Assembly (NCBI RefSeq): GCF_013407145.1 | Contig: NZ_CP026993.1 | Span: 1,448,590-1,512,589, forward strand | Origin: Nitrosopumilus cobalaminigenes | GTDB lineage: Archaea; Thermoproteota; Nitrososphaeria; Nitrososphaerales; Nitrosopumilaceae | Direction: 5' to 3' | DNA length: 64,000 nt | Part shown: positions 1 to 64,000 of the stretch, piece after piece | Layout of the letters: each line of letters begins with the position of its first letter | How positions within the stretch are numbered: the stretch's first letter is position 1 | The notes under the pieces: model-generated | Databases searched by the model: none | Told to the model about the DNA's origin: nothing | What the model saw: only the letters and a program-made list of their open reading frames with translations | Program-made: the position numbers and the translations under genes

Positions 1-2345
1 TTCCTGGAATTTTAGGGCAAACCATAGTTTTAGGTGCAGTAATAGCATCATTACTAATTTGGGGAACACAAAACAAACAACTAATCAAAGAAGAATTAGA
101 GAAAGTAGAAATTTTTCATCACGGAAAATTCATGTCCATTACGGGCATAGGATTGATGCTAGTATTCATTTCAGATATTTTGATGATTGTAGTTCAAACT
201 GTAAGATTAGAAACTTCACCAATTGATGTGATAGGGACATATTTTGGAACAGTTTGGCTTGCTAGAACGATTATCACAATTATCTTACTCGGTATTTGGT
301 TTGGAATGGATAAGAAAAAGACCCTATCAAAGAAAAATCAAATTCCATTGCTTGTTACATCTTTAGTATTAATTTCAACTTCTAGTTTGATTGGTCACGG
401 TGCAGCTAGTGAACAAATAGGAGCCTTAGCATTAGATTACATTCATAATTTAGTTTCAGCAGTTTGGATTGGTGGAATCATATACTTTGTTTTCACTTTA
501 CTTCCAACATTTTCACAATTAAAAGAAATTAGTAGAGAGAAAATGAGTCTACTTGCAATACCAAGATTCTCAATAGCTTTTATTATTTCTATAGGAATTG
601 TGATAATTACTGGACCAACTTTAATGTGGTTCTTAGAAAGTGATGTAGGATTAATTACAGAATCAGTGTTTGGTCAGTTAATTATTCTAAAAATTGCAAT
701 TGCGGCAATAATAGTTGGATTGGGTGGATTTTTGCAATTTAATATTCAAAATAAAGCTGAAAAGAATTTTTCAACAGGTAAGATAACAGTGCATAAAAAA
801 TTAAAAAAATCTCTTAGAGTTGAAGCAATTTTAGGAATAATTCTTCTTGGAGTTGTTGCATTACTAACTAATGGAACTTTACCTGCAGGTGAAATCCAAA
901 AAGTTGATGCACAGGAAATCGTCTATGGATTCAAAACCATGGAATTTTCAGAAAATGCAAAATTTGATATCGATATTTCTCCATTTTCTAGTGGAATAAA
1001 TACAATTCTAGTAAAAGTAAGTGATTTTGAAGGAAACCAACTTTATGATTCAGAACAAATTCATGTGAAAATATCAAATCCATCAAAGAATATTTCCCCA
1101 ATTGAAGTTCCAATAGAAGTAAAGAATCTCTCTGATCCGATTCAATTTCAAGGAGAATTAACATTTGGATTTTCAGGTGAATGGTTAGTAGAGATAGAAG
1201 CTCAAAGAACAGAGAATGCCAATGAATCAATTATGTTAAATTTACTTGTAAAACCTAGACTAGCAAATATTCAAACACAAATTATTGAATATGATTTACC
1301 TGAAAATGCCAAACCATTATTTGCAGTATATGATGGAAAAGATTCTTTGTGGATTAGTGATGCATCTGCTCCTAGATTATGGGAGTTTTCACTTGAAACA
1401 AATGAATTTACTTCGTATTCATTTGATGGTTTAGCTACAACTTTTCTAACACAAGATAACAAAGGAAAAATTTGGTTTACAGACACACCTCGAAACCAAA
1501 TTGGATTTATGGATATTGAAAATAAAGAAATTACAACTAAGACCCTACCGAAACTAGATCCAGTAATTTCAGAAAATACTCCATTATTCCTTAAAGCAGA
1601 CTTTGATGATAACATTTGGATAACAATTGTCAACAAAGACAAAATTTTGAAATATTTACCAGAAGAAGATACATTTGAAGAGATAGGTTTGCCAAACAAA
1701 CAATCTCTTCCATTTGCATTGACATTAGATAGTGATGGGAAGGTTTGGTATTCTACAACAGGTGCAGGTAAAATTGGATTTATAGATCCTCAAAATAATA
1801 AATTAACACAAATTAATACTGAAACAGTTTTGCAGGCACCAGAAGCTCTGATTTTTGATGAAGATGGCAATCTATGGATTGCAGAACATACAGGATTGGC
1901 AATTACAAAATTCAACCCAATTTTAGAGACATTTAGTAAGATATCTGTGCCTAATGAAGAGGCATTACCATTTGGCATGACATTTGACAAATATGGAAAC
2001 ATTTGGTTTGCACAACATACGGTAGATAGTTTAGGTGTTTATGATCCTGACAATAACGACTTGATAGAAATTCCAATTCCAACTGAAACATCATTTATTC
2101 AATTCATGGCATCAGATGGAAACGACAATGTTTGGTTTGTTGAACAACAATCAAATAAAATTGGCACAATAAAAATGACAGAAATTCCAGTTTCTATTTC
2201 ACAAGTTCAAGAATCAAATAATGTGGAAATAAAATATACAGAACTTGCATCGCCATTAGTTGCGTTAGGGATTATTGCAACATCATTGTTTTTTGTAAAG
2301 AGTATAAATGATAAAAGAAGATTAAATTCTTTAATTAATTCTTAG
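1..2345 (+). CDS. CopD-like membrane domain fused to a Vgb-type beta-propeller (5' partial)
   Basis: The reading frame is open from the left edge (43 codons before the first Met at 132), so the gene starts outside the window. The N-terminal 250 residues hold about seven hydrophobic segments, including an IHNLVSAVWIGG stretch typical of the CopD copper-resistance membrane family. Residues about 370-690 (from the Met at 132) contain repeated blades with motifs such as NIWFAQHT, LWIAEHTG and VWYSTTGAG, as in streptogramin lyase (Vgb) six-bladed propellers. A last membrane helix lies near residue 710, followed by a basic tail. The layout suggests a membrane protein with an external propeller, perhaps in copper handling. 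Lyase activity should not be assumed, since such propellers serve many roles. It overlaps the convergent znuB-like gene by 11 nt. Confidence 0.85.
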   Translation, partial: PGILGQTIVLGAVIASLLIWGTQNKQLIKEELEKVEIFHHGKFMSITGIGLMLVFISDILMIVVQTVRLETSPIDVIGTYFGTVWLARTIITIILLGIWFGMDKKKTLSKKNQIPLLVTSLVLISTSSLIGHGAASEQIGALALDYIHNLVSAVWIGGIIYFVFTLLPTFSQLKEISREKMSLLAIPRFSIAFIISIGIVIITGPTLMWFLESDVGLITESVFGQLIILKIAIAAIIVGLGGFLQFNIQNKAEKNFSTGKITVHKKLKKSLRVEAILGIILLGVVALLTNGTLPAGEIQKVDAQEIVYGFKTMEFSENAKFDIDISPFSSGINTILVKVSDFEGNQLYDSEQIHVKISNPSKNISPIEVPIEVKNLSDPIQFQGELTFGFSGEWLVEIEAQRTENANESIMLNLLVKPRLANIQTQIIEYDLPENAKPLFAVYDGKDSLWISDASAPRLWEFSLETNEFTSYSFDGLATTFLTQDNKGKIWFTDTPRNQIGFMDIENKEITTKTLPKLDPVISENTPLFLKADFDDNIWITIVNKDKILKYLPEEDTFEEIGLPNKQSLPFALTLDSDGKVWYSTTGAGKIGFIDPQNNKLTQINTETVLQAPEALIFDEDGNLWIAEHTGLAITKFNPILETFSKISVPNEEALPFGMTFDKYGNIWFAQHTVDSLGVYDPDNNDLIEIPIPTETSFIQFMASDGNDNVWFVEQQSNKIGTIKMTEIPVSISQVQESNNVEIKYTELASPLVALGIIATSLFFVKSINDKRRLNSLINS

Positions 2346-3153
2346 ATAATAATCCTGCAGACTTTATTCCCATTGTTCCTGCAAGCAATCCAATTGCTAC
2401 CAAGACAATAGTTCCTGCAGGAGTAATATCAAAAACATAAGAAATCAATATTCCTGAAACAACTGAAAAGATTGAGAAACTCATTGAGATAATTGCAGTT
2501 TGTTTGAATCCTTTACCATACATAATTGCAGTTACATTTGGAATTACAAATAGAGCTGAAATTAACAATACACCTACAAGTTGTATTGATGTAACTACAG
2601 TAATTCCTGCCATGAATACTATCAAATAATTTATTTTTTCTACAGGAACACCACTAACTTTAGCTTGTTCTTCATTAAATGTGGAATAGAGAAGTTGTCT
2701 GTAGAGACTCAAAATTACAATTAGAATTACACCAGTCAAAGTTAAGATTAGTATTGTATCATCTACACTAACAAGTAGAATACTTCCAAATAGAAAACTA
2801 AAGATGTCAATTGTAAAACCTCCAGACAATCCAATAATCACGAGCCCAACTGCTATGCCTGAAGATAAGAGTACAGCAATAGATGCATCTCCAGATATGT
2901 TGTATCTATCTTTGATTTTTGTAATAATTAATGCACTAGCTATTGAAACTCCATATGCTGTCCATAGCGGATAAACACCTGCAAGTAATCCTAATGCAAT
3001 TCCACCAAATGATGAATGGGCAATTGCATCACCAAATAAGGAATATCGTCTCAAGACTAGGAACAATCCAACTATTGAACAAAGAATTGCAATGGCAACA
3101 CCAGAAATTAAGGCTCTATGCATGAAGCTAAAAGTTAGAATTTCAAAAGACAT
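2335..3153 (-). CDS. znuB: Zinc/manganese-type ABC transporter permease
   Basis: This 272-residue protein is almost wholly hydrophobic with about eight predicted helices, and matches the ABC-3 family of ZnuB/MntB permeases. The family hallmarks RRYSLFGDAIAHSSFGGIALG near the N-terminus and the late LLISALFVIPNVTA segment are visible. It would form the membrane channel for a divalent metal. It lies 2 nt after the ATPase gene and completes a substrate-binding protein, ATPase, permease operon. The metal cannot be told from the permease alone; zinc, manganese or nickel are all possible. Confidence 0.9.
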   Translation of the reverse strand: MSFEILTFSFMHRALISGVAIAILCSIVGLFLVLRRYSLFGDAIAHSSFGGIALGLLAGVYPLWTAYGVSIASALIITKIKDRYNISGDASIAVLLSSGIAVGLVIIGLSGGFTIDIFSFLFGSILLVSVDDTILILTLTGVILIVILSLYRQLLYSTFNEEQAKVSGVPVEKINYLIVFMAGITVVTSIQLVGVLLISALFVIPNVTAIMYGKGFKQTAIISMSFSIFSVVSGILISYVFDITPAGTIVLVAIGLLAGTMGIKSAGLLSKN

Positions 3154-3155
3154 GA

Positions 3156-3878
3156 TTAATGATGATGCATATGTTCCTGCATAGAAGCTTCTGAATATTG
3201 TTTAACAAGATCATCATCTGAAAAGAATTTTTCTGATTCACCATGAAAGAACAGAGTCCTATTCAAACATGCTACATGATTTGCTAGTTGATTTACTGCA
3301 TCTAAATCATGAGAGGACCAAATAATTGTAATTTTTTGTTTAGAGTTTAATTCACGAAGTATACTGTAAAACAAATCAATGCTTTGCTGATCAATTCCAG
3401 TTACTGGTTCATCTAAGATCAAAATTTTTGGATTATGTACCAAAGCTTTTGCAATAAAGACACGTTGTTGTTGACCTCCAGACAGTTCGCCTATCCGTCT
3501 ATCACGTAATTCATGTATCCACAACTGTTGCAAAATTTCATCAATTTTATTTTCATCAGATTCTTTTCTTAATCCCATTCTAACTACATCGGTAACTGTT
3601 ACTGGAAAGTTTTTTTCAAAGACTGGTTTTTGTGGAACATATCCAAGTTCTTTCAAATAATTTTTTGATTTTTTAATATCTTTATCAAAAAATTTGATTG
3701 TTCCTTTGTATTTTGTATTCAAACCAAGCATGGATGCAAAAAGTGTGGATTTTCCTGCCCCATTAGGCCCAATTATGCCTAAAAAGTCACCTTGATTAAC
3801 AACCAGACTCACATCATCTAGAGCCTTAACATCAGGATATTGAACTGTCAAGTTGTTGATTTCAACTACTTTCAACAT
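3156..3878 (-). CDS. znuC: Zinc/manganese-type ABC transporter ATP-binding protein
   Basis: This is a 240-residue ATPase of the metal ABC family. Walker A is GPNGAGKST near residue 38, the signature is LSGGQQQR near 135, and Walker B is ILILDEP followed by the switch histidine region WSSHD. The protein ends in a His-rich tail (EHMHHH), which could bind the transported metal; that is inference. Its start overlaps the end of the binding-protein gene by 7 nt and its stop lies 2 nt before the permease, so the three genes are clearly one operon. Confidence 0.92.
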   Translation of the reverse strand: MLKVVEINNLTVQYPDVKALDDVSLVVNQGDFLGIIGPNGAGKSTLFASMLGLNTKYKGTIKFFDKDIKKSKNYLKELGYVPQKPVFEKNFPVTVTDVVRMGLRKESDENKIDEILQQLWIHELRDRRIGELSGGQQQRVFIAKALVHNPKILILDEPVTGIDQQSIDLFYSILRELNSKQKITIIWSSHDLDAVNQLANHVACLNRTLFFHGESEKFFSDDDLVKQYSEASMQEHMHHH

Positions 3879-4813
3879 AATGCCTCCTTTAGATTTTCCA
3901 GGTTTTGAGTCATTTTTGTGATATAATTATCATTTGATACAATCTCAAGAGGAGATAAAACCAAAACTTTACCACCTATTTCATTTGCGATAATTTGAGA
4001 AGTTTTTGTGTTAACAGTTTCTTCACTAAAAATTACTTTGATGTTAAGTTCTCTAGCTTTTGAAATTACATTCTCTAATGTTTTTGCAGTAACTTCTCCA
4101 TGAGAATTAGTTGTTGTAAGAATAGTATGTTGATTCAAATTATATTCATCTGCAAAATAAGAAAATGCATCATGAAATGCAATAAAATCTCTACTACATT
4201 CAGATAATTCCTTTTGGATTTTTAAATCTAGTAAATCTAATTTTTTATTATATTCTTCTGCATTTTTATGATAAAATTGAGAATTTTTAGCATCAGAATT
4301 TGAAAAAGCAGTTGCAATATTTTGAACTTGTATTTTTGCATATACAGGATTTAACCAAATATGTGGATCACCTAAAAGATCATCATGTTCATTGTGTTGT
4401 TCTTCATTGTGTTGTTCTTCAGATTGAATAATATCAATTCCATTACTCGTATCAACAATAATTCCGGAGTAATTATTTTCAATTAAATCATCAACCCAAT
4501 TTTCAAAACCTATTCCATTAATTACAATTATATCTGATTTTTGCATTTCTTGAACATCTTTTATTGTAGGTTCCCAATCATGAGGTTCAACTCCAACGGG
4601 AACCAATAATGTTGCATCAATCTTATCCTGACCTACTATTTGTGAGAATTCGTATAATGGATTAAATGATGAAATTACTTGAAGTTTGGAATTATCAGAA
4701 TTAGTAAACTGTTGATTAGTATCAGTCCCATAGACAACAAGCGAAGTTAATGGAATTACTACAATTATTGCTACTATCGCCATCTTGGTTTGGGTATTCA
4801 CGCAGCAATTCAA
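3872..4813 (-). CDS. znuA: Metal ABC transporter substrate-binding protein (ZnuA-like)
   Basis: This is a cluster A-1 metal-binding protein of about 300 residues. A hydrophobic segment near residues 11-30 is a signal or anchor. The family pattern is present: VGVEPHDWEPT (first His ligand), a His/acid-rich loop with two EEQHNE units, DPHIWLNP (second His), FHDAFSYFADEYNL (third His) and a late acidic ligand (FSEETV). The charged His loop is typical of zinc-type ZnuA proteins. The frame begins with TTG at 4813; an internal ATG at 4783 would give a shorter leader. It is divergent from a NikR-like regulator, which suggests metal-dependent control of uptake. Confidence 0.9.
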   Translation of the reverse strand: MNCCVNTQTKMAIVAIIVVIPLTSLVVYGTDTNQQFTNSDNSKLQVISSFNPLYEFSQIVGQDKIDATLLVPVGVEPHDWEPTIKDVQEMQKSDIIVINGIGFENWVDDLIENNYSGIIVDTSNGIDIIQSEEQHNEEQHNEHDDLLGDPHIWLNPVYAKIQVQNIATAFSNSDAKNSQFYHKNAEEYNKKLDLLDLKIQKELSECSRDFIAFHDAFSYFADEYNLNQHTILTTTNSHGEVTAKTLENVISKARELNIKVIFSEETVNTKTSQIIANEIGGKVLVLSPLEIVSNDNYITKMTQNLENLKEALC

Positions 4814-4837
4814 TCCAAATTATTAATAAATTTATAA

Positions 4838-4852
4838 AATCTTAATAAGATT
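4838..4852. promoter_or_regulatory. 15-bp palindrome between znuA and the NikR-like gene
   Basis: AATCTTAATAAGATT is a perfect palindrome around one central base. It lies in the 78-nt divergent region. The nikR-like gene has a TATA-like TTATAA at 4864-4869, 26 nt before its ATG, as expected for a leaderless transcript. On the other strand ATTTTATAAA (4830-4839) lies about 20-26 nt before the znuA TTG start. The palindrome therefore sits where bound protein could block both promoters. That the NikR-like protein binds it is inference. Confidence 0.6.
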
Positions 4853-4891
4853 AATTGCTAAACTTATAAGATAATTAATAACATTAGGCGT

Positions 4892-5275
4892 ATGCCAATT
4901 GTTTCAATCTCTCTAAATGATGAGATTCTATCAGAATTAGACAAGCTTCAATCTTCAATGGGATTCTCTGGAAGATCAGAAGTTATCAGAGCAGGAATTA
5001 GGGCATTTGTTTCTGAAGAAAAACAAAAAGCAGATTTGGAAGGAAATATTCATGCAATACTATTGGTTGTGCATAATGATGAGTTTGATCATGTTGTTTC
5101 AGGCATTACACATAATTTTGAGGATCTAATTACGACTCATCTTCATAGTAAAATTGAGAAAGAAAAATGCATGGAGTTATTTCTAATTGATGGGGATGCA
5201 GAAAAAGTATCTACCATGACAAAAGATTTTCAGACAAACAAAAACATGGATACTGTAAAGCTAGTAGCACTTTAG
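4892..5275 (+). CDS. nikR: NikR-like ribbon-helix-helix metal-responsive regulator
   Basis: The 127-residue protein has an N-terminal ribbon-helix-helix domain (VSISLNDEILSELDKL, then GFSGRSEVIRAGIRAF) and a C-terminal ACT-like domain as in NikR. Candidate metal ligands are His74, His83, His85 (THLH) and Cys93. They recall the three His and one Cys of E. coli NikR, but the gap between the second His pair and the Cys is two residues longer, so metal choice may differ. It is divergent from a metal ABC transporter that it probably represses. The stop codon overlaps the convergent PEFG gene by 4 nt. Confidence 0.85.
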   Translation: MPIVSISLNDEILSELDKLQSSMGFSGRSEVIRAGIRAFVSEEKQKADLEGNIHAILLVVHNDEFDHVVSGITHNFEDLITTHLHSKIEKEKCMELFLIDGDAEKVSTMTKDFQTNKNMDTVKLVAL

Positions 5276-6636
5276 ATATTTAACGAAGTTTTTCTTGTTA
5301 CAAAAATTATACTCATTATAGAAATAATCAGAATTAGAATTGCAATACTTCCAAATTCAGGTACAACAACTAGTGCAAATTCAGTTTCTTGTCCTGTATT
5401 TCTAATATTTTCAAATTTTATTATTGTTGGGCCAGTTTGATCTTCAGAAAATGTAAATTTTTCAAACTCACCACCGACTTGTGCAGTTCCAGATACACGA
5501 TGAATTTCTTTTCCATTTTGAATTAATACAAATGTATAGTCAGAACTTCTCAAAGGATCATTTGTTCGGCCATCTCTAATTGTAAAAATAAAATTAGTGT
5601 CAACACCAGGTTCTACATCTATTGGATCCCATGAAAGATTTACTTTGAAGTCTTCACTTTTTGTGTATGCTTCTAATGGGAATGCTATTTCTTCACTGGT
5701 GGATAACCTAAATGAAATATTTTCAGGTAAAGGTTCATCAGATTTTTTCATTTCATTTTTCAAAAATCGTAAATGATCCTGCAATAAGACTAGATGGACT
5801 ACTCTTTCATGATCCTCCGTGTAATCATCAACTGAAATAGATGATTTGAATAGTTCAATTCCATTTGCATAAGCAGAATAACTAGGGGGTAAAAATTCTA
5901 CAAAATCTTTAGGAAAGTGGGTTTCTACGTGAACTACTGATACGTGAGACATTTGTTTTTCACTCCAATCAAAAGGCATTTCAAAAGTGACTTCTTTAGC
6001 ATCAGGATTATACTCAAAATTAGATATGGTGTCAAAATAGGATTTTGAACGGAATTCAACATCATTGTTCTCAGAATCTTGTTCAATGAAGGATACAGTC
6101 TCAATTAGGCTCAGATCTGCATTATAAACGCCTGAATCCTCAATGATGTTTGTAGGCTCATCGATGGTTCTTACTTCAATTTCAAAATTATACAGTCCAC
6201 CTGATGTAAAAAGAGGACCAACTATTTCAATAGGATTTGATTCTGTTCCATACCAAGCACCTAGTAGAGAATCCTGCTCCCCTTTAATTACAAAATTATC
6301 ATATCCTTGTTGTGGTGTTATCTTTATTGGCAACACACCATTGTCAGTAAAGAAATAATTTCTAAAAATCATATCATCTTTATGAAATAATCCAATGAGA
6401 AAAGTTACATTTTTTGCATTTTCTTTTGTTTCATCTTCTGTTGCAGTAATTGTAATTTGACCTTCCTGATCACTCTCAAAATACATTGGCATCTCTACTA
6501 ATATTGTCAGTTGTTTTCCCTGAACATCTACTGATGAAATAGTATCAACACCAAAACCATGTCCATAAACACTACTAGCAGGAAACAACAAACATGCCAC
6601 TAGTGCAAATATTCCAAAATTTTTTAACGACATCAT
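5272..6636 (-). CDS. Secreted surface protein with PEFG-CTERM sorting signal
   Basis: This 454-residue protein has an N-terminal signal peptide (hydrophobic residues about 6-24) and a long beta-rich, acidic body with no recognised catalytic domain. Near residue 425 it carries VVPEFGSI, followed by a hydrophobic helix and a short basic tail (TRKTSLNI). This is the PEFG-CTERM layout, which archaeosortase-type enzymes are thought to process in Thaumarchaeota. It is likely exported and then anchored or cleaved at the cell surface. Its role is unknown. The stop codon overlaps the NikR-like gene by 4 nt, and it lies 2 nt after a LON-domain gene on the same strand. Confidence 0.8.
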   Translation of the reverse strand: MMSLKNFGIFALVACLLFPASSVYGHGFGVDTISSVDVQGKQLTILVEMPMYFESDQEGQITITATEDETKENAKNVTFLIGLFHKDDMIFRNYFFTDNGVLPIKITPQQGYDNFVIKGEQDSLLGAWYGTESNPIEIVGPLFTSGGLYNFEIEVRTIDEPTNIIEDSGVYNADLSLIETVSFIEQDSENNDVEFRSKSYFDTISNFEYNPDAKEVTFEMPFDWSEKQMSHVSVVHVETHFPKDFVEFLPPSYSAYANGIELFKSSISVDDYTEDHERVVHLVLLQDHLRFLKNEMKKSDEPLPENISFRLSTSEEIAFPLEAYTKSEDFKVNLSWDPIDVEPGVDTNFIFTIRDGRTNDPLRSSDYTFVLIQNGKEIHRVSGTAQVGGEFEKFTFSEDQTGPTIIKFENIRNTGQETEFALVVVPEFGSIAILILIISIMSIIFVTRKTSLNI

Positions 6637-6638
6637 AT

Positions 6639-7346
6639 CTATACTGCTAATAATTCTTCAACTCGCTTAATTAGTTCATCCATAGTTGTAGCCTCTAAGA
6701 TTGGTTGAAGTTCATTTGGATCTTTAGCTCCTAATGCAGATAATGAGTAAATGTAATCAATTGTAGGTGTATCAGTATTCAGATAGTATTGTTCTAAAAC
6801 ATGATCTAAGGAATGTGAATCAACAACTTGAGGTAGTGCTTGTTTAATGATTTTCTTTTTCCATAATTCAACTAACGCCTCCCATTTTTCAAGAGAAATA
6901 TTCTCATCTATTTCAGGAATCATTTCAACTTCAGCTTGAATGTACATTTTTTCTTCTGTTCCGATTTTTTCATGTATTTCAGAAATTTCTTGATGTCCCT
7001 CTACTGATAATGGATCATAATTTGCAGGTTGAGAAATTGAAGGAGGAATAATTCTTTTAATTTTAAATGAATTTCGTCCTAGAGTTTCAATATGTAATTG
7101 TAATCCATCTAGTTCGACATCTTCACACTTTGAAATTTTAGCAATTGTCCCTACCAATTTAGGAGAATTCCATCCATTAACTGAACTATGTTCATCAATC
7201 AAACATACTCCAAACTGACCATCACCAAGCATACAATCATCAACTAGTTGCTTGTATCTAGGCTCAAAAATTCGAAGTGGCAATTCTTGTCTTGGGAATA
7301 ATACCAAGTCTAATGGGAAAATTGGAATAATTTTTGTTTCAGTCAA
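6639..7346 (-). CDS. LON substrate-binding domain protein
   Basis: The N-terminal 110 residues match the LON substrate-recognition domain: IIPIFPLDLVLFPRQELPL, RIFEPRYKQLVDDC, then FGVCLI and VGTIAKI. The usual AAA+ and Ser-Lys protease parts of Lon are absent, as is common for stand-alone LON-domain proteins of about 200-240 residues. It probably binds unfolded or regulatory peptides; no enzymatic role can be claimed. The gene lies just upstream of the PEFG protein on the same strand, so the two may be co-transcribed. Confidence 0.8.
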   Translation of the reverse strand: MTETKIIPIFPLDLVLFPRQELPLRIFEPRYKQLVDDCMLGDGQFGVCLIDEHSSVNGWNSPKLVGTIAKISKCEDVELDGLQLHIETLGRNSFKIKRIIPPSISQPANYDPLSVEGHQEISEIHEKIGTEEKMYIQAEVEMIPEIDENISLEKWEALVELWKKKIIKQALPQVVDSHSLDHVLEQYYLNTDTPTIDYIYSLSALGAKDPNELQPILEATTMDELIKRVEELLAV

Positions 7347-7398
7347 CTAGTGATATTGAAATGTCTCTAGATATATGGAATACGGATTTTCTAAAAAA

Positions 7399-8328
7399 TT
7401 AAAACCCATTCTCATTGAGAATCATACCTAATAGGGCAGAACGTGTGTGTTTTCCATATTCTGCTTGCTCAAAGTACTTGGCATTTTTTGTTTTATCAAC
7501 ATCAGCTGCGATTTCATCTATTCTTGGTAAAGGATGCAAAATTATTGAATCATCTTTCATTCGTTTTAGCATGTCTAATCCTACAACATAGCTTCCCTTT
7601 ACTTTGAGATATTCTTCTTCATCAGGGAATCTTTCTTTTTGAATTCTTGTAACATAAAGAACATCAAGTTCATCAAGATGCTCTTCAATGTCAGTAGTTT
7701 CAGTAAAGTCTAACTTCTTTTTTATTTCATAAGTTGAATCTGATCTGATTCTTAATGATTCAGGAGAAATTAATCTAACATCAACATCATAGTTTCCTAG
7801 ACCATGTAGTAATGAGTAAACAGTTCGTCCATACTTTAGGTCACCTACTATTCCAATTTTAAGACCATCAATCTTTTTCTTTTCTTTTTTAATTGTAAAC
7901 AAATCTTGAATTGCTTGGGTTGGATGTTCTTCAGTTCCACTACCTGCATTAATTACAGGTTTATCAGAAATTTCAGCTGCAAATCTACTTGAACCATCCA
8001 AGGTATGACGTAAAACAAGTATATCAGAGTAAATAGACATTATTCTAACAGTATCTGCAAGACTTTCACCTTTTTGGGTAGAAGAAGACGTTATGTCAGA
8101 AATACCTAAAGAGTTACCACCAATTGATGCCATGGCAGAATCAAAACTAAGACGAGTTCTAGTACTTGGCTCATAAAACAAATATCCCAAAGTATTGCCT
8201 TTACAAATCTCCCTCCTATCTGAAGGGTTTAGTTGCATGATTTTATCAGTAGATGCAAAAATGGATTCAAGTTGTTCTTTGGTATAGTCCTTAATTGAGA
8301 GGATATCTTTTTGGTAGAACTCGTTCAT
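7399..8328 (-). CDS. pyrB: Aspartate carbamoyltransferase, catalytic chain
   Basis: This 309-residue enzyme joins carbamoyl phosphate to aspartate in pyrimidine synthesis. Clear family motifs are FYEPSTRTRLSF near residue 52 (carbamoyl-phosphate site), STQKGESL near 82, LRH near 105, HPTQAIQDL near 137 and HPLPRIDEI near 267. The length is normal. The gene is divergent from pyrI, the regulatory chain, rather than sharing an operon with it. The two proteins are expected to form the PyrBI dodecamer. Confidence 0.96.
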   Translation of the reverse strand: MNEFYQKDILSIKDYTKEQLESIFASTDKIMQLNPSDRREICKGNTLGYLFYEPSTRTRLSFDSAMASIGGNSLGISDITSSSTQKGESLADTVRIMSIYSDILVLRHTLDGSSRFAAEISDKPVINAGSGTEEHPTQAIQDLFTIKKEKKKIDGLKIGIVGDLKYGRTVYSLLHGLGNYDVDVRLISPESLRIRSDSTYEIKKKLDFTETTDIEEHLDELDVLYVTRIQKERFPDEEEYLKVKGSYVVGLDMLKRMKDDSIILHPLPRIDEIAADVDKTKNAKYFEQAEYGKHTRSALLGMILNENGF

Positions 8329-8369
8329 TCTTTCAATAATATATACAGGTGACTATACAAAGTATTCTG
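8329..8369. promoter_or_regulatory. Divergent pyrB/pyrI promoter region
   Basis: The 41-nt gap contains an AT-run (ataatatatac, about 8337-8347). It lies some 26-30 nt before the ATG at 8370, where a TATA box for a leaderless pyrI transcript would be. This supports the ATG at 8370 over the upstream GTG at 8349. With so short a gap the two promoters must overlap or interfere, which could balance the output of the catalytic and regulatory chains. Confidence 0.5.
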
Positions 8370-8831
8370 ATGGAACAGTCCGACCTTATGGTTCGACGAA
8401 TAAAGGAAGGTACTGTAATTGACCATATAGACGAAGGAAAGGGTCTACAGGTTCTCAATGCATTAAGAATTGATGGAAAAGATGGCAGTCTAATCACCAT
8501 TGCTCTAAATGTACCAAGTGGAAAATTTAAGAAAAAAGATATCATCAAAGTCGAAAACAAGTTTCTAAAAGATGATGATACCAACAAACTAGCAGTTATT
8601 GCACCAACTGCAACAATCAACATGATAAAAGAATACAAGCTTGTTGAGAAGAGAAGAGTAGCATTACCTAATGAAATTGATAGAATTTTTAGATGTTCCA
8701 ACCCTGATTGTATTACAAACAGTACAGAACACATTGAATCTGTAATGGATGTAATTGACAAGGGAGGGAGAGTACTCAAATGCAGATATTGTGCAAGGGT
8801 ATTGGATGTTAACGAGCTAAAATATAATTAA
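8370..8831 (+). CDS. pyrI: Aspartate carbamoyltransferase, regulatory chain
   Basis: PyrI binds nucleotide effectors and holds the PyrB trimers together. The N-terminal allosteric domain has RRIKEGTVIDHI and ends in VAIPTATIN-like sequence (LAVIAPTATINMI). The C-terminal zinc domain has CSNPDC followed by CRYC, the four zinc-ligand cysteines with normal spacing. The frame is open back to a GTG at 8349, but the ATG at 8370 gives the usual N-terminus and fits the upstream TATA element. Length from that ATG is 153 residues, normal for the family. Confidence 0.94.
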   Translation: MEQSDLMVRRIKEGTVIDHIDEGKGLQVLNALRIDGKDGSLITIALNVPSGKFKKKDIIKVENKFLKDDDTNKLAVIAPTATINMIKEYKLVEKRRVALPNEIDRIFRCSNPDCITNSTEHIESVMDVIDKGGRVLKCRYCARVLDVNELKYN

Positions 8832-8869
8832 ATAATTTATTTAAAAATTTGAAAAATATGTAGTTTGGA

Positions 8870-9178
8870 CTATTGTCCTAAGATGATAAACATCATAACT
8901 ATACCGTAGATTGCAATGGATTCAACCATACCTACGAAGATGAATACTTTTGACTGTAGTGCTGGGTTTTCACTAATTACTGCAAGTCCTGCTGCACCTA
9001 CTTGGCCAAGACCAATACCTGCACCAAATGCTGCTAGACCGAAAGCTAATCCTGCACCAAGAATTTTGAATGAATCAGAACTTCCTGCTGCATCGCCTTC
9101 TGCAGCATATGCGACTCCAGTAGATCCAATTACGGATATTACTGCTGCTGCCAAAAGTAGTAAAACGATAGGTTTCAT
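8870..9178 (-). CDS. atpK: A-type ATP synthase subunit K (membrane rotor, c-ring)
   Basis: This small proteolipid has an N-terminal signal-like helix (residues about 4-22 from the ATG at 9178), then a two-helix hairpin. The first helix is Gly/Ala-rich (GAGLAFGLAAFGAGIGLG). The second carries the ion-binding Glu in VGMVESIAIYGI. It forms the rotor ring that couples ion flow to ATP synthesis. The frame extends to 9205, but the ATG at 9178 begins just before the hydrophobic leader and is preferred. It is the last gene of the minus-strand cluster E-A-B-D-small ORF-K. Confidence 0.93.
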   Translation of the reverse strand: MKPIVLLLLAAAVISVIGSTGVAYAAEGDAAGSSDSFKILGAGLAFGLAAFGAGIGLGQVGAAGLAVISENPALQSKVFIFVGMVESIAIYGIVMMFIILGQ

Positions 9179-9233
9179 TTTATGATCAGGCTCTCTCAAA
9201 TCCATATTTAAATCATGATAATAAAATTTCAGT

Positions 9234-9359
9234 TTAACTGAGTGCTTTCTTTTTGAAAGAGGTCAAATCATCTTTGATTGATTTTGAGAATTTCTCATGA
9301 TCTTGTTCTATAGCTTTTTTAGCGTTTTCAAGTAATTTTTTAATTTCTTCTTTTGCCAT
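9234..9359 (-). CDS. 41-residue charged helical protein in the ATP synthase cluster
   Basis: A short ORF fills the gap between atpD and atpK. It starts 2 nt after the atpD stop and encodes 41 residues with a Lys/Glu-rich amphipathic pattern (MAKEEIKKLLENAKKAI at the start). No family is recognised. Its place and spacing imply co-transcription with the ATP synthase genes. It could be a very reduced peripheral-stalk helix (compare subunit H, which is normally about 100 residues) or an unrelated small subunit; both ideas are inference. The ORF is clean and in-frame, and the gap would otherwise be unusually long. Confidence 0.65.
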   Translation of the reverse strand: MAKEEIKKLLENAKKAIEQDHEKFSKSIKDDLTSFKKKALS

Positions 9360-9361
9360 TA

Positions 9362-9991
9362 TTATCTACTTTCCATCTTTGCCTTTACTTTTTTTAACTT
9401 TGCGAATTCTTCTCTTTCTCTTTCTTCAAGAGTAGATAGAATAAATCGAATATTATCTTTGTATTGTGGAATAATTACATTTTCAAGAGCATTTAGTAAT
9501 TTCTGGGTCTTTTCTAATGCTTTTGCAAGACTAAAAATAGAATTTTCATATTCTGCTGCTTTACAAATTTTTGGCATCAATTCTTTGATTTGTTTTGCTG
9601 CTCTATCAATTGAAGAATTTGTATCTGCAAATCCATAAGGCATTGATTTTGTATCTTTTTCAGTTACAGTAAGTGCTGGAATTTTAACATCTACTACTCT
9701 TCTAACATGAACATCTACTTCCATTACAGGTGGAGTGGATTCTGCAACAGAGTCAACAGTGTTAGTACCTAGTGCTAGATATGCCTCATTAACGGATTTG
9801 TAAATATCTTGTAAAGGATCCCAAATTCCGCCTCTTGCTTTTGATGCTTCTTGAATCATCTCTTCAATATTTTTTAAGAGAACTTTACGTTTATCATCTA
9901 AGATTTGCTGAACCATTACAGCTATTTGTGTAGATTTTTTATATTTGAAAAGTTCAATTTTTGTTGCTGCAACGTTTTGTCCAAATGACAT
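9362..9991 (-). CDS. atpD: A-type ATP synthase subunit D (central stalk)
   Basis: This 209-residue protein is mostly long alpha-helix. It has the subunit D pattern of an N-terminal coil (KIELFKYKKSTQIAVMVQQIL), a mid hairpin, and a C-terminal coiled coil with NALENVIIPQYKDNIRFI and a charged EEREREEFAKLKKVK run. Subunit D rotates within the A3B3 head. It lies 4 nt after atpB and 2 nt before the 41-residue ORF. Length is typical of the family. Confidence 0.93.
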   Translation of the reverse strand: MSFGQNVAATKIELFKYKKSTQIAVMVQQILDDKRKVLLKNIEEMIQEASKARGGIWDPLQDIYKSVNEAYLALGTNTVDSVAESTPPVMEVDVHVRRVVDVKIPALTVTEKDTKSMPYGFADTNSSIDRAAKQIKELMPKICKAAEYENSIFSLAKALEKTQKLLNALENVIIPQYKDNIRFILSTLEEREREEFAKLKKVKAKMESR

Positions 9992-9995
9992 TTAG

Positions 9996-11381
9996 TTACT
10001 CTTCCTTGTAATATTTTTCTACGTGCTTGTCTTTGATTTTAGTAATCTCATTCTTTGGTAATTTTGATACAATCTTCCACATGAGAGCAAGTGTTTCTTC
10101 AATAGTTCTATTCTCATCGGTTGCTTGTGTAAGGAATTCTTTTTCAAAAGTATCACCTAGTTCAAGATATTTGAGGTCAATTTCAGTTAATCCTGCTTTA
10201 CCTACAATACCTGCTAGTGCTTTTACTTCTTGTGATCTAGAATATGCATCATAAACTTGGTTAGAGACTTCACTGTGATCATCCCTAGTACTTCCTTCAC
10301 CAATCCCGTCTTTCATTAATCTACTAAGACTTGACAAAATATTGATTGGTGGATAAACTCCTTGTCTGAACAAATCTCTACCAACTACGATTTGTCCCTC
10401 AGTAATGTAACCAGTAAGGTCAGGGATTGGGTGGGTAATATCATCAGATGGCATTGATAGAATTGGAACTTGTGTTACACTTCCTTTTCTTCCATTAAGT
10501 TTTCCTGCTCTTTCATAAAGTGTTGAAAGGTCAGTGTAAAGATAACCAGGATATCCTTTTCTTCCAGGAACCTCTTCTCTTGCTGCACTAATCTCTCTTA
10601 GTGCCTCTGCATAGTTGGTCATATCAGTGATTACTACTAGAACGTGCATTCCTAATTCAAATGCCAAATATTCTGCTACAGTTAATGCCACACGCGGAGT
10701 GATGATTCTTTCAATTGCAGGATCATCTGCAGTGTTTAAGAATAGAACACTTCTTTTGAGTGCACCAGATTCTTCAAGACTTCGTCTGAAATATTCTGCT
10801 TCACTGTATTGCACACCAATTGCTGCAAAGACCACAGCAAAGTCATCTTGTGTTCCAACAACACTTGCTTGTCTTGCAATTTGTGCTGCCAAAAGATTGT
10901 GAGACATACCAGAACCTGAAAAGATTGGAAGTTTTTGTCCTCTAACTAAAGTCATCAATCCATCAATTACAGATACACCAGTTTGGATGAAATCTTTTGG
11001 ATATTCACGTTGTTCTGGATTCATTGGTTCTCCGTTAATGTCTACAAATTTATCAGCAATTGGATCTGGGAGTCCATCTTTTGGTCTTCCTAGTCCATCA
11101 AATACTCTACCAAGTACTTCTTTAGATACTGGCATTTCCATAACTTTACCTACAAATTTTGCATTAGTTCCAGAGATTGATAATCCAGTTGTTCCCTCAA
11201 AGACTTGGACAATGGCTTTACCATTTCCTACTTCGAGAACTTTACCTAATCTTCTTTCACCTTCAGTAGTTTCAATTTCTACTAGTTCATCAAATGCTGC
11301 ATTTTCTACATCATCTACAACAACTAGAGGACCTTTGATTTCTGCAATCTTACTGTATTGAACTCCGCCTTCTGCTGTCAA
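9996..11381 (-). CDS. atpB: A-type ATP synthase subunit B
   Basis: This is the regulatory, non-catalytic nucleotide-binding subunit, 461 residues. It has the beta-barrel N-terminus, then [15 protein letters not shown] where the catalytic subunit would carry a P-loop, as expected for B. The conserved stretch [22 protein letters not shown] is present. Six A/B subunits form the head that makes ATP. The start codon overlaps the atpA stop by 4 nt (ATGA), showing tight translational coupling. Confidence 0.97.
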
Positions 11382-13156
11382 TGTGATACTTTCACTCCTG
11401 AAATTGATTTGAATTGTTCTTGCATATCTTTATCTAATTGTTCAAGTTTTGGCATCTCATCATCTTTGATATCCATTCTTGCTTTAAGTAAACTGCTTAC
11501 TACACCAAGTTCACGAATGTCAGATAATGCTGCACCCTCTTTGAGTGCTAGTTGTCCTTTGTTGTAAAAGTCAACTAATAATTTCATTAATTTGAATTGT
11601 TTTTCTGGACTACAATAAGTATCGACATCATCAAATGAGTTTTGTTGTAGCAAACCAATCTTTACCATTCTTGCAACCTCAAGAATTAATTTTTCTTCAT
11701 CAGGTAATGCTTCAGGACCTAAGAGTCTGACAATTTCTTTTAGTGTGTCTTCTCTTTGTAGAATACCATAAGTTTCACTTCTAATGTTAAACCAATCTTC
11801 ACTAATGTTTTCACTCCACCATTTTGCAATATCTGCAAGATAACCAGAATAGCTGTTCATCCAGTTAATTGATGGATAGTGTCTAGAGTATGCAAGTTTT
11901 GCATCCAAAGCCCAAAAGGTTTTGATAAATCTCATTGTGTGAGTTGTAACTGGCTCTGTAAAGTCACCACCAGATGGAGATACAGCACCAATCAAAGTAA
12001 CTGAACCGTTACGGTCTGGACTACCAGATGCCTGGACACGACCTGCTCTTTCATAAAATTCTGCCAATCTAGATGCTAAATATGATGGATAACCTTCTTC
12101 TGCAGGCATCTCTTCTAATCTACCACTCATTTCTCTGAGTGATTCAGCCCATCTACTTGTAGAATCTGCAACAAGTACAACGTCTTTACCCATATCTCTG
12201 TAATATTCTGCAATTGTGACACCAGTGTAGATACTTGCTTCTCTTGCTGCTACTGGCATGTTACTGGTATTTGCAACAAGGACAGTTCTATCCATAAGTG
12301 GTTTTCCACTACGTGGATCTTTAAGATGTGGGAATTCAACTAAAACTTCTGTCATTTCGTTTCCTCTTTCACCACAACCAATGTAAACAACAACTTGAGA
12401 ATCAGCCCATTTTGCAATTTGGTGTAATGTAACAGTCTTTCCTGTTCCAAAGGCTCCGGGAATTGAACCAGTTCCACCTTTTGCAATTGGGAAGAATGTG
12501 TCAATAACACGTTGTCCAGTTAAGAGCGGTACAGTTGGATCGTGTCTCTTATTGTAAGGACGTGGTTTTCGTACTGGCCATTTGTGATACATTTTAACAT
12601 CGACTGATTGTCCATCTTTTTCAGTAGTAGCTAGTACAGTTTCTAAATCATAATCTCCTTCTGATACAAGGTTTGAAAGTTTTCCACCTTTATGGTCTGG
12701 TGGTAACATAATAGAGTGTTCGATAAGATCAGTTTCTTGAACAGTTCCGATAATATTTCCTGCTGCAACTTCATCTCCATTACTTGCAGTTGGAACAAAG
12801 TGATATTTTTTTGTCATATCTACAGCAGATGTTGTGATACCCCTTCCAATGAAAGAACCAGATGCTTTAGATAATTCTCTTAGTGGTCTTTGAATTCCAT
12901 CATAAAGTTGTCCAATAATTCCTGGACCTAATAATACACTAAGTGGGTTTCCAGTACCTACTACAGGCTCACCTGGTTTTAATCCACTGGTTGATTCGTA
13001 TACTTGAATAAATGCTACATCTCCAGTAAGTCGAATTACTTCACCTACTAATTTTGAATTTCCTACAGTTACAGTCTCATACATTTTTGCATCAGACATA
13101 CCGTCTGCTCTTACAGCTGGGCCACTTACCCAAACAATTCTACCTTGAGCTGCCAT
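11378..13156 (-). CDS. atpA: A-type ATP synthase catalytic subunit A
   Basis: This 592-residue subunit carries the P-loop [13 protein letters not shown] near residue 235, the A-subunit insert (about residues 115-200), [11 protein letters not shown] and the Walker B region with [19 protein letters not shown]. No intein interrupts it. It catalyses ATP synthesis with subunit B. It starts 1 nt after the atpE stop and overlaps atpB by 4 nt. Length and motifs are normal. Confidence 0.97.
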
Positions 13157-13157
13157 A

Positions 13158-13772
13158 CTAATTATTCACTCCGAATTTTGCTGCAATATCCTTCCTAATT
13201 AAAGGCTTCAACCGCTCAATTCTTGCATCAAGAGTATTATCAAATGTCATTGCTCCATCCTTAGATTTGATAATTACACCACCAATACATTGAATGGTAT
13301 CAGATGATAATTCAGATCCAGGAAATCCAGATAATGCGGATTGAACAACATCACGATCTTTAGAATTTGTAGAGACTAGAACTTCAGTTGTACCTAAAAT
13401 TTTAGTTGATTCATCTAATAATGATTTAATGAGATTAGTATAATCACCGCTGCGATCAGTGTTTGCAATTTCATCTAATGCTTTAACAAAGACCTTATCT
13501 ACGGACTCCTCCAAAGCCAAAAGTTGCTTATTTCTGGCTTCAATATCAGCACTACCAATAATCTGTTTTTCAATTTTATCTGCTTCTTTCTTGCCATCTG
13601 CAATGATTTTATCATATTCTTGCTCTAGTTTAGGAATAGCATCATCAAGGGTTTGATTTGAGTCAGATAATGCAGAATCTATACTTGATTCAATCTCTTT
13701 TTCAGTTTGAAGAAGGATTTTATCAATAGTTTGTTCTAAAGCAATATTTGCCAATGGGTGCCATTTATCCAT
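13158..13772 (-). CDS. atpE: A-type ATP synthase subunit E (peripheral stalk)
   Basis: The 204-residue protein has a long acidic/lysine-rich N-terminal helix ([34 protein letters not shown]) and a globular C-terminal domain with [25 protein letters not shown], the signature end of subunit E. It is the peripheral stalk that stops the head rotating. It is the first gene of the minus-strand cluster and is divergent from atpI, 77 nt away, so the cluster promoter lies in that gap. Confidence 0.93.
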
Positions 13773-13849
13773 AATAGATTTTAATGTTTGGGAATCAATT
13801 TGCCATTTCAGAAAGATATTAAAATCAAAGAAATTACCGATGGATTATC

Positions 13850-15949
13850 TTGGTAGTAGCCGATCTAAAGCTTGGAAGTTTAATTTTACCAAGAAGTGAC
13901 TCTCCAAGAGCGATTTCGAGATTAACTGAATTTGAATGGTTTCATAAAATTGATACTGAAAATGACATAGTCACACCAGAAATTGATGATTTGTTATTGG
14001 ATGCTCAACAAACTTACCAATCTATTGATGATGTGGTAAAAGGACTAGGCATTCCCCCAATGGTTGGAATATTAGAGATAATGTTCAAAGGCACTACTAT
14101 CAAGAAAAAAGATTATGAAATAGATGAAATAGAAAGCATGGTAGAAGACCTTAAAAAAAGAACACCAATAATTATTGATGAATCATCTAAACTTTTAGAA
14201 GAACAAGCAACAACAAAACGCTCACTTGAAGAATATACATCATTAAAAGAAACTCTAGAAATTGCCAAGAAACTAAACATTGATCTTTCAGGATTTGGAT
14301 TGATGAAGTATTTTTATACAAATCTTTTTGTCATAAACTCTGCTGACTTTGAAGAAATTAGTAGAGCATTAGAAGGGATTACATTTTACAAATATGATTT
14401 AGCAAGTAAAGAGAAAGCAGCAATTCTTGTAATTTCTAGCATATCTGATTCTGACAAAACACTCAAAGTACTAAGAGGGTTTAATGCAAATCCATTTGTA
14501 ATTCCTGAAGGAATATCTCAAGTTCCATCTGAAGCATATGCATTAGCAGAGTCAAAAATTAAAGAGTTGACTGAGAAACAGAAAGTAAATGCAAAACAAA
14601 TTGCAAAGATTACAAAAAAGATTAGACGTGATATTTTAGCAATTCATGAAGAAGCACAAGTAGCAAAAGATGTTCTTGAAACAGTTAGAAAACCAGGTGG
14701 AACAAAGCACTTTGCAGTAATTCAAGGATTTATTCCATCTAAAATGGAGGAAAAATTCAAGAATTCAACCAAACAATGGATGACAGTAGTTGAAGACATT
14801 ACTGATCCAAAATTAAAAGAACAAATTCCAACATTATTTGATAATAAAAAATTCGTAAAAACTTTTGAAGTAATTACAGAAAGTCAAGGTATTCCAAAGC
14901 ACGGGGAAGCAGATCCAACTCCAATGATTGCTTTAATGTGGCCAATTTTCTATGGGCTAATGTTTGCAGATATGGGCCACGGTCTATTATTGATGGGAAT
15001 GGGATTATTATTCAAATTCAAAGGTCAAGGTACCCTTTCAAGATGGGGAATGCTGATTGCAATCTCTGGAGCTTCAGCTGCAATAGCAGGAGTTGGTGCA
15101 GGTGAGGCATTTGGATTCCATCTAGATCATATGGGACCATTAGAAGGCTTGTTGGAAGAAGGCGGAGCACTACATTCAGTTAGTTGGATTGTAGGTATTC
15201 TTAGTGTAGCAGAATTAACATTTGAACAAGTCATCAACATTCTCAAAGTTTCATTATTCATAGGAATTGTTCATTTGGTTTGGGCAATGATTCTAAGAGT
15301 AAAAAGATTAGCTGTAGAAGGTCACAAGTTTGTTATGTTTATGGAAGCAATTCCTAACATCACACTTTATGGTGGAATTGTTGTTATCATGATGTGTGCA
15401 ATTGGAGCAAATTATGATGTGATGAACATGTATTCTAAAGTTCATACCGAAGCAGTTCCTTGGGTTACAATTTTCTTAGGAGAATGGGCCGAAGTATGGA
15501 TCATTACAAGAATTGCAGTTGTAATAATTATTGCATCAATGGTCATGATGATGGTTGGTGGCGTAATGCATGCTAAGAAACATCCTGAAGATGGAGGTTC
15601 GGCGGCAAATGTAGTCATGGAAGTATTTCTTGGAAAGACAGTTGAAAGTTTAGCACATACAATTAGTTATGCTCGATTAGGAATTATGTTACTTGTACAT
15701 GCAGCGTTACTCATGACAGTCAACAATGCATTTCAATCACTTGGGGGTGCAGAATCAGGAGCAGCAATGGCAATGATTATTGGAGGTAACTTGGGAATTA
15801 TGATGATTGAAGGATTAATTGTATACATTCAATCTCTCAGATTGCACTTGTACGAGTTCTTTACCAAATGGTATGATGGTGGAGCACAACCATTTAGACA
15901 AATTAGACCAGAATTGATTTACAATCAATTTATTTGGAAAAAGAAATAG
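13850..15949 (+). CDS. atpI: A-type ATP synthase subunit I (membrane stator)
   Basis: This 699-residue protein has a soluble N-terminal half with coiled coils and a C-terminal half of about eight membrane helices. Family motifs include ALMWPIFYGLMFADMGHG, SLAHTISYARLGIMLLVHA with the key Arg for ion transfer, and LRLHLYEFFTKWYDGGAQPF at the end. It forms the ion path against the K ring. The start is TTG at 13850; no ATG lies in this frame nearby. It is divergent from atpE. Confidence 0.95.
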   Translation: MVVADLKLGSLILPRSDSPRAISRLTEFEWFHKIDTENDIVTPEIDDLLLDAQQTYQSIDDVVKGLGIPPMVGILEIMFKGTTIKKKDYEIDEIESMVEDLKKRTPIIIDESSKLLEEQATTKRSLEEYTSLKETLEIAKKLNIDLSGFGLMKYFYTNLFVINSADFEEISRALEGITFYKYDLASKEKAAILVISSISDSDKTLKVLRGFNANPFVIPEGISQVPSEAYALAESKIKELTEKQKVNAKQIAKITKKIRRDILAIHEEAQVAKDVLETVRKPGGTKHFAVIQGFIPSKMEEKFKNSTKQWMTVVEDITDPKLKEQIPTLFDNKKFVKTFEVITESQGIPKHGEADPTPMIALMWPIFYGLMFADMGHGLLLMGMGLLFKFKGQGTLSRWGMLIAISGASAAIAGVGAGEAFGFHLDHMGPLEGLLEEGGALHSVSWIVGILSVAELTFEQVINILKVSLFIGIVHLVWAMILRVKRLAVEGHKFVMFMEAIPNITLYGGIVVIMMCAIGANYDVMNMYSKVHTEAVPWVTIFLGEWAEVWIITRIAVVIIIASMVMMMVGGVMHAKKHPEDGGSAANVVMEVFLGKTVESLAHTISYARLGIMLLVHAALLMTVNNAFQSLGGAESGAAMAMIIGGNLGIMMIEGLIVYIQSLRLHLYEFFTKWYDGGAQPFRQIRPELIYNQFIWKKK

Positions 15950-15985
15950 TTCTTAACTAATTTCGATTGTGATGAATTTCAGATT

Positions 15986-16183
15986 TTATTCTAATCCTTT
16001 TTCTAGCTTTATTTTTTGAATGACATCTTTAACTAATTCTTCATCTTTTATGACTAGTTCTTGTAGTTTTTTCTTGTATTCTTCGTCACCCCATTTTTCT
16101 AGATTAAACATTTCTTTCACTAATTTTACAATTTCAGATTTATTTCTCTGATGATCTCGTCTAGCTATTTCTGAACCTTCCAT
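15986..16183 (-). CDS. Small charged protein, 65 residues, unknown
   Basis: This is a short Lys/Glu-rich protein, probably all helix (NLEKWGDEEYKKKLQELV). There is no signal peptide, membrane helix or cysteine, and no family is recognised. It is flanked by atpI (convergent) and a secreted protein gene on the same strand. A clear ATG and a coherent charged composition support a real gene, but function cannot be inferred. Confidence 0.6.
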   Translation of the reverse strand: MEGSEIARRDHQRNKSEIVKLVKEMFNLEKWGDEEYKKKLQELVIKDEELVKDVIQKIKLEKGLE

Positions 16184-16230
16184 GATTTTTCTGAAATAAT
16201 AATGAACTTAAGCGTATTGACAAATGAAAT

Positions 16231-17022
16231 CTAATTTTCATATAGATTTACTGTAACTTTTGTCGTCCAGGGTTTGAGATCATCAGGAAATACAACTAAC
16301 AATCCACTGTCTTTTTTGAGATTATTACATGTACCACTGTAACTTTGTTTGTTTTGTCCATAGCATCCTGATTCAGAGTAATAATCAAACTCTGAACTTG
16401 CAAATTGTTCTCTTTGCATATATGATGAAACAAAGTATACATCAAAACCCAAATCTTTGTTATCTGTTTTTACACTATAGTCATATGATGTGGAATCTTG
16501 TGATGTGCAAATGGGGAAAAATTGGACATATCCATTTTTAATTTTTGATTGTTGTTCTGAATTATCATAATTTTTGTTTTCAATATCAGGGTATACAGAA
16601 ACACTAGGATCTGTACTTAGTTGCTGTCCTTGAACATATTCTATCTCATGTCGTACAGTATCTACTGCTTTTCTATACAACATTGGTTGCCATTCTTCTT
16701 GACAATCACTGAATTCGTGTTTTAATTCAACATAGGATTTTCCATTAATTTCATGGAGTTGATTTATGTTGTATTCTTTAGACTCTGCATCAAAAACATG
16801 ATTTACATTATTGATTTTATCAGATTTATGCCAAGTATTAGTAACATCAAAAATGATATTTTTTGAATCACTTTGCCACTCAGATAGTAAATGAACGTAC
16901 ACTGAATACTTGTTTACAACCTCTTGGGTTTCTGATGCAAAAATCAAATGACCATAAAATGCATTTACAAATATTATAGAAAATGCTAGAACAGGGATTA
17001 TCGCATAGAGAATTTTATTCAT
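16231..17022 (-). CDS. Secreted or membrane-anchored protein, unknown
   Basis: This 263-residue protein begins with a hydrophobic leader (ILYAIIPVLAFSIIFVNAF). The remainder is polar and beta-rich, with several cysteines (for example SDCQEEW, FFPICTS, SGCYGQN, GTCNNL) that could form disulfides outside the cell. The C-terminus reads as a beta strand (TTKVTVNLYEN). No catalytic motif or family is recognised. It is monocistronic, with a microprotein gene on the same strand upstream. Confidence 0.7.
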   Translation of the reverse strand: MNKILYAIIPVLAFSIIFVNAFYGHLIFASETQEVVNKYSVYVHLLSEWQSDSKNIIFDVTNTWHKSDKINNVNHVFDAESKEYNINQLHEINGKSYVELKHEFSDCQEEWQPMLYRKAVDTVRHEIEYVQGQQLSTDPSVSVYPDIENKNYDNSEQQSKIKNGYVQFFPICTSQDSTSYDYSVKTDNKDLGFDVYFVSSYMQREQFASSEFDYYSESGCYGQNKQSYSGTCNNLKKDSGLLVVFPDDLKPWTTKVTVNLYEN

Positions 17023-17069
17023 ATTAAGACTAGTAAATTTCTGTTAGAGTAAAATAATAACTGTTGAAA

Positions 17070-17156
17070 TTATTGTTTTTGAATATCTGAGCCACAATGA
17101 ACGCAGAAATATGACCCATTAGGAGCCCAATAATGTTCACAATCAGAATCAGTCAT
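17070..17156 (-). CDS. 28-residue zinc-finger-like microprotein
   Basis: A minute ORF begins MTDSDCEHYWAPNG and ends with FCVHCGSDIQKQ. The pattern Cys-x-His, 10 residues, then Cys-x2-Cys-Gly is what a single small zinc knuckle would need. The whole reading frame is metal-ligand rich and Trp/Tyr containing, unlike random AT-rich DNA. It sits alone in a 290-nt gap. Similar zinc-ribbon microproteins occur elsewhere in this window, which supports it. Function is unknown. Confidence 0.55.
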   Translation of the reverse strand: MTDSDCEHYWAPNGSYFCVHCGSDIQKQ

Positions 17157-17282
17157 AGTACTTTATGGGATTTTTAATTCATTATCTCCAAAGATTGCGA
17201 TTTTATACTAAAGACAGAAATTAATTTACTAATTTATTATGATACTTAAAAGAAATGTTTGCTTGGAAAATCAACCACACGA

Positions 17283-17288
17283 TATAAA
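17283..17288 (+). promoter_or_regulatory. TATA box of the universal stress protein gene
   Basis: TATAAA lies about 26-30 nt before the TTG at 17313. This spacing is what a leaderless archaeal mRNA beginning at that TTG would need, and it helps fix the start of the gene. Confidence 0.55.
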
Positions 17289-17312
17289 TTCTTAAAAAAA
17301 TGATACAGTGTA

Positions 17313-17750
17313 TTGAAAAAGATTTTAGTTCCATTTGACGGTTCAGGGTATTCTCAAAAGGCATTTGAGAAAGGACTGGAAATAGCTGAAAAGTTTGAAT
17401 CAAAACTCATAGTTATGACGGTGTTACAATCAAAAATATCAGACTCTGCAGGAATTTCTCTTGAAAGACTAGAAGAAATTCAGGAAGAGGAGGAAGATGC
17501 AGCAACTGCAATGCTAAAGAAACTAGAAGACCAAGCTAATGAAAAAAATATCCCGTTTTCTATAAAAATAATTCACAATCCATCATCTTCAGACGGAATA
17601 GTATCTTTTGCTGATAACAACAACATTGATTTGATTGTAATAGGCTCTCATGGCAGAACAGGTTTTAGAAAGATCGTGTTGGGTAGTGTCGCAAGCGGAG
17701 TACTTGAACATGCCAAATGTCCTGTTTTAATTACCAAAGGAACAGAATAA
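17313..17750 (+). CDS. uspA: Universal stress protein, UspA family
   Basis: This 145-residue protein has the UspA fold pattern. It begins KKILVPFDGSGYSQKAF and ends with the ATP-binding motif IGSHGRTGFRKIVLGSVA followed by CPVLITKG. The presence of G-x2-G-x9-G(S) suggests nucleotide binding. The start is TTG, supported by an upstream TATA box. Such proteins respond to stress in many archaea; the specific role is unknown. Confidence 0.92.
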   Translation: MKKILVPFDGSGYSQKAFEKGLEIAEKFESKLIVMTVLQSKISDSAGISLERLEEIQEEEEDAATAMLKKLEDQANEKNIPFSIKIIHNPSSSDGIVSFADNNNIDLIVIGSHGRTGFRKIVLGSVASGVLEHAKCPVLITKGTE

Positions 17751-17817
17751 TCCATCAAAAATTTCATTCTTCAAATTCAATGTAATGACTCTTAGGTACT
17801 AGAACCTTTTTGGAGAT

Positions 17818-18594
17818 TTATTTCTCTACAGGTAAATCCAATCTATTTCCCCATTCTCCCCAAGAGCCAAGATAAACTCTAACATTTTCAAATCCCAATT
17901 TTTTCAAAACCAAAAAGGAATTTGCAGCTCTATATGCCCCCTGGCAATAAGTGACTATTTCAGAATCTTTTGGGAAATCATACATTTGAGATAATTCATC
18001 ATCATTTTTGAAAGTACCATCCTCGTTGAGATTTTGATTCCAATCAATATTGATGGATTTTGGAATATGGCCAGATTGTGCAGCACGAATTGTAGTTCCG
18101 TCATATTCTCCAGGAGAACGAGCATCAAGGATTTTCAAATTATCTAGATTATCTCTAATATTTTCAAATCCTGAAATTATATCTGGATTGATTTTTCCTG
18201 AAAATGTAGAGGGTTTGAAACCATTGGGTTTTGTCTCTAGAGAAAGATTCTCTTTTTTCCATTTTGTAATTCCTCCATCTAACATCAAGACATTTTGATG
18301 TGAAAAATACATCAACATCCAAACACCTCTTGCGGCAAGCATTCCAGAAACTGAATCATAAAAGATAACTTTCTTTTCTGGGGTCACTCCAAGAAATGAA
18401 AGTAGGTTTCGTGTTTGATTATTGAAATTTTCAATTCCCTTTTCAGTGGTATCAATCCAATGAAATGCAAATAGATCCAAATGAACAGATCCTGGAATAT
18501 GACCTTCAGAATATTCTTTGAAAGAACGAGTATCAGCTATTATGACATTAGGATCATTTAGAATAGAATTCAATTCAGTCGTAGAGATTAACAT
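17818..18594 (-). CDS. Two-domain sulfurtransferase (rhodanese family)
   Basis: There are two tandem rhodanese domains. The first (residues about 3-115) has VIIADTRSFKEYSEGHIPGS and no catalytic Cys, as is normal. The second (about 140-255) has LDARSPGEYDG and the active-site loop YCQGAYRA near residue 225, with Cys as sulfur carrier. The length of 258 matches thiosulfate or 3-mercaptopyruvate sulfurtransferases. The loop does not settle which donor is used. It is convergent with uspA and lies downstream of amt on the same strand, separated by a T-rich terminator. Confidence 0.9.
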   Translation of the reverse strand: MLISTTELNSILNDPNVIIADTRSFKEYSEGHIPGSVHLDLFAFHWIDTTEKGIENFNNQTRNLLSFLGVTPEKKVIFYDSVSGMLAARGVWMLMYFSHQNVLMLDGGITKWKKENLSLETKPNGFKPSTFSGKINPDIISGFENIRDNLDNLKILDARSPGEYDGTTIRAAQSGHIPKSINIDWNQNLNEDGTFKNDDELSQMYDFPKDSEIVTYCQGAYRAANSFLVLKKLGFENVRVYLGSWGEWGNRLDLPVEK

Positions 18595-18630
18595 GATTTA
18601 GATAAAATGATCAGGACTAAATTGATTTGG

Positions 18631-18656
18631 ATTAAAATAAAAAGAAGAAGAAAAGG
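18631..18656 (-). terminator. Poly-U type terminator after amt
   Basis: Read on the minus strand, the sequence 10-35 nt after the amt stop is a pyrimidine run with several T tracts (ccttttcttcttctttttat). Archaeal RNA polymerase stops at such U-rich runs without a hairpin. Its place after a gene likely to be highly expressed supports the call. Confidence 0.6.
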
Positions 18657-18665
18657 GTTTTTTTT

Positions 18666-20228
18666 CTATTCGTTAACGTATGCTCTTTCGCCATGCTGTG
18701 CCAAATCGAGACCAATCTCCTCTTCTTTAGGAGTGACTCTGATTCCGCCAGGCCATACGGCATCCATTACTTTGAGGATTACAATTGTAACACCAAAGGC
18801 ATAGCCTATTGATATTGCAGCACCAAGGATGCTGATTGCTTGCTGTTCCATTCCTTCTGCAGTACCAGTCCATGCTCCGATACCGTCTCCAGTATCCCAA
18901 ACGTGTGGGCTAGCTAATGTACCAGTCAAAATTGCACCTGTTAGACCACCCATTCCGTGTACTCCCCATACATCTAATGCGTCGTCCCATTTGCGTGCAC
19001 TCTTGAACGCGATACTTGCATAACAAATTGTACCAGCTGCAATACCGATTATAATCGCAGCCATTGGACCTACCCAACCTGAGGCTGGTGTGATTGCTAC
19101 CAATCCTGCTACTGCTCCTGATGCAGCTCCTACGACACTTGGTTTTCCTGTATGTGCCCAAGACATGAGCACCCAAGTGACTGCAGCCATACCAGTTGCT
19201 GTATTTGTAACAGTCCATGCGCTGACGGTAATGCCGTCTACCATAACTTCACTTCCTGCATTGAAACCAAACCATCCAAACCAGAGTATTCCTGCTCCGA
19301 GGACTACCATTGGGATATTGTGTGGTTCCATTGGCACTTTACCATATCCAAGACGTCTGCCAAGGACTAAGGCTCCAGCCAATGCTGCAAATCCTGAAGT
19401 AATGTGTACTACAGTACCACCTGCAAAGTCTAATGCATAAGATGGCGATAAGTCTGGATCGAGGTCAAGTGAACCTCCTCCTATGTAGCCTCCTCCCCAT
19501 ACCCAGTGTGCTACTGGATCATAAACGAAGGTACCCCATAAGAGTACGAATACGATCAATGCGCTGAATTTGATTCTGTCAATCAAGCCACCAATAATTA
19601 GAACTGGTGTAATGATTGCGAAGGTTGCTTGGAACATTGCAAAGAGTTGGTGAGGTACTGTACCTGGCCAACCTTGACTACAATAGTCGCCGTCCTTCAT
19701 TTCATTCATTTGATAAGCAGCTGACCATGTGTCTGCACAAGGACCAACTTCACCTAATGGTGCCCAAGCTGATACCATGTTAAATCCAACATAGTCTAAG
19801 TTACCCATGAATAAGTTTGCATCAGAATCAACTCCACCAAATGCTAGTGAGTATCCCCATAGAACCCATTGTACTGACATTAGACCCATTACAATAAGGG
19901 TCATACCAAGTACGTTGACGATGTTCTTTGATCTGGCTAATCCGCCATAAAAGAAACCGACTCCGGGTGACATGAGTAGTACCATTGATGTTGCTGTTAG
20001 CATCCATGCTGTATCACCTGTGTCTATAAGACAAGGTAGCATGCCGCCTTCGCCATCATCATACCAACATTCTGCAGGATTGCCAGTGTAAATTCCACTG
20101 GTTCCTTTGACATATCCGTCCATACCATCTTCAACACTTTGTGCATATGCCTGAGACATAGCACCAGTTGCTGTGATAGATACTGCGGCTACAAGTAATA
20201 GAGCATACTTGTAGTTCCTAGAATTCAT
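18666..20228 (-). CDS. amt: Ammonium transporter, Amt family
   Basis: This 520-residue protein has a cleavable-looking signal peptide (ending near SQAYAQS) followed by about 11 membrane helices. The twin histidines of the conduction pore lie in GGTVVHITSG and DVWGVHGMGG, and FFYGGLARSKN is present. An extracellular Cys-containing insert near residues 45-70 and another near 165-190 lengthen it beyond typical bacterial Amt. Codon use is visibly more GC-rich than in neighbouring genes, consistent with high expression. In ammonia oxidisers this protein takes up ammonium for assimilation and perhaps for energy. No GlnK gene lies next to it here. Confidence 0.96.
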   Translation of the reverse strand: MNSRNYKYALLLVAAVSITATGAMSQAYAQSVEDGMDGYVKGTSGIYTGNPAECWYDDGEGGMLPCLIDTGDTAWMLTATSMVLLMSPGVGFFYGGLARSKNIVNVLGMTLIVMGLMSVQWVLWGYSLAFGGVDSDANLFMGNLDYVGFNMVSAWAPLGEVGPCADTWSAAYQMNEMKDGDYCSQGWPGTVPHQLFAMFQATFAIITPVLIIGGLIDRIKFSALIVFVLLWGTFVYDPVAHWVWGGGYIGGGSLDLDPDLSPSYALDFAGGTVVHITSGFAALAGALVLGRRLGYGKVPMEPHNIPMVVLGAGILWFGWFGFNAGSEVMVDGITVSAWTVTNTATGMAAVTWVLMSWAHTGKPSVVGAASGAVAGLVAITPASGWVGPMAAIIIGIAAGTICYASIAFKSARKWDDALDVWGVHGMGGLTGAILTGTLASPHVWDTGDGIGAWTGTAEGMEQQAISILGAAISIGYAFGVTIVILKVMDAVWPGGIRVTPKEEEIGLDLAQHGERAYVNE

Positions 20229-20249
20229 TAAATTTATCGAAATTGAAAA

Positions 20250-20257
20250 TTATTTAA
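20250..20257 (-). promoter_or_regulatory. TATA box of amt
   Basis: On the minus strand TTAAATAA lies about 26 nt before the amt ATG (20228). That distance predicts a leaderless amt mRNA. The element is preceded by a purine-rich stretch that could serve as the BRE. Confidence 0.55.
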
Positions 20258-20355
20258 GGGTTGAAGACTCGAAAGCATGCAAAAAAGTAAATTATTATAT
20301 TTTAGTGTATTCTGATAGTAACATAAAATATGAATATTGTGATAATGGTGAGCAA

Positions 20356-21036
20356 ATGAAGGTAAAATCAGATACAAAATTAGCAATTTTTGATACATTC
20401 AAGACAAAAGGCAATGATCTTACTGGAGAAGCAAATAGACAAAGATCTATCATTACAATCCTTGGAAGTAATGCAAATCCTGCAGAAAGAACAAGAACCG
20501 GGATCTCTCAAAGAATTGCAAAAAAACACGATATTGCTTGGAAGAATATCTATTCAGGGATATTTCGTGATTTAGATGAGATCTTACTTCCTATGGGGAT
20601 TGCAGAAGAAGATGGCAGATTACCTTTGAAAAGAGGCCCAAAAGCACTACAAGAAAAAGGAATTCCATATTATCATTTGACAAAAAAAGGAATCTTGGTT
20701 GCATTATCAATTACTGAAGTTAAAAATAAAGAAGATCTCATGAAAGAATTTTTTTCATTGGCAGATTCAGATGAAAAGGAATTTGAAGAAATTCTCTCTA
20801 GTTTGATTAGATCTAGTCCAAATTTCACTCATTCAATATTCCAAAAATATGTAAAACAATTTTGTGAGGATAAGATTAGTAAATTATTGCCCTTTGATCT
20901 TTCAAAATTAAGCGAAAGTTCAGATGAATCACTAATAATCCAAAAGGAGATTTTAGATGCTTTTTTGAAATTCTCTAAGCAAGAAAAAGATGAGGCATTG
21001 AAATTTCTAAATAGAATTATTCCAGATGAGCAATAA
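20356..21036 (+). CDS. Putative winged-helix DNA-binding protein, thaumarchaeal type
   Basis: From the ATG at 20356 this is 226 residues; an upstream GTG at 20305 would add 17. Residues about 45-110 look like a winged-helix module (RTGISQRIAKKHDIAWKNIYSGIFRDLDEIL, then GIPYYHLTKKGILVALSI). The C-terminal half is helical and acidic. It lies between amt (divergent) and atpC (42 nt downstream), so it may control either, though this is only context. No named family is recognised. Confidence 0.6.
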   Translation: MKVKSDTKLAIFDTFKTKGNDLTGEANRQRSIITILGSNANPAERTRTGISQRIAKKHDIAWKNIYSGIFRDLDEILLPMGIAEEDGRLPLKRGPKALQEKGIPYYHLTKKGILVALSITEVKNKEDLMKEFFSLADSDEKEFEEILSSLIRSSPNFTHSIFQKYVKQFCEDKISKLLPFDLSKLSESSDESLIIQKEILDAFLKFSKQEKDEALKFLNRIIPDEQ

Positions 21037-21078
21037 TATCGCCAAACATTAAAATCGGTTACTCATCATGTTTTTTTA

Positions 21079-22110
21079 ATGGGTAAGAATGTCTACGCAT
21101 CTGTAAAATCATACAGTCAAAGAGGAAAATTGCTTAAAAAGGCTGATTTGCAGACTTTGGCAGAATCAAGAGATCTTGAAGAATTAATGACCCGAATCAA
21201 AAATACAATTTATGGAGATGCAATTTCTGATGTCCAAAAACCATATACTTCTCAAAGTATTGAATCTGGTTTAAGAGGTCATTTAGCAGGAGTGCATTAT
21301 TCAATTGCAAAAACTGCAGGAGATTCAGATATTCTAGACGCATATTATATGAAATTCATCATTTCAAATTTAAAACAAATTCTCAAAGGCAAAGTATTAG
21401 GTAAATCTCAAGAAGAGATTGAAACTCACATTAATCTACGTGCAGAAGAATTAATCAAACAAAGAGATGTAATTATCAAAGCATTAGTTTCAAAAGACTT
21501 GGAGGAAACAGTTGCAAGCCTAAACTCAGTTCAATTTGGTGATGAAATTTCAAAAGCAGCTTCTTTGTATAATGAAACTAAAAATATTCAAATTTTTGAT
21601 ACATATTTTGATAAAATTTTGTATCAACAATTAGGACGTGCTTTAAAAAATACTAGAGATAGAGAAGTGATAAAAATAGTTGGAATGGATGTTGACTTTT
21701 ACAATCTTCTCAGTGTAATTAGAGGAAAGTTTTGGGGATTAGATGATTCACAGATTGAAGACTTGATAGTTTCACAAACTCCATCAGTTCCAAAAGAATT
21801 ACTTCAAAGAATGATGGCAGCAGCAACAATTAGAGATGCATTTGCTGAATTGTCAAATACAAAATACAAGAATTTAATTCCTGATGTTGAAAATGAATTA
21901 GACGCTGTAGCTCAATTTGAAAGATCATTTGAGATGGAACTTTACAATTCATCAGCAAGATCATTTACCAAAATGTTTAGTTTCGCTACAATCATAGGAA
22001 TTACAAAATTGACATCTTTTGAGGTAAGAAATTTGGCAGCTATTGCTTATGCAGTTGAGCAAAAAATTGGCACAGATATCACCATGGCAAAACTAATTGT
22101 GAAAGAATAG
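21079..22110 (+). CDS. atpC: A-type ATP synthase subunit C
   Basis: This 343-residue, mostly helical protein matches the V/A-type subunit C (d-type) that sits as a funnel on the rotor ring. It shows YASVKSYSQRGKLLKK at the start, DAYYMKFIISNLKQILKG in the middle and a late VRNLAAIAYAVEQKIG motif. Three related helical repeats are typical. It lies more than 5 kb from the other subunit genes, beyond amt. Subunit F was not found in the window. Confidence 0.92.
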   Translation: MGKNVYASVKSYSQRGKLLKKADLQTLAESRDLEELMTRIKNTIYGDAISDVQKPYTSQSIESGLRGHLAGVHYSIAKTAGDSDILDAYYMKFIISNLKQILKGKVLGKSQEEIETHINLRAEELIKQRDVIIKALVSKDLEETVASLNSVQFGDEISKAASLYNETKNIQIFDTYFDKILYQQLGRALKNTRDREVIKIVGMDVDFYNLLSVIRGKFWGLDDSQIEDLIVSQTPSVPKELLQRMMAAATIRDAFAELSNTKYKNLIPDVENELDAVAQFERSFEMELYNSSARSFTKMFSFATIIGITKLTSFEVRNLAAIAYAVEQKIGTDITMAKLIVKE

Positions 22111-22118
22111 TTTTCAAA

Positions 22119-22355
22119 ATGATCAAATTTCCAAAGAAAAAACAGAATATTTCTACAGAGACATTAATCAATACTATCTGGGTTAGCACGTTTTTAGCAA
22201 TGATTTTTTCAATACCTCCACTAGCCATATTTTTAGGAATATATTTTGGAACAGGGAATCTTGCTGTAGGCGCAGTGCTAGGATTTTCCATGCATTTTGT
22301 CATTTTAGCATTTTCAGGTAAAATTTCAAAATATTTGACTCAAATTATGAGCTAA
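22119..22355 (+). CDS. Small two-helix membrane protein after atpC
   Basis: This 78-residue protein has a basic N-terminus (MIKFPKKKQN) and two hydrophobic helices (about 20-42 and 47-68) joined by a short Gly-rich turn (FGTGNLAVG). It starts 8 nt after atpC, so co-transcription is likely. The size and hairpin recall assembly factors such as bacterial AtpI/UncI for rotor rings, but there is no sequence match to cite and this is inference. Confidence 0.65.
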   Translation: MIKFPKKKQNISTETLINTIWVSTFLAMIFSIPPLAIFLGIYFGTGNLAVGAVLGFSMHFVILAFSGKISKYLTQIMS

Positions 22356-22389
22356 ACTATAAGTGATCATAGTAATGAAATGATTTATC

Positions 22390-23040
22390 ATGATGGGAGA
22401 TAGAGATTTTCGAGGTATTGTTGAAAATGCATTAAACTCTATTGGAAAAGAGTTAGAAATCGACATTGATTCAGCAAACATTCAAACTATACATCTTCAT
22501 GAAGCAGTTCAATGCCTAAGACGTTCATACTATAATAGAATCGATCCTAAAGAGGTTCAAAGAAGAGGGTTCAATGAGCTTCTTTCAGGATTACTTAGGA
22601 AATTACAATATGGAAGCGACCCAAAAGAATTCGATATTGAAGATATCAAGTTGAAAGGTCAAGTTGACATGCTTATTGATGATTCAATTTTCATATTCAG
22701 AGGAGCAACAAATGAGTTAGAAAATCCTCTAGCAAATGATGTTCTTTATCTTAATGCTTGTATGTGGATTTATGACAAGCCAGATGGAATTATTGTTTAC
22801 ATTACTGGAGATAGAAAAGAAACAACATTTTCAATCTCACGAAACAAGAAAATGTTTGAAGAAGTAATAAGACGAGTTCGAGTTCTAAATGATCTTCTAA
22901 AAGAGAAAAAAACACCTATCTTAGAACCATCAATTGAATGTACAGATTGTCAATACTATGAAAGATGTTTCATGAAAAAGAAGAATACTAAACAATTAGA
23001 CCTAGCAGAGATGCTAGGATTTGGCGACAAGAAAGATTAG
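22390..23040 (+). CDS. Cas4/RecB-like PD-(D/E)XK protein with Fe-S cysteines, active site apparently altered
   Basis: This 216-residue protein has the Cas4 layout. A lone N-terminal Cys (AVQCLRRSYYNR, Cys42) and a C-terminal trio CTDCQYYERC would hold an iron-sulfur cluster. The central GQVDMLID matches the nuclease motif ending in Asp. The next strand, which should read E-x-K, is SIFIFRGAT, so the Glu is missing and the Lys is replaced by Arg. The usual following helix has YLNACMWIY. It may therefore bind rather than cut DNA. There is no CRISPR array or other cas gene in the window. A neighbouring role with the ATP synthase genes is unlikely. Confidence 0.65.
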   Translation: MMGDRDFRGIVENALNSIGKELEIDIDSANIQTIHLHEAVQCLRRSYYNRIDPKEVQRRGFNELLSGLLRKLQYGSDPKEFDIEDIKLKGQVDMLIDDSIFIFRGATNELENPLANDVLYLNACMWIYDKPDGIIVYITGDRKETTFSISRNKKMFEEVIRRVRVLNDLLKEKKTPILEPSIECTDCQYYERCFMKKKNTKQLDLAEMLGFGDKKD

Positions 23041-23081
23041 TGAAAAATTAGAAAAATATTGTAAAGGAAAAATTCCTTTGG

Positions 23082-23192
23082 TTAATCTAGTGGTTCTGGA
23101 TGTCCTTTACCACGAAGAGCGAAACACACTACTGCGAGTGCAATTGCGACTCCTGCTGCTGCGCCAAATGCGGCCATACCTGCTTCTGCCAT
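23082..23192 (-). CDS. 36-residue membrane microprotein with strong promoter
   Basis: This ORF encodes one Ala/Gly-rich membrane helix (AGVAIALAVVCFALRG) after a short N-terminus beginning MAEAGMAAFG, and ends in a polar tail GKGHPEPLD. The DNA is much more GC-rich than its surroundings, as for amt, suggesting high expression. A consensus TATA box sits 28 nt before the ATG. No family is recognised; it could be a small subunit of a membrane complex. Confidence 0.7.
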   Translation of the reverse strand: MAEAGMAAFGAAAGVAIALAVVCFALRGKGHPEPLD

Positions 23193-23216
23193 TTGATAAA
23201 AAACAATGAAACGGGC

Positions 23217-23224
23217 TTTTATAA
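23217..23224 (-). promoter_or_regulatory. TATA box of the 36-residue microprotein gene
   Basis: On the minus strand the sequence is TTATAAAA, near the archaeal consensus, centred 28 nt before the ATG at 23192. A leaderless, strong transcript is predicted. Confidence 0.65.
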
Positions 23225-23290
23225 CTTTGCCAATATATTTCCTCTAAAAACATAATATCATAATTTTAAGATTTTGTGATACTATAGAGA

Positions 23291-23842
23291 TTATTTTGTG
23301 AATTCAAAATGAAGCTCATTCTCTTGACCACTAGTCATTGAGCTTAGGTTGTAAAAGACATCACCAGATACCCTCCATGTTGGATTATCATTTTCAAAGG
23401 CTTCCCAAAGATCGGCAGTATTTCCAGTATTTTTTATTGTTTTAGAATCTTTTAGAATAATTGAATTTTCACCAAGTAAAGTATAGTAGTTTGATCCAAA
23501 TTCTACCATTCCTGTAGGTCTACTACCAATTTCACCACCGGTAATTTGTTCGGTTTCAGAATAACCTGTTTCAAATAATTGATAATCCATAGTTTGTACA
23601 ATCATGGCACGTGGATTTGGGTTTGATAGTTTGAATGCTATTTCAATGGTAACAGATCGTTCAGATATTTTTGCAATTGAAATATCTTCTAATTCAATTT
23701 GAAGAGGTTTTGCTTGTGGTATACTAGTTTCTGAATTACCTGCTTGATCAGTGATTTGAATTGTAGGTCCTGTTAATAGAATTCCTCCTAAAATAACAGC
23801 AAGAGCGGCAACTGCAGCACCAACAAAAATTTTAGGATTCAT
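23291..23842 (-). CDS. LEA14-like (WHy-type) membrane-anchored protein
   Basis: This 183-residue protein has an N-terminal membrane helix (GAAVAALAVILGGILL) followed by one beta-rich domain with the pattern SVTIEIAFKLSNPNPRAMIVQTMDYQLFE. The phrase xxNPNP followed by a self-interacting strand is typical of LEA type 2/WHy domains, which stabilise proteins or membranes in stress. Two other proteins in the window (55432 and 61536) share the layout. It is probably on the outer face of the membrane. Confidence 0.7.
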   Translation of the reverse strand: MNPKIFVGAAVAALAVILGGILLTGPTIQITDQAGNSETSIPQAKPLQIELEDISIAKISERSVTIEIAFKLSNPNPRAMIVQTMDYQLFETGYSETEQITGGEIGSRPTGMVEFGSNYYTLLGENSIILKDSKTIKNTGNTADLWEAFENDNPTWRVSGDVFYNLSSMTSGQENELHFEFTK

Positions 23843-23913
23843 GAATTTTGCATTTCCTCTTGATGTCTTAAATGTTGAGATAGTTATTATACCATTCCAG
23901 AGGGAGGAAAATT

Positions 23914-24270
23914 ATGCAGTATTTTCAAGCAGTTCAGCAAGGAAAACAAAGAGCCAGTAAATCACAGATGAAAATGTTTGATGTAGCTGGATTTGGAATG
24001 CTTACTTTGACTACAAAGAAAATTGATGGAAAATTTCATCCTGTAGGAGAAGAAGAATTTACCGCAGTAATTGAATCTCCAGATGGACATGTAGCAGTTA
24101 TTGTAGATAAAGATGGTTTTACAAAGGCTCAATCCAAGGCTGTAGAAAAAGAAGAGGCCTTATCAATATACAAAAAACTTAGAGATACAGGAATTTTAGA
24201 ATATCCTGAAAAACAGATTCAAATTTGGTCTGAGACTAGACCAACAATTCAAAACGACAGTTTAGAATAA
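23914..24270 (+). CDS. Conserved-looking small soluble protein, unknown
   Basis: This 118-residue protein has a beta-rich middle (FTAVIESPDGHVAVIVDKDGF) and a charged helical end. There is no signal peptide or metal-ligand cluster. A good ribosome-binding site (GGGAGG at 23902-23907) stands 6 nt before the ATG, unlike the leaderless neighbours, and fixes the start. It abuts the convergent UMP kinase gene with no gap. Function is unknown. Confidence 0.7.
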   Translation: MQYFQAVQQGKQRASKSQMKMFDVAGFGMLTLTTKKIDGKFHPVGEEEFTAVIESPDGHVAVIVDKDGFTKAQSKAVEKEEALSIYKKLRDTGILEYPEKQIQIWSETRPTIQNDSLE

Positions 24271-24954
24271 TTATTTTGAAGGAAGAATAATCTCAGTGCC
24301 TACATCGCCACCTTTGATTGCTTTTTCAATGATTTTTGGATCGGCCTTTAGAATTCTTGTTTTTATTTTTGAACGCTCAATAATTTTTAGAGCTACAATA
24401 TCCATCAAATCATAACCACCTGCTACAGAATCTTCATGTACTAGCATATTTTTCAAATTTTTCATCTCAATTCGTTTGAATTTTTTTGCTTTTTTGAATT
24501 TGTTAGGATCCATATCATAAACACCAGCAACATCTGTAGCATTAAGAAATTGCTCAGCTTTTACTTTTTCTGCAATTAGTGCTGCAGTTCCGTTAGTACT
24601 TTGTCCGGGGTGAAGACCGCCAGCAACTACGATTAATCCATCATCAACTGCATGTTTAACTTCCTGTAAAGTGGTTGGTGGATGAGAATATGCTTTATTT
24701 TTTAGAGCATATATCAACAGTTTTGCATTTAGTCTTGAAATTTCAATTCCAAGTTCATCAAGGGTTGATTCATCAGCTCCAGAAGTTCTTGCATGAGAAA
24801 TATAATGTCGGGCGATGGTTCCACCTCCAGCAATCACTATTGGTTGACAAAACTTGCTAATTTTTACTAGAAATGCAGCATATTTTTTTAGTTCTTTGAC
24901 ATTATCCATGCCAAAAACACGTCCAGATAATTTGATTACAATTCGTTTTTTCAT
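24271..24954 (-). CDS. pyrH: UMP kinase (archaeal PyrH type)
   Basis: This 227-residue amino-acid-kinase-fold enzyme phosphorylates UMP. Motifs are [13 protein letters not shown] at the start, [13 protein letters not shown] near residue 40, [21 protein letters not shown] near 110 (UMP site), and [16 protein letters not shown] near 140. The start overlaps the upstream HD-domain gene by 4 nt. With thymidylate kinase two genes upstream, this forms a nucleotide-metabolism operon. Confidence 0.93.
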
Positions 24955-26186
24955 TTTAAATCACCAATGATTGATTTTGCGGCAATTTCAACTTTTTTTC
25001 TGTTCTTTTGGTGAGTATAGATTCTAAGTATATTCATGAACCCAGAAATAGCCGAAACTACTGGGATTTGAGAAATTGGCATCTCTTTTGCTGATGATTT
25101 TCCACCCTCATTAGAAATCAATACTATTGATTTTGACTCATTTTTTGAGGGAGCTAGTGGGATTGATGGGGTAACAGAACTATCAATGAATATTTCATTT
25201 TCATCAACTTTTGATTTTTTGGATAGTTCAATTCTAAGTTCATCAGTTCGGGTTTTTTTCAAATTAGAAGGACTGGTAAGAATTCTCTCAAAGACGCATT
25301 TTAGCAATTTTCTATTTTGATAGTCTTCAGCAAATTGTCTTGCACGTTTTAATTTTGATGATTTTGATGTGAGTAAAGATGCTAGGACGTATTCATCAGT
25401 TAGTTTAACAAATTCATCTAGATTAAAAGATGTAAAACCAAACTCATCATCAGATAGTCTTAATGCTTCAATTAACATCACTTCAGCTGCACGGACAGTT
25501 TTATGAAAATACACTGCTTTGAACATCTGATATCTAGAATGCATCATAGATTCAAAGGAATACAAAGCTGAACGTTCCAAGGCAAGTTTTTTCTTATGTA
25601 CATCAAGTGACTGTGTTATCCTTTTGTGATCAACTTTTGCATGTTCAGCTCCTGTAAAATAACCATCTCTAAGCAAATAGTCCATCATATCTGCACTCAG
25701 GGCACCTGAAACAATTTCATTTAGGTATTGGAATTTTGATTCTCCAAAAGCTATTTGTGTAATTAATTTTTTGTTGAATCCAGTTTTTGATAATATGTCA
25801 CCAATTTCAGATTTCAAAATTATTTTTTTACCATAATCTTCATGTGATATTTTTTTTTCTTGTATTACTTCTTCAAACAAATGAGAGAATGGTCCATGAC
25901 CAATATCATGTAACAAACTAGCAATTCGTAAAATTTGTACATCATCAGAATCGAGATATCCTTTTTCATTTAATGAAAAGCCAGCTTGGCTAGCAATGTG
26001 CATTACTCCAAGAGAGTGCTCAAATCTACTATGTTGAGCAGAAGGATATGTCAAGTGAGCCCCAGAAAGTTGTTTTATCCTCCTTAATCTTTGAAAAAGA
26101 GGACTGTCAATTATTGGAAGTTCATAATCATATACACGAATAAAATCATGAATTGGATCAATAATATCTAGATAATTTTTTTTCAT
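24951..26186 (-). CDS. HD-domain phosphohydrolase, dNTPase/SAMHD1-like
   Basis: This 411-residue protein starts [21 protein letters not shown], typical of archaeal and bacterial SAMHD1-like dNTP triphosphohydrolases. The metal motif is complete: [12 protein letters not shown] (His), then [17 protein letters not shown] (His-Asp), and a later [11 protein letters not shown] (Asp). A lysine-rich C-terminal part follows. It overlaps both neighbours by 4 nt (tmk before, pyrH after), fitting a role in balancing nucleotide pools. Confidence 0.88.
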
Positions 26187-26764
26187 AAGCCAAGTTTTTT
26201 TGAAAATGTCTTTAAAATTTCTTCATGGATTTCATCTTTAGGTTTTGAGGCATCAATAATTTTCCAATGTTTTTTCTTTGCTGTAGTTCGATAGATTTTG
26301 GATATTTTTCTTAAAAATTCTTCATTCTTTTCAAACTTGTCTCTATGGGTTTTTTGTCTACGAAATGATTCTTTTTGAGTAACGTCAAGTAATATTACAA
26401 GATCAGATTTTGGTAAACCTTGATCCAAATTCTCAAGCCATTTTTGTTTCAAGCCATTTGCTAATCCATAAATCAGATTTGAATGATAATACCTGTTCAT
26501 AATCAAAACAGAATTTTTTTCTTCAGCTGCCACAATTTCATTTAGTTTTTCCCATCTATTAGCAGCTAAAAGACAATGAATTACTTGTGGAGGGAATTTA
26601 CGTTTTCCATCCAAATATTTCCTAATTTCTTTACCAATGGGGGTTTCATAGTCGGGAAAATGAAATAATTTGGTCTTAATTTTTCGTTTTTTCAAGGCTT
26701 TCTCCAACATTGTAGATTGCGTAAACTTGCCTGCTTGATCTCCACCTTCAATTACAATAATCAT
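26183..26764 (-). CDS. tmk: Thymidylate kinase-like protein with altered P-loop
   Basis: The 193-residue protein has the thymidylate kinase layout. The phosphate-binding loop reads EGGDQAGKFTQ, where Phe stands in place of the usual Ser or Thr after GK. The DRY motif reads NRYYHSN, with Asn for Asp. The lid region RRQKTHRDKFE is basic, as in the family. The operon with an HD dNTPase and UMP kinase supports a role in dTMP phosphorylation, but the two substitutions mean that activity or substrate could differ. The start is the ATG at 26764. Confidence 0.8.
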   Translation of the reverse strand: MIIVIEGGDQAGKFTQSTMLEKALKKRKIKTKLFHFPDYETPIGKEIRKYLDGKRKFPPQVIHCLLAANRWEKLNEIVAAEEKNSVLIMNRYYHSNLIYGLANGLKQKWLENLDQGLPKSDLVILLDVTQKESFRRQKTHRDKFEKNEEFLRKISKIYRTTAKKKHWKIIDASKPKDEIHEEILKTFSKKLGL

Positions 26765-26809
26765 AAGTTATCAAAACAGAGAAATTAATTGATTAAAAAT
26801 CTATCAAGG

Positions 26810-26816
26810 TTTATAA
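26810..26816 (+). promoter_or_regulatory. TATA box of the Hsp20 gene
   Basis: TTTATAA is centred about 28 nt before the ATG at 26842. It predicts a leaderless transcript of the small heat-shock protein gene. Confidence 0.55.
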
Positions 26817-26841
26817 CCAAAAATTGAGCATATAACACAAA

Positions 26842-27222
26842 ATGGGTCTTGTTAAAGAAGTAATCAAAGAGATTGGAAACAAATCAAGAGAATTCTATGA
26901 GTTTGTTTTGCCTCCAATGGACATGTATCTCAATGATGAAAATTTGAAAATTGTAATTGACATGCCTGGATTTACAAAAAAAGAAATTGAATTGTCTTTA
27001 TGTGGAGATATTCTTTCTATCAATGCTAAAAAAACAATTGATGAGAAAGAATCTGAAACATTAATTTCAAATCAAAGACCAAATGTAATTGATAAAAAAA
27101 TTAGACTTCCAATTGAAGTAAAGGAAGGAGAAGAAAAAATAGAATCAGCAAAATATGAAGAAGGTGTTCTTACATTAATTATTCCTGTTTCAAAAAAGGG
27201 CAAAGATATTTCTATAGAATAA
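26842..27222 (+). CDS. hsp20: Small heat-shock protein, Hsp20/alpha-crystallin family
   Basis: This 126-residue protein has the alpha-crystallin domain. MYLNDENLKIVIDMPGFTKKEIELSLCGDILSINA forms the first strands, and YEEGVLTLIIPVSKK matches the closing G-x-L motif. The N-terminal arm is short. It acts as an ATP-independent holdase chaperone. The gene has its own TATA promoter and ends 1 nt before the convergent kinase gene. Confidence 0.9.
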   Translation: MGLVKEVIKEIGNKSREFYEFVLPPMDMYLNDENLKIVIDMPGFTKKEIELSLCGDILSINAKKTIDEKESETLISNQRPNVIDKKIRLPIEVKEGEEKIESAKYEEGVLTLIIPVSKKGKDISIE

Positions 27223-27223
27223 T

Positions 27224-28768
27224 TTAATATTTTCTAAAAAATCCTGATGCTGCCATAATCAAACCAGAACTAATCATTCCAACTAAGCCAAGTATCTCAC
27301 TTGATTGATACAAAAATACAGATCCAATGAAAGTTGCAGATGCAAATATACTTCCACTGATCAAAATCATTGGTCTTCCTTTTTTCATGTAAACTTGAAC
27401 TTCATCCATGAGTTTTTTCATTTCAGGCCCCATTTGCAATGCTGAATCAATTGATTTTGAGAAATTATCAAATGAAATCTTTAGTTCTTCAACATATGCT
27501 CTCGGGATAAGATTTTCTTCTTGGAGAATATTTTTTAAAACTTTAACAAATTTGAAATCAACATCATGTGTTTTGTATATTCCTTCAATAATTGAAGCCA
27601 TTCTCATATACAAAGCTAAATTTTTTGGTAATACAAATGGAAACTTACTCATGGTTTGATTTGCAAGTTCCATTAAACTTTGAACTTCCATTTCATCAGG
27701 TTTGTTTCCATGCATTGCACGAATAGAAAGTTCAATTCCTTTTTCTATAACTTCTCTGTTGTACCCAGGAGTTAACATTGAAAGATCATTCATTGCATTA
27801 ACAACTCTTGGAGGATTTCGTTCAACTAATGCAAGATAAAGTCGAATTAGTTTGAATCGAGTCTCATTATTGATTCGTCCAACCATTCCATAGTCATACA
27901 AAATGAGTTTTCCATCATCTGTAACTGAAATATTTCCAGGGTGTGGATCTGCATGAAAAACTGAATGCTTGAGAAGCATTGTAAAGAAAACTTTGTGAAC
28001 ATCAATGACTAATTGTTCTCTATCAATTCCTTTTTCATCTAATTCCTGAACATTTGTTACCTTAATTCCAGGCAAATACTCCATAGTGAGAACATTTTTT
28101 GACGACAAATCATCATAAACTGTCGGAACTACAACTTTGGATGAATTTTCCATATCTTTTTTGATTGTTTTAAGATTCTTTGATTCGTTGGTATAATCCA
28201 TTTCTTCATGAATTGTCTCAATAAATTGAGAAAGCATAGCTTTTGCAGAATATCGCAAATTTGGATCAACAAATCGTAATGCAAATGGAAGAACTTTTTT
28301 CAAAACTTTGAGATCTTCTGCAACAACTTTTTCAATTCCTGGACGTTTTACTTTTACAACTATTTGCTGGCCAGAAACAGTACCTCGATAAACTTGACCT
28401 AGTGAAGCACCAGATATAGAATTTGGATCTATCTCATCAAATCTTTCATCAATTGGTCCAAGTTCTTTTTCAATTATTGGTTTAACCTGATCAAAAGGAG
28501 CAGAAGGAACACTATCTTGAAGTTTTGAAAGCTCTTCCAAATATGGTTGAGGCAAAATATCTGCTCTTGAAGAAAGCCATTGACCTAATTTTATGTATAC
28601 AGGGCCTAGTGAAATAAAAGTATCAAGAACTTTTCTTGCATTTTTTCGAAATTGTTGAGAATCAATTTGGTTTTTATCTTGATTAATCCATTTCTTTCTG
28701 TCTTTTCGTAATGCAAGAATAGATGGTAGTAGTTTAAAGAGCACTTGAATTGTTCTAACAGTAGACAT
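27224..28768 (-). CDS. ABC1/UbiB-family atypical kinase, membrane-anchored
   Basis: The 514-residue protein carries UbiB-family hallmarks. These are YIKLGQWLSSRADILP (KxGQ motif) near residue 55, SGASLGQVYRG (Ala/Gly-rich loop) near 115, VVKVKRPG with the ATP-site Lys, and HADPHPGNISV followed by LILYDYGMVG (catalytic and metal-binding Asp). Two membrane helices close the protein near residues 465-510. The family supports quinone or isoprenoid lipid metabolism. It lies 4 nt after a small membrane protein gene. Confidence 0.9.
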   Translation of the reverse strand: MSTVRTIQVLFKLLPSILALRKDRKKWINQDKNQIDSQQFRKNARKVLDTFISLGPVYIKLGQWLSSRADILPQPYLEELSKLQDSVPSAPFDQVKPIIEKELGPIDERFDEIDPNSISGASLGQVYRGTVSGQQIVVKVKRPGIEKVVAEDLKVLKKVLPFALRFVDPNLRYSAKAMLSQFIETIHEEMDYTNESKNLKTIKKDMENSSKVVVPTVYDDLSSKNVLTMEYLPGIKVTNVQELDEKGIDREQLVIDVHKVFFTMLLKHSVFHADPHPGNISVTDDGKLILYDYGMVGRINNETRFKLIRLYLALVERNPPRVVNAMNDLSMLTPGYNREVIEKGIELSIRAMHGNKPDEMEVQSLMELANQTMSKFPFVLPKNLALYMRMASIIEGIYKTHDVDFKFVKVLKNILQEENLIPRAYVEELKISFDNFSKSIDSALQMGPEMKKLMDEVQVYMKKGRPMILISGSIFASATFIGSVFLYQSSEILGLVGMISSGLIMAASGFFRKY

Positions 28769-28772
28769 TATT

Positions 28773-29156
28773 TTACTCCAAAATTGTTTTAATTTTTTTC
28801 GTTGCCAAATATCCCATATATCCAGAAATTATTGAAGAAAATAAACCAGAAGTAACAGATAATTTTTTTGAATTATTGTTAAAAACTTTTTTCGCAATTT
28901 GTGAACCTCCAAAAATAGCACATGTAATTCCAATCAAAACTTCAGGTGCATCATAAACTAAATGTCCTATCGGATCTTTTCTTGGATCAATTTTGTCATT
29001 ATGAACTAAAAATTTATCATGATATTCTCTAATGTGTAAATTTCCATAACGATATTGTTTCTCAGCACCGTTTTTTTGTCCAAGGAATGTTTCTTCTGCT
29101 TCTTCAAGCATGAATTCTCTTAATTCCTTTGGGACTTCAATTTCATCCCCAGGCAT
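28773..29156 (-). CDS. Small protein with hydrophobic segments before the UbiB-like kinase
   Basis: This 127-residue protein has an acidic helical N-terminus (ELREFMLEEAEETFLGQKN) and a beta-rich middle (KQYRYGNLHIREYHDKF). Two weak hydrophobic stretches lie near the end (APEVLIGITCAIFGGSQIA and GLFSSIISGYMGYLA). It is 4 nt upstream of the UbiB-like gene, so the two are probably co-expressed and may act together at the membrane. No family is recognised. Confidence 0.65.
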   Translation of the reverse strand: MPGDEIEVPKELREFMLEEAEETFLGQKNGAEKQYRYGNLHIREYHDKFLVHNDKIDPRKDPIGHLVYDAPEVLIGITCAIFGGSQIAKKVFNNNSKKLSVTSGLFSSIISGYMGYLATKKIKTILE

Positions 29157-29389
29157 AATCGCAAGATCTAGTAATTGCTTATAATCTTACGGTATAGAAT
29201 ATGAATAGCCTAAGACCAAAAACGGATTGTATTTTGGTGACGACTAGATAAAATATTTCAAAATAGTATTTAGATCTCACTGATAATTTCTACGAGTATG
29301 TTTTATTCAAATAAAATTGAGAGTATTCAAATAGATAGGATGAAGGCTTTTTTCACAAATGACCTTACACCATCTATTGCATTTTAAAA
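29157..29389. other. Intergenic stretch, 233 bp
   Basis: There is no convincing gene here. A 29-codon ORF with an ATG at 29298 runs to 29387 on the plus strand, but it has no promoter-like element or recognisable composition. The region probably holds the promoter of the minus-strand gene that begins at 29156. Confidence 0.4.
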
Positions 29390-29584
29390 TTAAGAGGATT
29401 TCAATTGATTTTTTGTAAACATTACAAAACTAATTGAGAATGCTACCAACATCAATATTCCAGTAACATATGCATAGTTAAAGCCAACACCAGGATGAGT
29501 ATCTTGATGATAGTAATTAATCAAAAATGTCACTGCCAGTAAAATTGCTCCAATAATTGTTAATTTTTGATGTATTTCCAACAT
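29390..29584 (-). CDS. 64-residue two-helix membrane protein
   Basis: There are two hydrophobic helices (KLTIIGAILLAVTFLIN and YVTGILMLVAFSISFVMF) separated by a polar loop with two His and an Asp (YHQDTHPGVGF). The C-terminus is basic. It is a plausible small inner-membrane protein with the loop outside. No family is recognised. Confidence 0.6.
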   Translation of the reverse strand: MLEIHQKLTIIGAILLAVTFLINYYHQDTHPGVGFNYAYVTGILMLVAFSISFVMFTKNQLKSS

Positions 29585-29629
29585 TGGTTAAATTAGGAAT
29601 AACTATATGAATTTAGAAAATTATTATGT

Positions 29630-29698
29630 TTACAAAAGTGGTGTCGTAATAAAACCCACTATACTACCAGCTAGAAATAGAAACAAGCCCTTTGCCAT
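29630..29698 (-). CDS. Possible 22-residue single-helix microprotein
   Basis: An ATG-initiated ORF encodes one hydrophobic segment (GLFLFLAGSIVGFITTPLL) after MAK. It lies in the gap between two membrane-protein genes on the same strand. The length is near the limit of what can be believed; the basic start and clean helix are the only support. Confidence 0.3.
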   Translation of the reverse strand: MAKGLFLFLAGSIVGFITTPLL

Positions 29699-29769
29699 AC
29701 CCAATATTACTTACCTAAGATATGATATAATTATGATCTAAATTTCCCATTAATGGAAATTAGTTATAT

Positions 29770-30102
29770 CTATGGATTAGATTCCATTTGAGACAATTTT
29801 ATAATTACTTGTTCCAATTCTGCCTTGTTTTCTTCAATTACTCGTTTAATCACTTTGATCTCTTCATTAATTTGATCAAGATGAATATCATCAGAATTTT
29901 TGATTTGGTTTTCTAAATCTTCTAAAACATCTTGGTTATGCTGATTAATTTTTTCTAATTCATTTTTGTATTTTTCTAATTTATCATATTGACTAGAGAT
30001 TTCAGGAACATCAAGATACTCAGGTGTAGATAGATAGCCTAAAGCAATCACGATGCTGCCAATTGCCAAGACTGCAATGAGAATGATGAATGTTAATCTC
30101 AA
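29770..30102 (-). CDS. Membrane-anchored coiled-coil protein
   Basis: This 110-residue protein has one N-terminal membrane helix (FIILIAVLAIGSIVIALGY). A long coiled coil follows from about residue 35 to the end, with heptad-like Leu/Ile spacing (KYKNELEKINQHNQDVLEDL). It probably projects from the membrane on the outer face. It lies downstream of the ABC/surface-protein unit on the same strand, 43 nt away, and may belong to it. Confidence 0.65.
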   Translation of the reverse strand: MRLTFIILIAVLAIGSIVIALGYLSTPEYLDVPEISSQYDKLEKYKNELEKINQHNQDVLEDLENQIKNSDDIHLDQINEEIKVIKRVIEENKAELEQVIIKLSQMESNP

Positions 30103-30145
30103 TTTAATATCCTTATTTCTCCATTTTAGATTTAAAATTATGTCC

Positions 30146-31450
30146 TCAACTAGTTTGGATTGAAGCCTTTTTACGCCTACGAATGATGTAAAATGCAGCT
30201 GCCAATACCAAAATGATTGGAATAATTATCATTGTTGGGTCAGTACCATTCTCATCTCCATTTGATGGTTCAGTTACAGTAATTGTTTGATCATGAGTTA
30301 AAAAGATCTCATCTCTAGTACTATCTTTGTATCGTACAGTTATAGTGATATCATGTTCGCCATACTTTGGTTCGCCATCAAATTCAATTGGAACATTAAA
30401 TGGTACTGGTGCATCTATTTCAATTTCATCAATAAACTGAGTGGCAGATTTAATATTCGAGTCACCTTTAGATTCAATAGAAACAAATCCAAACAAACCA
30501 TCTTCGTTTCCTTCATTAATTATTTCTCCAATAACCATTTGTGTTCCAGACAATTCAATTACATCTACATTGAAAATTGTTAAATCAATTAATCCCTTAA
30601 TGTAAAAATCTACAATTTTTGAAATTTCGTGTAAATCTCCATGTGCATTATAATATTGAATTGATAGTGGAATTCTTAATGTGTCACCTTTTAGTGACTC
30701 AGGAACATATACAGTTGCAGTAAGATATCTTGCTGATTTTGCATCAATGTTTCCAACATCCCAACTAGATTCTAAAATTACAACATTTTCAACATTGGTA
30801 GTTGATGATGATGTAGATGCAAGTTCTGTAGATGTATTTGTAGCAACAATATCTACCCCAGAAATTGGGGCAGTTCCATCATTAGCTATTTCAATTACAA
30901 CATTGTTGGTCCTTAAAGATGTAAGAAAAGGTTCTTGTGCTTTTACATTAATGACACTATCGCCTGTAACCTTAAAATCAAAATCTGCAAATGCTGTTCT
31001 AACACCAGATTCTCTTAATCTTGAATAATCTACTTTCACAGTTCCAGGATATTGCTGAATTTGTGAATTTTCATTGATATTTACAAAAAACGTTAGATGG
31101 AAATTCTCTCCTGCCAGTGAATTAGAATCACTATCAGCGTGAATTACTGAGCCTGGACCATCAGATGGAGAAAAGTTAAACGGTAATGACAATTGTCCTC
31201 GGATTCCAGTGATATCTTGAGTACCAACATTTGCAAACACAACTGTAAATGGCACATTACTATCGCCTGCTTCAACTTCAATTTTGTCATTTAGAGTACC
31301 AAAATATGCATCCAAGAACTTTACATCACCAAAATCTCTTTCAAATGGAGACTGACCAAATCCGCCAGAAGTTATTTGTGCATAAGAATTATCAAACATG
31401 ATTGGGAATAATCCAATTACAAATAATAATAAAATAATTTTAAAATTCAT
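30146..31450 (-). CDS. Surface-anchored beta-domain protein of an ABC export unit
   Basis: This 434-residue protein has a signal peptide ending near DNSYAQ. Three or so Ig-like/CARDB-type beta domains follow, with phrases such as VVIEIANDGTAPISGVDIV and MVIGEIINEGNEDGLFGFV. The end is a membrane helix (MIIIPIILVLAAAFYII) and a basic RRRKKA tail. It matches the archaeal COG1361-like proteins found with MacB-type ABC genes. It overlaps the ATPase gene by 4 nt and probably works outside the cell with that transporter. Confidence 0.8.
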   Translation of the reverse strand: MNFKIILLLFVIGLFPIMFDNSYAQITSGGFGQSPFERDFGDVKFLDAYFGTLNDKIEVEAGDSNVPFTVVFANVGTQDITGIRGQLSLPFNFSPSDGPGSVIHADSDSNSLAGENFHLTFFVNINENSQIQQYPGTVKVDYSRLRESGVRTAFADFDFKVTGDSVINVKAQEPFLTSLRTNNVVIEIANDGTAPISGVDIVATNTSTELASTSSSTTNVENVVILESSWDVGNIDAKSARYLTATVYVPESLKGDTLRIPLSIQYYNAHGDLHEISKIVDFYIKGLIDLTIFNVDVIELSGTQMVIGEIINEGNEDGLFGFVSIESKGDSNIKSATQFIDEIEIDAPVPFNVPIEFDGEPKYGEHDITITVRYKDSTRDEIFLTHDQTITVTEPSNGDENGTDPTMIIIPIILVLAAAFYIIRRRKKASIQTS

Positions 31451-32124
31451 TTGGCAATAATCTCCATTTGCGAAGGTTGATCACCCTCAAAAGCTTTACC
31501 ATCCTTTATCGTAATTACTCTATCAACATCACCAAAATGTTCTCTATCATGTGTTACGATAATGAATGTTTGATTTAGTTTTTTAGCCATTGATTTCATT
31601 AGTTGAACTATAGTTCCTGAAGTAACAGAATCAAGATTACCTGTTGGTTCATCTGCCAATACAATTGATGGTTTATTGATCAAACCTCTTGCAATAGCTA
31701 CTCTTTGAGCTTGTCCACCAGATATTTTATTGGCACGTTTATGGATTTGATCTTCTAGTCCTACTGCCCTTAGTAAATCGATAGCATCTTTCTCTGATGT
31801 GTTATTTCCTGCAATTTGTAGAGGTAACAAAACATTTTCTAAAACTGAAAGATCAGTAAGCAAATTTGAAAATTGGAAGATAAATCCTAGTTTTTTATTT
31901 CTGAATGAAGAAATTTTGTCATCATTAAGTGTTGTAGTATCAATTCCATCAATTGCAATTTTACCATTTGTAGGATGATCTAATAATCCAATCATATTTA
32001 GTAATGTGGATTTACCTGACCCAGAACTTCCAACAATTAAAACAAATTCGCCTTGTTTAATTGAAAATGAAACATCATCAAGAGCTTTTACTCGGTTATC
32101 TGCTTCACCATAAATTTTGCTCAT
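31447..32124 (-). CDS. ABC transporter ATPase, MacB/LolD type
   Basis: This 225-residue ATPase has Walker A GSSGSGKST near residue 35, the Q-loop FIFQFSNLL, the signature KISGGQAQRVAIARG and Walker B SIVLADEPTGNLDS. The LolD/MacB-like wording around Walker B sets it apart from import ATPases. It powers the FtsX-like permease encoded just upstream and is coupled by overlap to the surface protein downstream. The substrate is unknown; lipoprotein or peptide export, or envelope remodelling, are possible. Confidence 0.93.
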   Translation of the reverse strand: MSKIYGEADNRVKALDDVSFSIKQGEFVLIVGSSGSGKSTLLNMIGLLDHPTNGKIAIDGIDTTTLNDDKISSFRNKKLGFIFQFSNLLTDLSVLENVLLPLQIAGNNTSEKDAIDLLRAVGLEDQIHKRANKISGGQAQRVAIARGLINKPSIVLADEPTGNLDSVTSGTIVQLMKSMAKKLNQTFIIVTHDREHFGDVDRVITIKDGKAFEGDQPSQMEIIAK

Positions 32125-32143
32125 ATTATTAATTTCAAGTACA

Positions 32144-33331
32144 CTAGACAGTTCTCATAGCCTCCACAGGTAGTAATTTTGTAGCTCTATACGAGGGATA
32201 CAAGGATGCAATCATAGCCAAAATAAAAGAAGTCAAGGCTGTCTGAATAATTTTTTCCCAGTTGTAACTTACTTCTAAAGGAAGACTACCATTAAATGAC
32301 ATTTTAGTTTCCTTTGCATATACAGTATAACCTAATCCTGCTGCAGTACCTACACCAGCACCAATAGCTCCAATTATCATTCCTTGAAAGATAAAAATTA
32401 TCAAAATATCTTTTCGTTTAGCTCCAATTGATCTCATAACACCAATTTGTCTTGTTTTTCCATTTACTAACATCATTTGAATTGTAACAATTGCAAATGC
32501 AGATGCCCCCATTCCAAAATATCCAATCATGTTAATCATAGCAATGCCAGATCTAAAACCTTGTAATTGTGCTTCTGATGCTTCCTCTGTTGTTTCTGCA
32601 AGAAAATCTTGATTTGGAAATGAACGTAAAAAGAATTCTTTTACTTCGAGAGCTTTGGAACTATCATAAAGTTTTACCATAAATGAACCAGTATCACCAG
32701 GTCTACTCATCATATCTCTTAATGTATCAATGTGAATAACTCCAGAATAATCAAATCCTTGACCTCCTGGAGAATTTGCAATTCCAGTAACTGTAAATCT
32801 TCTTATTTGATCTTCACCCCATCTATCGACAACCAGAACTTTAACACTATCACCAACTTGAGCTCCTCCAAGATCTCTTGCAACGTTGGATCCTAATACA
32901 ATTGCATTTCTTGCAAAAACATAACTTCCTTCAGTAACTGTTTCATGTACAGTAGATGCTCTAACATCATTAAATGGATCAACACCAACTAATGAAATTC
33001 TAGTTTCTTCAATTAGCTTTCCATTTTTAGTCATGTTCATTTCTGAAGTGGTAGAAAGCCGCGGTGTCGCGGCTTGAACAACTGGAATTCGTTCAAACCA
33101 TCGAACCAAAGATTGATCAGATTTATCAATAAAATCAAATTCATCAGTTACTATAACATCGCCAGTGTTGTAATCACTAATGTCTCTAACAATGGCATCA
33201 TACAATCCCTGAAAAATTACAAAGTTTACATGAATTACTAAAATTCCAACTGTAACTGCTAAAACAGCTCCAATCAAACTGCCTTTCTGATTGAATAGCA
33301 TTCTTTTTGCAAGTTTAACCCTATAATCCAC
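32144..33331 (-). CDS. ABC permease of the MacB/FtsX family
   Basis: This 395-residue protein has one N-terminal helix (GAVLAVTVGILVIHVNFVI), a large external domain (about residues 40-270) and three C-terminal helices. The conserved sequence MMLVNGKTRQIGVMRSIGAKRKDI before the third helix is typical of the FtsX family. It pairs with the ATPase 19 nt downstream. This family uses the external domain to move or release envelope substrates rather than import solutes. Confidence 0.9.
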   Translation of the reverse strand: MDYRVKLAKRMLFNQKGSLIGAVLAVTVGILVIHVNFVIFQGLYDAIVRDISDYNTGDVIVTDEFDFIDKSDQSLVRWFERIPVVQAATPRLSTTSEMNMTKNGKLIEETRISLVGVDPFNDVRASTVHETVTEGSYVFARNAIVLGSNVARDLGGAQVGDSVKVLVVDRWGEDQIRRFTVTGIANSPGGQGFDYSGVIHIDTLRDMMSRPGDTGSFMVKLYDSSKALEVKEFFLRSFPNQDFLAETTEEASEAQLQGFRSGIAMINMIGYFGMGASAFAIVTIQMMLVNGKTRQIGVMRSIGAKRKDILIIFIFQGMIIGAIGAGVGTAAGLGYTVYAKETKMSFNGSLPLEVSYNWEKIIQTALTSFILAMIASLYPSYRATKLLPVEAMRTV

Positions 33332-33360
33332 GAAAGAAGTAAAATAGTCTAATATTTAAT

Positions 33361-33448
33361 GTCTATGATACATAGTGCTAACAGTATAGACAATTTTATA
33401 TCATATTAGTTATTTCTATACTTCATGGAGTCTCTTTAAGTGATATAA
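33361..33448. promoter_or_regulatory. Inverted repeats between the ABC permease and Lrp-like regulator
   Basis: The 116-nt divergent gap contains TTATATCA at 33396-33403 and its perfect inverse TGATATAA at 33441-33448, which runs into the regulator's ATG. GTCTAT (33361-33366) and ATAGAC (33386-33391) form a second pair. Such spaced pairs are usual for Lrp/AsnC dimers that wrap DNA. Autoregulation, and control of the divergent ABC unit, are inferred. Confidence 0.5.
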
Positions 33449-34350
33449 TGGACAATTTAGATATGAAAATCTTGAATAGATTATTGAACAACTGTAGAGA
33501 ATCTGATAGGCAAATAGGCATAGAATTAGGAATTTCAGGAGGTGCAGTTAGAGCCAGAATTCGAAAGATGCAGGCAAATAAGATCATTGAGGATTTCTTC
33601 ATCAAAGTTGAGCCTCCAGTATTGGGATATGGTATATTGTACTTTGTAGTGACAGGAGAGAATATTTCAGAAATTTTAGAACAAGCAAGCCTTGTGGGTG
33701 AACCATATTTTGTTGTACCATGTGTAGGAGGAATAACAGTTTGTGGGATTTCTATTAAAGAAAACATGAATCAAAAAATTGAACTTGCAAAAAAATTGAT
33801 GAAAGATGTTAGGGTTCTAAGTATTTTTGAGGCAGAAAATCCCGGATTCAGTTCAAATTTAACAAAAACAGATTTGGAGATTTTAGAAGAACTAATCAAA
33901 AATCCTAGACAAAAAATTGAACAAATTGCAAAGAATACAAAAATGTCAACTAAAACAATTACCAGATGTATAGAAAAACTTCATGATAATGATGGAATTC
34001 AATTTACCTTAGTTTATGATCCAAAGAAAATTGAAACTTTTATTCCTCATGCTATACTAACATGGATTGAAGGAGATTTAAAAGAAACATTAGAAACTTT
34101 GAATGATTCATTTTCAGAATCATATTTACAAATTCCTTTTATAGCAAAAAACCAAATTGTTTTGTTTATGTATAGTGATAGTATTTTTAAAATGGATGAA
34201 CTAACACAAAAAGTTAGAAATATTAAAAATGTAAAATCAGCAGATTTGTTCATTCCAAAAAAGATTTCATTTTACATTAAATGGATTGAAAAAGCTATTA
34301 ATGATTTCAAAAAATCACCTAAACTACATTTATCTTATCAAACAAATTAA
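33448..34350 (+). CDS. Lrp/AsnC-type regulator with two HTH domains
   Basis: The 300-residue protein starts MDNLDMKILNRLLNNCRESDRQIG, a classic AsnC HTH (first HTH about residues 4-50), followed by an effector-like region. A second HTH is visible near residues 140-190 (TDLEILEELIKNPRQKIEQIA, then KMSTKTITRCIEKL). This double form of about 300 residues is common in Thaumarchaeota. It is divergent from the MacB-like unit, with inverted repeats between. Confidence 0.88.
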   Translation: MDNLDMKILNRLLNNCRESDRQIGIELGISGGAVRARIRKMQANKIIEDFFIKVEPPVLGYGILYFVVTGENISEILEQASLVGEPYFVVPCVGGITVCGISIKENMNQKIELAKKLMKDVRVLSIFEAENPGFSSNLTKTDLEILEELIKNPRQKIEQIAKNTKMSTKTITRCIEKLHDNDGIQFTLVYDPKKIETFIPHAILTWIEGDLKETLETLNDSFSESYLQIPFIAKNQIVLFMYSDSIFKMDELTQKVRNIKNVKSADLFIPKKISFYIKWIEKAINDFKKSPKLHLSYQTN

Positions 34351-34375
34351 ATAAGAATGATATTTCATATTCAAT

Positions 34376-34891
34376 ATGAAAGAAACAAAGATCTATGAAG
34401 GAAAAATTTTAGGTCTTAGTGTTTATGATGGAAAAATAGAAGGTAGAAAAGTCAAACGTGAAGTTATTAAACATAGGGGAGCTGCAGCAATGCTTGCTTT
34501 TGACGAAAACAAAAAAATTATTCTAGTTAAACAACATAGATTTCCACATGGGTATGTTCTAGAAATTCCTGCTGGAACACTAGAAAAAAAAGAAGAGCCA
34601 ATAAAATGTGCATTTAGAGAATTAGAAGAAGAAACAGGATATAGGGCGAAAAAGATGACTCCTTTGATTACGTATTATCCGTCAATTGGTTATAATGCAG
34701 AGATAATTCATTGTTTTGTAGCCTCAGGATTAAAGAAAATTTCAGATTTGAAACTAGATGAGGATGAGATTTTATCAGTTGTAAAAATGGATTTCAAAAA
34801 GGTACTATCTATGATTAAAACAGGTAAAATTCAGGATTCAAAAACAATTTGTGCAATTTTGACTTATGCTGCAAAGAAAAAATTGTATTAA
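34376..34891 (+). CDS. Nudix hydrolase, ADP-ribose pyrophosphatase-like
   Basis: This 171-residue enzyme has a complete Nudix box: [20 protein letters not shown] followed by TGY, near residues 66-88, with all metal-binding Glu residues. Just before it stand [17 protein letters not shown], typical of ADP-ribose pyrophosphatases. It cleaves a nucleoside diphosphate linked to another group; ADP-ribose or a related sugar is likely but not proven. The stop touches the convergent PhoU-like gene. Confidence 0.92.
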
Positions 34892-35872
34892 TTATTCATT
34901 GTAAATAGGCTGTACTAGATCAGCTACATCAGCCCAAGATTGTGCAATTCTTTCAAACATGTATACTAAATCAAGAAAATCCAATGGGATTTGTTTTTTA
35001 GTACCCAAGCTGGTTCTGAGCAAACTAAGTTTATCTTCGTATTGTTTATGCATAGAAATAGCTTCAATAGCTAAAAATCTATCAGGTTTTGTAAATGCAT
35101 CAATAGATTTTTCTGCAAGTTTATTAAAATCTCTAACTACATCATAGATTTTCTTTGAATATTCTTTTGATAGAGAAAAATTGAAAATAAAATTTGATAA
35201 TTCAACAATTGAATCTCCTGCATTTTCCAAAACATTAGCAGCAACTCTGTAATCTAACACATCTATATTTTCTAAATTAAATACATTAGCTAACCTCTTA
35301 TCAACAAGAGTACTTCGAATTAAACGAACAAGTAAGAAATACTGTCTGTTTACTTCAACATCCCGATTTGATAAAGTTTGCAAATTTGATTTGTCATCAG
35401 AAATTAATCCAGTTAATACATCATCATACATACCAAGTGCAATAGAACTCATTCGTTTGAGAATTTTTGCAGGATTAAGAGTTGTGGCATCTAAAAGGAA
35501 TTGCATGTTAATATGAGATGCATCCTCTTCAATTATTTCCATACCAACTAAACGTCTCATTGAATTACGTATTTCTTCTCTATCTTTTCCAGGAATAATT
35601 GATTTTGAATTAATTTCTATTACATCATATCCTAACAAATAAGCTCCTGTAATGTTTGCAACAATATTTTCTTCTTTAGGTAATGGATAAGAAATCACAA
35701 GTTCTTTTGTAGGTCTAGTTTCTTTATTTGCAGAAATAGAAATACTATCTTGACCAGTTTCAAGTTCTACTTGGCTACTTTTATCAAGATTATTTGCATC
35801 AACCCATTCTTTAGGTAATGACACTAAGATACTACTTCCAATTCTTTGTAGGCGTCGAACAAATTTAGTCAA
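34892..35872 (-). CDS. AbrB-PhoU phosphate regulator
   Basis: This 326-residue protein has an N-terminal SpoVT/AbrB-like DNA-binding domain (FVRRLQRIGSSILVSLPKEWV). Two helical PhoU-like repeats follow (about residues 120-320), with the acidic metal-binding helix sequences NAGDSIVELSNFIF and RIAQSWADVADLV. Archaeal proteins of this type regulate phosphate uptake genes. No phosphate transporter lies nearby in the window. Confidence 0.85.
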   Translation of the reverse strand: MTKFVRRLQRIGSSILVSLPKEWVDANNLDKSSQVELETGQDSISISANKETRPTKELVISYPLPKEENIVANITGAYLLGYDVIEINSKSIIPGKDREEIRNSMRRLVGMEIIEEDASHINMQFLLDATTLNPAKILKRMSSIALGMYDDVLTGLISDDKSNLQTLSNRDVEVNRQYFLLVRLIRSTLVDKRLANVFNLENIDVLDYRVAANVLENAGDSIVELSNFIFNFSLSKEYSKKIYDVVRDFNKLAEKSIDAFTKPDRFLAIEAISMHKQYEDKLSLLRTSLGTKKQIPLDFLDLVYMFERIAQSWADVADLVQPIYNE

Positions 35873-35937
35873 TTTATACTAGTTTAATTAATTTAAGCCA
35901 TATTCTTATATTTTGTGTAAAATTTAAACTCAGATCA

Positions 35938-36849
35938 ATGGAGGCAAAAGCATTTTGTCCAGCACATATCACAGGTTTTTTCAAAGCCCATTTAGATGGT
36001 AATCAAAATAATTTAGAAAATTTAGGCTCTATGGGGGCAGGTTTTTCAATAAAACAAGGTGTTACTACAAGAGTAAAAATTCAAAATAGAAAAGATCAAA
36101 AAACTAATTTTAAAATTACAACAAATGGGTATCAATCAGATAAAACGGATGTTTCTGAATTTGTATTAAATGAATTTTTAAAACTAGGAGAATTTTCAAA
36201 CAACTTTTTTGAAATAGAGCATAACATATCAGTTCCAGTAGGATATGGTTTAGGTTCTAGTGGAGCTGTTGCATTATCATTATCATATGCATTAGATGAA
36301 GCTCTCCAAACTAAATTAGAAAAAACAGTAATTGGAAAAATAGCGCATAACGCAGAAGTTAATTGTAAAACAGGTCTAGGAGATGTTTTAGCATCATATC
36401 ATGGAGGATTTGAAATTCGTGTTAAACCAGGAGCTCCAGGTATAGGTCATGTTGAAAAAATATCAACAGAAAAAATATCAATCATCATGATTTGTTTTTC
36501 TCCAATTTCTACAAATAAATTCATCAAAGAACAATTATCTCAAATTAATGGATTAGGAGGAAAAATGGTAAATCGATTATTAGAATCAAAAAATTATGAA
36601 AATTTTCAAGATATGTCATTAGAATTTGCAGAATATGTCAACGTAATGACTCCAAGAATGCAAAAAGTGGTAGAAGAGTTATCAAATAAAAATATTAAAT
36701 GTGGTATAGCTCTTTTTGGTGAAACCATTTTTTCAATGGTACCACAAAAAGAAGAAGCCAATGTAGTAGAAATTTTACAAAAATATTCTGATGGAATAAT
36801 AATCCAATCAGAATTAGATGATAACGGAGCAAGAGTTCTCAATAATTAA
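35938..36849 (+). CDS. Pantoate kinase
   Basis: This GHMP-family kinase of 303 residues starts KAFCPAHITGFFKAH and carries the ATP loop VPVGYGLGSSGAVALSLSYA near residue 98. It matches archaeal pantoate kinase, which makes 4-phosphopantoate in the archaeal coenzyme A route. It lies 5 nt before phosphopantothenate synthetase, the next enzyme of that route, and that context makes the substrate call firm. Confidence 0.9.
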   Translation: MEAKAFCPAHITGFFKAHLDGNQNNLENLGSMGAGFSIKQGVTTRVKIQNRKDQKTNFKITTNGYQSDKTDVSEFVLNEFLKLGEFSNNFFEIEHNISVPVGYGLGSSGAVALSLSYALDEALQTKLEKTVIGKIAHNAEVNCKTGLGDVLASYHGGFEIRVKPGAPGIGHVEKISTEKISIIMICFSPISTNKFIKEQLSQINGLGGKMVNRLLESKNYENFQDMSLEFAEYVNVMTPRMQKVVEELSNKNIKCGIALFGETIFSMVPQKEEANVVEILQKYSDGIIIQSELDDNGARVLNN

Positions 36850-36854
36850 TAATC

Positions 36855-37619
36855 ATGCCATTAATTCCAAAATCTCATCCAAGAGTAAAATCATTATTAA
36901 TTCGTGAAAAATTAGTTAATGGATTTGATAAAGGATTAGTAGCTAAAGAAGGACTTTTGGCTCAAGGCAGAGGTGAAGCTTTTGATTATCTACTGGGAGA
37001 AAAAACAAACAAATCTGCATCACATGCAATCAAGGCTGCTGCAGCACAATTGCTTGTAGCAGAAATGCCTGTAATTTCAGTCAATGGAAATATTGCGGCA
37101 CTGTGTCCAAAACAAATTGTCAAACTATCAAATCAGATTAAAGCCAATCTAGAGGTGAATCTATTCTACACTAATGAAAAAAGAAAACAGGCAATTGTTA
37201 AAATTCTCAAAAAAAACGGTGCAAATAAAATTTTAGGTACAAAAAGTACTTCATCTAAAAAACTACCAGGAATTGATTCAGCAAGACGAATTGTAGATAA
37301 AGATGGAATTTTTGTAGCAGATGTTGTAGTGGTTCCATTAGAAGATGGGGACAGAACTATGGCCCTTAGAAAAGCAGGAAAAACAGTTATCACAATTGAT
37401 CTAAATCCACTTTCAAGAACCTCACAGACTGCAAATATTACAATTGTGGATAATGTAACAAGAGCAATTGATTTGTTAATTAATGAATCAAAAAAACTTT
37501 CAAAAAAGAATCAAAAAAGTCTTTTAAAAATTATTAATGAATTTGATAATAAGAAAAATCTTAGAGAGAATGTAATTCAAATAAAAAATAATTTAACAAG
37601 GAGAGCAAAAATTGCATAA
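36855..37619 (+). CDS. 4-phosphopantoate--beta-alanine ligase (phosphopantothenate synthetase)
   Basis: This 254-residue enzyme begins IPKSHPRVKSLLIREKLV and contains GLLAQGRGEAFDYLLGE, VISVNGNIAALCP and KTVITIDLNPLSRTSQTA. These are all features of the archaeal ligase that joins 4-phosphopantoate to beta-alanine with ATP. It follows pantoate kinase in an operon that replaces bacterial PanC and CoaA. Its last 8 nt overlap the panB start. Confidence 0.92.
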   Translation: MPLIPKSHPRVKSLLIREKLVNGFDKGLVAKEGLLAQGRGEAFDYLLGEKTNKSASHAIKAAAAQLLVAEMPVISVNGNIAALCPKQIVKLSNQIKANLEVNLFYTNEKRKQAIVKILKKNGANKILGTKSTSSKKLPGIDSARRIVDKDGIFVADVVVVPLEDGDRTMALRKAGKTVITIDLNPLSRTSQTANITIVDNVTRAIDLLINESKKLSKKNQKSLLKIINEFDNKKNLRENVIQIKNNLTRRAKIA

Positions 37620-38451
37620 AACTGTTCAGGATATAATTAAAATGAAAAAAGAAAAGAAGAAAATTTCAGTTATAACAAGTTATGATTACACTTTAGCTTC
37701 ATTATGTGATAAAGCAGGTATTGATGTACTGTTAGTAGGAGATAGTGCTGGAATGGTAATGCTAGGATATGAAAATACAGTTCCTGTAACTATGGATCAA
37801 ATGTGCATGTTTACAGAAGCTGTTAGTAGAGCAAGAAAAGATTCCTTACTTGTCTCAGATTTACCTTTCATGTCATATCAAGCAAGTATTGAAGATGCCA
37901 TAAATAATTCTGGTAGATTAATCAAAGCTGGTGCAGATGCAGTAAAACTTGAGGGAGGATCAATAATGGCTGAAACAATTAGTGCTATTGTAGATATAGG
38001 AATTCCAGTTATGGGGCATATTGGATTACAGCCTCAAACTACAATGTTATCAGAAGGTTACAAAGTTCAAGGTAAAACAAAAGACTCTGCAATGAAGTTA
38101 ATTGAAGATGCAAAAGAGCTTGAAGATGCAGGAGTTTTCAGTATTGCTTTAGAAATGGTTAGTCATGAAGTCGCTCAAATAATTTCTGAAACAGTTAGTG
38201 TACCAGTTATAGGAATTGGTTCAGGAGTAAATTGTGATGGTCAGGTACTTGTCGTTCAAGATTTACTAGGTATGTATGACAAAATAAAACCAAAATTTGC
38301 AAAAAGATACATGAATTTGTCTGAAGATATTGTAAAATCACTTGAAAATTATCGAAGTGATGTAGAGTCTGGTAAATTTCCAACTAAAGAAAATTCATTT
38401 TCAATGAATGAGGAAGAACTAAAGAAATTACGTGAACAACTTGGTAGCTAA
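37612..38451 (+). CDS. panB: Ketopantoate hydroxymethyltransferase
   Basis: PanB (279 residues) adds a hydroxymethyl group to 2-oxoisovalerate. Motifs are VITSYDYTLASLCDKAGID, VGDSAGMVMLG, VMGHIGLQPQT and GIGSGVNCDGQVLV. It starts at TTG 37612, confirmed by a Shine-Dalgarno sequence AAGGAGAG at 37598-37605, 6 nt upstream. It overlaps its neighbours on both sides. The ketopantoate reductase PanE is not in the window. Confidence 0.95.
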   Translation: MHKTVQDIIKMKKEKKKISVITSYDYTLASLCDKAGIDVLLVGDSAGMVMLGYENTVPVTMDQMCMFTEAVSRARKDSLLVSDLPFMSYQASIEDAINNSGRLIKAGADAVKLEGGSIMAETISAIVDIGIPVMGHIGLQPQTTMLSEGYKVQGKTKDSAMKLIEDAKELEDAGVFSIALEMVSHEVAQIISETVSVPVIGIGSGVNCDGQVLVVQDLLGMYDKIKPKFAKRYMNLSEDIVKSLENYRSDVESGKFPTKENSFSMNEEELKKLREQLGS

Positions 38452-39691
38452 AAAGAAAATTAACAAGAAAGACCATCCATCTTTGGATATAGTTAGCTCA
38501 CATGGGGTTGAATTATCTGGGAAAAAAATTGTACTTTGTGTTGCAGGTAGTGTTGCAGCATACAAAGCAATAGAACTTGCAAGATTACTAATGAGACATG
38601 GTGCAGATGTCAAATGTGTAACAAGTAACGCAGCTACAAAATTAATTCAGCCAGAATATTTCAAATGGGCTACAGGAAATGAAGTGATCACAAAACTAAC
38701 TGGTGAATTAGAACACATTAGATTAGCAGACTATAATCAATCAGATCTAGTAATAGTGTATCCTGCAACTGCAAATACATTAGGAAAATTAGCAAATGGG
38801 ATTGATGATACACCTGTATCAACAGTATTAACAGTGGGTTTTGGTTCAAAAATTCCAATTTTGATGTGTCTTGCTATGCATGCATCAATGTATGAAAATT
38901 CAGCAGTCAAAAAAAATATTAAATTTTTAGAAAATAAAATTGAATTTCTTTCCCCTAAAATGATAGAAGGTAAGGCAAAATCACCAGAACCTGAAGATGT
39001 TTTAGAAAACGTATTAAAGAAATTTGGATTTTCATCTAAATTAAAAAATAAAAAAGTGTTAATGACTGCAGGACCTACAATAGAATACATTGATCCTGTT
39101 AGAGTGATTACAAATTTGAGTTCTGGAAAAACAGGATCACTTTTAGCATCAGAATTAATCTCTGCAGGAGCTAAAGTAACTCTAATTTATGGTCCTGCAA
39201 ATGAAGAACCACCAATGGGTGCTAAGATAATCAATGTTACAACAAACAAAGAGATGCTTGATGAAACAAAAAAAGAACTAAAGAAAAAATACGATATTGT
39301 AATTATGGCAGCAGCTGCTTCAGACTATACTCCACAAAAAACATCAAAAACGAAGATAAAAAGTGACAAAGAATCACTTGTAATTAGGCTCAAAAAAGCC
39401 CCAAAAATCATTGATCAAGTAAAAAAACTGCAAAAAGATGCCCTTCTAATTGGATTCAAAGCAGAGACGAATCTAACCAAAAATGCATTAATCAAATCTG
39501 CACAAAAAAAGATCAAAGACTCTGGTGCAGATATTATTATTGCAAATGACATTGGTAAAAAATACCAAAATAATACAGATTATAATCAAGTATTTTTTGT
39601 AGATGATAAAAAAATAACTACATCTGGTTGGAAGAAAAAAGAAAAAATTGTGAAATTTATTAGAAAAGAAATTGAAAAGAAAATAAAATGA
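38432..39691 (+). CDS. coaBC: Bifunctional phosphopantothenoylcysteine synthetase/decarboxylase
   Basis: This 419-residue protein has an N-terminal flavin decarboxylase (KKIVLCVAGSVAAYKAIELARLL, with the conserved His in LEHIRLADYNQSDLVIVYPATANTLGK). The C-terminal synthetase has MTAGPTIEYIDPVRVITNLSSGKTG and MAAAASDYTP. It starts at GTG 38432 inside the panB end (20-nt overlap). It makes 4-phosphopantetheine, leaving only CoaD and CoaE steps for coenzyme A. Confidence 0.95.
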   Translation: MNNLVAKKKINKKDHPSLDIVSSHGVELSGKKIVLCVAGSVAAYKAIELARLLMRHGADVKCVTSNAATKLIQPEYFKWATGNEVITKLTGELEHIRLADYNQSDLVIVYPATANTLGKLANGIDDTPVSTVLTVGFGSKIPILMCLAMHASMYENSAVKKNIKFLENKIEFLSPKMIEGKAKSPEPEDVLENVLKKFGFSSKLKNKKVLMTAGPTIEYIDPVRVITNLSSGKTGSLLASELISAGAKVTLIYGPANEEPPMGAKIINVTTNKEMLDETKKELKKKYDIVIMAAAASDYTPQKTSKTKIKSDKESLVIRLKKAPKIIDQVKKLQKDALLIGFKAETNLTKNALIKSAQKKIKDSGADIIIANDIGKKYQNNTDYNQVFFVDDKKITTSGWKKKEKIVKFIRKEIEKKIK

Positions 39692-39867
39692 AAAACTCTG
39701 ATATTAAAAAATTAATCTCACAATATAAAGAAACTATCATGAAACAAAGAAAGAAAAATACAGACAGTTTTAGATTATCTGAAAAACTCAAAGAGATAGA
39801 ACACAGATATTATCATGAAACAGGAAGAACATTAAAATCAGATTTGGGAGATTTTAAAGAAAATTGA
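39688..39867 (+). CDS. 59-residue charged helical protein in the coenzyme A operon
   Basis: A short ORF starts with ATGA overlapping the coaBC stop and ends with TTGA overlapping the methyltransferase start. This double coupling strongly supports translation. The protein is Lys/Glu-rich and helical (SDIKKLISQYKETIMKQRKK, EKLKEIEHRYYHET). No cysteines or membrane parts are present. Function is unknown; it may be an accessory subunit of CoaBC or the methyltransferase. Confidence 0.7.
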   Translation: MKNSDIKKLISQYKETIMKQRKKNTDSFRLSEKLKEIEHRYYHETGRTLKSDLGDFKEN

Positions 39868-40700
39868 AGCAATCTGAATATAAAAAACGAAACATGACAA
39901 TCTGGAATGAAGTTGCACCAAGATATCATAAAAGATGGGCATCTGAAGATAAAGGGCCTTTTGCAAGTACCAAAAAGTTAGTAGATTTAGTTGATATCAA
40001 AAAAGGAAACAAAATACTTGATGTTGCATGTGGGACAGGTGTTGTTACAAAAAAATTAACTCAAAAAGTTGGTAAAACTGGATATGTAATTGGTGCAGAC
40101 ACTTCAGTTTCTGCAATAAAGATTGCAAAAAAATGGAATAGTAAAACATCCAATCTACTTTTTGTAAATGCTGATGCTGAGAATTTATCATTTAAAGAAA
40201 AATTTGATATTATTACATGTCAATATGCTTTGTTTTTTTTTCCAAATGCCTCAAAGGCTCTAAAAAATATGAGAAAAAGTCTCAAAGAATCAGGCAAACT
40301 AGGCATGTCTGTACATGGTCATAGAGATAGAGTGCCATATTTTGGAAATATTTTAGATGCTGTTACTCAGTTTATTCCAGAGTATATTCCGCCAGGAACT
40401 CCAGACTTGGATAGATATGGCACAAAAAAATCATTTAGAGATGAGGTGAAAAAAGCAGGATTTTCAAACATTATAGTAAAAGATTTTACTTTCAAGTATA
40501 GTCCAGGGAATTTTGATGATTATTGGAAAAATTATCTCAGATATGTTGCAAAACCAATTAAAGAAAAATTAAACTCACTTGATAAATCAAAAAGAAAAGA
40601 ACTCAAAGAAATGATTAGAGAAAATACAAAACCACACACAAAAAGAAATGGAATTATACAATTTCCTTGGGAAGTTTTAATTTTAACAGCAAAATACTAA
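39864..40700 (+). CDS. SAM-dependent methyltransferase, class I
   Basis: This 278-residue enzyme has motif I ILDVACGTGVVTKKL near residue 50, the acidic loop VIGADTSVSAIKIAK, and FDIITCQYALFFFPN for the post-II strand. It resembles UbiE/COQ5-type enzymes, but the substrate cannot be read from sequence. It starts at TTG 39864 and is coupled to the 59-residue ORF before it, so it ends the coenzyme A operon. Confidence 0.85.
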   Translation: MKQSEYKKRNMTIWNEVAPRYHKRWASEDKGPFASTKKLVDLVDIKKGNKILDVACGTGVVTKKLTQKVGKTGYVIGADTSVSAIKIAKKWNSKTSNLLFVNADAENLSFKEKFDIITCQYALFFFPNASKALKNMRKSLKESGKLGMSVHGHRDRVPYFGNILDAVTQFIPEYIPPGTPDLDRYGTKKSFRDEVKKAGFSNIIVKDFTFKYSPGNFDDYWKNYLRYVAKPIKEKLNSLDKSKRKELKEMIRENTKPHTKRNGIIQFPWEVLILTAKY

Positions 40701-40712
40701 AAATTAAGAGAA

Positions 40713-41198
40713 ATGGCCAAAGACAAGAAAAAGAAAGAAGAAGAAAAACCAAAAAAGAATGATTTCAAGTCATTTTTGAAAAAGAGAGCCCCAATCTATC
40801 TTGCTTTGATCGCAATGTTAGTAGTATTTGTAATTCCTGAATATACCAAAGGAACACTAGAGAAGAGTTTTCCAGAATTTTCAGCTGAAGAACAACAAGT
40901 AATAGATATTTTGATGAAATATGATGGTCCAAATAATGATGGATTGACAGTCTTAGAAGCATTGGAAAATAAAATAGAAGAAGAATATCCTAATGAAAAA
41001 ATCTATGATCATAAAAAGACAGTGGTTGATTTAGTTGTGACAAATGTAGATTCTGAAGAATACAAAGTGAATTTTAATTTTAAATCACATAATGGTGAAA
41101 TGAATTATGATTGGAATGTAAATGTGATTTCTGAGGAAATTTCTTCAAACAATCCAGATGCAAAATACATAATTGATTTAGTTAACTATTACGACTGA
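40713..41198 (+). CDS. Single-pass membrane protein, unknown
   Basis: This 161-residue protein begins with a lysine-rich tail (MAKDKKKKEEEKPKKNDF), then one membrane helix (IYLALIAMLVVFVIPEY). An acidic, beta-rich domain of about 110 residues follows, probably outside. It lies 12 nt after the methyltransferase and may share its transcript. No family is recognised. Confidence 0.65.
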   Translation: MAKDKKKKEEEKPKKNDFKSFLKKRAPIYLALIAMLVVFVIPEYTKGTLEKSFPEFSAEEQQVIDILMKYDGPNNDGLTVLEALENKIEEEYPNEKIYDHKKTVVDLVVTNVDSEEYKVNFNFKSHNGEMNYDWNVNVISEEISSNNPDAKYIIDLVNYYD

Positions 41199-41240
41199 GA
41201 AATAGTTGTTTATATTAATAATTTAGACATATTTTTATTA

Positions 41241-41258
41241 TATACACATATGTGGATA
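41241..41258. promoter_or_regulatory. 18-bp near-perfect palindrome at the RHH gene start
   Basis: TATACACATATGTGGATA is palindromic with one mismatch and ends 2 nt before the ATG at 41261. A TATA-like run (about 41233-41243) precedes it. The core CACATATGTG is shared with the 20-bp palindrome at 44597. The position over the predicted transcription start is that of an autorepressor operator. Confidence 0.6.
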
Positions 41259-41260
41259 TT

Positions 41261-41410
41261 ATGAGTGTTAGAAGAAATTATGTAATAAACAAAAAACTAG
41301 ATAAAAAATTCAGAGACATAGTAAACAAAAATTATACTAAAGGAAAATACAGTGAATCTATAGAACAAGCAATACGATTATGGTTACAAGTACAGAAAAA
41401 TAGAAAATAA
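41261..41410 (+). CDS. 49-residue ribbon-helix-helix protein
   Basis: This small basic protein has the RHH plan. A short strand near the start (RRNYVINKKL) is followed by helix one (DKKFRDIVNKNY), a turn (TKGKYS) and helix two (ESIEQAIRLWLQVQ). Proteins of this size bind DNA as dimers and often autoregulate. The palindrome right at its start codon fits this. No toxin partner is clear, though the next gene could be one. Confidence 0.65.
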   Translation: MSVRRNYVINKKLDKKFRDIVNKNYTKGKYSESIEQAIRLWLQVQKNRK

Positions 41411-41453
41411 ATTCGACAGATCTATTAAGGAGTAAAATGGATGTATAGGATCC

Positions 41454-41732
41454 ATGCAGAGGGTAATTTCATTTGAAGATATAAAAAAATGGCATTATGA
41501 AGGACAACAATTAGAATTAGAATTAAATGAAAATGATTGGGAATATAGAAAGAAAATTTGTACTAAGTGTACTATTGAAGAACAAAAAAAGCTACATTGC
41601 CTTAAGGTAAATAATTTCAAAGATGGAATTCAAGAAACACATTGTGATAAACTGATTCACGCTAGAACTCAAAAAAATAAAAAAAAGATAGAAGGGTATA
41701 TTGAATCGCATCCATTAAGACAAGGAACTTAG
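41454..41732 (+). CDS. Cys-rich 92-residue protein, unknown
   Basis: This charged protein has Cys residues in CTKC (about residues 36-39), LHCLKV and THCDKL, enough for one metal site. The N-terminus is acidic and helical. The tail is basic (ARTQKNKKKIEGY), perhaps nucleic-acid binding. It follows the RHH gene by 43 nt and may be in its operon. It overlaps the convergent 322-residue gene by 4 nt. No family is recognised. Confidence 0.55.
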   Translation: MQRVISFEDIKKWHYEGQQLELELNENDWEYRKKICTKCTIEEQKKLHCLKVNNFKDGIQETHCDKLIHARTQKNKKKIEGYIESHPLRQGT

Positions 41733-42697
41733 CTTAAGAATTCTCTCAAACCTTTTCTTCTAGGAATATATTTTGTGTAAAATGTTCCTGCAAGAATATG
41801 TTCTCGTGCTCTTTTCCATTCTAAATGCAATAGTTTTGTAGATATAGTTCTGCTTTCTTCGTATGTAGAACCATTTGCATCTAATTGGAAATAATGTGTT
41901 TTTGGATTCAATGTGTGTGACTCGGCATTGGGAGTTCCCCCCCATGCAACACCCATGGATACTGTATGTGCTCCATATAGAAATGAAGTTGAAACTCTAG
42001 ATAGTTTATTTAGTCTACTAGGCCATCTAGATGTTATTCCAACAATATTACACCAAATATTTTTGCCATAAATTGTTCTAGACAATGCATTCCAATTGTT
42101 TATATTCTCAAGAGGTGATCTATAGATCACATTAACTTTGTCAAAGTTGTTAGCCATAACTTTATCAAGTTTCTTTTTAAATAATCCAATTGGTCTGATT
42201 CCTAAATCAATTGTTGGTACAATAATTGAATTTGGATTATCATTTCTTAGAGTTAGAATATCAATTTCAAACAAGTTTTCATCTTGATTACGATCTGTTT
42301 CATAATCAGAAATGAATTTTGATTTCAATTTTCTTTGTAACTCATGAATTATTGCTCTATCGTTTTGTGTTAAGATATTTTCTTGTGGATATTGAATATA
42401 CAAATCAATTAACGCCGAAGGATATTTCATTTGTAATGAATTGCCATCTTTGATTATCTTATTTTGCACAGATGTTTTTCTGATATACTCTATGTTGTTT
42501 AATCTAACAACATTTTGAATCAGTTGAGGATTTAGTGAGTTGTGTGCATTTTCAGCGTATAACAGTTCTACTCTATTTGGAACCGTCATAGGTAATTGAA
42601 TAATTTTATCCATTATCTTAACATCAATAGCATTAACACCACTAATGCCTAAACTAGGTTCTAGTTCCCTTGCAATATTTCTAACATTGATTTTCAT
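41729..42697 (-). CDS. 322-residue protein, unknown
   Basis: This soluble-looking protein has no signal peptide or membrane helix. The middle has VPTIDLGIRPIGLFKKKLD and NVIYRSPLENINNW, and the C-terminal third is rich in aromatic and basic residues (HYFQLDANGSTYEE, FYTKYIPRRKGLREFL). The shape could be an alpha/beta barrel, but this is a guess. No known catalytic motif is seen and I cannot assign a family. It lies in a run of orphan genes between two housekeeping blocks, so acquisition by transfer is possible. Confidence 0.6.
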   Translation of the reverse strand: MKINVRNIARELEPSLGISGVNAIDVKIMDKIIQLPMTVPNRVELLYAENAHNSLNPQLIQNVVRLNNIEYIRKTSVQNKIIKDGNSLQMKYPSALIDLYIQYPQENILTQNDRAIIHELQRKLKSKFISDYETDRNQDENLFEIDILTLRNDNPNSIIVPTIDLGIRPIGLFKKKLDKVMANNFDKVNVIYRSPLENINNWNALSRTIYGKNIWCNIVGITSRWPSRLNKLSRVSTSFLYGAHTVSMGVAWGGTPNAESHTLNPKTHYFQLDANGSTYEESRTISTKLLHLEWKRAREHILAGTFYTKYIPRRKGLREFLS

Positions 42698-42709
42698 GTC
42701 TTTTAGAAA

Positions 42710-42865
42710 TCAATGTTTCCACGAAATACGGCAGTGAGTACAATAATTATTGATAATTATTAACTTTGAACCACATTGAGGACAATTCGGTGCCGTCAAC
42801 TGAGCAAGTAATCCTACGATTGCTACGCCAAGTCCAAGTGCACTTAATGTTTCTGATTTACTCAT
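42710..42865 (-). CDS. 51-residue membrane-anchored zinc-ribbon protein
   Basis: A short ORF encodes a hydrophobic helix (LGLGVAIVGLLAQL) followed by a zinc ribbon with CPQCG and CTHC, ten residues apart. A strong Shine-Dalgarno sequence (GGAGGTG on the minus strand, 42871-42877) lies 5 nt before the ATG, so unlike most genes here it should have a leader. The zinc ribbon would face one side of the membrane. It lies 12 nt upstream of the 322-residue gene on the same strand and probably forms an operon with it. Confidence 0.75.
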   Translation of the reverse strand: MSKSETLSALGLGVAIVGLLAQLTAPNCPQCGSKLIIINNYCTHCRISWKH

Positions 42866-43081
42866 ATTTTCACCTCCTTGTACAATCTACCAGCAAATCT
42901 AGAGAATATTGGAACTGAAGAGTAAGCGTGTTAGGTATGCTCTCGACCATTTCAATGGGCTTCAATTGAGTATGGATTTCCTTATTCATTGATTTTACCT
43001 TATAAAGGGGTCACATTTTGTCATATTTAAGTATATTTCTTTCCGGTAAAACATTATATTTCCTACAAATAATTAATTATT
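42866..43081. other. Intergenic stretch, 216 bp
   Basis: It contains the Shine-Dalgarno site of the minus-strand zinc-ribbon gene. A TATA-like TTTATAA (minus strand, about 43001-43008) lies 140 nt from that gene's ATG. If used, it would give a leader of about 110 nt, unusual in this genome. The plus-strand side carries the promoter of the mini-ORFs that follow. No RNA gene is recognised. Confidence 0.35.
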
Positions 43082-43171
43082 ATGGCAAATAAAACAACCG
43101 ATCTAGTAAAATCTAGCAGATATCATACAACTTCTTTTGCGATAGAGAATGTGTGTTCAGATGAACAGTGA
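43082..43171 (+). CDS. 29-residue upstream ORF before winged-helix regulator
   Basis: An ATG ORF (start MANKTTDLVKSSRYH) ends with TGA at 43169-43171. It overlaps a 15-codon ORF that in turn overlaps the regulator gene. It is in the same frame as the regulator, separated by one stop. It may be a regulatory upstream ORF or a small protein; nothing in its sequence shows function. Confidence 0.35.
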   Translation: MANKTTDLVKSSRYHTTSFAIENVCSDEQ

Positions 43172-43208
43172 AGACATAATAACTGTCAAAGAAGGCGAAA
43201 TAGTATGA
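43161..43208 (+). CDS. 15-residue ORF coupled to winged-helix regulator
   Basis: The ORF MNSEDIITVKEGEIV starts inside the preceding mini-ORF. Its stop overlaps the regulator start as ATGA. Translation of this mini-ORF would deliver ribosomes to the regulator. It is too short for a domain; leader-peptide function is inference. Confidence 0.3.
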   Translation: MNSEDIITVKEGEIV

Positions 43209-43516
43209 GCACATTACTACAAAGTCCGGAAATGCTCAAGAGGATTAGCTTCGTAACTCATCCAAAAAGAATCCAAATTCTGAAAGAGATAGAAAATGCA
43301 GGTAGAGCAATGTACATTGCAGAAATTGCAAAAGCAATCAATGAAGAAACCCCACGAAATACATCATTCCACCTAATTGGATTATCAAAATTAGGCATAG
43401 TCGAATCTAAACTTCAAGAAATCCCAAATACAGAAAGAGCAGCTAAATTTTACAACATAACAGAAAAGGGTAAAGAACTATTGAAGAATATTGGAGAAAT
43501 CCAAATTAACATCTAA
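43205..43516 (+). CDS. ArsR-like winged-helix transcription regulator
   Basis: This 103-residue protein has the ArsR-like HTH plan: EMLKRISFVTHPKRIQILKEI, then AEIAKAINEETPRNTSFHLIGLSKLGIVES, and a wing ending in FYNITEKGKELL. No clear metal-binding Cys pair is visible. It is preceded by coupled mini-ORFs and followed 20 nt later by a membrane protein gene it may control. Confidence 0.8.
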   Translation: MSTLLQSPEMLKRISFVTHPKRIQILKEIENAGRAMYIAEIAKAINEETPRNTSFHLIGLSKLGIVESKLQEIPNTERAAKFYNITEKGKELLKNIGEIQINI

Positions 43517-43536
43517 CCCTTTCTTTTGTTTTTATT

Positions 43537-44136
43537 ATGACTAAACCAAGTAAAAGTACTACATACCTGTTGATCGGAATTGCAATTATCTTTGTTTTGT
43601 GGGGTTATTTTGTATTGTATGATATAGCCGATCCGTATAAAGCAAAAACAATAAAAAAAATTTCTGAACCTTATGAAGATCCTGTATATTTGATCTTTAA
43701 TTGGGAAACTGAAGATCAGATTCAAGTAGGCAAGAAAATTTATTTACAAATTGAAGCAATAGGATTACCATATAACAATACTACATTACCACCTATTGAA
43801 ATCACTATTGATGAAACATATTTGAATTATTGGAATGATGAAAACACAGAAAACCATGAGATCATGGATGATCCTAAATTTAGATTGGATAATTGGGAAA
43901 ATGACTCTCTAAGATCTAAAGTTATTCCCTTAAGATTCATTGTTCCTGCAGATATTCCAATTGAATATTGTGATTATGATTTAAGTTCAAATTGTATTAC
44001 GATTCAAAATATCATTCATCCAGCTCCGTTTGATTTAGCAGATGAGATTAAGAATTCTAGAATTTCAATTACTGCTTCTTTAGTAATTGTGGGATTGTCA
44101 AGTATTGTGGTATGGTCCAGATTTAGAAATAATTAG
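43537..44136 (+). CDS. Membrane protein with external domain, unknown
   Basis: This 199-residue protein has a membrane helix near residues 8-28 (YLLIGIAIIFVLWGYFVLY), an acidic beta-rich domain of about 130 residues with Trp/Asn-rich patches, and a second helix at the end (ITASLVIVGLSSIVVW). Both ends are basic and probably inside. It follows the winged-helix regulator by 20 nt. No family is recognised. Confidence 0.65.
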   Translation: MTKPSKSTTYLLIGIAIIFVLWGYFVLYDIADPYKAKTIKKISEPYEDPVYLIFNWETEDQIQVGKKIYLQIEAIGLPYNNTTLPPIEITIDETYLNYWNDENTENHEIMDDPKFRLDNWENDSLRSKVIPLRFIVPADIPIEYCDYDLSSNCITIQNIIHPAPFDLADEIKNSRISITASLVIVGLSSIVVWSRFRNN

Positions 44137-44172
44137 AAATTTGTGCCTAAAAAAAGAAAAAATGATAGATGA

Positions 44173-44355
44173 TTAAATTTCATCGTATCTTATTTTGATT
44201 TTTAGAGGTGTCTCTAGACCTACCGGTTTTTCTTCAGCTTTTAGGGTAAATCCAATTTCTCTTGTCTCATCAGGACCTACAGGTCTATTTTCTAAGGTAA
44301 TTCTAGTTTCAGTTAGTCTTTTTACTGGAATTTCTTTTGAATTTTTTTCTGTCAT
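44173..44355 (-). CDS. 60-residue acidic/basic mixed protein, unknown
   Basis: This short protein alternates charged and beta-prone stretches (RLTETRITLENRPVGPDE, EIGFTLKAEEKPVG, LKIKIRYDEI). The amino-acid make-up is coherent and unlike the opposite-strand reading. It could be a single small beta domain. It has an ATG start and is convergent with the membrane protein gene. No family is recognised. Confidence 0.5.
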   Translation of the reverse strand: MTEKNSKEIPVKRLTETRITLENRPVGPDETREIGFTLKAEEKPVGLETPLKIKIRYDEI

Positions 44356-44596
44356 AATACAGATTAGACTTCATTGCTTAATAGCATATTTTCTAAAATA
44401 TATTCAAATACTAGTATCAGTTTATCTGAAAATCAATTTAGAATTTAATTTCTTAATCTATGAACATGATTTTCAGGTAGTTGTCTATTGCATATGATAC
44501 AGATGTACCCCATATTCATAATTGGTTTTCATATTATTTAAGAATGAAAAGTGTCAGTATTACCAAAATATTACTAGAGTATTACTCCAGGGTACA

Positions 44597-44616
44597 ATAT
44601 ACACATATGTGTATAT
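44597..44616. promoter_or_regulatory. Perfect 20-bp palindrome, ATATACACATATGTGTATAT
   Basis: The two halves are exact inverse complements. The core CACATATGTG with flanking TATA is the same as at 41241, next to the ribbon-helix-helix gene. It is a strong operator candidate for that or a related dimeric regulator. Site use is inference. Confidence 0.65.
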
Positions 44617-44663
44617 CAAAAAATGATCCCTAAATGGAATTTAATGGTACAAATTTTAGAGAG

Positions 44664-44683
44664 TTAATAACTCGAGTTATTAA
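44664..44683. promoter_or_regulatory. Perfect 20-bp palindrome, TTAATAACTCGAGTTATTAA
   Basis: The halves are exact inverse complements, centred 48 nt before the HTH gene. As DNA it suits a dimeric regulator, perhaps the HTH protein itself. As RNA it would fold into an 8-bp stem with a 4-nt loop. It has no sequence kinship with the palindrome at 44597, so the gene may have two inputs. Confidence 0.6.
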
Positions 44684-44718
44684 GTCTGAGTTTAATACAA
44701 CTAAAACGTAGTTATTGT

Positions 44719-45120
44719 ATGTCAAATGGAAGACCAACTGCACAACAGCAAATAACATTACAAAATAAATTACGCAGTTATTATGAAAAAGGAATTTCAG
44801 CTACGCAAGCAGCAAGACATTGTAATATAAATCCAAAAACTGCCTGTAAATACTTTAGAGAATGGTCTAATGAAATTAATCAAACAGAATCAAAAGAGTT
44901 TGAAAATAAAATTACTGAAATGCGTTTACAACATCTAACTGTATTAGACAGACAATTAGCTGAACTAAATTATATGTTTGAGTCAGTTTATCATGGTAGA
45001 ACTTTTCAAGACAAGCTAAACATTGTTAAAATGATTCTTCAAATAATGGATAGAAAAGAAAAACTATTCAAAGATATCAAAAATACGCCTAAAATTTTAA
45101 AAAAGAAGTCTAGAGAGTAA
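44719..45120 (+). CDS. HTH protein resembling phage terminase small subunits
   Basis: This 133-residue basic protein has an HTH near residues 25-50 (YEKGISATQAARHCNINPKTACKYFREW), followed by a long helical part (MRLQHLTVLDRQLAELNYM) and a Lys-rich end. The layout resembles resolvase-like HTHs or terminase small subunits, which can be relics of proviruses. It could equally be a regulator of its own palindromic upstream region. It overlaps the convergent peptidase gene by 11 nt. Confidence 0.6.
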   Translation: MSNGRPTAQQQITLQNKLRSYYEKGISATQAARHCNINPKTACKYFREWSNEINQTESKEFENKITEMRLQHLTVLDRQLAELNYMFESVYHGRTFQDKLNIVKMILQIMDRKEKLFKDIKNTPKILKKKSRE

Positions 45121-46174
45121 CTAAATCTTTAGTAAATTTATGCATAACAATTGGTCTTTCTTTTACAATCAATGAATCTTCTATTCTTATTCCAAATTTA
45201 TTTTGAATGTAAATTCCTGGCTCTACAGTTATTGCCATATTTTCTTTTAGTTTTGTATTACTTCTGTAAGAAACAGTTGGTAGTTCATGTACTTCTAATC
45301 CAATACCATGACCTGTTGAATGAATAAAGTATTGCCCATAATTTTTTTCTTCAATGTATTTTCTACATGCAGAATCAACATCTTTGCAATCAATATTTGG
45401 TTTTACAGATTTTAGACCCAGCCTTTGCGATTCTTTAACAATTTCATATGCTTCATTTGCTTGTGAAGAAATTTTTCCAAGTGCAAAGGTTCTAGTTGCA
45501 TCAGAAACATATCCTTTGTATCTTAATGTGAGATCAGTTACCACAAGATCACCTTTCTTGAATTTTCTGTTTGTTACTTGTGCATGTGGAAGTGCACCAT
45601 TAGGACCTCCTGCAATTATTAGTGGATTTAGTGTGGATTTGTAACCAGTGTCAAACATTTCTTGTTCCATTGCATATGTCATCAAAATTGTTTGTAATTC
45701 GGATTCTTTTTGGCCAACTTTCATCTTTTTTGAACAAATTTGGAACATTTCATCAATGATTTTGGAAGCTTTTTTGAGAATTTGGATTTCTTTTTCATCT
45801 TTGATGATACGGGCATTGTAAAATGGTTCAGTTGATGATTTTATTTTTGGTATTGATTTTTTTAATGACATCATAATAGAGTGATTTTGGCAATCAGTAC
45901 AAACACTATTTTTCTTTATTTTTTTAATTACAGATGCGATCAGACCTTCTCCACGTTCAGCCGTAATTACTTCACAATCTTCAGATTCTTCTATTGCTCT
46001 TCCAACTTCTAACTCAGGTGCAATAATGGTAGTTTTTCCATTTTTTTCAAGCAATCCAATTGCTTCACCCCAAAACCCAGTCATGTAAAATAGATTTTCA
46101 GGCTCAAATGTTACCAAAGTATCACAATCGATCTTTTTGGCATATTTTAGAAGATTCTTTCTACGTTGCTTCAT
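45110..46174 (-). CDS. Xaa-Pro aminopeptidase/dipeptidase, M24 family
   Basis: This 354-residue metallopeptidase has an N-terminal creatinase-like domain and a pita-bread catalytic domain. The five metal ligands are visible: Asp in VVTDLTLRYKGY, Asp in VSDATRTF, His in STGHGIGLEVHELP, Glu in TVEPGIYI and Glu in IRIEDSLIV. It removes residues before proline from peptides. It is divergent from the PP-loop enzyme gene. Confidence 0.92.
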   Translation of the reverse strand: MKQRRKNLLKYAKKIDCDTLVTFEPENLFYMTGFWGEAIGLLEKNGKTTIIAPELEVGRAIEESEDCEVITAERGEGLIASVIKKIKKNSVCTDCQNHSIMMSLKKSIPKIKSSTEPFYNARIIKDEKEIQILKKASKIIDEMFQICSKKMKVGQKESELQTILMTYAMEQEMFDTGYKSTLNPLIIAGGPNGALPHAQVTNRKFKKGDLVVTDLTLRYKGYVSDATRTFALGKISSQANEAYEIVKESQRLGLKSVKPNIDCKDVDSACRKYIEEKNYGQYFIHSTGHGIGLEVHELPTVSYRSNTKLKENMAITVEPGIYIQNKFGIRIEDSLIVKERPIVMHKFTKDLVTL

Positions 46175-46245
46175 ACAGTATATTCTTCAATTCTCAATTT
46201 ATGTATGATGTAAAGTTTGTATATGGAAAATTGAACCAGATCGCA

Positions 46246-47259
46246 ATGGCTGAAGAGAAAGAGAAGAAGAAAGTTGTTGCTTTACTATCTGGAGGATTAG
46301 ACAGTCAACTAGCTGTAAGAATGATGCAAGAACAAGGATTTGATGTTTCAGCTGTTGCAATTAAAACTCCATTTTGTGATTTTGATTGTGGAAGAGGGTG
46401 TGGATTTGAAATTAGAGAAAGGGCAGATGATCTTAATGTGAATTTAAAAACAGTGTATCTTGGTGATGAATACATTGAGATGTTAAAGAATCCTAAACAC
46501 GGAATTGGTGCTGGATTTAATCCATGTGTAGATTGTAGAACAATGATGTTTGATGCAGCAAAAAAACACATGGAAGATATTGGTGCAGAATTTATTATTT
46601 CAGGTGAAGTATTAGGTCAACGTCCAATGAGTCAACATGCACCATCATTACATATTATTGAAAATGAATCAAACTTGAAAGGAAAAATTGTTAGACCATT
46701 ATCAGCTGGATTACTACCACCATCAGATGCTGAAAAAGATGGTTTGATTAAAAGAGAAAATCTTGGAATGATTAAAGGAAGACAAAGAAAAATTCAAATG
46801 AAAATGGCCAAAGAATATGGAATTGAAAATCCACCAAATGCAGGTGGCGGTTGTTTGTTAACAGAGCCACAGTTTGGAATTAAAGCTAAAGATTTGTTTG
46901 ATCACATTGAAACTCCTACAATTAATGAAATTGATTTACTAAAAATTGGAAGGCACTTTAGATTAGATGAAAAAACAAAATTTGTTGTTGGAAGAAATAA
47001 AGATGAAAATGAAATGATTAAAGCATTAGCATTACCAGGAGATATTTTACTTGAGGCCAAAGATTATGTTGGACCAGTTTCAATCTTACGTGGTAAGAAT
47101 GCAAAATCACATGTAGAATTTGCATCTAAAGTGACTTTAAGATATTCAGATGCACCAAAAACTGAACACAGTGTTGTTTCTGTTAAAAATGGAGATTTAT
47201 CGGAAGAAATTAGTACAGAATGTGCAGAAGAAGAATCATACATTAAATTTAGAATGTAG
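46246..47259 (+). CDS. PP-loop tRNA thiolation enzyme
   Basis: From the ATG at 46246 this is 337 residues; the open frame reaches back to 46060 inside the divergent peptidase gene and is not used. The ATP-pyrophosphatase motif LLSGGLDSQLAV stands at residue 12. Cysteines occur in CDFDCGRGCGFE, NPCVDCRT and GGGCLLTEP, which could form persulfide or Fe-S sites. ISGEVLGQRPMSQH is typical of archaeal thiouridine synthases related to MnmA/ThiI. It likely adds sulfur to a tRNA uridine; which position is not settled. A C-terminal domain (about 240-337) follows. Confidence 0.85.
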   Translation: MAEEKEKKKVVALLSGGLDSQLAVRMMQEQGFDVSAVAIKTPFCDFDCGRGCGFEIRERADDLNVNLKTVYLGDEYIEMLKNPKHGIGAGFNPCVDCRTMMFDAAKKHMEDIGAEFIISGEVLGQRPMSQHAPSLHIIENESNLKGKIVRPLSAGLLPPSDAEKDGLIKRENLGMIKGRQRKIQMKMAKEYGIENPPNAGGGCLLTEPQFGIKAKDLFDHIETPTINEIDLLKIGRHFRLDEKTKFVVGRNKDENEMIKALALPGDILLEAKDYVGPVSILRGKNAKSHVEFASKVTLRYSDAPKTEHSVVSVKNGDLSEEISTECAEEESYIKFRM

Positions 47260-47332
47260 GCGTGAAATTTTTAAAAAATTAGTTAAAACTAAGGAAGAGT
47301 TTTTGAGGAAGTAGATCTCATTTTCATCAAGG

Positions 47333-47611
47333 ATGCAAAAACAAGAAAATCCCACATATTTGAAAGCCATCACTATTAGAGATATCAGTGATGTACATTC
47401 AATCAAAGAAGATATCAAAAAAGATATGATTTTGATTCTAAGAGTCACACCCTTAGCACAAAAAGATGTGGAGCAACTACGTAAAGTAGTAGAAGAGTTG
47501 TATTCAATTGCAAAAGCTGAAGATGCTGAAATTGCAAGATTAGGAGAGGAACGAATTATTGTTGCTCCATCCAGTATAAAGATCTGGAAACCTGAATACG
47601 ATCTAAAATAA
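47333..47611 (+). CDS. sepF: Cell division protein SepF
   Basis: The 92-residue protein matches archaeal SepF. YLKAITIRDISDVHSIKEDI is followed by ILRVTPLAQKDVEQLRKVVEELY and a closing IIVAPSSIKIW. SepF anchors FtsZ at the membrane in archaea, usually through an N-terminal amphipathic helix; here the N-terminus before residue 8 is very short, so anchoring may differ. Thaumarchaeota divide mainly with Cdv/ESCRT proteins, so its role is an open point. It overlaps the convergent aCPSF1 gene by 9 nt. Confidence 0.85.
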   Translation: MQKQENPTYLKAITIRDISDVHSIKEDIKKDMILILRVTPLAQKDVEQLRKVVEELYSIAKAEDAEIARLGEERIIVAPSSIKIWKPEYDLK

Positions 47612-49582
47612 TTTTATTGCTTCTTGAACTTGTGGATAATGAGCAGGTACTTTGTACATTCGTCTAATATTCATTGCAAGGTTTTCTGATTTACTACGTT
47701 CTCCGTGATTAACTAATACACGACGAAGTTTTGGTCTTAGTCTTTGTACAAATGACATTAATTGATTATAATCACTGTGTCCACTGAAACCATCTAGTTT
47801 TTCAACTCCACAGTTAATTGAAACGACTTCTACTTTGCCTTCTTTACCTAACATAGTGGCTTGTTTTGAACCATCAAGTACTCTTCTTCCCAAGGTTCCA
47901 TTTACTTGATATGAAACAAACAATACTTTGTTCTTTTTATCAGGTGCAATATTTTTAAAATATTCCAAAACTGGTCCACCCTCTAACATTCCAGAGGTTG
48001 CCAAGATTATACATGGTGAATTATCTCTCATTGGTTCTTCCCTAGCATCTGCATGCTCAATGTTGGTAAAGTATTCTGAATCAAATGGATTATCATCAGT
48101 TTCTAGAATTTTTTGTTTAAGTTCTCTTGCAAGATATTCAGGGTATGACTCATGTATTGCTGATGCTTCAGATATCATACCTTCTGTAAATACAGGAGCT
48201 TCAACCATTTCTCCTGATTTCATGTAATGATCAATTACCATCATAATTTCTTGTGCACGACCAACTGCAGGTATTGGAATCAAAACTTTGCCTCCATCTG
48301 CTAAAGTATTGTTTACAGCATTAATGAAAGCAGATTCTACTTCTTGTCTAGATGGTTGAATATCAGTTTTCAAACCATACGTACTTTCAATCAATAATGT
48401 TTCTACTCTTGGGAAATTCCAACTAGCAGCTTCAAACAAAATACTTTTTCCAAATTTAATATCACCAGAATAAACAAAGTTATGATCACCATTTCCAATA
48501 TGAAAGTGACATAATGCAGAACCTAGAATATGACCTGCATTTGCAAGTACAAGTTTGATGTCAGGTGAAATATCAGTTACAGTTCCATATGGCAAAGTAA
48601 TTGTTTGTCGCATAAGCTGTTTTACATCCCGTTCTGCATAGATTGGAGTTCTACCTTGTGCAGCAGCTACTTTGATTGCATCTAATTGAATTAAATTCAT
48701 CATTGGAAGTGTAGGTTCAGTACAATAGATAGGACCTTTGTATCCATATTTGCACAATGTTGGCAAAAATCCAGTATGATCCAAATGTGCATGGCCAATT
48801 ACTATAGCATCAAGTTCATCAAGAGTAATGTTAAGAGAATCTAATCTTGGAAATGCATCCATAGGAGAACGAGCTCCAGGATTTATTCCACAATCAATGA
48901 GGATTTTACTTTCAGGAGTAGATAATAATAGAGAAGATCGTCCTACCTGACCAAATCCTCCAAGGGTGTAAAGAGAAACTTCTGTTCTTTGAGTTAGTCT
49001 GGGTCTGAATATTTCATCACCAACTTGTTTGAGTTGTTTACTTCGTTCAGATGATGACTGTTTTAGAGTTGCATTAATTGTTTGAATAGTACGTGAAGGG
49101 ATAGTGGTTGCTTTTCTTACTCGTAATCTCCAACCTATTTTTTCAGTTACTTCAGCATGATTGAATTCTTTTGCATTTCTTTGTAGTAACCATGGTCTTT
49201 TTGCTTCAACTGATACTTCTCCAGTTGCTGTATCAAAAATAGTTCCTTGAAGATTTGCTTCTTTTGGAACACATTCTGCTAAAATTTTTCTAGCTTCTGC
49301 TTCAGGTTTTCTAATTGATTCATCAGTTCTGACAACAATTCTTTTTTTAATTATGTTAACTAGATTAGAAATTGTATCATTGTTTTCCATCAAGTAACGT
49401 GGAGAATTTGTATAAAGAGCAATTCTTGGTCCTTCGTATTCAATTTTTGTAACACTTGCCTCCTTGGGTATACTTTGCAGTATGGTGGCCATTATATTCT
49501 GGCTACTAGGAGGTAACTCTTTTTCTTGATATTTTCTTTGCATTAAATCACTAAAGTTCGATGACGGCTTTCTTTTGCTCAT
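47603..49582 (-). CDS. KH-domain beta-CASP ribonuclease aCPSF1
   Basis: This 659-residue protein has two N-terminal KH-like domains (about residues 30-170), a metallo-beta-lactamase domain with IGHAHLDHTGFLP near 262, and the beta-CASP part with LATSGMLEGGP and FSGHSDYNQL. It is the archaeal CPSF73-like nuclease that cuts RNA 3' ends and ends transcription at U-rich sites. The ATG at 49582 lies 32 nt inside psmB; an internal ATG at 49543 (M14) gives 646 residues with a more usual length and clears the overlap. Confidence 0.95.
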   Translation of the reverse strand: MSKRKPSSNFSDLMQRKYQEKELPPSSQNIMATILQSIPKEASVTKIEYEGPRIALYTNSPRYLMENNDTISNLVNIIKKRIVVRTDESIRKPEAEARKILAECVPKEANLQGTIFDTATGEVSVEAKRPWLLQRNAKEFNHAEVTEKIGWRLRVRKATTIPSRTIQTINATLKQSSSERSKQLKQVGDEIFRPRLTQRTEVSLYTLGGFGQVGRSSLLLSTPESKILIDCGINPGARSPMDAFPRLDSLNITLDELDAIVIGHAHLDHTGFLPTLCKYGYKGPIYCTEPTLPMMNLIQLDAIKVAAAQGRTPIYAERDVKQLMRQTITLPYGTVTDISPDIKLVLANAGHILGSALCHFHIGNGDHNFVYSGDIKFGKSILFEAASWNFPRVETLLIESTYGLKTDIQPSRQEVESAFINAVNNTLADGGKVLIPIPAVGRAQEIMMVIDHYMKSGEMVEAPVFTEGMISEASAIHESYPEYLARELKQKILETDDNPFDSEYFTNIEHADAREEPMRDNSPCIILATSGMLEGGPVLEYFKNIAPDKKNKVLFVSYQVNGTLGRRVLDGSKQATMLGKEGKVEVVSINCGVEKLDGFSGHSDYNQLMSFVQRLRPKLRRVLVNHGERSKSENLAMNIRRMYKVPAHYPQVQEAIKLF

Positions 49583-50192
49583 CGGTTAATAGACGGAAAC
49601 CGTCTTTGTCCATAATTGCGACATTAATTCCATCGCCTGTACCAATGTTTCTAACTATTGCGGCTTTAACAGCTCTTAGAGCTACTTGTTTTGCTTCTTC
49701 AACTGTAAGATCTTCTCTATACTCTTCTTCAAGTAAACCATAGGCTACTGGAGAACCGCTACCAGTTGTAACATATGATTTCTCTTCAACTGAACCAAAC
49801 ATGTCAACATTAAACAATGAAGGACCACTTGAATCATATCCACCAAGTAAGATATCAGCCATGAATGGATATCCTCTATTTTGATGAAATATCAATGAAC
49901 ATAATCTTGCAAGTGAATGAATAGAAATATCACCTTGTTTTTCAACTCTGTGAAGATTAGAATGATAACGTAAGATATCTACAATATTTTGTGCATCAGC
50001 AACACCACCAGCTAAAGTGAGACCTGCGTGTTGATCAATTTGTTGAATTTTCATAGTATTGTTATTTGCAATAAAATAGCCTGCACTTGCTCTCATATCA
50101 GCACATAATACAACACCGTCTTTAGCCTTGATACCTACAGTGGTAGTCCCATGCAAAATTTTTTCTTCAACATTATTCGACAAAAAATACAC
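49551..50192 (-). CDS. psmB: Proteasome subunit beta
   Basis: This 213-residue precursor has a short propeptide cut before Thr16 (EKILHGTTTVGIKAKDGVV), giving the N-terminal catalytic Thr. The catalytic Lys is in LCADMRAS-type context and GSGSPVAYGLLEEEY is conserved. It forms the inner rings of the 20S proteasome with an alpha subunit encoded elsewhere. It precedes aCPSF1, linking protein and RNA turnover in one operon. Confidence 0.96.
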   Translation of the reverse strand: MYFLSNNVEEKILHGTTTVGIKAKDGVVLCADMRASAGYFIANNNTMKIQQIDQHAGLTLAGGVADAQNIVDILRYHSNLHRVEKQGDISIHSLARLCSLIFHQNRGYPFMADILLGGYDSSGPSLFNVDMFGSVEEKSYVTTGSGSPVAYGLLEEEYREDLTVEEAKQVALRAVKAAIVRNIGTGDGINVAIMDKDGFRLLTDEQKKAVIEL

Positions 50193-50260
50193 CTATGATT
50201 ATAAAATAAGTGGCATCTCACCCTTTTAAATAACTTTTTGATCCCTTGAAATCATAAATA

Positions 50261-51325
50261 ATGATAAAAAATCAAGATCGCATGCAATCACACAGAATGG
50301 AATTACCTAGGCTCATTGAGATTGGAGAAAGAAACATCAATGATTTTGGAAAATTTCTAATTTCATTAAACAAACCAAAAAAAGTATCTTTAATTGCAGG
50401 AACAAATGTTCAAAAAATTTTAAAGAAGAAAATTGAAAATTCATTAAAAACAAAAAAAATTCAATTTATTTGGCATACATCAATAGATAATCAAATAAAA
50501 TCATTAAATCAAATCCAAAAAGACGTTAAAAAAGATAATTCTGATTTAATTGCAGGTATTGGTGGAGGTCGTTCTGTAGACACTGCTAAATTGATTTCTT
50601 ATAATTTAGGTAAACCGTTTGTTAGTCTTCCAACTGCTGCATCTCATGACGGAATGGCTAGTCCATTTGTATCAGTAAAAAGTGATAAGCCGCATTCTAT
50701 TGTAGCAACTGCTCCTATGGGAGTTTTTGTAGATATTGATATTATTAAAAAGGCCCCAGCAAAGTTGCTGGCAAGTGGTTGTGGAGATCTTATTGCCAAT
50801 ATTACAGCAGTAAAAGATTGGCAATTAGGTCATAAGAAGAAAAAAGAGTACTATGGCAGATATGCAGCAGATTTAGCCTTGATGAGTGCAGAAATTGTTA
50901 TGGAAAATTCTTCTGAATTTGCTAAAAAAGGATTAGATGCAAGAGTGATTGTAGAAGGTTTGATCAGTGCAGGTGTAGCATCATGTATTGCTGGAAGTAG
51001 TAGACCATGTTCTGGTGCAGAGCACCTAGTTTCTCATGCACTTGACAAACTTGCTCCGGGAATAGGACTGCATGGAGAAAAATGTGGATTAGGATCTATA
51101 ATGATTGCTAAGCTACAAGGAAAAGATTGGAAAAAAATTGTAAAGACATTAAAAAATGTAGGAGCACCAACTACTGCAAAACAAATAGGTCTTAAACCAG
51201 ATGTAATAGTTGAAGCTTTAATGATTGCACAAGATCTTAGACCAGAAAGATATACAATTTTAAAAGAAATTAAAATGACTGAGAAAATAGCAAAAAATCT
51301 TGCAAAGAGTACTAGTGTAATTTAA
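50261..51325 (+). CDS. egsA: Glycerol-1-phosphate dehydrogenase
   Basis: This 354-residue enzyme makes sn-glycerol-1-phosphate, the archaeal lipid backbone. It shows GIGGGRSVDTAKLI (NAD(P) binding), SLPTAASHDGMASPF (metal-ligand Asp), CSGAEHLVSHALD and LHGEKCGLGSIM (His ligands). An inner Met at residue 8 could be the start. It overlaps the convergent FKBP gene by 4 nt. Confidence 0.95.
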   Translation: MIKNQDRMQSHRMELPRLIEIGERNINDFGKFLISLNKPKKVSLIAGTNVQKILKKKIENSLKTKKIQFIWHTSIDNQIKSLNQIQKDVKKDNSDLIAGIGGGRSVDTAKLISYNLGKPFVSLPTAASHDGMASPFVSVKSDKPHSIVATAPMGVFVDIDIIKKAPAKLLASGCGDLIANITAVKDWQLGHKKKKEYYGRYAADLALMSAEIVMENSSEFAKKGLDARVIVEGLISAGVASCIAGSSRPCSGAEHLVSHALDKLAPGIGLHGEKCGLGSIMIAKLQGKDWKKIVKTLKNVGAPTTAKQIGLKPDVIVEALMIAQDLRPERYTILKEIKMTEKIAKNLAKSTSVI

Positions 51326-52068
51326 GCGGTTTTTTGTTCAGGAGCTTTTTCTTTTGCTTCAGGTTTCTTTTCCTGAGCTTGTTTGTTGACATGTGTTTCA
51401 ACAAAACTCACTTTTTCTAAAGTAGGAACAAATTTGAAAATATCAAGTTGGATAAAATGTTTCATGATTTGTAAACCATCAGCACGTAAAATTTCTTCAG
51501 GAATTATGACACTTGCTTCTTTATCTTTCAAATCAAATGCTATCTTTGTATCTTCTACAGGTAATCTATTTTTTAGAATTCCATCTACTTTATCACTTGG
51601 AGAATCTAGTGATTTGAGAACATTAACATCAAACAAAATTGTTTTTCCTGCATATCTATGATTATAATCTACTTGTACTCTACCAGATCCAATAAAACGA
51701 ATAATTCCTCTTTTATTATCAACTTCAATTGTATCACCTACTGAAACTTTCTCTGCATCTTCTCCTAATTTTCTAATAGGAATCATTCTGACTTTTCCAG
51801 AATCTCTTTCACCAAAACCTTTGTCTGGTGTTACTTCAACTGTGAGTTTATCACCAACTGCAGTTTTTGCAAGTGCTTCATCAAGTCCTTTTAGAACAGG
51901 ATAAGAAACTTCACCTATAGAAACTAGTTTTGGTTGATACTTGACATTTTGTTCATGAATAGAATGTTTTTTTGCATCTTCTTCAATTGTAGTATCAAAA
52001 ATTTCTTCAGTATCTTTTACCTTTGCAGTATAATCTACTAGAATTAATGATCCTTTATCAAATGTCAA
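51322..52068 (-). CDS. FKBP-type peptidyl-prolyl isomerase, SlyD-like
   Basis: This 248-residue protein begins with an FKBP domain (GSLILVDYTAKVKDTEEIFD) with the insert-in-flap domain as in SlyD (GERDSGKVRMIPIRKL, then VDYNHRYAGKTILFDVNVL). A C-terminal domain of about 90 residues follows, ending in a Lys/Glu/Ala-rich tail (EKKPEAKEKAPEQK). It helps protein folding. Long archaeal FKBPs of this type are known. It is convergent with egsA. Confidence 0.92.
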   Translation of the reverse strand: MTFDKGSLILVDYTAKVKDTEEIFDTTIEEDAKKHSIHEQNVKYQPKLVSIGEVSYPVLKGLDEALAKTAVGDKLTVEVTPDKGFGERDSGKVRMIPIRKLGEDAEKVSVGDTIEVDNKRGIIRFIGSGRVQVDYNHRYAGKTILFDVNVLKSLDSPSDKVDGILKNRLPVEDTKIAFDLKDKEASVIIPEEILRADGLQIMKHFIQLDIFKFVPTLEKVSFVETHVNKQAQEKKPEAKEKAPEQKTA

Positions 52069-52109
52069 TGTGATCGGTCTCGAATTTCCTTATATTAAGT
52101 TAACAGGGT

Positions 52110-53255
52110 TTAGAGAGCTTTGAGTTTTTCTTCTGCAGTTTTAAGACCTGCTTGAGCATCAACTTCATATCCCATCATTGATAGTGTAGCTGAGATTGCT
52201 GAAATAGTTCTCATTACATGATATGGACTAACTTCTCCCATACATCCAACTCTGAATACTTTTCCTTTAAGATTTCCAAATCCGCCAGCAACTAGTACTT
52301 TGAATTTGTCAGCTAGTGTACTTCTAAAAGTTTTGTCTTCAAGTCCATCCAAGTAATTTAATGCAACAATAGAGATTGAACGATCTTCTTCTTTTGCAAA
52401 TGGAGAAAGACCCATTGCACTTAGTCCAGCGTATAATGAATCAGAACAAACTTTATGACGTTTAAAGACATTTTGTAGTCCTTCTTCTAACATTACAGAT
52501 AATGCTTCTCTATATGCATACATCAATGGCAATGCTGGTGTGAAAGGAGTATGTTTTTCCTCATCATAATATTTGAAATATCTTGCTAAATTGAAGTAAT
52601 GCGTTGGTGGAGGATTTTCAATCATGTATTTTTTAGCTTTTGCACTAACAGACACTGGAGAAATTCCAGGAGGTGCTGCAATTGCTTTTTGAGAACCAGT
52701 TAAACATACGTCAATATTCCATTTATCAACTTGAAGGTCAGCACCGCCAAGTAATGAAACTGAATCTACTACATAGAATGCATCATTTCTGGAAGTCAAG
52801 TCAGATACTTTATCAAGATAATTTACCATTGTTCCTGTAGAAGTTTCATTGTGAACAACATAGAATGCTTTTACATCTTTATTGTTATCAAATGCTTCTT
52901 TAATTTGATCAAAAGTTGCATTTTCTCCAGGCGGAGTTTGAAGTTTGATTACATTTGCACCTTGACCTTCAATTAATTGTGATAATCTAGTACTAAATTC
53001 ACCATTTACGGGAATGATTACTTTGTCACCTTTCTTAACTACATTAACTACTCCTGCTTCAACAGCACCTGTTCCTGATGCAGATAATGCTACAATATCA
53101 TTTTGTGTTTGAAATACTTGCTGAGTTTTATCAACAACATCAGTGTATAATTGAACAAAATCATCACTTCTGTGATTGATAATTGGTGCTAACATTGCCC
53201 TCATTACTCTATTTGGTACATTTGTTGGACCAGGAAGCATTGAAAGATATTCCAT
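52110..53255 (-). CDS. Class-V aminotransferase, serine/alanine-glyoxylate type
   Basis: This 381-residue PLP enzyme shows MLPGPTNVPNRVMRAM at the start, SGTGAVEAGVVNVVKKGDKV, VVHNETSTGTMVNYL, VDSVSLLGGADLQVD and the PLP-lysine loop LTGSQKAIAAPPG near residue 190. The family includes alanine-glyoxylate and serine-pyruvate aminotransferases. The exact substrate pair is not clear from sequence; a role in glycine/serine metabolism is likely. Confidence 0.92.
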   Translation of the reverse strand: MEYLSMLPGPTNVPNRVMRAMLAPIINHRSDDFVQLYTDVVDKTQQVFQTQNDIVALSASGTGAVEAGVVNVVKKGDKVIIPVNGEFSTRLSQLIEGQGANVIKLQTPPGENATFDQIKEAFDNNKDVKAFYVVHNETSTGTMVNYLDKVSDLTSRNDAFYVVDSVSLLGGADLQVDKWNIDVCLTGSQKAIAAPPGISPVSVSAKAKKYMIENPPPTHYFNLARYFKYYDEEKHTPFTPALPLMYAYREALSVMLEEGLQNVFKRHKVCSDSLYAGLSAMGLSPFAKEEDRSISIVALNYLDGLEDKTFRSTLADKFKVLVAGGFGNLKGKVFRVGCMGEVSPYHVMRTISAISATLSMMGYEVDAQAGLKTAEEKLKAL

Positions 53256-53294
53256 GTGTTATCTAACACCAGTTATTTCGGGGTTTATTTATAA

Positions 53295-53789
53295 TTAGAG
53301 ATTTTTCAAATGTTGTTTGGCATTAGTCTTTTCTAAAAAATTTCTTGTTCCATTAGGTACTAGATCATCCCATTTTTGATCGCGAATTATCAGATCGCGA
53401 ATATTGGTTCCAGATAGAGATTCTCTATTTAGAAAAGGAATTGCAAGGACTTGGATATTTCTTTTAGAATACAGATGTTTTGTCAAATCATCATTTGAAA
53501 AAATAATGTCAAATTTTGGTACAATAGTATCTATTTTTTCAATCCATCGAATATGATTATCTACATCTGGAATAAAATAAATTGAAATTTTCTCTTTCAT
53601 CGAATCATCAATAGAAGATAGAATCATTTCTTTTCGTTGTTCTGCAGTAAATGGATTTTCTTTTTCTACAGGTTTGTTTGAACTACCCAAGCCTACCCAT
53701 AATTTATCAACTTTAGATAATGCAAATTGTAATGCTTCAAGATGACCCAAGTGAAAGGGCTGAAATCTTCCTATCAAAAGACCATTCAT
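53295..53789 (-). CDS. nadM: Nicotinamide-nucleotide adenylyltransferase
   Basis: This 164-residue archaeal NMN adenylyltransferase shows GLLIGRFQPFHLGHLEAL with the HxGH nucleotide motif, WVGLGSSNKP, and LSGTNIRDLI (ISSTxxR-type motif). It makes NAD from NMN and ATP. It is convergent to nothing nearby and divergent from rtcA by 61 nt. The length is typical. Confidence 0.93.
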   Translation of the reverse strand: MNGLLIGRFQPFHLGHLEALQFALSKVDKLWVGLGSSNKPVEKENPFTAEQRKEMILSSIDDSMKEKISIYFIPDVDNHIRWIEKIDTIVPKFDIIFSNDDLTKHLYSKRNIQVLAIPFLNRESLSGTNIRDLIIRDQKWDDLVPNGTRNFLEKTNAKQHLKNL

Positions 53790-53850
53790 ACCAACTATAG
53801 AAAATTTCTTTTTAAAAAACTATCATAAAGAGTAGTAATTAGAAGAAAAT

Positions 53851-54873
53851 ATGGATTTTCTAAAAATTAATGGAGGTCATGGAGAAGGAGGCGGGCAGAT
53901 AATTCGTTCTGCAATTGTAACTTCTTGTATTACAAAAAAACCAATTCATTTAGAAAATATTAGAAAGAATAGAAAAATTTCAGGATTAAGACCACAACAT
54001 CTTACTGCTATTACTATTCTTCAAAAAGTTGCAAATGCTAAAGTAATTGGAGCAGAAATAGGATCAACTGAAATAAAATTTATTCCAGGTACAATTGAAA
54101 ATTTAGATTTAATTGAAGATGTAGGAACAGCTGGAAGTATTCCTTTAATTTTACAAGTTTTAGTTCCCGTAGTTGCAATATCAAAAAAACAACTTAATTT
54201 AAAAATTAAAGGTGGAACAGATGTACTTTGGAGCCCAACTATAGACTATACTCAACATGTACTAAAAAATGCATATTCGAAAATGGGAATTAATTTTTCA
54301 CTTGAATTAATTAAACGCGGTTATTATCCTAAGGGCGGTGGTGAAATTACATTAAAAGTAATTCCATCAGATGTTAAATCGATAACATTTTCTAAAAGAA
54401 AAACAAATAATGTAAAATTAATTTGTTCATATTCAAAATTAGCAAAACAAGAAATTGAAAATGGAATAAAGAAAATTGTCAAAAAATTATCTGATGCAAA
54501 TTTTATTGTGAATACAGAAATAAAATTAGAAAATGCAGATGATTCAGGAGCATCCTTACTAATTTACAGTATTGATGAAAACTCCATAATAGGAATTGAT
54601 GCTTTGTATAATAAAAAAACACAAAAATTTGATTTAGAAGTTGAAAAATTTATTCAGAGTTATTCTATTGATGAGAATTTAGCAGACATGCTTGTAGTTC
54701 CTGCTAGTTTAGGTTCAGGAAAAACAATTTTCCAAGTGAAAGAAATTACAAAACATTTAGAAACCAATTTGTTTGTTACATCAAAAATTACTGGTTGCAA
54801 ATATGGAATTGGTAAGACAAGTTATGGTTTTGATGTAATTATAGATGGCATATCAAACACCAGCGTCAAGTAA
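53851..54873 (+). CDS. rtcA: RNA 3'-terminal phosphate cyclase
   Basis: This 340-residue enzyme has GGHGEGGGQIIRSAI at the start, ISGLRPQHLTAI, GTAGSIPLILQVLVP, RGYYPKGGGEITLKV and the C-terminal VPASLGSGKTIFQVKEITKHLETN, with the catalytic His expected in the last helix region. It cyclises RNA 3'-phosphates with ATP. No RtcB lies nearby. It overlaps the convergent CopD-like gene by 21 nt, the longest such overlap in the window. Confidence 0.93.
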   Translation: MDFLKINGGHGEGGGQIIRSAIVTSCITKKPIHLENIRKNRKISGLRPQHLTAITILQKVANAKVIGAEIGSTEIKFIPGTIENLDLIEDVGTAGSIPLILQVLVPVVAISKKQLNLKIKGGTDVLWSPTIDYTQHVLKNAYSKMGINFSLELIKRGYYPKGGGEITLKVIPSDVKSITFSKRKTNNVKLICSYSKLAKQEIENGIKKIVKKLSDANFIVNTEIKLENADDSGASLLIYSIDENSIIGIDALYNKKTQKFDLEVEKFIQSYSIDENLADMLVVPASLGSGKTIFQVKEITKHLETNLFVTSKITGCKYGIGKTSYGFDVIIDGISNTSVK

Positions 54874-55350
54874 AGATGCAAAAAATAGAATGGCAATAGA
54901 TAGAACAACAGTAATTTCTCCAAGAATGATAATTTTTTTCCTTAATTTTTGGATTTCAGGTTCTGGCATTTGATTAGACATGATTTTTTCTTCAACATCT
55001 TTACGAATAACTCTAACATGAATAGCATATGTAACAATTAATGCAATCACAAGAACAATTTTGATAATTAAAAATGTCCCGTAACTAGTAGATACTAAAA
55101 GATCAGGTTTGCTGAGTAGAGCATGTGAAGTATACAAACCTGTTACCATTAAAATTATCAATGACGGTACAGCAATTTTGTTAAATCTCTTACCAACACG
55201 AATCATTATTTGCATTCGTTCTTCAATAGAGCTTGTCATTGTTTTCAAAAGTGGAGAAAATACAATTCCAATGAATAATGAACCACCAACCCAAATTGCA
55301 GCTGCAACAAGATGAATCCAAGTGATAATTGCCTGTTCTATAGCAGCCAT
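54853..55350 (-). CDS. CopD-like four-helix membrane protein
   Basis: This 165-residue protein has four hydrophobic helices. It begins ITWIHLVAAAIWVGGSLFIG, the same His/Trp-Gly-Gly pattern seen in the CopD domain at the left edge of the window, and has RFNKIAVPSLIILMVTGLYTSH. A charged loop precedes the last helix. It may take part in copper transport or membrane redox handling, both important to ammonia oxidisers; the link is inference. Confidence 0.85.
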   Translation of the reverse strand: MAAIEQAIITWIHLVAAAIWVGGSLFIGIVFSPLLKTMTSSIEERMQIMIRVGKRFNKIAVPSLIILMVTGLYTSHALLSKPDLLVSTSYGTFLIIKIVLVIALIVTYAIHVRVIRKDVEEKIMSNQMPEPEIQKLRKKIIILGEITVVLSIAILFFASLLDAGV

Positions 55351-55431
55351 AGTTTATGATATTTTAAATCAAATATTATGTATTTGGATCTTACCAACCT
55401 TTTTTAGTTGTACAAATATGGAATTATTGAA

Positions 55432-55926
55432 ATGGCACTTCAAAGTAAATTGATAGTTTATCTGGCAATAGTTGGAGTTTTAGCATTAATGGGAGGAATT
55501 ATTTTCTATGCTAGTCTTGATAATGATGAACTTGCTTTAATTGAAGTTGAACTAACAAATGTGAAATTATTAGATGTAAACACAGTAGATAATCAAGCAA
55601 AGTTTGAAGTTACATTTTTGATAACAAACCCAAGTGATAAAACATTAACAGTTTCACAAATAGATTTTCAACTATATGGTAATGATGAATTGTTAGGTAC
55701 TGGAATATATTCTACAGCAGACATAGCATTACCTGGTAGAGCATTATTTGTTTCAGGTGCAGAAATTCCATTGAAAAATATATTTGTTCTAAGTAAATCT
55801 GAAATAAACTCAGAAGTTTATGAGGATGCAATAAATGAAAGATTAACAAGTTTTTCTGCTGAAGGAAAAATTATCACTCAAACTTCCTGGAGTGAAACTG
55901 AGAAAGACTTCAAGACAGGTTATTAA
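55432..55926 (+). CDS. LEA14-like (WHy-type) membrane-anchored protein
   Basis: From the ATG at 55432 it is 164 residues (an upstream TTG at 55408 is less likely). A membrane helix (LIVYLAIVGVLALMGGIIFYA) leads into a beta domain with NQAKFEVTFLITNPSDKTLTVSQIDFQLYG, the same plan as the protein at 23291. The TNPSxxxLTV turn is typical of LEA type 2 domains. It is probably outside the membrane. Confidence 0.7.
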   Translation: MALQSKLIVYLAIVGVLALMGGIIFYASLDNDELALIEVELTNVKLLDVNTVDNQAKFEVTFLITNPSDKTLTVSQIDFQLYGNDELLGTGIYSTADIALPGRALFVSGAEIPLKNIFVLSKSEINSEVYEDAINERLTSFSAEGKIITQTSWSETEKDFKTGY

Positions 55927-55934
55927 TTAAAAAG

Positions 55935-56008
55935 TGGGCCTAATGAGATTCGAACTCATGATCACCGCCATGTCGAGGCGGTATCCTAACCAGCTAGACT
56001 ACAGGCCC
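55935..56008 (-). tRNA. tRNA-Val (GAC), with C at position 33
   Basis: The 74-nt gene folds cleanly. The acceptor stem is GGGCCTG/TAGGCCC with discriminator A and no encoded CCA. The D arm GTCT/GGAT holds TGG, the T arm is ATGAG TTCGAAT CTCAT, and the anticodon stem is CCGCC/GGCGG. The loop reads TCGACAT, so the anticodon is GAC (valine). Position 33, nearly always T, is C. No intron is present. Confidence 0.9.
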
Positions 56009-56077
56009 ATTGAAAAATAAATCAAATAATTGACATTATTAACGTTTAACAAAAGAAAGAATTGAGGTACAAAAGAG

Positions 56078-56788
56078 ATGACAGAAGATTTTACTGAAGA
56101 AGAAAAAAGAGGTTTCTATAAGGCAATTTATTCAAGAAGGGATGTAAGATCTCATTTTACCTCAAGACCAATAGAAGATGGGATTTTATCAAAAATTCTT
56201 AACGCAGCACATCATGCACCATCTGTAGGATTTTCTCAACCATGGAATTTTATTTTAATTAAAGATCAAGATACTAAAAAGAAAATAAAAGAATCTTTTG
56301 AGGAGGAAAAAAATCGTTCATCGCAATTAGTGGAAGAACCAAAGAAATCAAAATATCTTTCATTCAAACTAGAAGGCATTTTAGAATCACCAGTAAATCT
56401 TTGTGTAACATATGATCCTACAAAATTTGGACCATTTGTAATTGGTCGTTCCAGTATTCCTGAAGCTGGGCTTTACAGTGTTTGTTGTGCAATTCAGAAT
56501 CTATGGTTATCAGCTAGAACAGAAGGAGTTGGTCTAGGGTGGGTAAGTATTCTATCTAATGACACATTAAAAGAAACTTTAGATTTACCAGAACATGTAA
56601 TCCCTGTCGCCTACTTGTGTTTAGGATATGTAGATGAATTTGCAGAAAAACCAGATCTTGAAACTAAAGGATGGTTACCAAGACTAGAATTGAAAGATGT
56701 AGTTTACTTTGAAAAATGGAATGATAAAGAAAATAAAAACTGGGAGAAAATCCAAAACATGATTAAAGATAATCTTGACTACGCTTAA
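56078..56788 (+). CDS. bluB: 5,6-dimethylbenzimidazole synthase
   Basis: This 236-residue nitroreductase-fold enzyme carries the BluB signatures. YSRRDVRSHF is near residue 20, HHAPSVGFSQPWNFILI near 47, IPEAGLYSVCCAIQNLWLSAR near 128, and GLGWVSIL near 156. BluB breaks reduced FMN to make the lower ligand of vitamin B12. Thaumarchaeota are known B12 producers, which fits. It lies between two tRNA genes. Confidence 0.9.
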   Translation: MTEDFTEEEKRGFYKAIYSRRDVRSHFTSRPIEDGILSKILNAAHHAPSVGFSQPWNFILIKDQDTKKKIKESFEEEKNRSSQLVEEPKKSKYLSFKLEGILESPVNLCVTYDPTKFGPFVIGRSSIPEAGLYSVCCAIQNLWLSARTEGVGLGWVSILSNDTLKETLDLPEHVIPVAYLCLGYVDEFAEKPDLETKGWLPRLELKDVVYFEKWNDKENKNWEKIQNMIKDNLDYA

Positions 56789-56812
56789 ATAATTAAGAAT
56801 GTTTTTTTTGCT

Positions 56813-56905
56813 GGGCTTGTAGCGCAGAGTCAATTTGACGCGCAACATGGATAGCGCAGTAGCCTCCTAAGTTACAGGTCGAGGGATCGAAGCCCTCCAA
56901 GCCCG
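56813..56905 (+). tRNA. tRNA-Arg (CCT) with an intron-like insert in the D-loop
   Basis: The acceptor stem is GGGCTTG/CAAGCCC, with discriminator G. The anticodon stem is GTAGC/GTTAC with loop CTCCTAA, so the anticodon is CCT (Arg). The T arm is GAGGG ATCGAAG CCCTC. The D stem GCGC (56822-56825) pairs with GCGC (56854-56857), but the loop is too long by about 18 nt. Removing roughly 56828-56845 leaves a normal AG-CATGGATA loop. Non-canonical tRNA introns are known in Thaumarchaeota. I could not fold a clear bulge-helix-bulge at the borders. Confidence 0.85.
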
Positions 56906-56944
56906 TTTAATTTTTGATTCATGGAAATTTAAATACAAAGACAA

Positions 56945-57487
56945 ATGGTTGAAGTTATGAAAATTGTTGTAATATCTGGTAGTCCAAGAAAAAATGCAAA
57001 TACGCAAATTATAATGAAATATGTTTATGAATATGCTAAATTAAAAAATCAAGATATAAAATTTATCAATCTTTCAGAGGATGATATTGAATGTTATAAA
57101 GGATATGATGTAGAATACAATGAAGCTACTAAGACGGCTGCCAAAGAAATTATGGATGCAGATGTTTGGCTAATAGGAACACCAATCTATAATTCATTTT
57201 TTAGTTCGGCGTTAAAAAATTTGTTTGAATATGTAGATTATAAAAAAACTGCAGGAAAAGTAGCAGGAATGATAATTTTAGCTGCAGGAGACATTGGTTT
57301 TATCAATGTCCAAAATCTAGTAACACAATTGTTGTCATATTTCAGAGTAATAACAAATCCAAAGGCAGTATTTTTAACTACAAAATCACTCACTGAAAAT
57401 TCTATTACAGATGAAGATGTGCAAATTAGATTAAAAGAAATGGTAGATGAGACTCTAGAACTTGCTACTAAATTGCACCAAGATTAG
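56945..57487 (+). CDS. NADPH-dependent FMN reductase-like flavoprotein
   Basis: This 180-residue flavodoxin-fold protein begins with KIVVISGSPRKNANTQ (FMN phosphate site). It continues with ADVWLIGTPIYNSFFSSALKN (flavin ring site) and AGMIILAAGDIGF. It probably reduces FMN or a quinone. Placed 40 nt after tRNA-Arg and near bluB, which needs reduced FMN, it could supply that cofactor; this link is inference. Confidence 0.88.
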   Translation: MVEVMKIVVISGSPRKNANTQIIMKYVYEYAKLKNQDIKFINLSEDDIECYKGYDVEYNEATKTAAKEIMDADVWLIGTPIYNSFFSSALKNLFEYVDYKKTAGKVAGMIILAAGDIGFINVQNLVTQLLSYFRVITNPKAVFLTTKSLTENSITDEDVQIRLKEMVDETLELATKLHQD

Positions 57488-57916
57488 TGTCTAGATAAAC
57501 TATGTAGATTTTTACTGTATAGTGACCCTCAAAATTGGCCTCAATATCACTATGATTATAATTTGAAACTCTAAATCTGTATTAGTAAGAGTCATCTTCA
57601 TTTACATTAGTTTGAGCAAAGTGTGTTGTTTCTTGATTATTTCCTGATACAGATTATGATTATCAAATATTTAGATTATTACAGGGTTAATCAAAACATG
57701 ATTTTCTATTGTTTCTTCAATAAAATCCCATGAAAAATTATTCTTATGTGAAATATTCATTTGGATTATTGATTTTTGGATTCCTATAGAATTGTTTATG
57801 AGAATGATTTTATTTTCTAAATCAATTGATGTTGCAAATGAATTAGAATTTGAAAAGTTTCCAATTAACAATATAATAGCAATGATACTAGCAAATACGA
57901 TATCATTGACATTAGA
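57468..57916 (-). pseudogene. Probable decayed gene for a secreted protein
   Basis: On the minus strand a reading frame (57671-57916) has a signal-peptide-like core (FASIIAIILLIGNFSNSNSF) but no ATG, GTG or TTG before it; only a TTG inside the hydrophobic core exists. After its stop, protein-like sequence resumes in another frame (SGNNQETTHFAQTNVNEDD). It meets a TAA, then continues in that same frame (FRVSNYNHSDIEANFEGHY) to a TAG at 57468. A lost start, a frame change and an internal stop together suggest decay. The composition of the pieces is the main evidence. Confidence 0.4.
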
Positions 57917-58009
57917 TTAAAATTCTAATTTTTGAATAAATTTTTTATTCCAAATCTATATTATCAAACTGCAAAAGTCAAATATTATCACATTCTAGTA
58001 GTAATACTG

Positions 58010-58132
58010 TTGACTGTAAAACAAGATCCTACCGAATTATGTTCATGTAAATGTCATTTTGGTGGTGCAGTGAGTTGTCCTGGATGTAAAGAAAATCATG
58101 GCGAAATATGTTGCCATTGTGATGATTAAGAT
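58010..58132 (+). CDS. Cys-rich metal-binding microprotein, about 40 residues
   Basis: The frame is open from 57932, but the TTG at 58010 is the last start before the Cys-rich part. The protein holds CSCKCHFGGAVSCPGC and then EICCHCDD, eight cysteines and two histidines in under 35 residues. This is enough for two metal ions, as in small metallothionein or zinc-knuckle proteins. It is convergent with the coiled-coil gene. No family is named with certainty. Confidence 0.6.
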
Positions 58133-58609
58133 CTATTTACTCTTAGTTGTTCTTTTAGAAGCTAGCATTTTGAGATTAGCTAGTTCAGTTTTTAGTGATT
58201 CAATTTGAACAAGAGTTTCTAGATTTGAAATTTCTTGGTTTAATCTTTCAATTTCACTGTCTTTTAGCTTAACAGTTTCTTTCACATTACTTAGTTCAAG
58301 AGATAATTCATTTTGAATTTGTTTTATTTCTGAAAGACTTACTTGAGAACCTGAAGTTGTAGTTTGAATTGTTTGTGTATTACTCAAGCTTTTTTTTTCA
58401 GCATGTGTTGGTGCGTGATTATGCATGTAATCAGTACTTCTTTGAGATATCCAACATGTGAAAGTCAAGAACCATGTGATTGGAACTGCCATAATGAACA
58501 CGAAATTTAGGATTGGTGCAAAGTCAACAAAGTAAGGCCAAAGTCCAGTCAATACTGCTGCAAAAACTCCAGTTACTAATGTGGCTAAATGGTTACCAAC
58601 GTATCCCAT
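58133..58609 (-). CDS. Membrane protein with C-terminal coiled coil
   Basis: This 158-residue protein has two membrane helices (residues about 8-25 and 33-53). A polar linker with several His (DYMHNHAPTHAEKK) follows. From residue about 90 to the end is a coiled coil (KQIQNELSLELSNVKETVKL). No family is recognised. The coil is probably in the cytoplasm, given the basic end (KRTTKSK). Confidence 0.65.
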   Translation of the reverse strand: MGYVGNHLATLVTGVFAAVLTGLWPYFVDFAPILNFVFIMAVPITWFLTFTCWISQRSTDYMHNHAPTHAEKKSLSNTQTIQTTTSGSQVSLSEIKQIQNELSLELSNVKETVKLKDSEIERLNQEISNLETLVQIESLKTELANLKMLASKRTTKSK

Positions 58610-58691
58610 AATTATTTGAAAATTTCATTATTTATAATAGTAATGCTAAAAATCACAAAATAATAGAATTAAAAAGAAAAAAGAGCCGAAT

Positions 58692-58925
58692 TTATTCGTC
58701 TTCTTCAGTGGTAGCAACAGTTGCTTTTGGCATATCTGATTGTAAGATTTGGATTTTTTGCAATAGTTCAGTTCTTAGATCTCTTGCAACTCTTCTTACA
58801 GTTGGTCTTGGAACTCCAAGTTCATCAACTACTTTGGTGTAGATATCCTGCTTGTCGGTTACCCCTTTGTCAAGATAAGAATTAATCGCTTCTTTAATTA
58901 TCGTGCTTTGGTTTGTACGATTCAA
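58692..58925 (-). CDS. Small HTH DNA-binding protein
   Basis: This 77-residue protein has a helix-turn-helix near residues 20-50 (VTDKQDIYTKVVDELGVPRPTVRRVARDL), typical of small archaeal regulators. A short acidic tail (ATTEEDE) follows. It lies alone with a 247-nt AT-rich gap upstream that holds its promoter. Targets are unknown. Confidence 0.75.
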   Translation of the reverse strand: MNRTNQSTIIKEAINSYLDKGVTDKQDIYTKVVDELGVPRPTVRRVARDLRTELLQKIQILQSDMPKATVATTEEDE

Positions 58926-59171
58926 CGAATACTGAATTTTATTTGTTCTATATAAGACTATAACTTTTGGAATTTCAAAATTGTCTTATTGAATAAATTC
59001 ACATTGTATTATGAATTATAAAAATAAAATTTACAAAGTCTACAACAATTAATTTTCTAACGAAAAACGTACTGATCGTTATGGATTTTTCAATATTGTG
59101 AAAATATCTAGAGAATTTTTCTAAGTCATTTTCGCAAAAGACTATTAAGATGTATTTGTAGATTCATCCTA

Positions 59172-59648
59172 TTGGCTACAGTAAATATTGAAACCAATTT
59201 AGGAAAAATTTCATTTAATCTTCTACCTGAATTAGCTCCAGAGACTGTAAGAAATTTTGAAAAATTAGCAAAAGATGGATTTTATGATGGAACTCTTTTC
59301 CACAGAGTCATTCCTGGATTTATGATTCAAGGTGGGGATCCAAATACAAAAACTGACAATAAAGGTTCATGGGGAATGGGTGGACCAGGATATAATATCA
59401 AAGCTGAGTTTAATTCCAGATCTCATCTTAGAGGCATAGTTTCTATGGCTAGATCACAGGATCCAGATAGTGCAGGTTCACAATTTTTCATTGTTACCTC
59501 AGATAGTGCATTTTTAGATAGACAATATACAGTATTTGGTGAAGTTACAGAAGGAATGGATGTTGCAGATAAGATTGTAAATCTTGACAGAGATGGCAAT
59601 GACTGTCCATTAGAAAAAACACAAATGATTCGTGTAACTGTGGAATAA
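59172..59648 (+). CDS. Peptidyl-prolyl cis-trans isomerase, cyclophilin family
   Basis: This 158-residue cyclophilin has all key stretches: FEKLAKDGFYDGTLFHRVIP with catalytic Arg, FMIQGGDPNTK, LRGIVSMARSQDPDSAGSQF and FLDRQYTVFGEV. It starts at TTG 59172, as the N-terminus ATVNIETNLGKISF is the family norm. It assists protein folding in the cytoplasm. It is directly followed by a surface-protein gene with no gap. Confidence 0.95.
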   Translation: MATVNIETNLGKISFNLLPELAPETVRNFEKLAKDGFYDGTLFHRVIPGFMIQGGDPNTKTDNKGSWGMGGPGYNIKAEFNSRSHLRGIVSMARSQDPDSAGSQFFIVTSDSAFLDRQYTVFGEVTEGMDVADKIVNLDRDGNDCPLEKTQMIRVTVE

Positions 59649-60545
59649 ATGAACTCAAAAATTATTACTAGTTTTCTAATATTGTCAGTAATTCTAATCA
59701 TACCACAAGTATACGCACAATCAGAACCAATTCCCGAAGTTAATCAAAAATCAGTACAAGTAACAATTGAAAGTGATGGAAATGTTAGTGTATTACATCA
59801 AATTAGAGATACAAATGATTCAAGAGAACTAAAATTTGTTGATGGAACAGTCTCTAATGTAGAATTCATAGATAAATTGGGAAGATATGAAGCAGTTGAA
59901 ATTACACCAGGTGCAAAATCAATTGTTATCTTACCAAATCAAGGAGAAATGTTTGTAAAATATGATCTTGATGATGCATTAATTCTAAAAAACAATATTT
60001 GGTCGTTAGATTTTAGATATCTAGAAACAACAACGTTTGTGGTTCCAGAGGAAGTGAAATTATTATTTGCAAATGAAAGACCTGTTTTTTTAGAAAGTAA
60101 AAATGCGTTTACATGTCATGGATGTCAGATGCTTTTAGAATATTCAATTAATGAACCAATAAAAATTCAAACCGTGGAATGGGAAAATCAAAAATTTGTA
60201 GTTGAAATGATTACATTTGCAGAAATAGAAAACTTTCAATTTAGTCAACCTACAAAAGAAATTAGTTTCAATGTAAATCAAAGTGATCAATTTGTCACTA
60301 CAGTAATTCCACTAGAATTATTGTGGGGACCATATGCAGTTTTTCTAAATGATGAAAAAACATTTTTCCATGAATATGTCAATAATGGAACTCATGTTTG
60401 GGTAAACATGAAACCTGATACTACAGGTAAAATTTCAATTATTGGTACCACTGTTGTACCTGAATTTCCAATTATTGCACCATTAGCTATAGGATTTTTG
60501 ATAATTATGATGGTTCCCTTAATAAGAAAATTTAATCTCCGCTAG
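59649..60545 (+). CDS. Secreted surface protein with PEF-type C-terminal sorting signal
   Basis: This 298-residue protein has a signal peptide (IITSFLILSVILIIPQVYAQS) and a beta-rich body with a Cys pair (FTCHGCQML) that could bind metal or form a disulfide. Near residue 272 stands TTVVPEFPIIAP, then a hydrophobic helix and a basic RKFNLR end. This is close to the PEFG-CTERM plan, with Pro for Gly. It is likely exported and anchored or processed. The ATG directly follows the cyclophilin stop. Confidence 0.75.
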   Translation: MNSKIITSFLILSVILIIPQVYAQSEPIPEVNQKSVQVTIESDGNVSVLHQIRDTNDSRELKFVDGTVSNVEFIDKLGRYEAVEITPGAKSIVILPNQGEMFVKYDLDDALILKNNIWSLDFRYLETTTFVVPEEVKLLFANERPVFLESKNAFTCHGCQMLLEYSINEPIKIQTVEWENQKFVVEMITFAEIENFQFSQPTKEISFNVNQSDQFVTTVIPLELLWGPYAVFLNDEKTFFHEYVNNGTHVWVNMKPDTTGKISIIGTTVVPEFPIIAPLAIGFLIIMMVPLIRKFNLR

Positions 60546-60687
60546 ACCCACAAGAGCAAAAACCATATTCATCTATTCTAACATTACAAACTGCACATTT
60601 TTCTCCATAGTCTACTTCCCAAGGTTCCTTTCCAAAAAGTTTGAAATGATCATCAATTTCTATCGGAATTTCTCTTTTCTTTTCCAA
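60532..60687 (-). CDS. 51-residue zinc-ribbon protein
   Basis: This short ORF starts with TTG at 60687 (no ATG in frame) and encodes a charged N-terminal part (EKKREIPIEIDDHFKLFGK). A ribbon CAVC and CSCG follows, 10 residues apart. It overlaps the end of the convergent surface-protein gene by 14 nt. Composition and the four cysteines support a real gene. Function is unknown. Confidence 0.6.
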   Translation of the reverse strand: MEKKREIPIEIDDHFKLFGKEPWEVDYGEKCAVCNVRIDEYGFCSCGSSGD

Positions 60688-60735
60688 TGATTTGTATAGT
60701 CATTTCAACTATACATACATTATCGGAGAATAGTC

Positions 60736-60927
60736 ATGAAAATTGAATGTGGTTGTCATTGTATAAAATGCAAAAGTACAGATCTAGAATCAAATCGAAT
60801 TGGACAAATTGAAAAAGATGGATATTTTGACATGCATCATACATGTAATCAATGCAAGACACATTTTGATCATCTAGATGGACAAGTATTTTCAAAATGT
60901 GAAAAGTGCAGTTATTTTTCTAGTTAG
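60736..60927 (+). CDS. 63-residue Cys/His-rich zinc protein
   Basis: The protein begins MKIECGCHCIKCKSTDLE and later has HTCNQCKTHFDH and FSKCEKCSYF. These nine Cys and several His form at least two zinc-ribbon sites. It is divergent from the 51-residue zinc-ribbon gene 48 nt away, so two small zinc proteins share one promoter region. Function is unknown. It overlaps the convergent gene by 8 nt. Confidence 0.65.
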   Translation: MKIECGCHCIKCKSTDLESNRIGQIEKDGYFDMHHTCNQCKTHFDHLDGQVFSKCEKCSYFSS

Positions 60928-61405
60928 CAATTAATTCTTCTTGAACAAAATAATGAGTTCTATTTTCTTCAGAATTTTTCATAATTTCTTTGTTTGATGC
61001 CATTTTTGCTAATGCTTTTGATACATCTAATGGACTGGCTGCCCAACCATATTCTCTAAGTTGTTGAACAGTTTCAGTTACTGTTCTTGGAGAATCAAAA
61101 AACTTGCTTGTTTCTAAAATTCTTAATTTTGATTTAATTTCATGAGATGTGATGTATTTTGGTTCATTGAATTCTGGTTCATATGCTTCTGCATCATCTA
61201 AATATTCTAATCCAAATTGTGCTGGTTGCTCAACTTGAGATGGTTTTTGGATACTTTCAGATTCATAAACTATTTTTGCTTGATTTTCAGGTAAATGATT
61301 TGATAAGTTATCAATGATTTCGCCTAATGTTTGATTATCCACATAGAAATCTCTAGAGTCAACCTCAATTTCATTTTCACCTATTTTGAGTTTAATTCTA
61401 GCCAT
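60920..61405 (-). CDS. Conserved-looking protein with winged-helix-like end
   Basis: From the ATG at 61405 this is 161 residues. The first 35 form a beta-rich part (RIKLKIGENEIEVDSRDF). An acidic linker follows (LDDAEAYEPEFNEPKY). The last 70 residues resemble a helical DNA- or protein-binding module (RTVTETVQQLREYGWAASPLDVSKALAKM, then HYFVQE). It may be a regulator with sensing and binding parts. No family is named. Confidence 0.6.
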   Translation of the reverse strand: MARIKLKIGENEIEVDSRDFYVDNQTLGEIIDNLSNHLPENQAKIVYESESIQKPSQVEQPAQFGLEYLDDAEAYEPEFNEPKYITSHEIKSKLRILETSKFFDSPRTVTETVQQLREYGWAASPLDVSKALAKMASNKEIMKNSEENRTHYFVQEELIAN

Positions 61406-61535
61406 TGACAAATAATCATTTAATTTTGATTTATTCTGTTAGCTCTAAGGAGCTTTAAGATTAGATCAAAACTTTTACACAATTTATTGGGATTTTTTTC
61501 TCTTCAGGTTAAATGTAAATTTGTAAAAACTAGTC

Positions 61536-61985
61536 ATGGAATCATCTAAGAAAGCAGGCGTAATTGTTCTGTTTATACTTGGGATGAGTATTTTTGGATA
61601 TTCACAGTACGCCTCTGCATCTCAAATTGGAGTGAGTATTAGTCAAAGTGAATTATTAGATGAAAATGATGTAGGTTCAAACTATAATGTAGAATTACAA
61701 TTTGATAACCCCTCATTACTATTTCTTTCAGCAGGTGAAACTGAATTTTTTGTAATTTCTAATGATGAAATTATTGGAAAAGGTAACTTGGAATCATTTA
61801 CTTTACAACCATTAGATAGTAGTTTTGTCAAAGGTACTTTCCATACCGATGTTAATTCAGATGAAGCACAATCGGTAAAAATTTCAGGTGTAACAAAATA
61901 TGATATGTTAATTACATCTATTGATGTTCCATTTGTATACTATCCAACAGAAGAACAAGCAAGAGAATTTATACATCAAAATTAA
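61536..61985 (+). CDS. Exported LEA-like beta-domain protein
   Basis: This 149-residue protein has an N-terminal signal or anchor (GVIVLFILGMSIFGYSQYASAS). One beta domain follows, with NYNVELQFDNPSLLFLSAGETEFFV, recalling the xNPSxxxL turn of the LEA-like proteins at 23291 and 55432. It is shorter and more divergent than those. It lies 11 nt before the PfkB kinase gene. Confidence 0.6.
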   Translation: MESSKKAGVIVLFILGMSIFGYSQYASASQIGVSISQSELLDENDVGSNYNVELQFDNPSLLFLSAGETEFFVISNDEIIGKGNLESFTLQPLDSSFVKGTFHTDVNSDEAQSVKISGVTKYDMLITSIDVPFVYYPTEEQAREFIHQN

Positions 61986-61996
61986 TTTCTCATCAA

Positions 61997-62890
61997 ATGC
62001 TTACTGTTTTTGGTTCTACAGCACTAGATACAATTAGAACTCCAAAAAAAACATTAAAGAATGTTCTAGGAGGAGCTGCTACATTTGCAGCAATTTCAGC
62101 TAGTAATTTTGTAGATACTGGATTAATTGCAGTGGTTGGGAAAGATTTTCCAAAACCACATCATAGTACATTATCAAAATATCTTGATTTACAAGGATTG
62201 ACAATCAAAGATGGGAAAACATTTCGTTATGATGGAAAATATGATAATACACTCAGTACAAGATCTACATTAAAAACTGAATTAAATGTTCTTGAAGATT
62301 TTAAAGCAACTGTTCCTGAAGCTTATAAAAAATCTCAGTTTGTATATCTGGCAAATAATGATCCAGAACAAAATACGTCATTGATTAAAGAGTTTGATAA
62401 AGTAAAATTTTCTATGTGTGATACAATAGACTTTTGGATTTCTACAAAACGTGAGGCAGTAATTAAAATGATCAAAGCAGTTGATGCAGTTGTAATTAAT
62501 GATGAAGAGGCTAAACTTCTAACTAAAGAATTCAATTTGATAAAATGTGCAAAAAAAATGATGCAATGGGGTGCAAAATACGTTATAATCAAAAAAGGTG
62601 AACATGGTTCATTGATGTTTTATGATGATGTAATTTTTCCTACTGCAGGATTTTCACTAGAAGATGTCGTGGATCCTACTGGGGCAGGAGATTCATTTGC
62701 AGGAGCAATGATAGGATATCTTGCAAGTAAAAAATCTACTAAAATCTCAGATATTAAAAAAGCAGTTGTTTATGGAAATGTCTTAGGATCATTTGCAGTT
62801 GAGAGATATGGGTTAGATGGTTTACTAAAAATAAAAAATGGCGACATTGCAAAACGTGTAAAAATATATGAAAAAATGATTCGTTTCTAA
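61997..62890 (+). CDS. PfkB-family sugar or nucleoside kinase
   Basis: This 297-residue ribokinase-fold protein begins LTVFGSTALDTIRTPK with GGAATFAAISAS. It carries the catalytic motif VVDPTGAGDSFAGAMIGYLA near residue 230, with the base Asp. Substrate cannot be read from the sequence; ribose, adenosine and inositol kinases all share these motifs. It probably shares a transcript with the gene before it. Confidence 0.88.
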   Translation: MLTVFGSTALDTIRTPKKTLKNVLGGAATFAAISASNFVDTGLIAVVGKDFPKPHHSTLSKYLDLQGLTIKDGKTFRYDGKYDNTLSTRSTLKTELNVLEDFKATVPEAYKKSQFVYLANNDPEQNTSLIKEFDKVKFSMCDTIDFWISTKREAVIKMIKAVDAVVINDEEAKLLTKEFNLIKCAKKMMQWGAKYVIIKKGEHGSLMFYDDVIFPTAGFSLEDVVDPTGAGDSFAGAMIGYLASKKSTKISDIKKAVVYGNVLGSFAVERYGLDGLLKIKNGDIAKRVKIYEKMIRF

Positions 62891-62929
62891 AAAGACTTAA
62901 GTTTAATAATTTTCCAAAATAATTCATCA

Positions 62930-63280
62930 TTGTCACAAGAAACATCTGAAAAAGATCGATTAGATACAATATTCAAACTTCAACAAGGTCTATCAGACAT
63001 GATGAAATTAGATAGATACCCAAAAGATACTGAAGGAAGAGTTTCTGCATTATGTACAGCAATAATGCACGAAGCAGTTGAACTACAAAGAACAACCAAC
63101 TGGAAATGGTGGAAAACTCCAGTTGAGTTTAACGAAGCTGAAGCTAGAGAGGAATTAATTGATATTTGGCATTTTGTTGTACAAGCATCTTTGGAACTAA
63201 AACTTACGCCTGATGATATTTTAGATGAATATAAAAAGAAAAATGAGATAAATCGTGAAAGACAGAGAACTGGATATTAA
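62930..63280 (+). CDS. dUTPase/MazG-like nucleotide pyrophosphohydrolase
   Basis: This 116-residue all-helical protein has the MazG/dimeric dUTPase pattern: ALCTAIMHEAVELQRTTNWKWWK, then AREELIDIWHFVVQASLEL. The Glu and Asp residues of ExxE and ExxD bind metal. It likely cleaves a nucleoside triphosphate to the monophosphate; dUTP is possible. The start is TTG at 62930, with a TATA-like run about 26 nt before it. Confidence 0.8.
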   Translation: MSQETSEKDRLDTIFKLQQGLSDMMKLDRYPKDTEGRVSALCTAIMHEAVELQRTTNWKWWKTPVEFNEAEAREELIDIWHFVVQASLELKLTPDDILDEYKKKNEINRERQRTGY

Positions 63281-63285
63281 AAAAT

Positions 63286-63753
63286 CTAAATTTGCTCTAA
63301 AATTAATTTAAAATCAGTTTGATTTATCATGTTTACAAGTTTTATATTTTCTTGAAAATATTTTATTTCTGATTTAGATACTGTAAGATAAGGATCTGGA
63401 CTAGTGGAATTAATTATTTTATTATTTTGATCAACACCATTTTTGTGTAATTCAAATAAAGAATGACCAGATTTATGCCCCCAAACCTCTTTTCCACAAA
63501 CAATGATTGAATTAACTTGGGGATTTTTATTTACATATTTGATAATAGAATCAATTCCTTTATTTTCTGACAATAGACGTCCTACAATTGATATTTCATT
63601 AAGAATTTTAGAATTTGCAAAATTTTTCAATAAATCTATGCTTGAAAGTGTACAGATTGCCACTGAAGATTTTGAATTACCAAGGTAAAATTCTTCATTG
63701 ATAGGTAAAATGGCCTTACATAATTCACCAATAGCCTCACCTATTGCATTCAT
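63286..63753 (-). CDS. MtrA-like corrinoid-binding domain protein
   Basis: This 155-residue protein resembles subunit A of tetrahydromethanopterin S-methyltransferase. It shows SSVAICTLSS, IVGRLLSENKGIDSII, IIVCGKEVWGHKSGHSLFEL and STSPDPYL. The GHKSGHSL region supplies His that may ligate cobalt. The membrane anchor of MtrA is absent and no other mtr genes lie nearby, so it is not a methanogen complex. With bluB in the window, a cobamide role is attractive but inferred. It overlaps the next gene by 4 nt. Confidence 0.75.
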   Translation of the reverse strand: MNAIGEAIGELCKAILPINEEFYLGNSKSSVAICTLSSIDLLKNFANSKILNEISIVGRLLSENKGIDSIIKYVNKNPQVNSIIVCGKEVWGHKSGHSLFELHKNGVDQNNKIINSTSPDPYLTVSKSEIKYFQENIKLVNMINQTDFKLILEQI

Positions 63754-64000
63754 AATATTTCATGCATTGTTTTAGCAATAAATTCAATATTTTTTTGAGT
63801 TACACCTGGATGAATCGGTAAAGAGAGCACATGAGTAGATGCCCAATCAGTAACAGGAAGTTTTGTTTTTAATTTGTAAAATGGAGTTTTATGAATTGGT
63901 GTTGGATAGTATGCTGCTGCACCAATTCCTTTTTCATTTAATTTTTTTAATAATTTATTGCGTTTATCTGACGAAACTGTATAAAGATACCAATTTACAT
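63750..64000 (-). CDS. DegT/DnrJ/EryC1-family aminotransferase, C-terminal part
   Basis: The gene runs off the right edge; 82 C-terminal codons are visible. They show VNWYLYTVSSDKRNKLL, IGAAAYYPTPIHKTPFY and THVLSLPIHPGVTQ, the usual end of PLP sugar aminotransferases of the DegT family. The catalytic Lys would be outside the window. Its start lies beyond 64000, and it is the gene upstream of the MtrA-like protein (ATGA overlap). Confidence 0.85.
   Translation of the reverse strand, partial: VNWYLYTVSSDKRNKLLKKLNEKGIGAAAYYPTPIHKTPFYKLKTKLPVTDWASTHVLSLPIHPGVTQKNIEFIAKTMHEIL

Follow-up and report, generated by a model that had tools for sequence, protein, structure and literature searches.

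F55 of the archaeal virus SSV1 is a ribbon-helix-helix (RHH) repressor that covers the start site and BRE when it binds its own and other viral promoters (PMC5569661), and SvtR and AvtR are other RHH repressors of archaeal viruses. In SPP1, the pac site includes direct repeats and extends across the promoters of the small terminase (PMC4737164). The cryptic integrated element NitKor-E1 of Ca. Nitrosopumilus koreensis AR1 carries a small (TerS) and a large (TerL) terminase and no capsid genes (PMC6563490). RHH operators and TerS genes are already known kinds of feature. To our knowledge, almost no regulators or packaging sites have been defined in the mobile elements of ammonia-oxidising archaea.

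The locus analysed here, within a 64,000-nt stretch of the Nitrosopumilus cobalaminigenes genome (the window), resembles NitKor-E1 in that a terminase gene is found in a Nitrosopumilus element lacking other tailed-virus genes (PMC6563490). However, NitKor-E1 has TerL, an integrase and VapBC, whereas the island in the window is 3.9 kb in size, with TerS only and no integrase. The island is an insertion: in 12 of 12 Nitrosopumilus relatives, which align on both sides, its place is taken by an empty site of about 12 bp. Family searches of the island proteins found no integrase or transposase, and no flanking direct repeat longer than 8 bp was found at the island, which thus shows neither the integrase nor the att repeats that are hallmarks of phage satellites (PICI-like).

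The island genes encode a 49-aa RHH-type protein, a convergent pair of 92 and 322 aa, a zinc-ribbon protein, a winged-HTH protein, a 199-aa protein with hydrophobic stretches at its termini, a 60-aa protein and an HTH protein (Table 1). The 322-aa protein matched no Pfam, PHROG or PADLOC family, and neither it nor the RHH protein had a relative in viral contigs. The convergent pair (41454-42697 in the window; L201, 8207-9547; L202, 8236-9555) is kept in three genomes, next to restriction-modification genes in G011 and AbiE-like genes in G008, and is a possible defence cassette.

Table 1. Features of the integrated island and of the terS control region, in window positions.
Feature	Position	Strand	Basis or remark
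Integrated island, about 3.92 kb	41197..45117		Between a 161-aa gene (stop 41198) and a pepQ-like gene (3' end 45110)
Second pal1 copy, ATATACACATATGTGGATAT	41240..41259		1 mismatch; adjoins RHH start codon
49-aa RHH-type DNA-binding protein, probable repressor	41261..41410	+	Family consensus, AlphaFold2, weak homologue matches
92-aa protein, function unassigned	41454..41732	+	Convergent with 322-aa gene; same pair in G008 and G011
322-aa protein	41729..42697	-	Homologues in 3/120 relatives
103-aa winged-HTH (ArsR/PadR-like) protein	43205..43516	+	HTH_20, E 1.4e-5, below gathering score; candidate binder of pal2
Three 11-bp-spaced heptamers, GTAATAY	44557..44585	-	Only other array in the terS leader of G037 (L005/L106)
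pal1	44597..44616		Probable RHH operator; exact palindrome, recurs at RHH gene
14-codon ORF, probably not a gene	44622..44666	+	Frame broken by a stop in closest homologue (G334)
Tandem decamer TCCCTAAATGGAATTTAATGGT, conserved terS-leader element	44627..44648	+	Motif search over terS leaders
pal2	44664..44683		Imperfect extension to 44660-44687; probable operator just 5' of TATA-like box
TATA-like TTTAAT	44691..44696	+	About 25 nt before terS ATG; putative promoter, from spacing only
133-aa TerS-family HTH gene without terL	44719..45120	+	Stop codon in flanking DNA

The gene that the initial annotation called an orphan HTH gene is a member of a thaumarchaeal TerS family, here without TerL. 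The family was found in 35 of 400 genomes of the order, and its members share 17-38% identity with the window protein. TerS homologues commonly overlap the start of a long ORF bearing GGRQI[YF]KS; a long ORF follows directly in about 20 of 29, and an ORF with this motif follows 12 homologues. One such neighbour gene matches Terminase_6N (E 1.3e-8), and annotated phage large terminases align with 84-93% of the length of another. The AlphaFold2 model of the window protein (pLDDT 90) has an HTH and a long helical hairpin (helices 8-23, 28-35, 39-56, 59-91 and 96-121), corresponding to the N-terminal HTH and helical oligomerisation hairpin that are the hallmark of TerS, and its top-ranked, non-significant match in the PDB was the G20C small terminase (4xvn). 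The position of homologues before terL, the Terminase_6N and phage TerL matches, and the model together identify the gene as TerS-family. Since the island has no terL (it ends at the terS stop, and the next gene is the host pepQ-like gene), the assignment is to the family and not to a working terminase. Likeness to SPP1/SF6-type systems extends to an HTH protein with a helical hairpin, encoded by a gene that normally precedes terL, and to direct repeats in the terS promoter region (PMC4737164); unlike those phages, the island lacks terL and capsid genes, and its repeat sequence differs.

Truncation of TerS by the insertion, considered because of the stop codon in the flank, was weakened as an explanation by the closest homologue (G334), which is likewise short-tailed, without the PTAD tail, and lacks a TerL in its vicinity. 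Viral contigs, genome contigs and named phages yielded no relative of the window TerS protein. In three other genomes (G045, G030 and G340; L199, L200 and L198), terS with or without terL has the same host neighbours, aspartate dehydrogenase and nadA, and in G030 and G045 its other side is flanked by nurA-herA-mre11-rad50. These loci have no capsid genes, terL has an internal stop in G030 and is missing in G045, and together they suggest old resident terminase relics.

Upstream of terS lie the 20-bp palindromes ATATACACATATGTGTATAT (pal1) and TTAATAACTCGAGTTATTAA (pal2), both exact and 47 nt apart as first described. The accompanying claim that so close a pair is improbable by chance also held up: at the density of a 400-kb sample of the rest of the same genome, which has 2 perfect palindromes of at least 20 bp, a pair with its centres no more than 67 bp apart should occur about 0.0026 times per genome. 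No other perfect palindrome of at least 20 bp is found in the 64-kb window (Markov expectation about 0.18). The only other one of at least 16 bp, GTGATCTATAGATCAC at 42115-42130, lies within the 322-aa gene. Searches of the 1.56-Mb genome allowing up to 3 mismatches returned no other copy of pal2 and a single further copy of pal1, matching at 19 of 20 positions. The two palindromes bracket the tandem decamer, and the array of 11-bp-spaced iterons lies just upstream. The initial annotation mentioned neither of these repeats, nor the insertion, nor the second copy of pal1. Conservation of the palindromes with the HTH homologue, which the initial annotation had put forward as a check, gave a mixed result: they are absent from genomes that keep a homologue, but these are distant (at most 38% identity), and close relatives lack both the gene and the palindromes because the entire island is missing.

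The 49-aa RHH family consensus is present in 75 of 400 genomes. The copy in the window was not recognised by Pfam, whereas homologues gave weak matches to 56B_RHH, ParG and RHH_6; its AlphaFold2 model, of modest pLDDT (72), has an N-terminal extended stretch followed by two helices and returned no significant PDB fold match. The two copies of pal1 are the only ones in the genome, one on the terS side and the other adjoining the RHH ATG, preceded by the TATA-like TTTATTATATA. From the spacing of TATA-like sequences, a promoter is predicted at both copies. Because its only other copy adjoins the start codon of an RHH gene in the same island, pal1 is best read as a putative operator of that protein, and this part of the original proposal of two operators appears fairly likely from the sequence evidence. 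By analogy, a pal1 copy at the RHH ATG is the arrangement expected of an autoregulated archaeal repressor such as SSV1 F55. As with F55, SvtR and AvtR, a very small RHH-type protein is encoded in an archaeal mobile element, and as with F55 the protein has candidate sites at the promoter of its own gene and at one further promoter in the element (PMC5569661), predicted here from sequence alone. In contrast, F55 sites are tandem ATAGATAG repeats and the island site is a perfect 20-bp palindrome, and the host of the island is a thaumarchaeon.

The nearest RHH homologue (G054) has a palindrome of its own, the 26-bp near-palindrome TATAAACATATACGTGTATGTTTATA, just 5' of its start, and the pal1 half-site ATGTGTATAT occurs upstream of 3 RHH genes vs about 0.5 expected. 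Conservation of the operator across the family was weak, most RHH homologues having no strong upstream palindrome. ATATCT words are in excess upstream of RHH-family genes (L071-L099; 40 vs about 12 expected), hinting at AT-rich operators family-wide.

Between the palindromes lies a conserved element of terS leaders. An unsupervised Gibbs motif search showed that 22 of 26 terS leaders carry the tandem decamer TAAATGGWAAWAAATGGT on their sense strand, with a total of 500 vs 315-338 for shuffled sets. Its site in the window has the best decamer score of about 128,000 positions in the 64 kb, a score that a 400-nt stretch of this genome reaches with a probability of 0.0008 (0.004 in AT-rich stretches). 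The distance from decamer to ATG is 70 nt in the window and 71 nt in G334, which lacks both palindromes. Pairs of the GTAATAY heptamer were not found in the 400-kb genome sample.

The decamer is also found away from terminase genes. Solo intergenic modules consisting of the inverted repeat ACCATTTAATTT..AAATTAAATGGT and the tandem decamer were observed in six genomes (L158-L168 in G003, G031, G045, G308, G342 and G291), three of them dispersed in G003 alone; one lies near tRNA-His and one at the leuS 3' end in two genomes. Some solo copies of the decamer are near toxin-antitoxin, integrase-like or Cdc6-like genes. An Rfam search returned tRNAs only, so the solo copies are not known RNAs. Scanning viral contigs with the decamer pattern gave 29 matches, none near terS, and this result therefore lends the element no support and does not extend it more widely. 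The terS leaders of G031 and G382 carry another palindrome, TTTAGGGGTTAACCCCTAAA, at 147-167 nt before the gene; in G003 it is half-conserved (L103, L105, L014). We know of no previous description of the tandem decamer, for which the literature was not searched by name.

Taken together, these observations may be explained by two operators in the control region of an orphan terS at the right edge of an integrated mobile element. Pal1 would be the operator of the element's own 49-aa RHH repressor, with one copy over the start of the repressor gene and the other 100-120 bp before terS, where the sequence is promoter-like, such that the bound RHH protein would turn off both its own gene and the terS side. 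Pal2 would be an operator of another kind, immediately 5' of the terS TATA-like box and recognised by a dimeric regulator other than the RHH protein, and the conserved tandem decamer between the palindromes would be covered by chance by the supposed leader ORF. The location of pal2 between the decamer and the TTTAAT box is that expected for an operator, and as a candidate operator, judged from its sequence, we consider it about equally likely to be right or wrong. As only one copy of pal2 exists, what binds it can only be guessed, and the simplest candidates are the winged-HTH protein of the element and TerS. Counting against the operator reading, the terS-side pal1 could serve the 14-codon ORF or nothing. 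For the explanation as a whole, pal1 and pal2 combined, the considerations for and against appear evenly balanced.

Alternatively, the whole region 44557-44718 may be a packaging (pac/cos-like) site, in which iterons and decamer would bind TerS and pal2 would be the symmetric sequence that a terminase cuts or recognises. Direct repeats, a hallmark of pac, are present in terS leaders as the sense-strand decamer upstream of most terS genes, the iteron array is shared only with another terS leader, and inverted repeats such as that of G031 and G382 occur in other terS leaders. As both direct repeats and the terS promoters fall within the SPP1 pac site (PMC4737164), recognition by a terminase is an attractive role for the decamer. 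However, near-perfect copies stand in host intergenic DNA of several genomes without terS, several are followed at about 30 or 62 nt by a TTTAA box, a spacing that would suit a promoter element, pal2 is not conserved, and the window has no terL. Palindromes are, moreover, no known defining part of an SPP1/SF6-type pac, and any packaging role of the island is putative. Given the solo intergenic copies, a terminase recognition site and a promoter element are equally possible for the decamer, and a packaging site comprising the entire region seems unlikely.

We consider it just as doubtful that the palindromes are relic or neutral sequence, with no current role, in a decaying proviral fragment. 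An orphan terS without terL whose stop codon is supplied by the flank, the broken or missing terL of some relatives and an island known from one genome only are consistent with decay, but both palindromes are perfect, the reading frames of terS and RHH are unbroken, a pair so close is expected about 0.003 times per genome, and pal1 recurs exactly at the RHH start. A broader scheme appears quite improbable: thaumarchaeal capsid-less terminase elements would share the tandem TAAATGGWAA decamer as a packaging recognition site, also found solo, and the island would represent a satellite-like member pared down to TerS and the site, controlled by its own RHH protein via pal1 and by the second operator pal2, and borrowing viral TerL and capsid.

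The least probable reading, an operator with an RNA hairpin coupled to a leader peptide, in which the 14-codon ORF and pal2 would control the HTH gene by attenuation or as a translational switch, was rejected: the ORF is present and its stop enters pal2 as initially annotated, and local hairpins are predicted at pal1 (-7.4 kcal/mol) and pal2 (-9.9 kcal/mol), but the ORF is not conserved, no T-run follows pal2 as it would a terminator hairpin, and the 104-nt leader folds no better than shuffles (z -0.69). Since the ORF covers the conserved non-coding decamer and its frame is broken in G334, it is probably incidental; and as the TATA-like box lies after pal2, the latter is probably not transcribed with terS.

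The two-operator reading makes the window a testable putative repressor-operator pair in a mobile element of an ammonia-oxidising archaeon. Authors of a survey of thaumarchaeal mobile elements have called the function of capsid-less terminases enigmatic (PMC6563490), and the comparison made here reveals a conserved non-coding element before terminase genes that persist without capsid genes.
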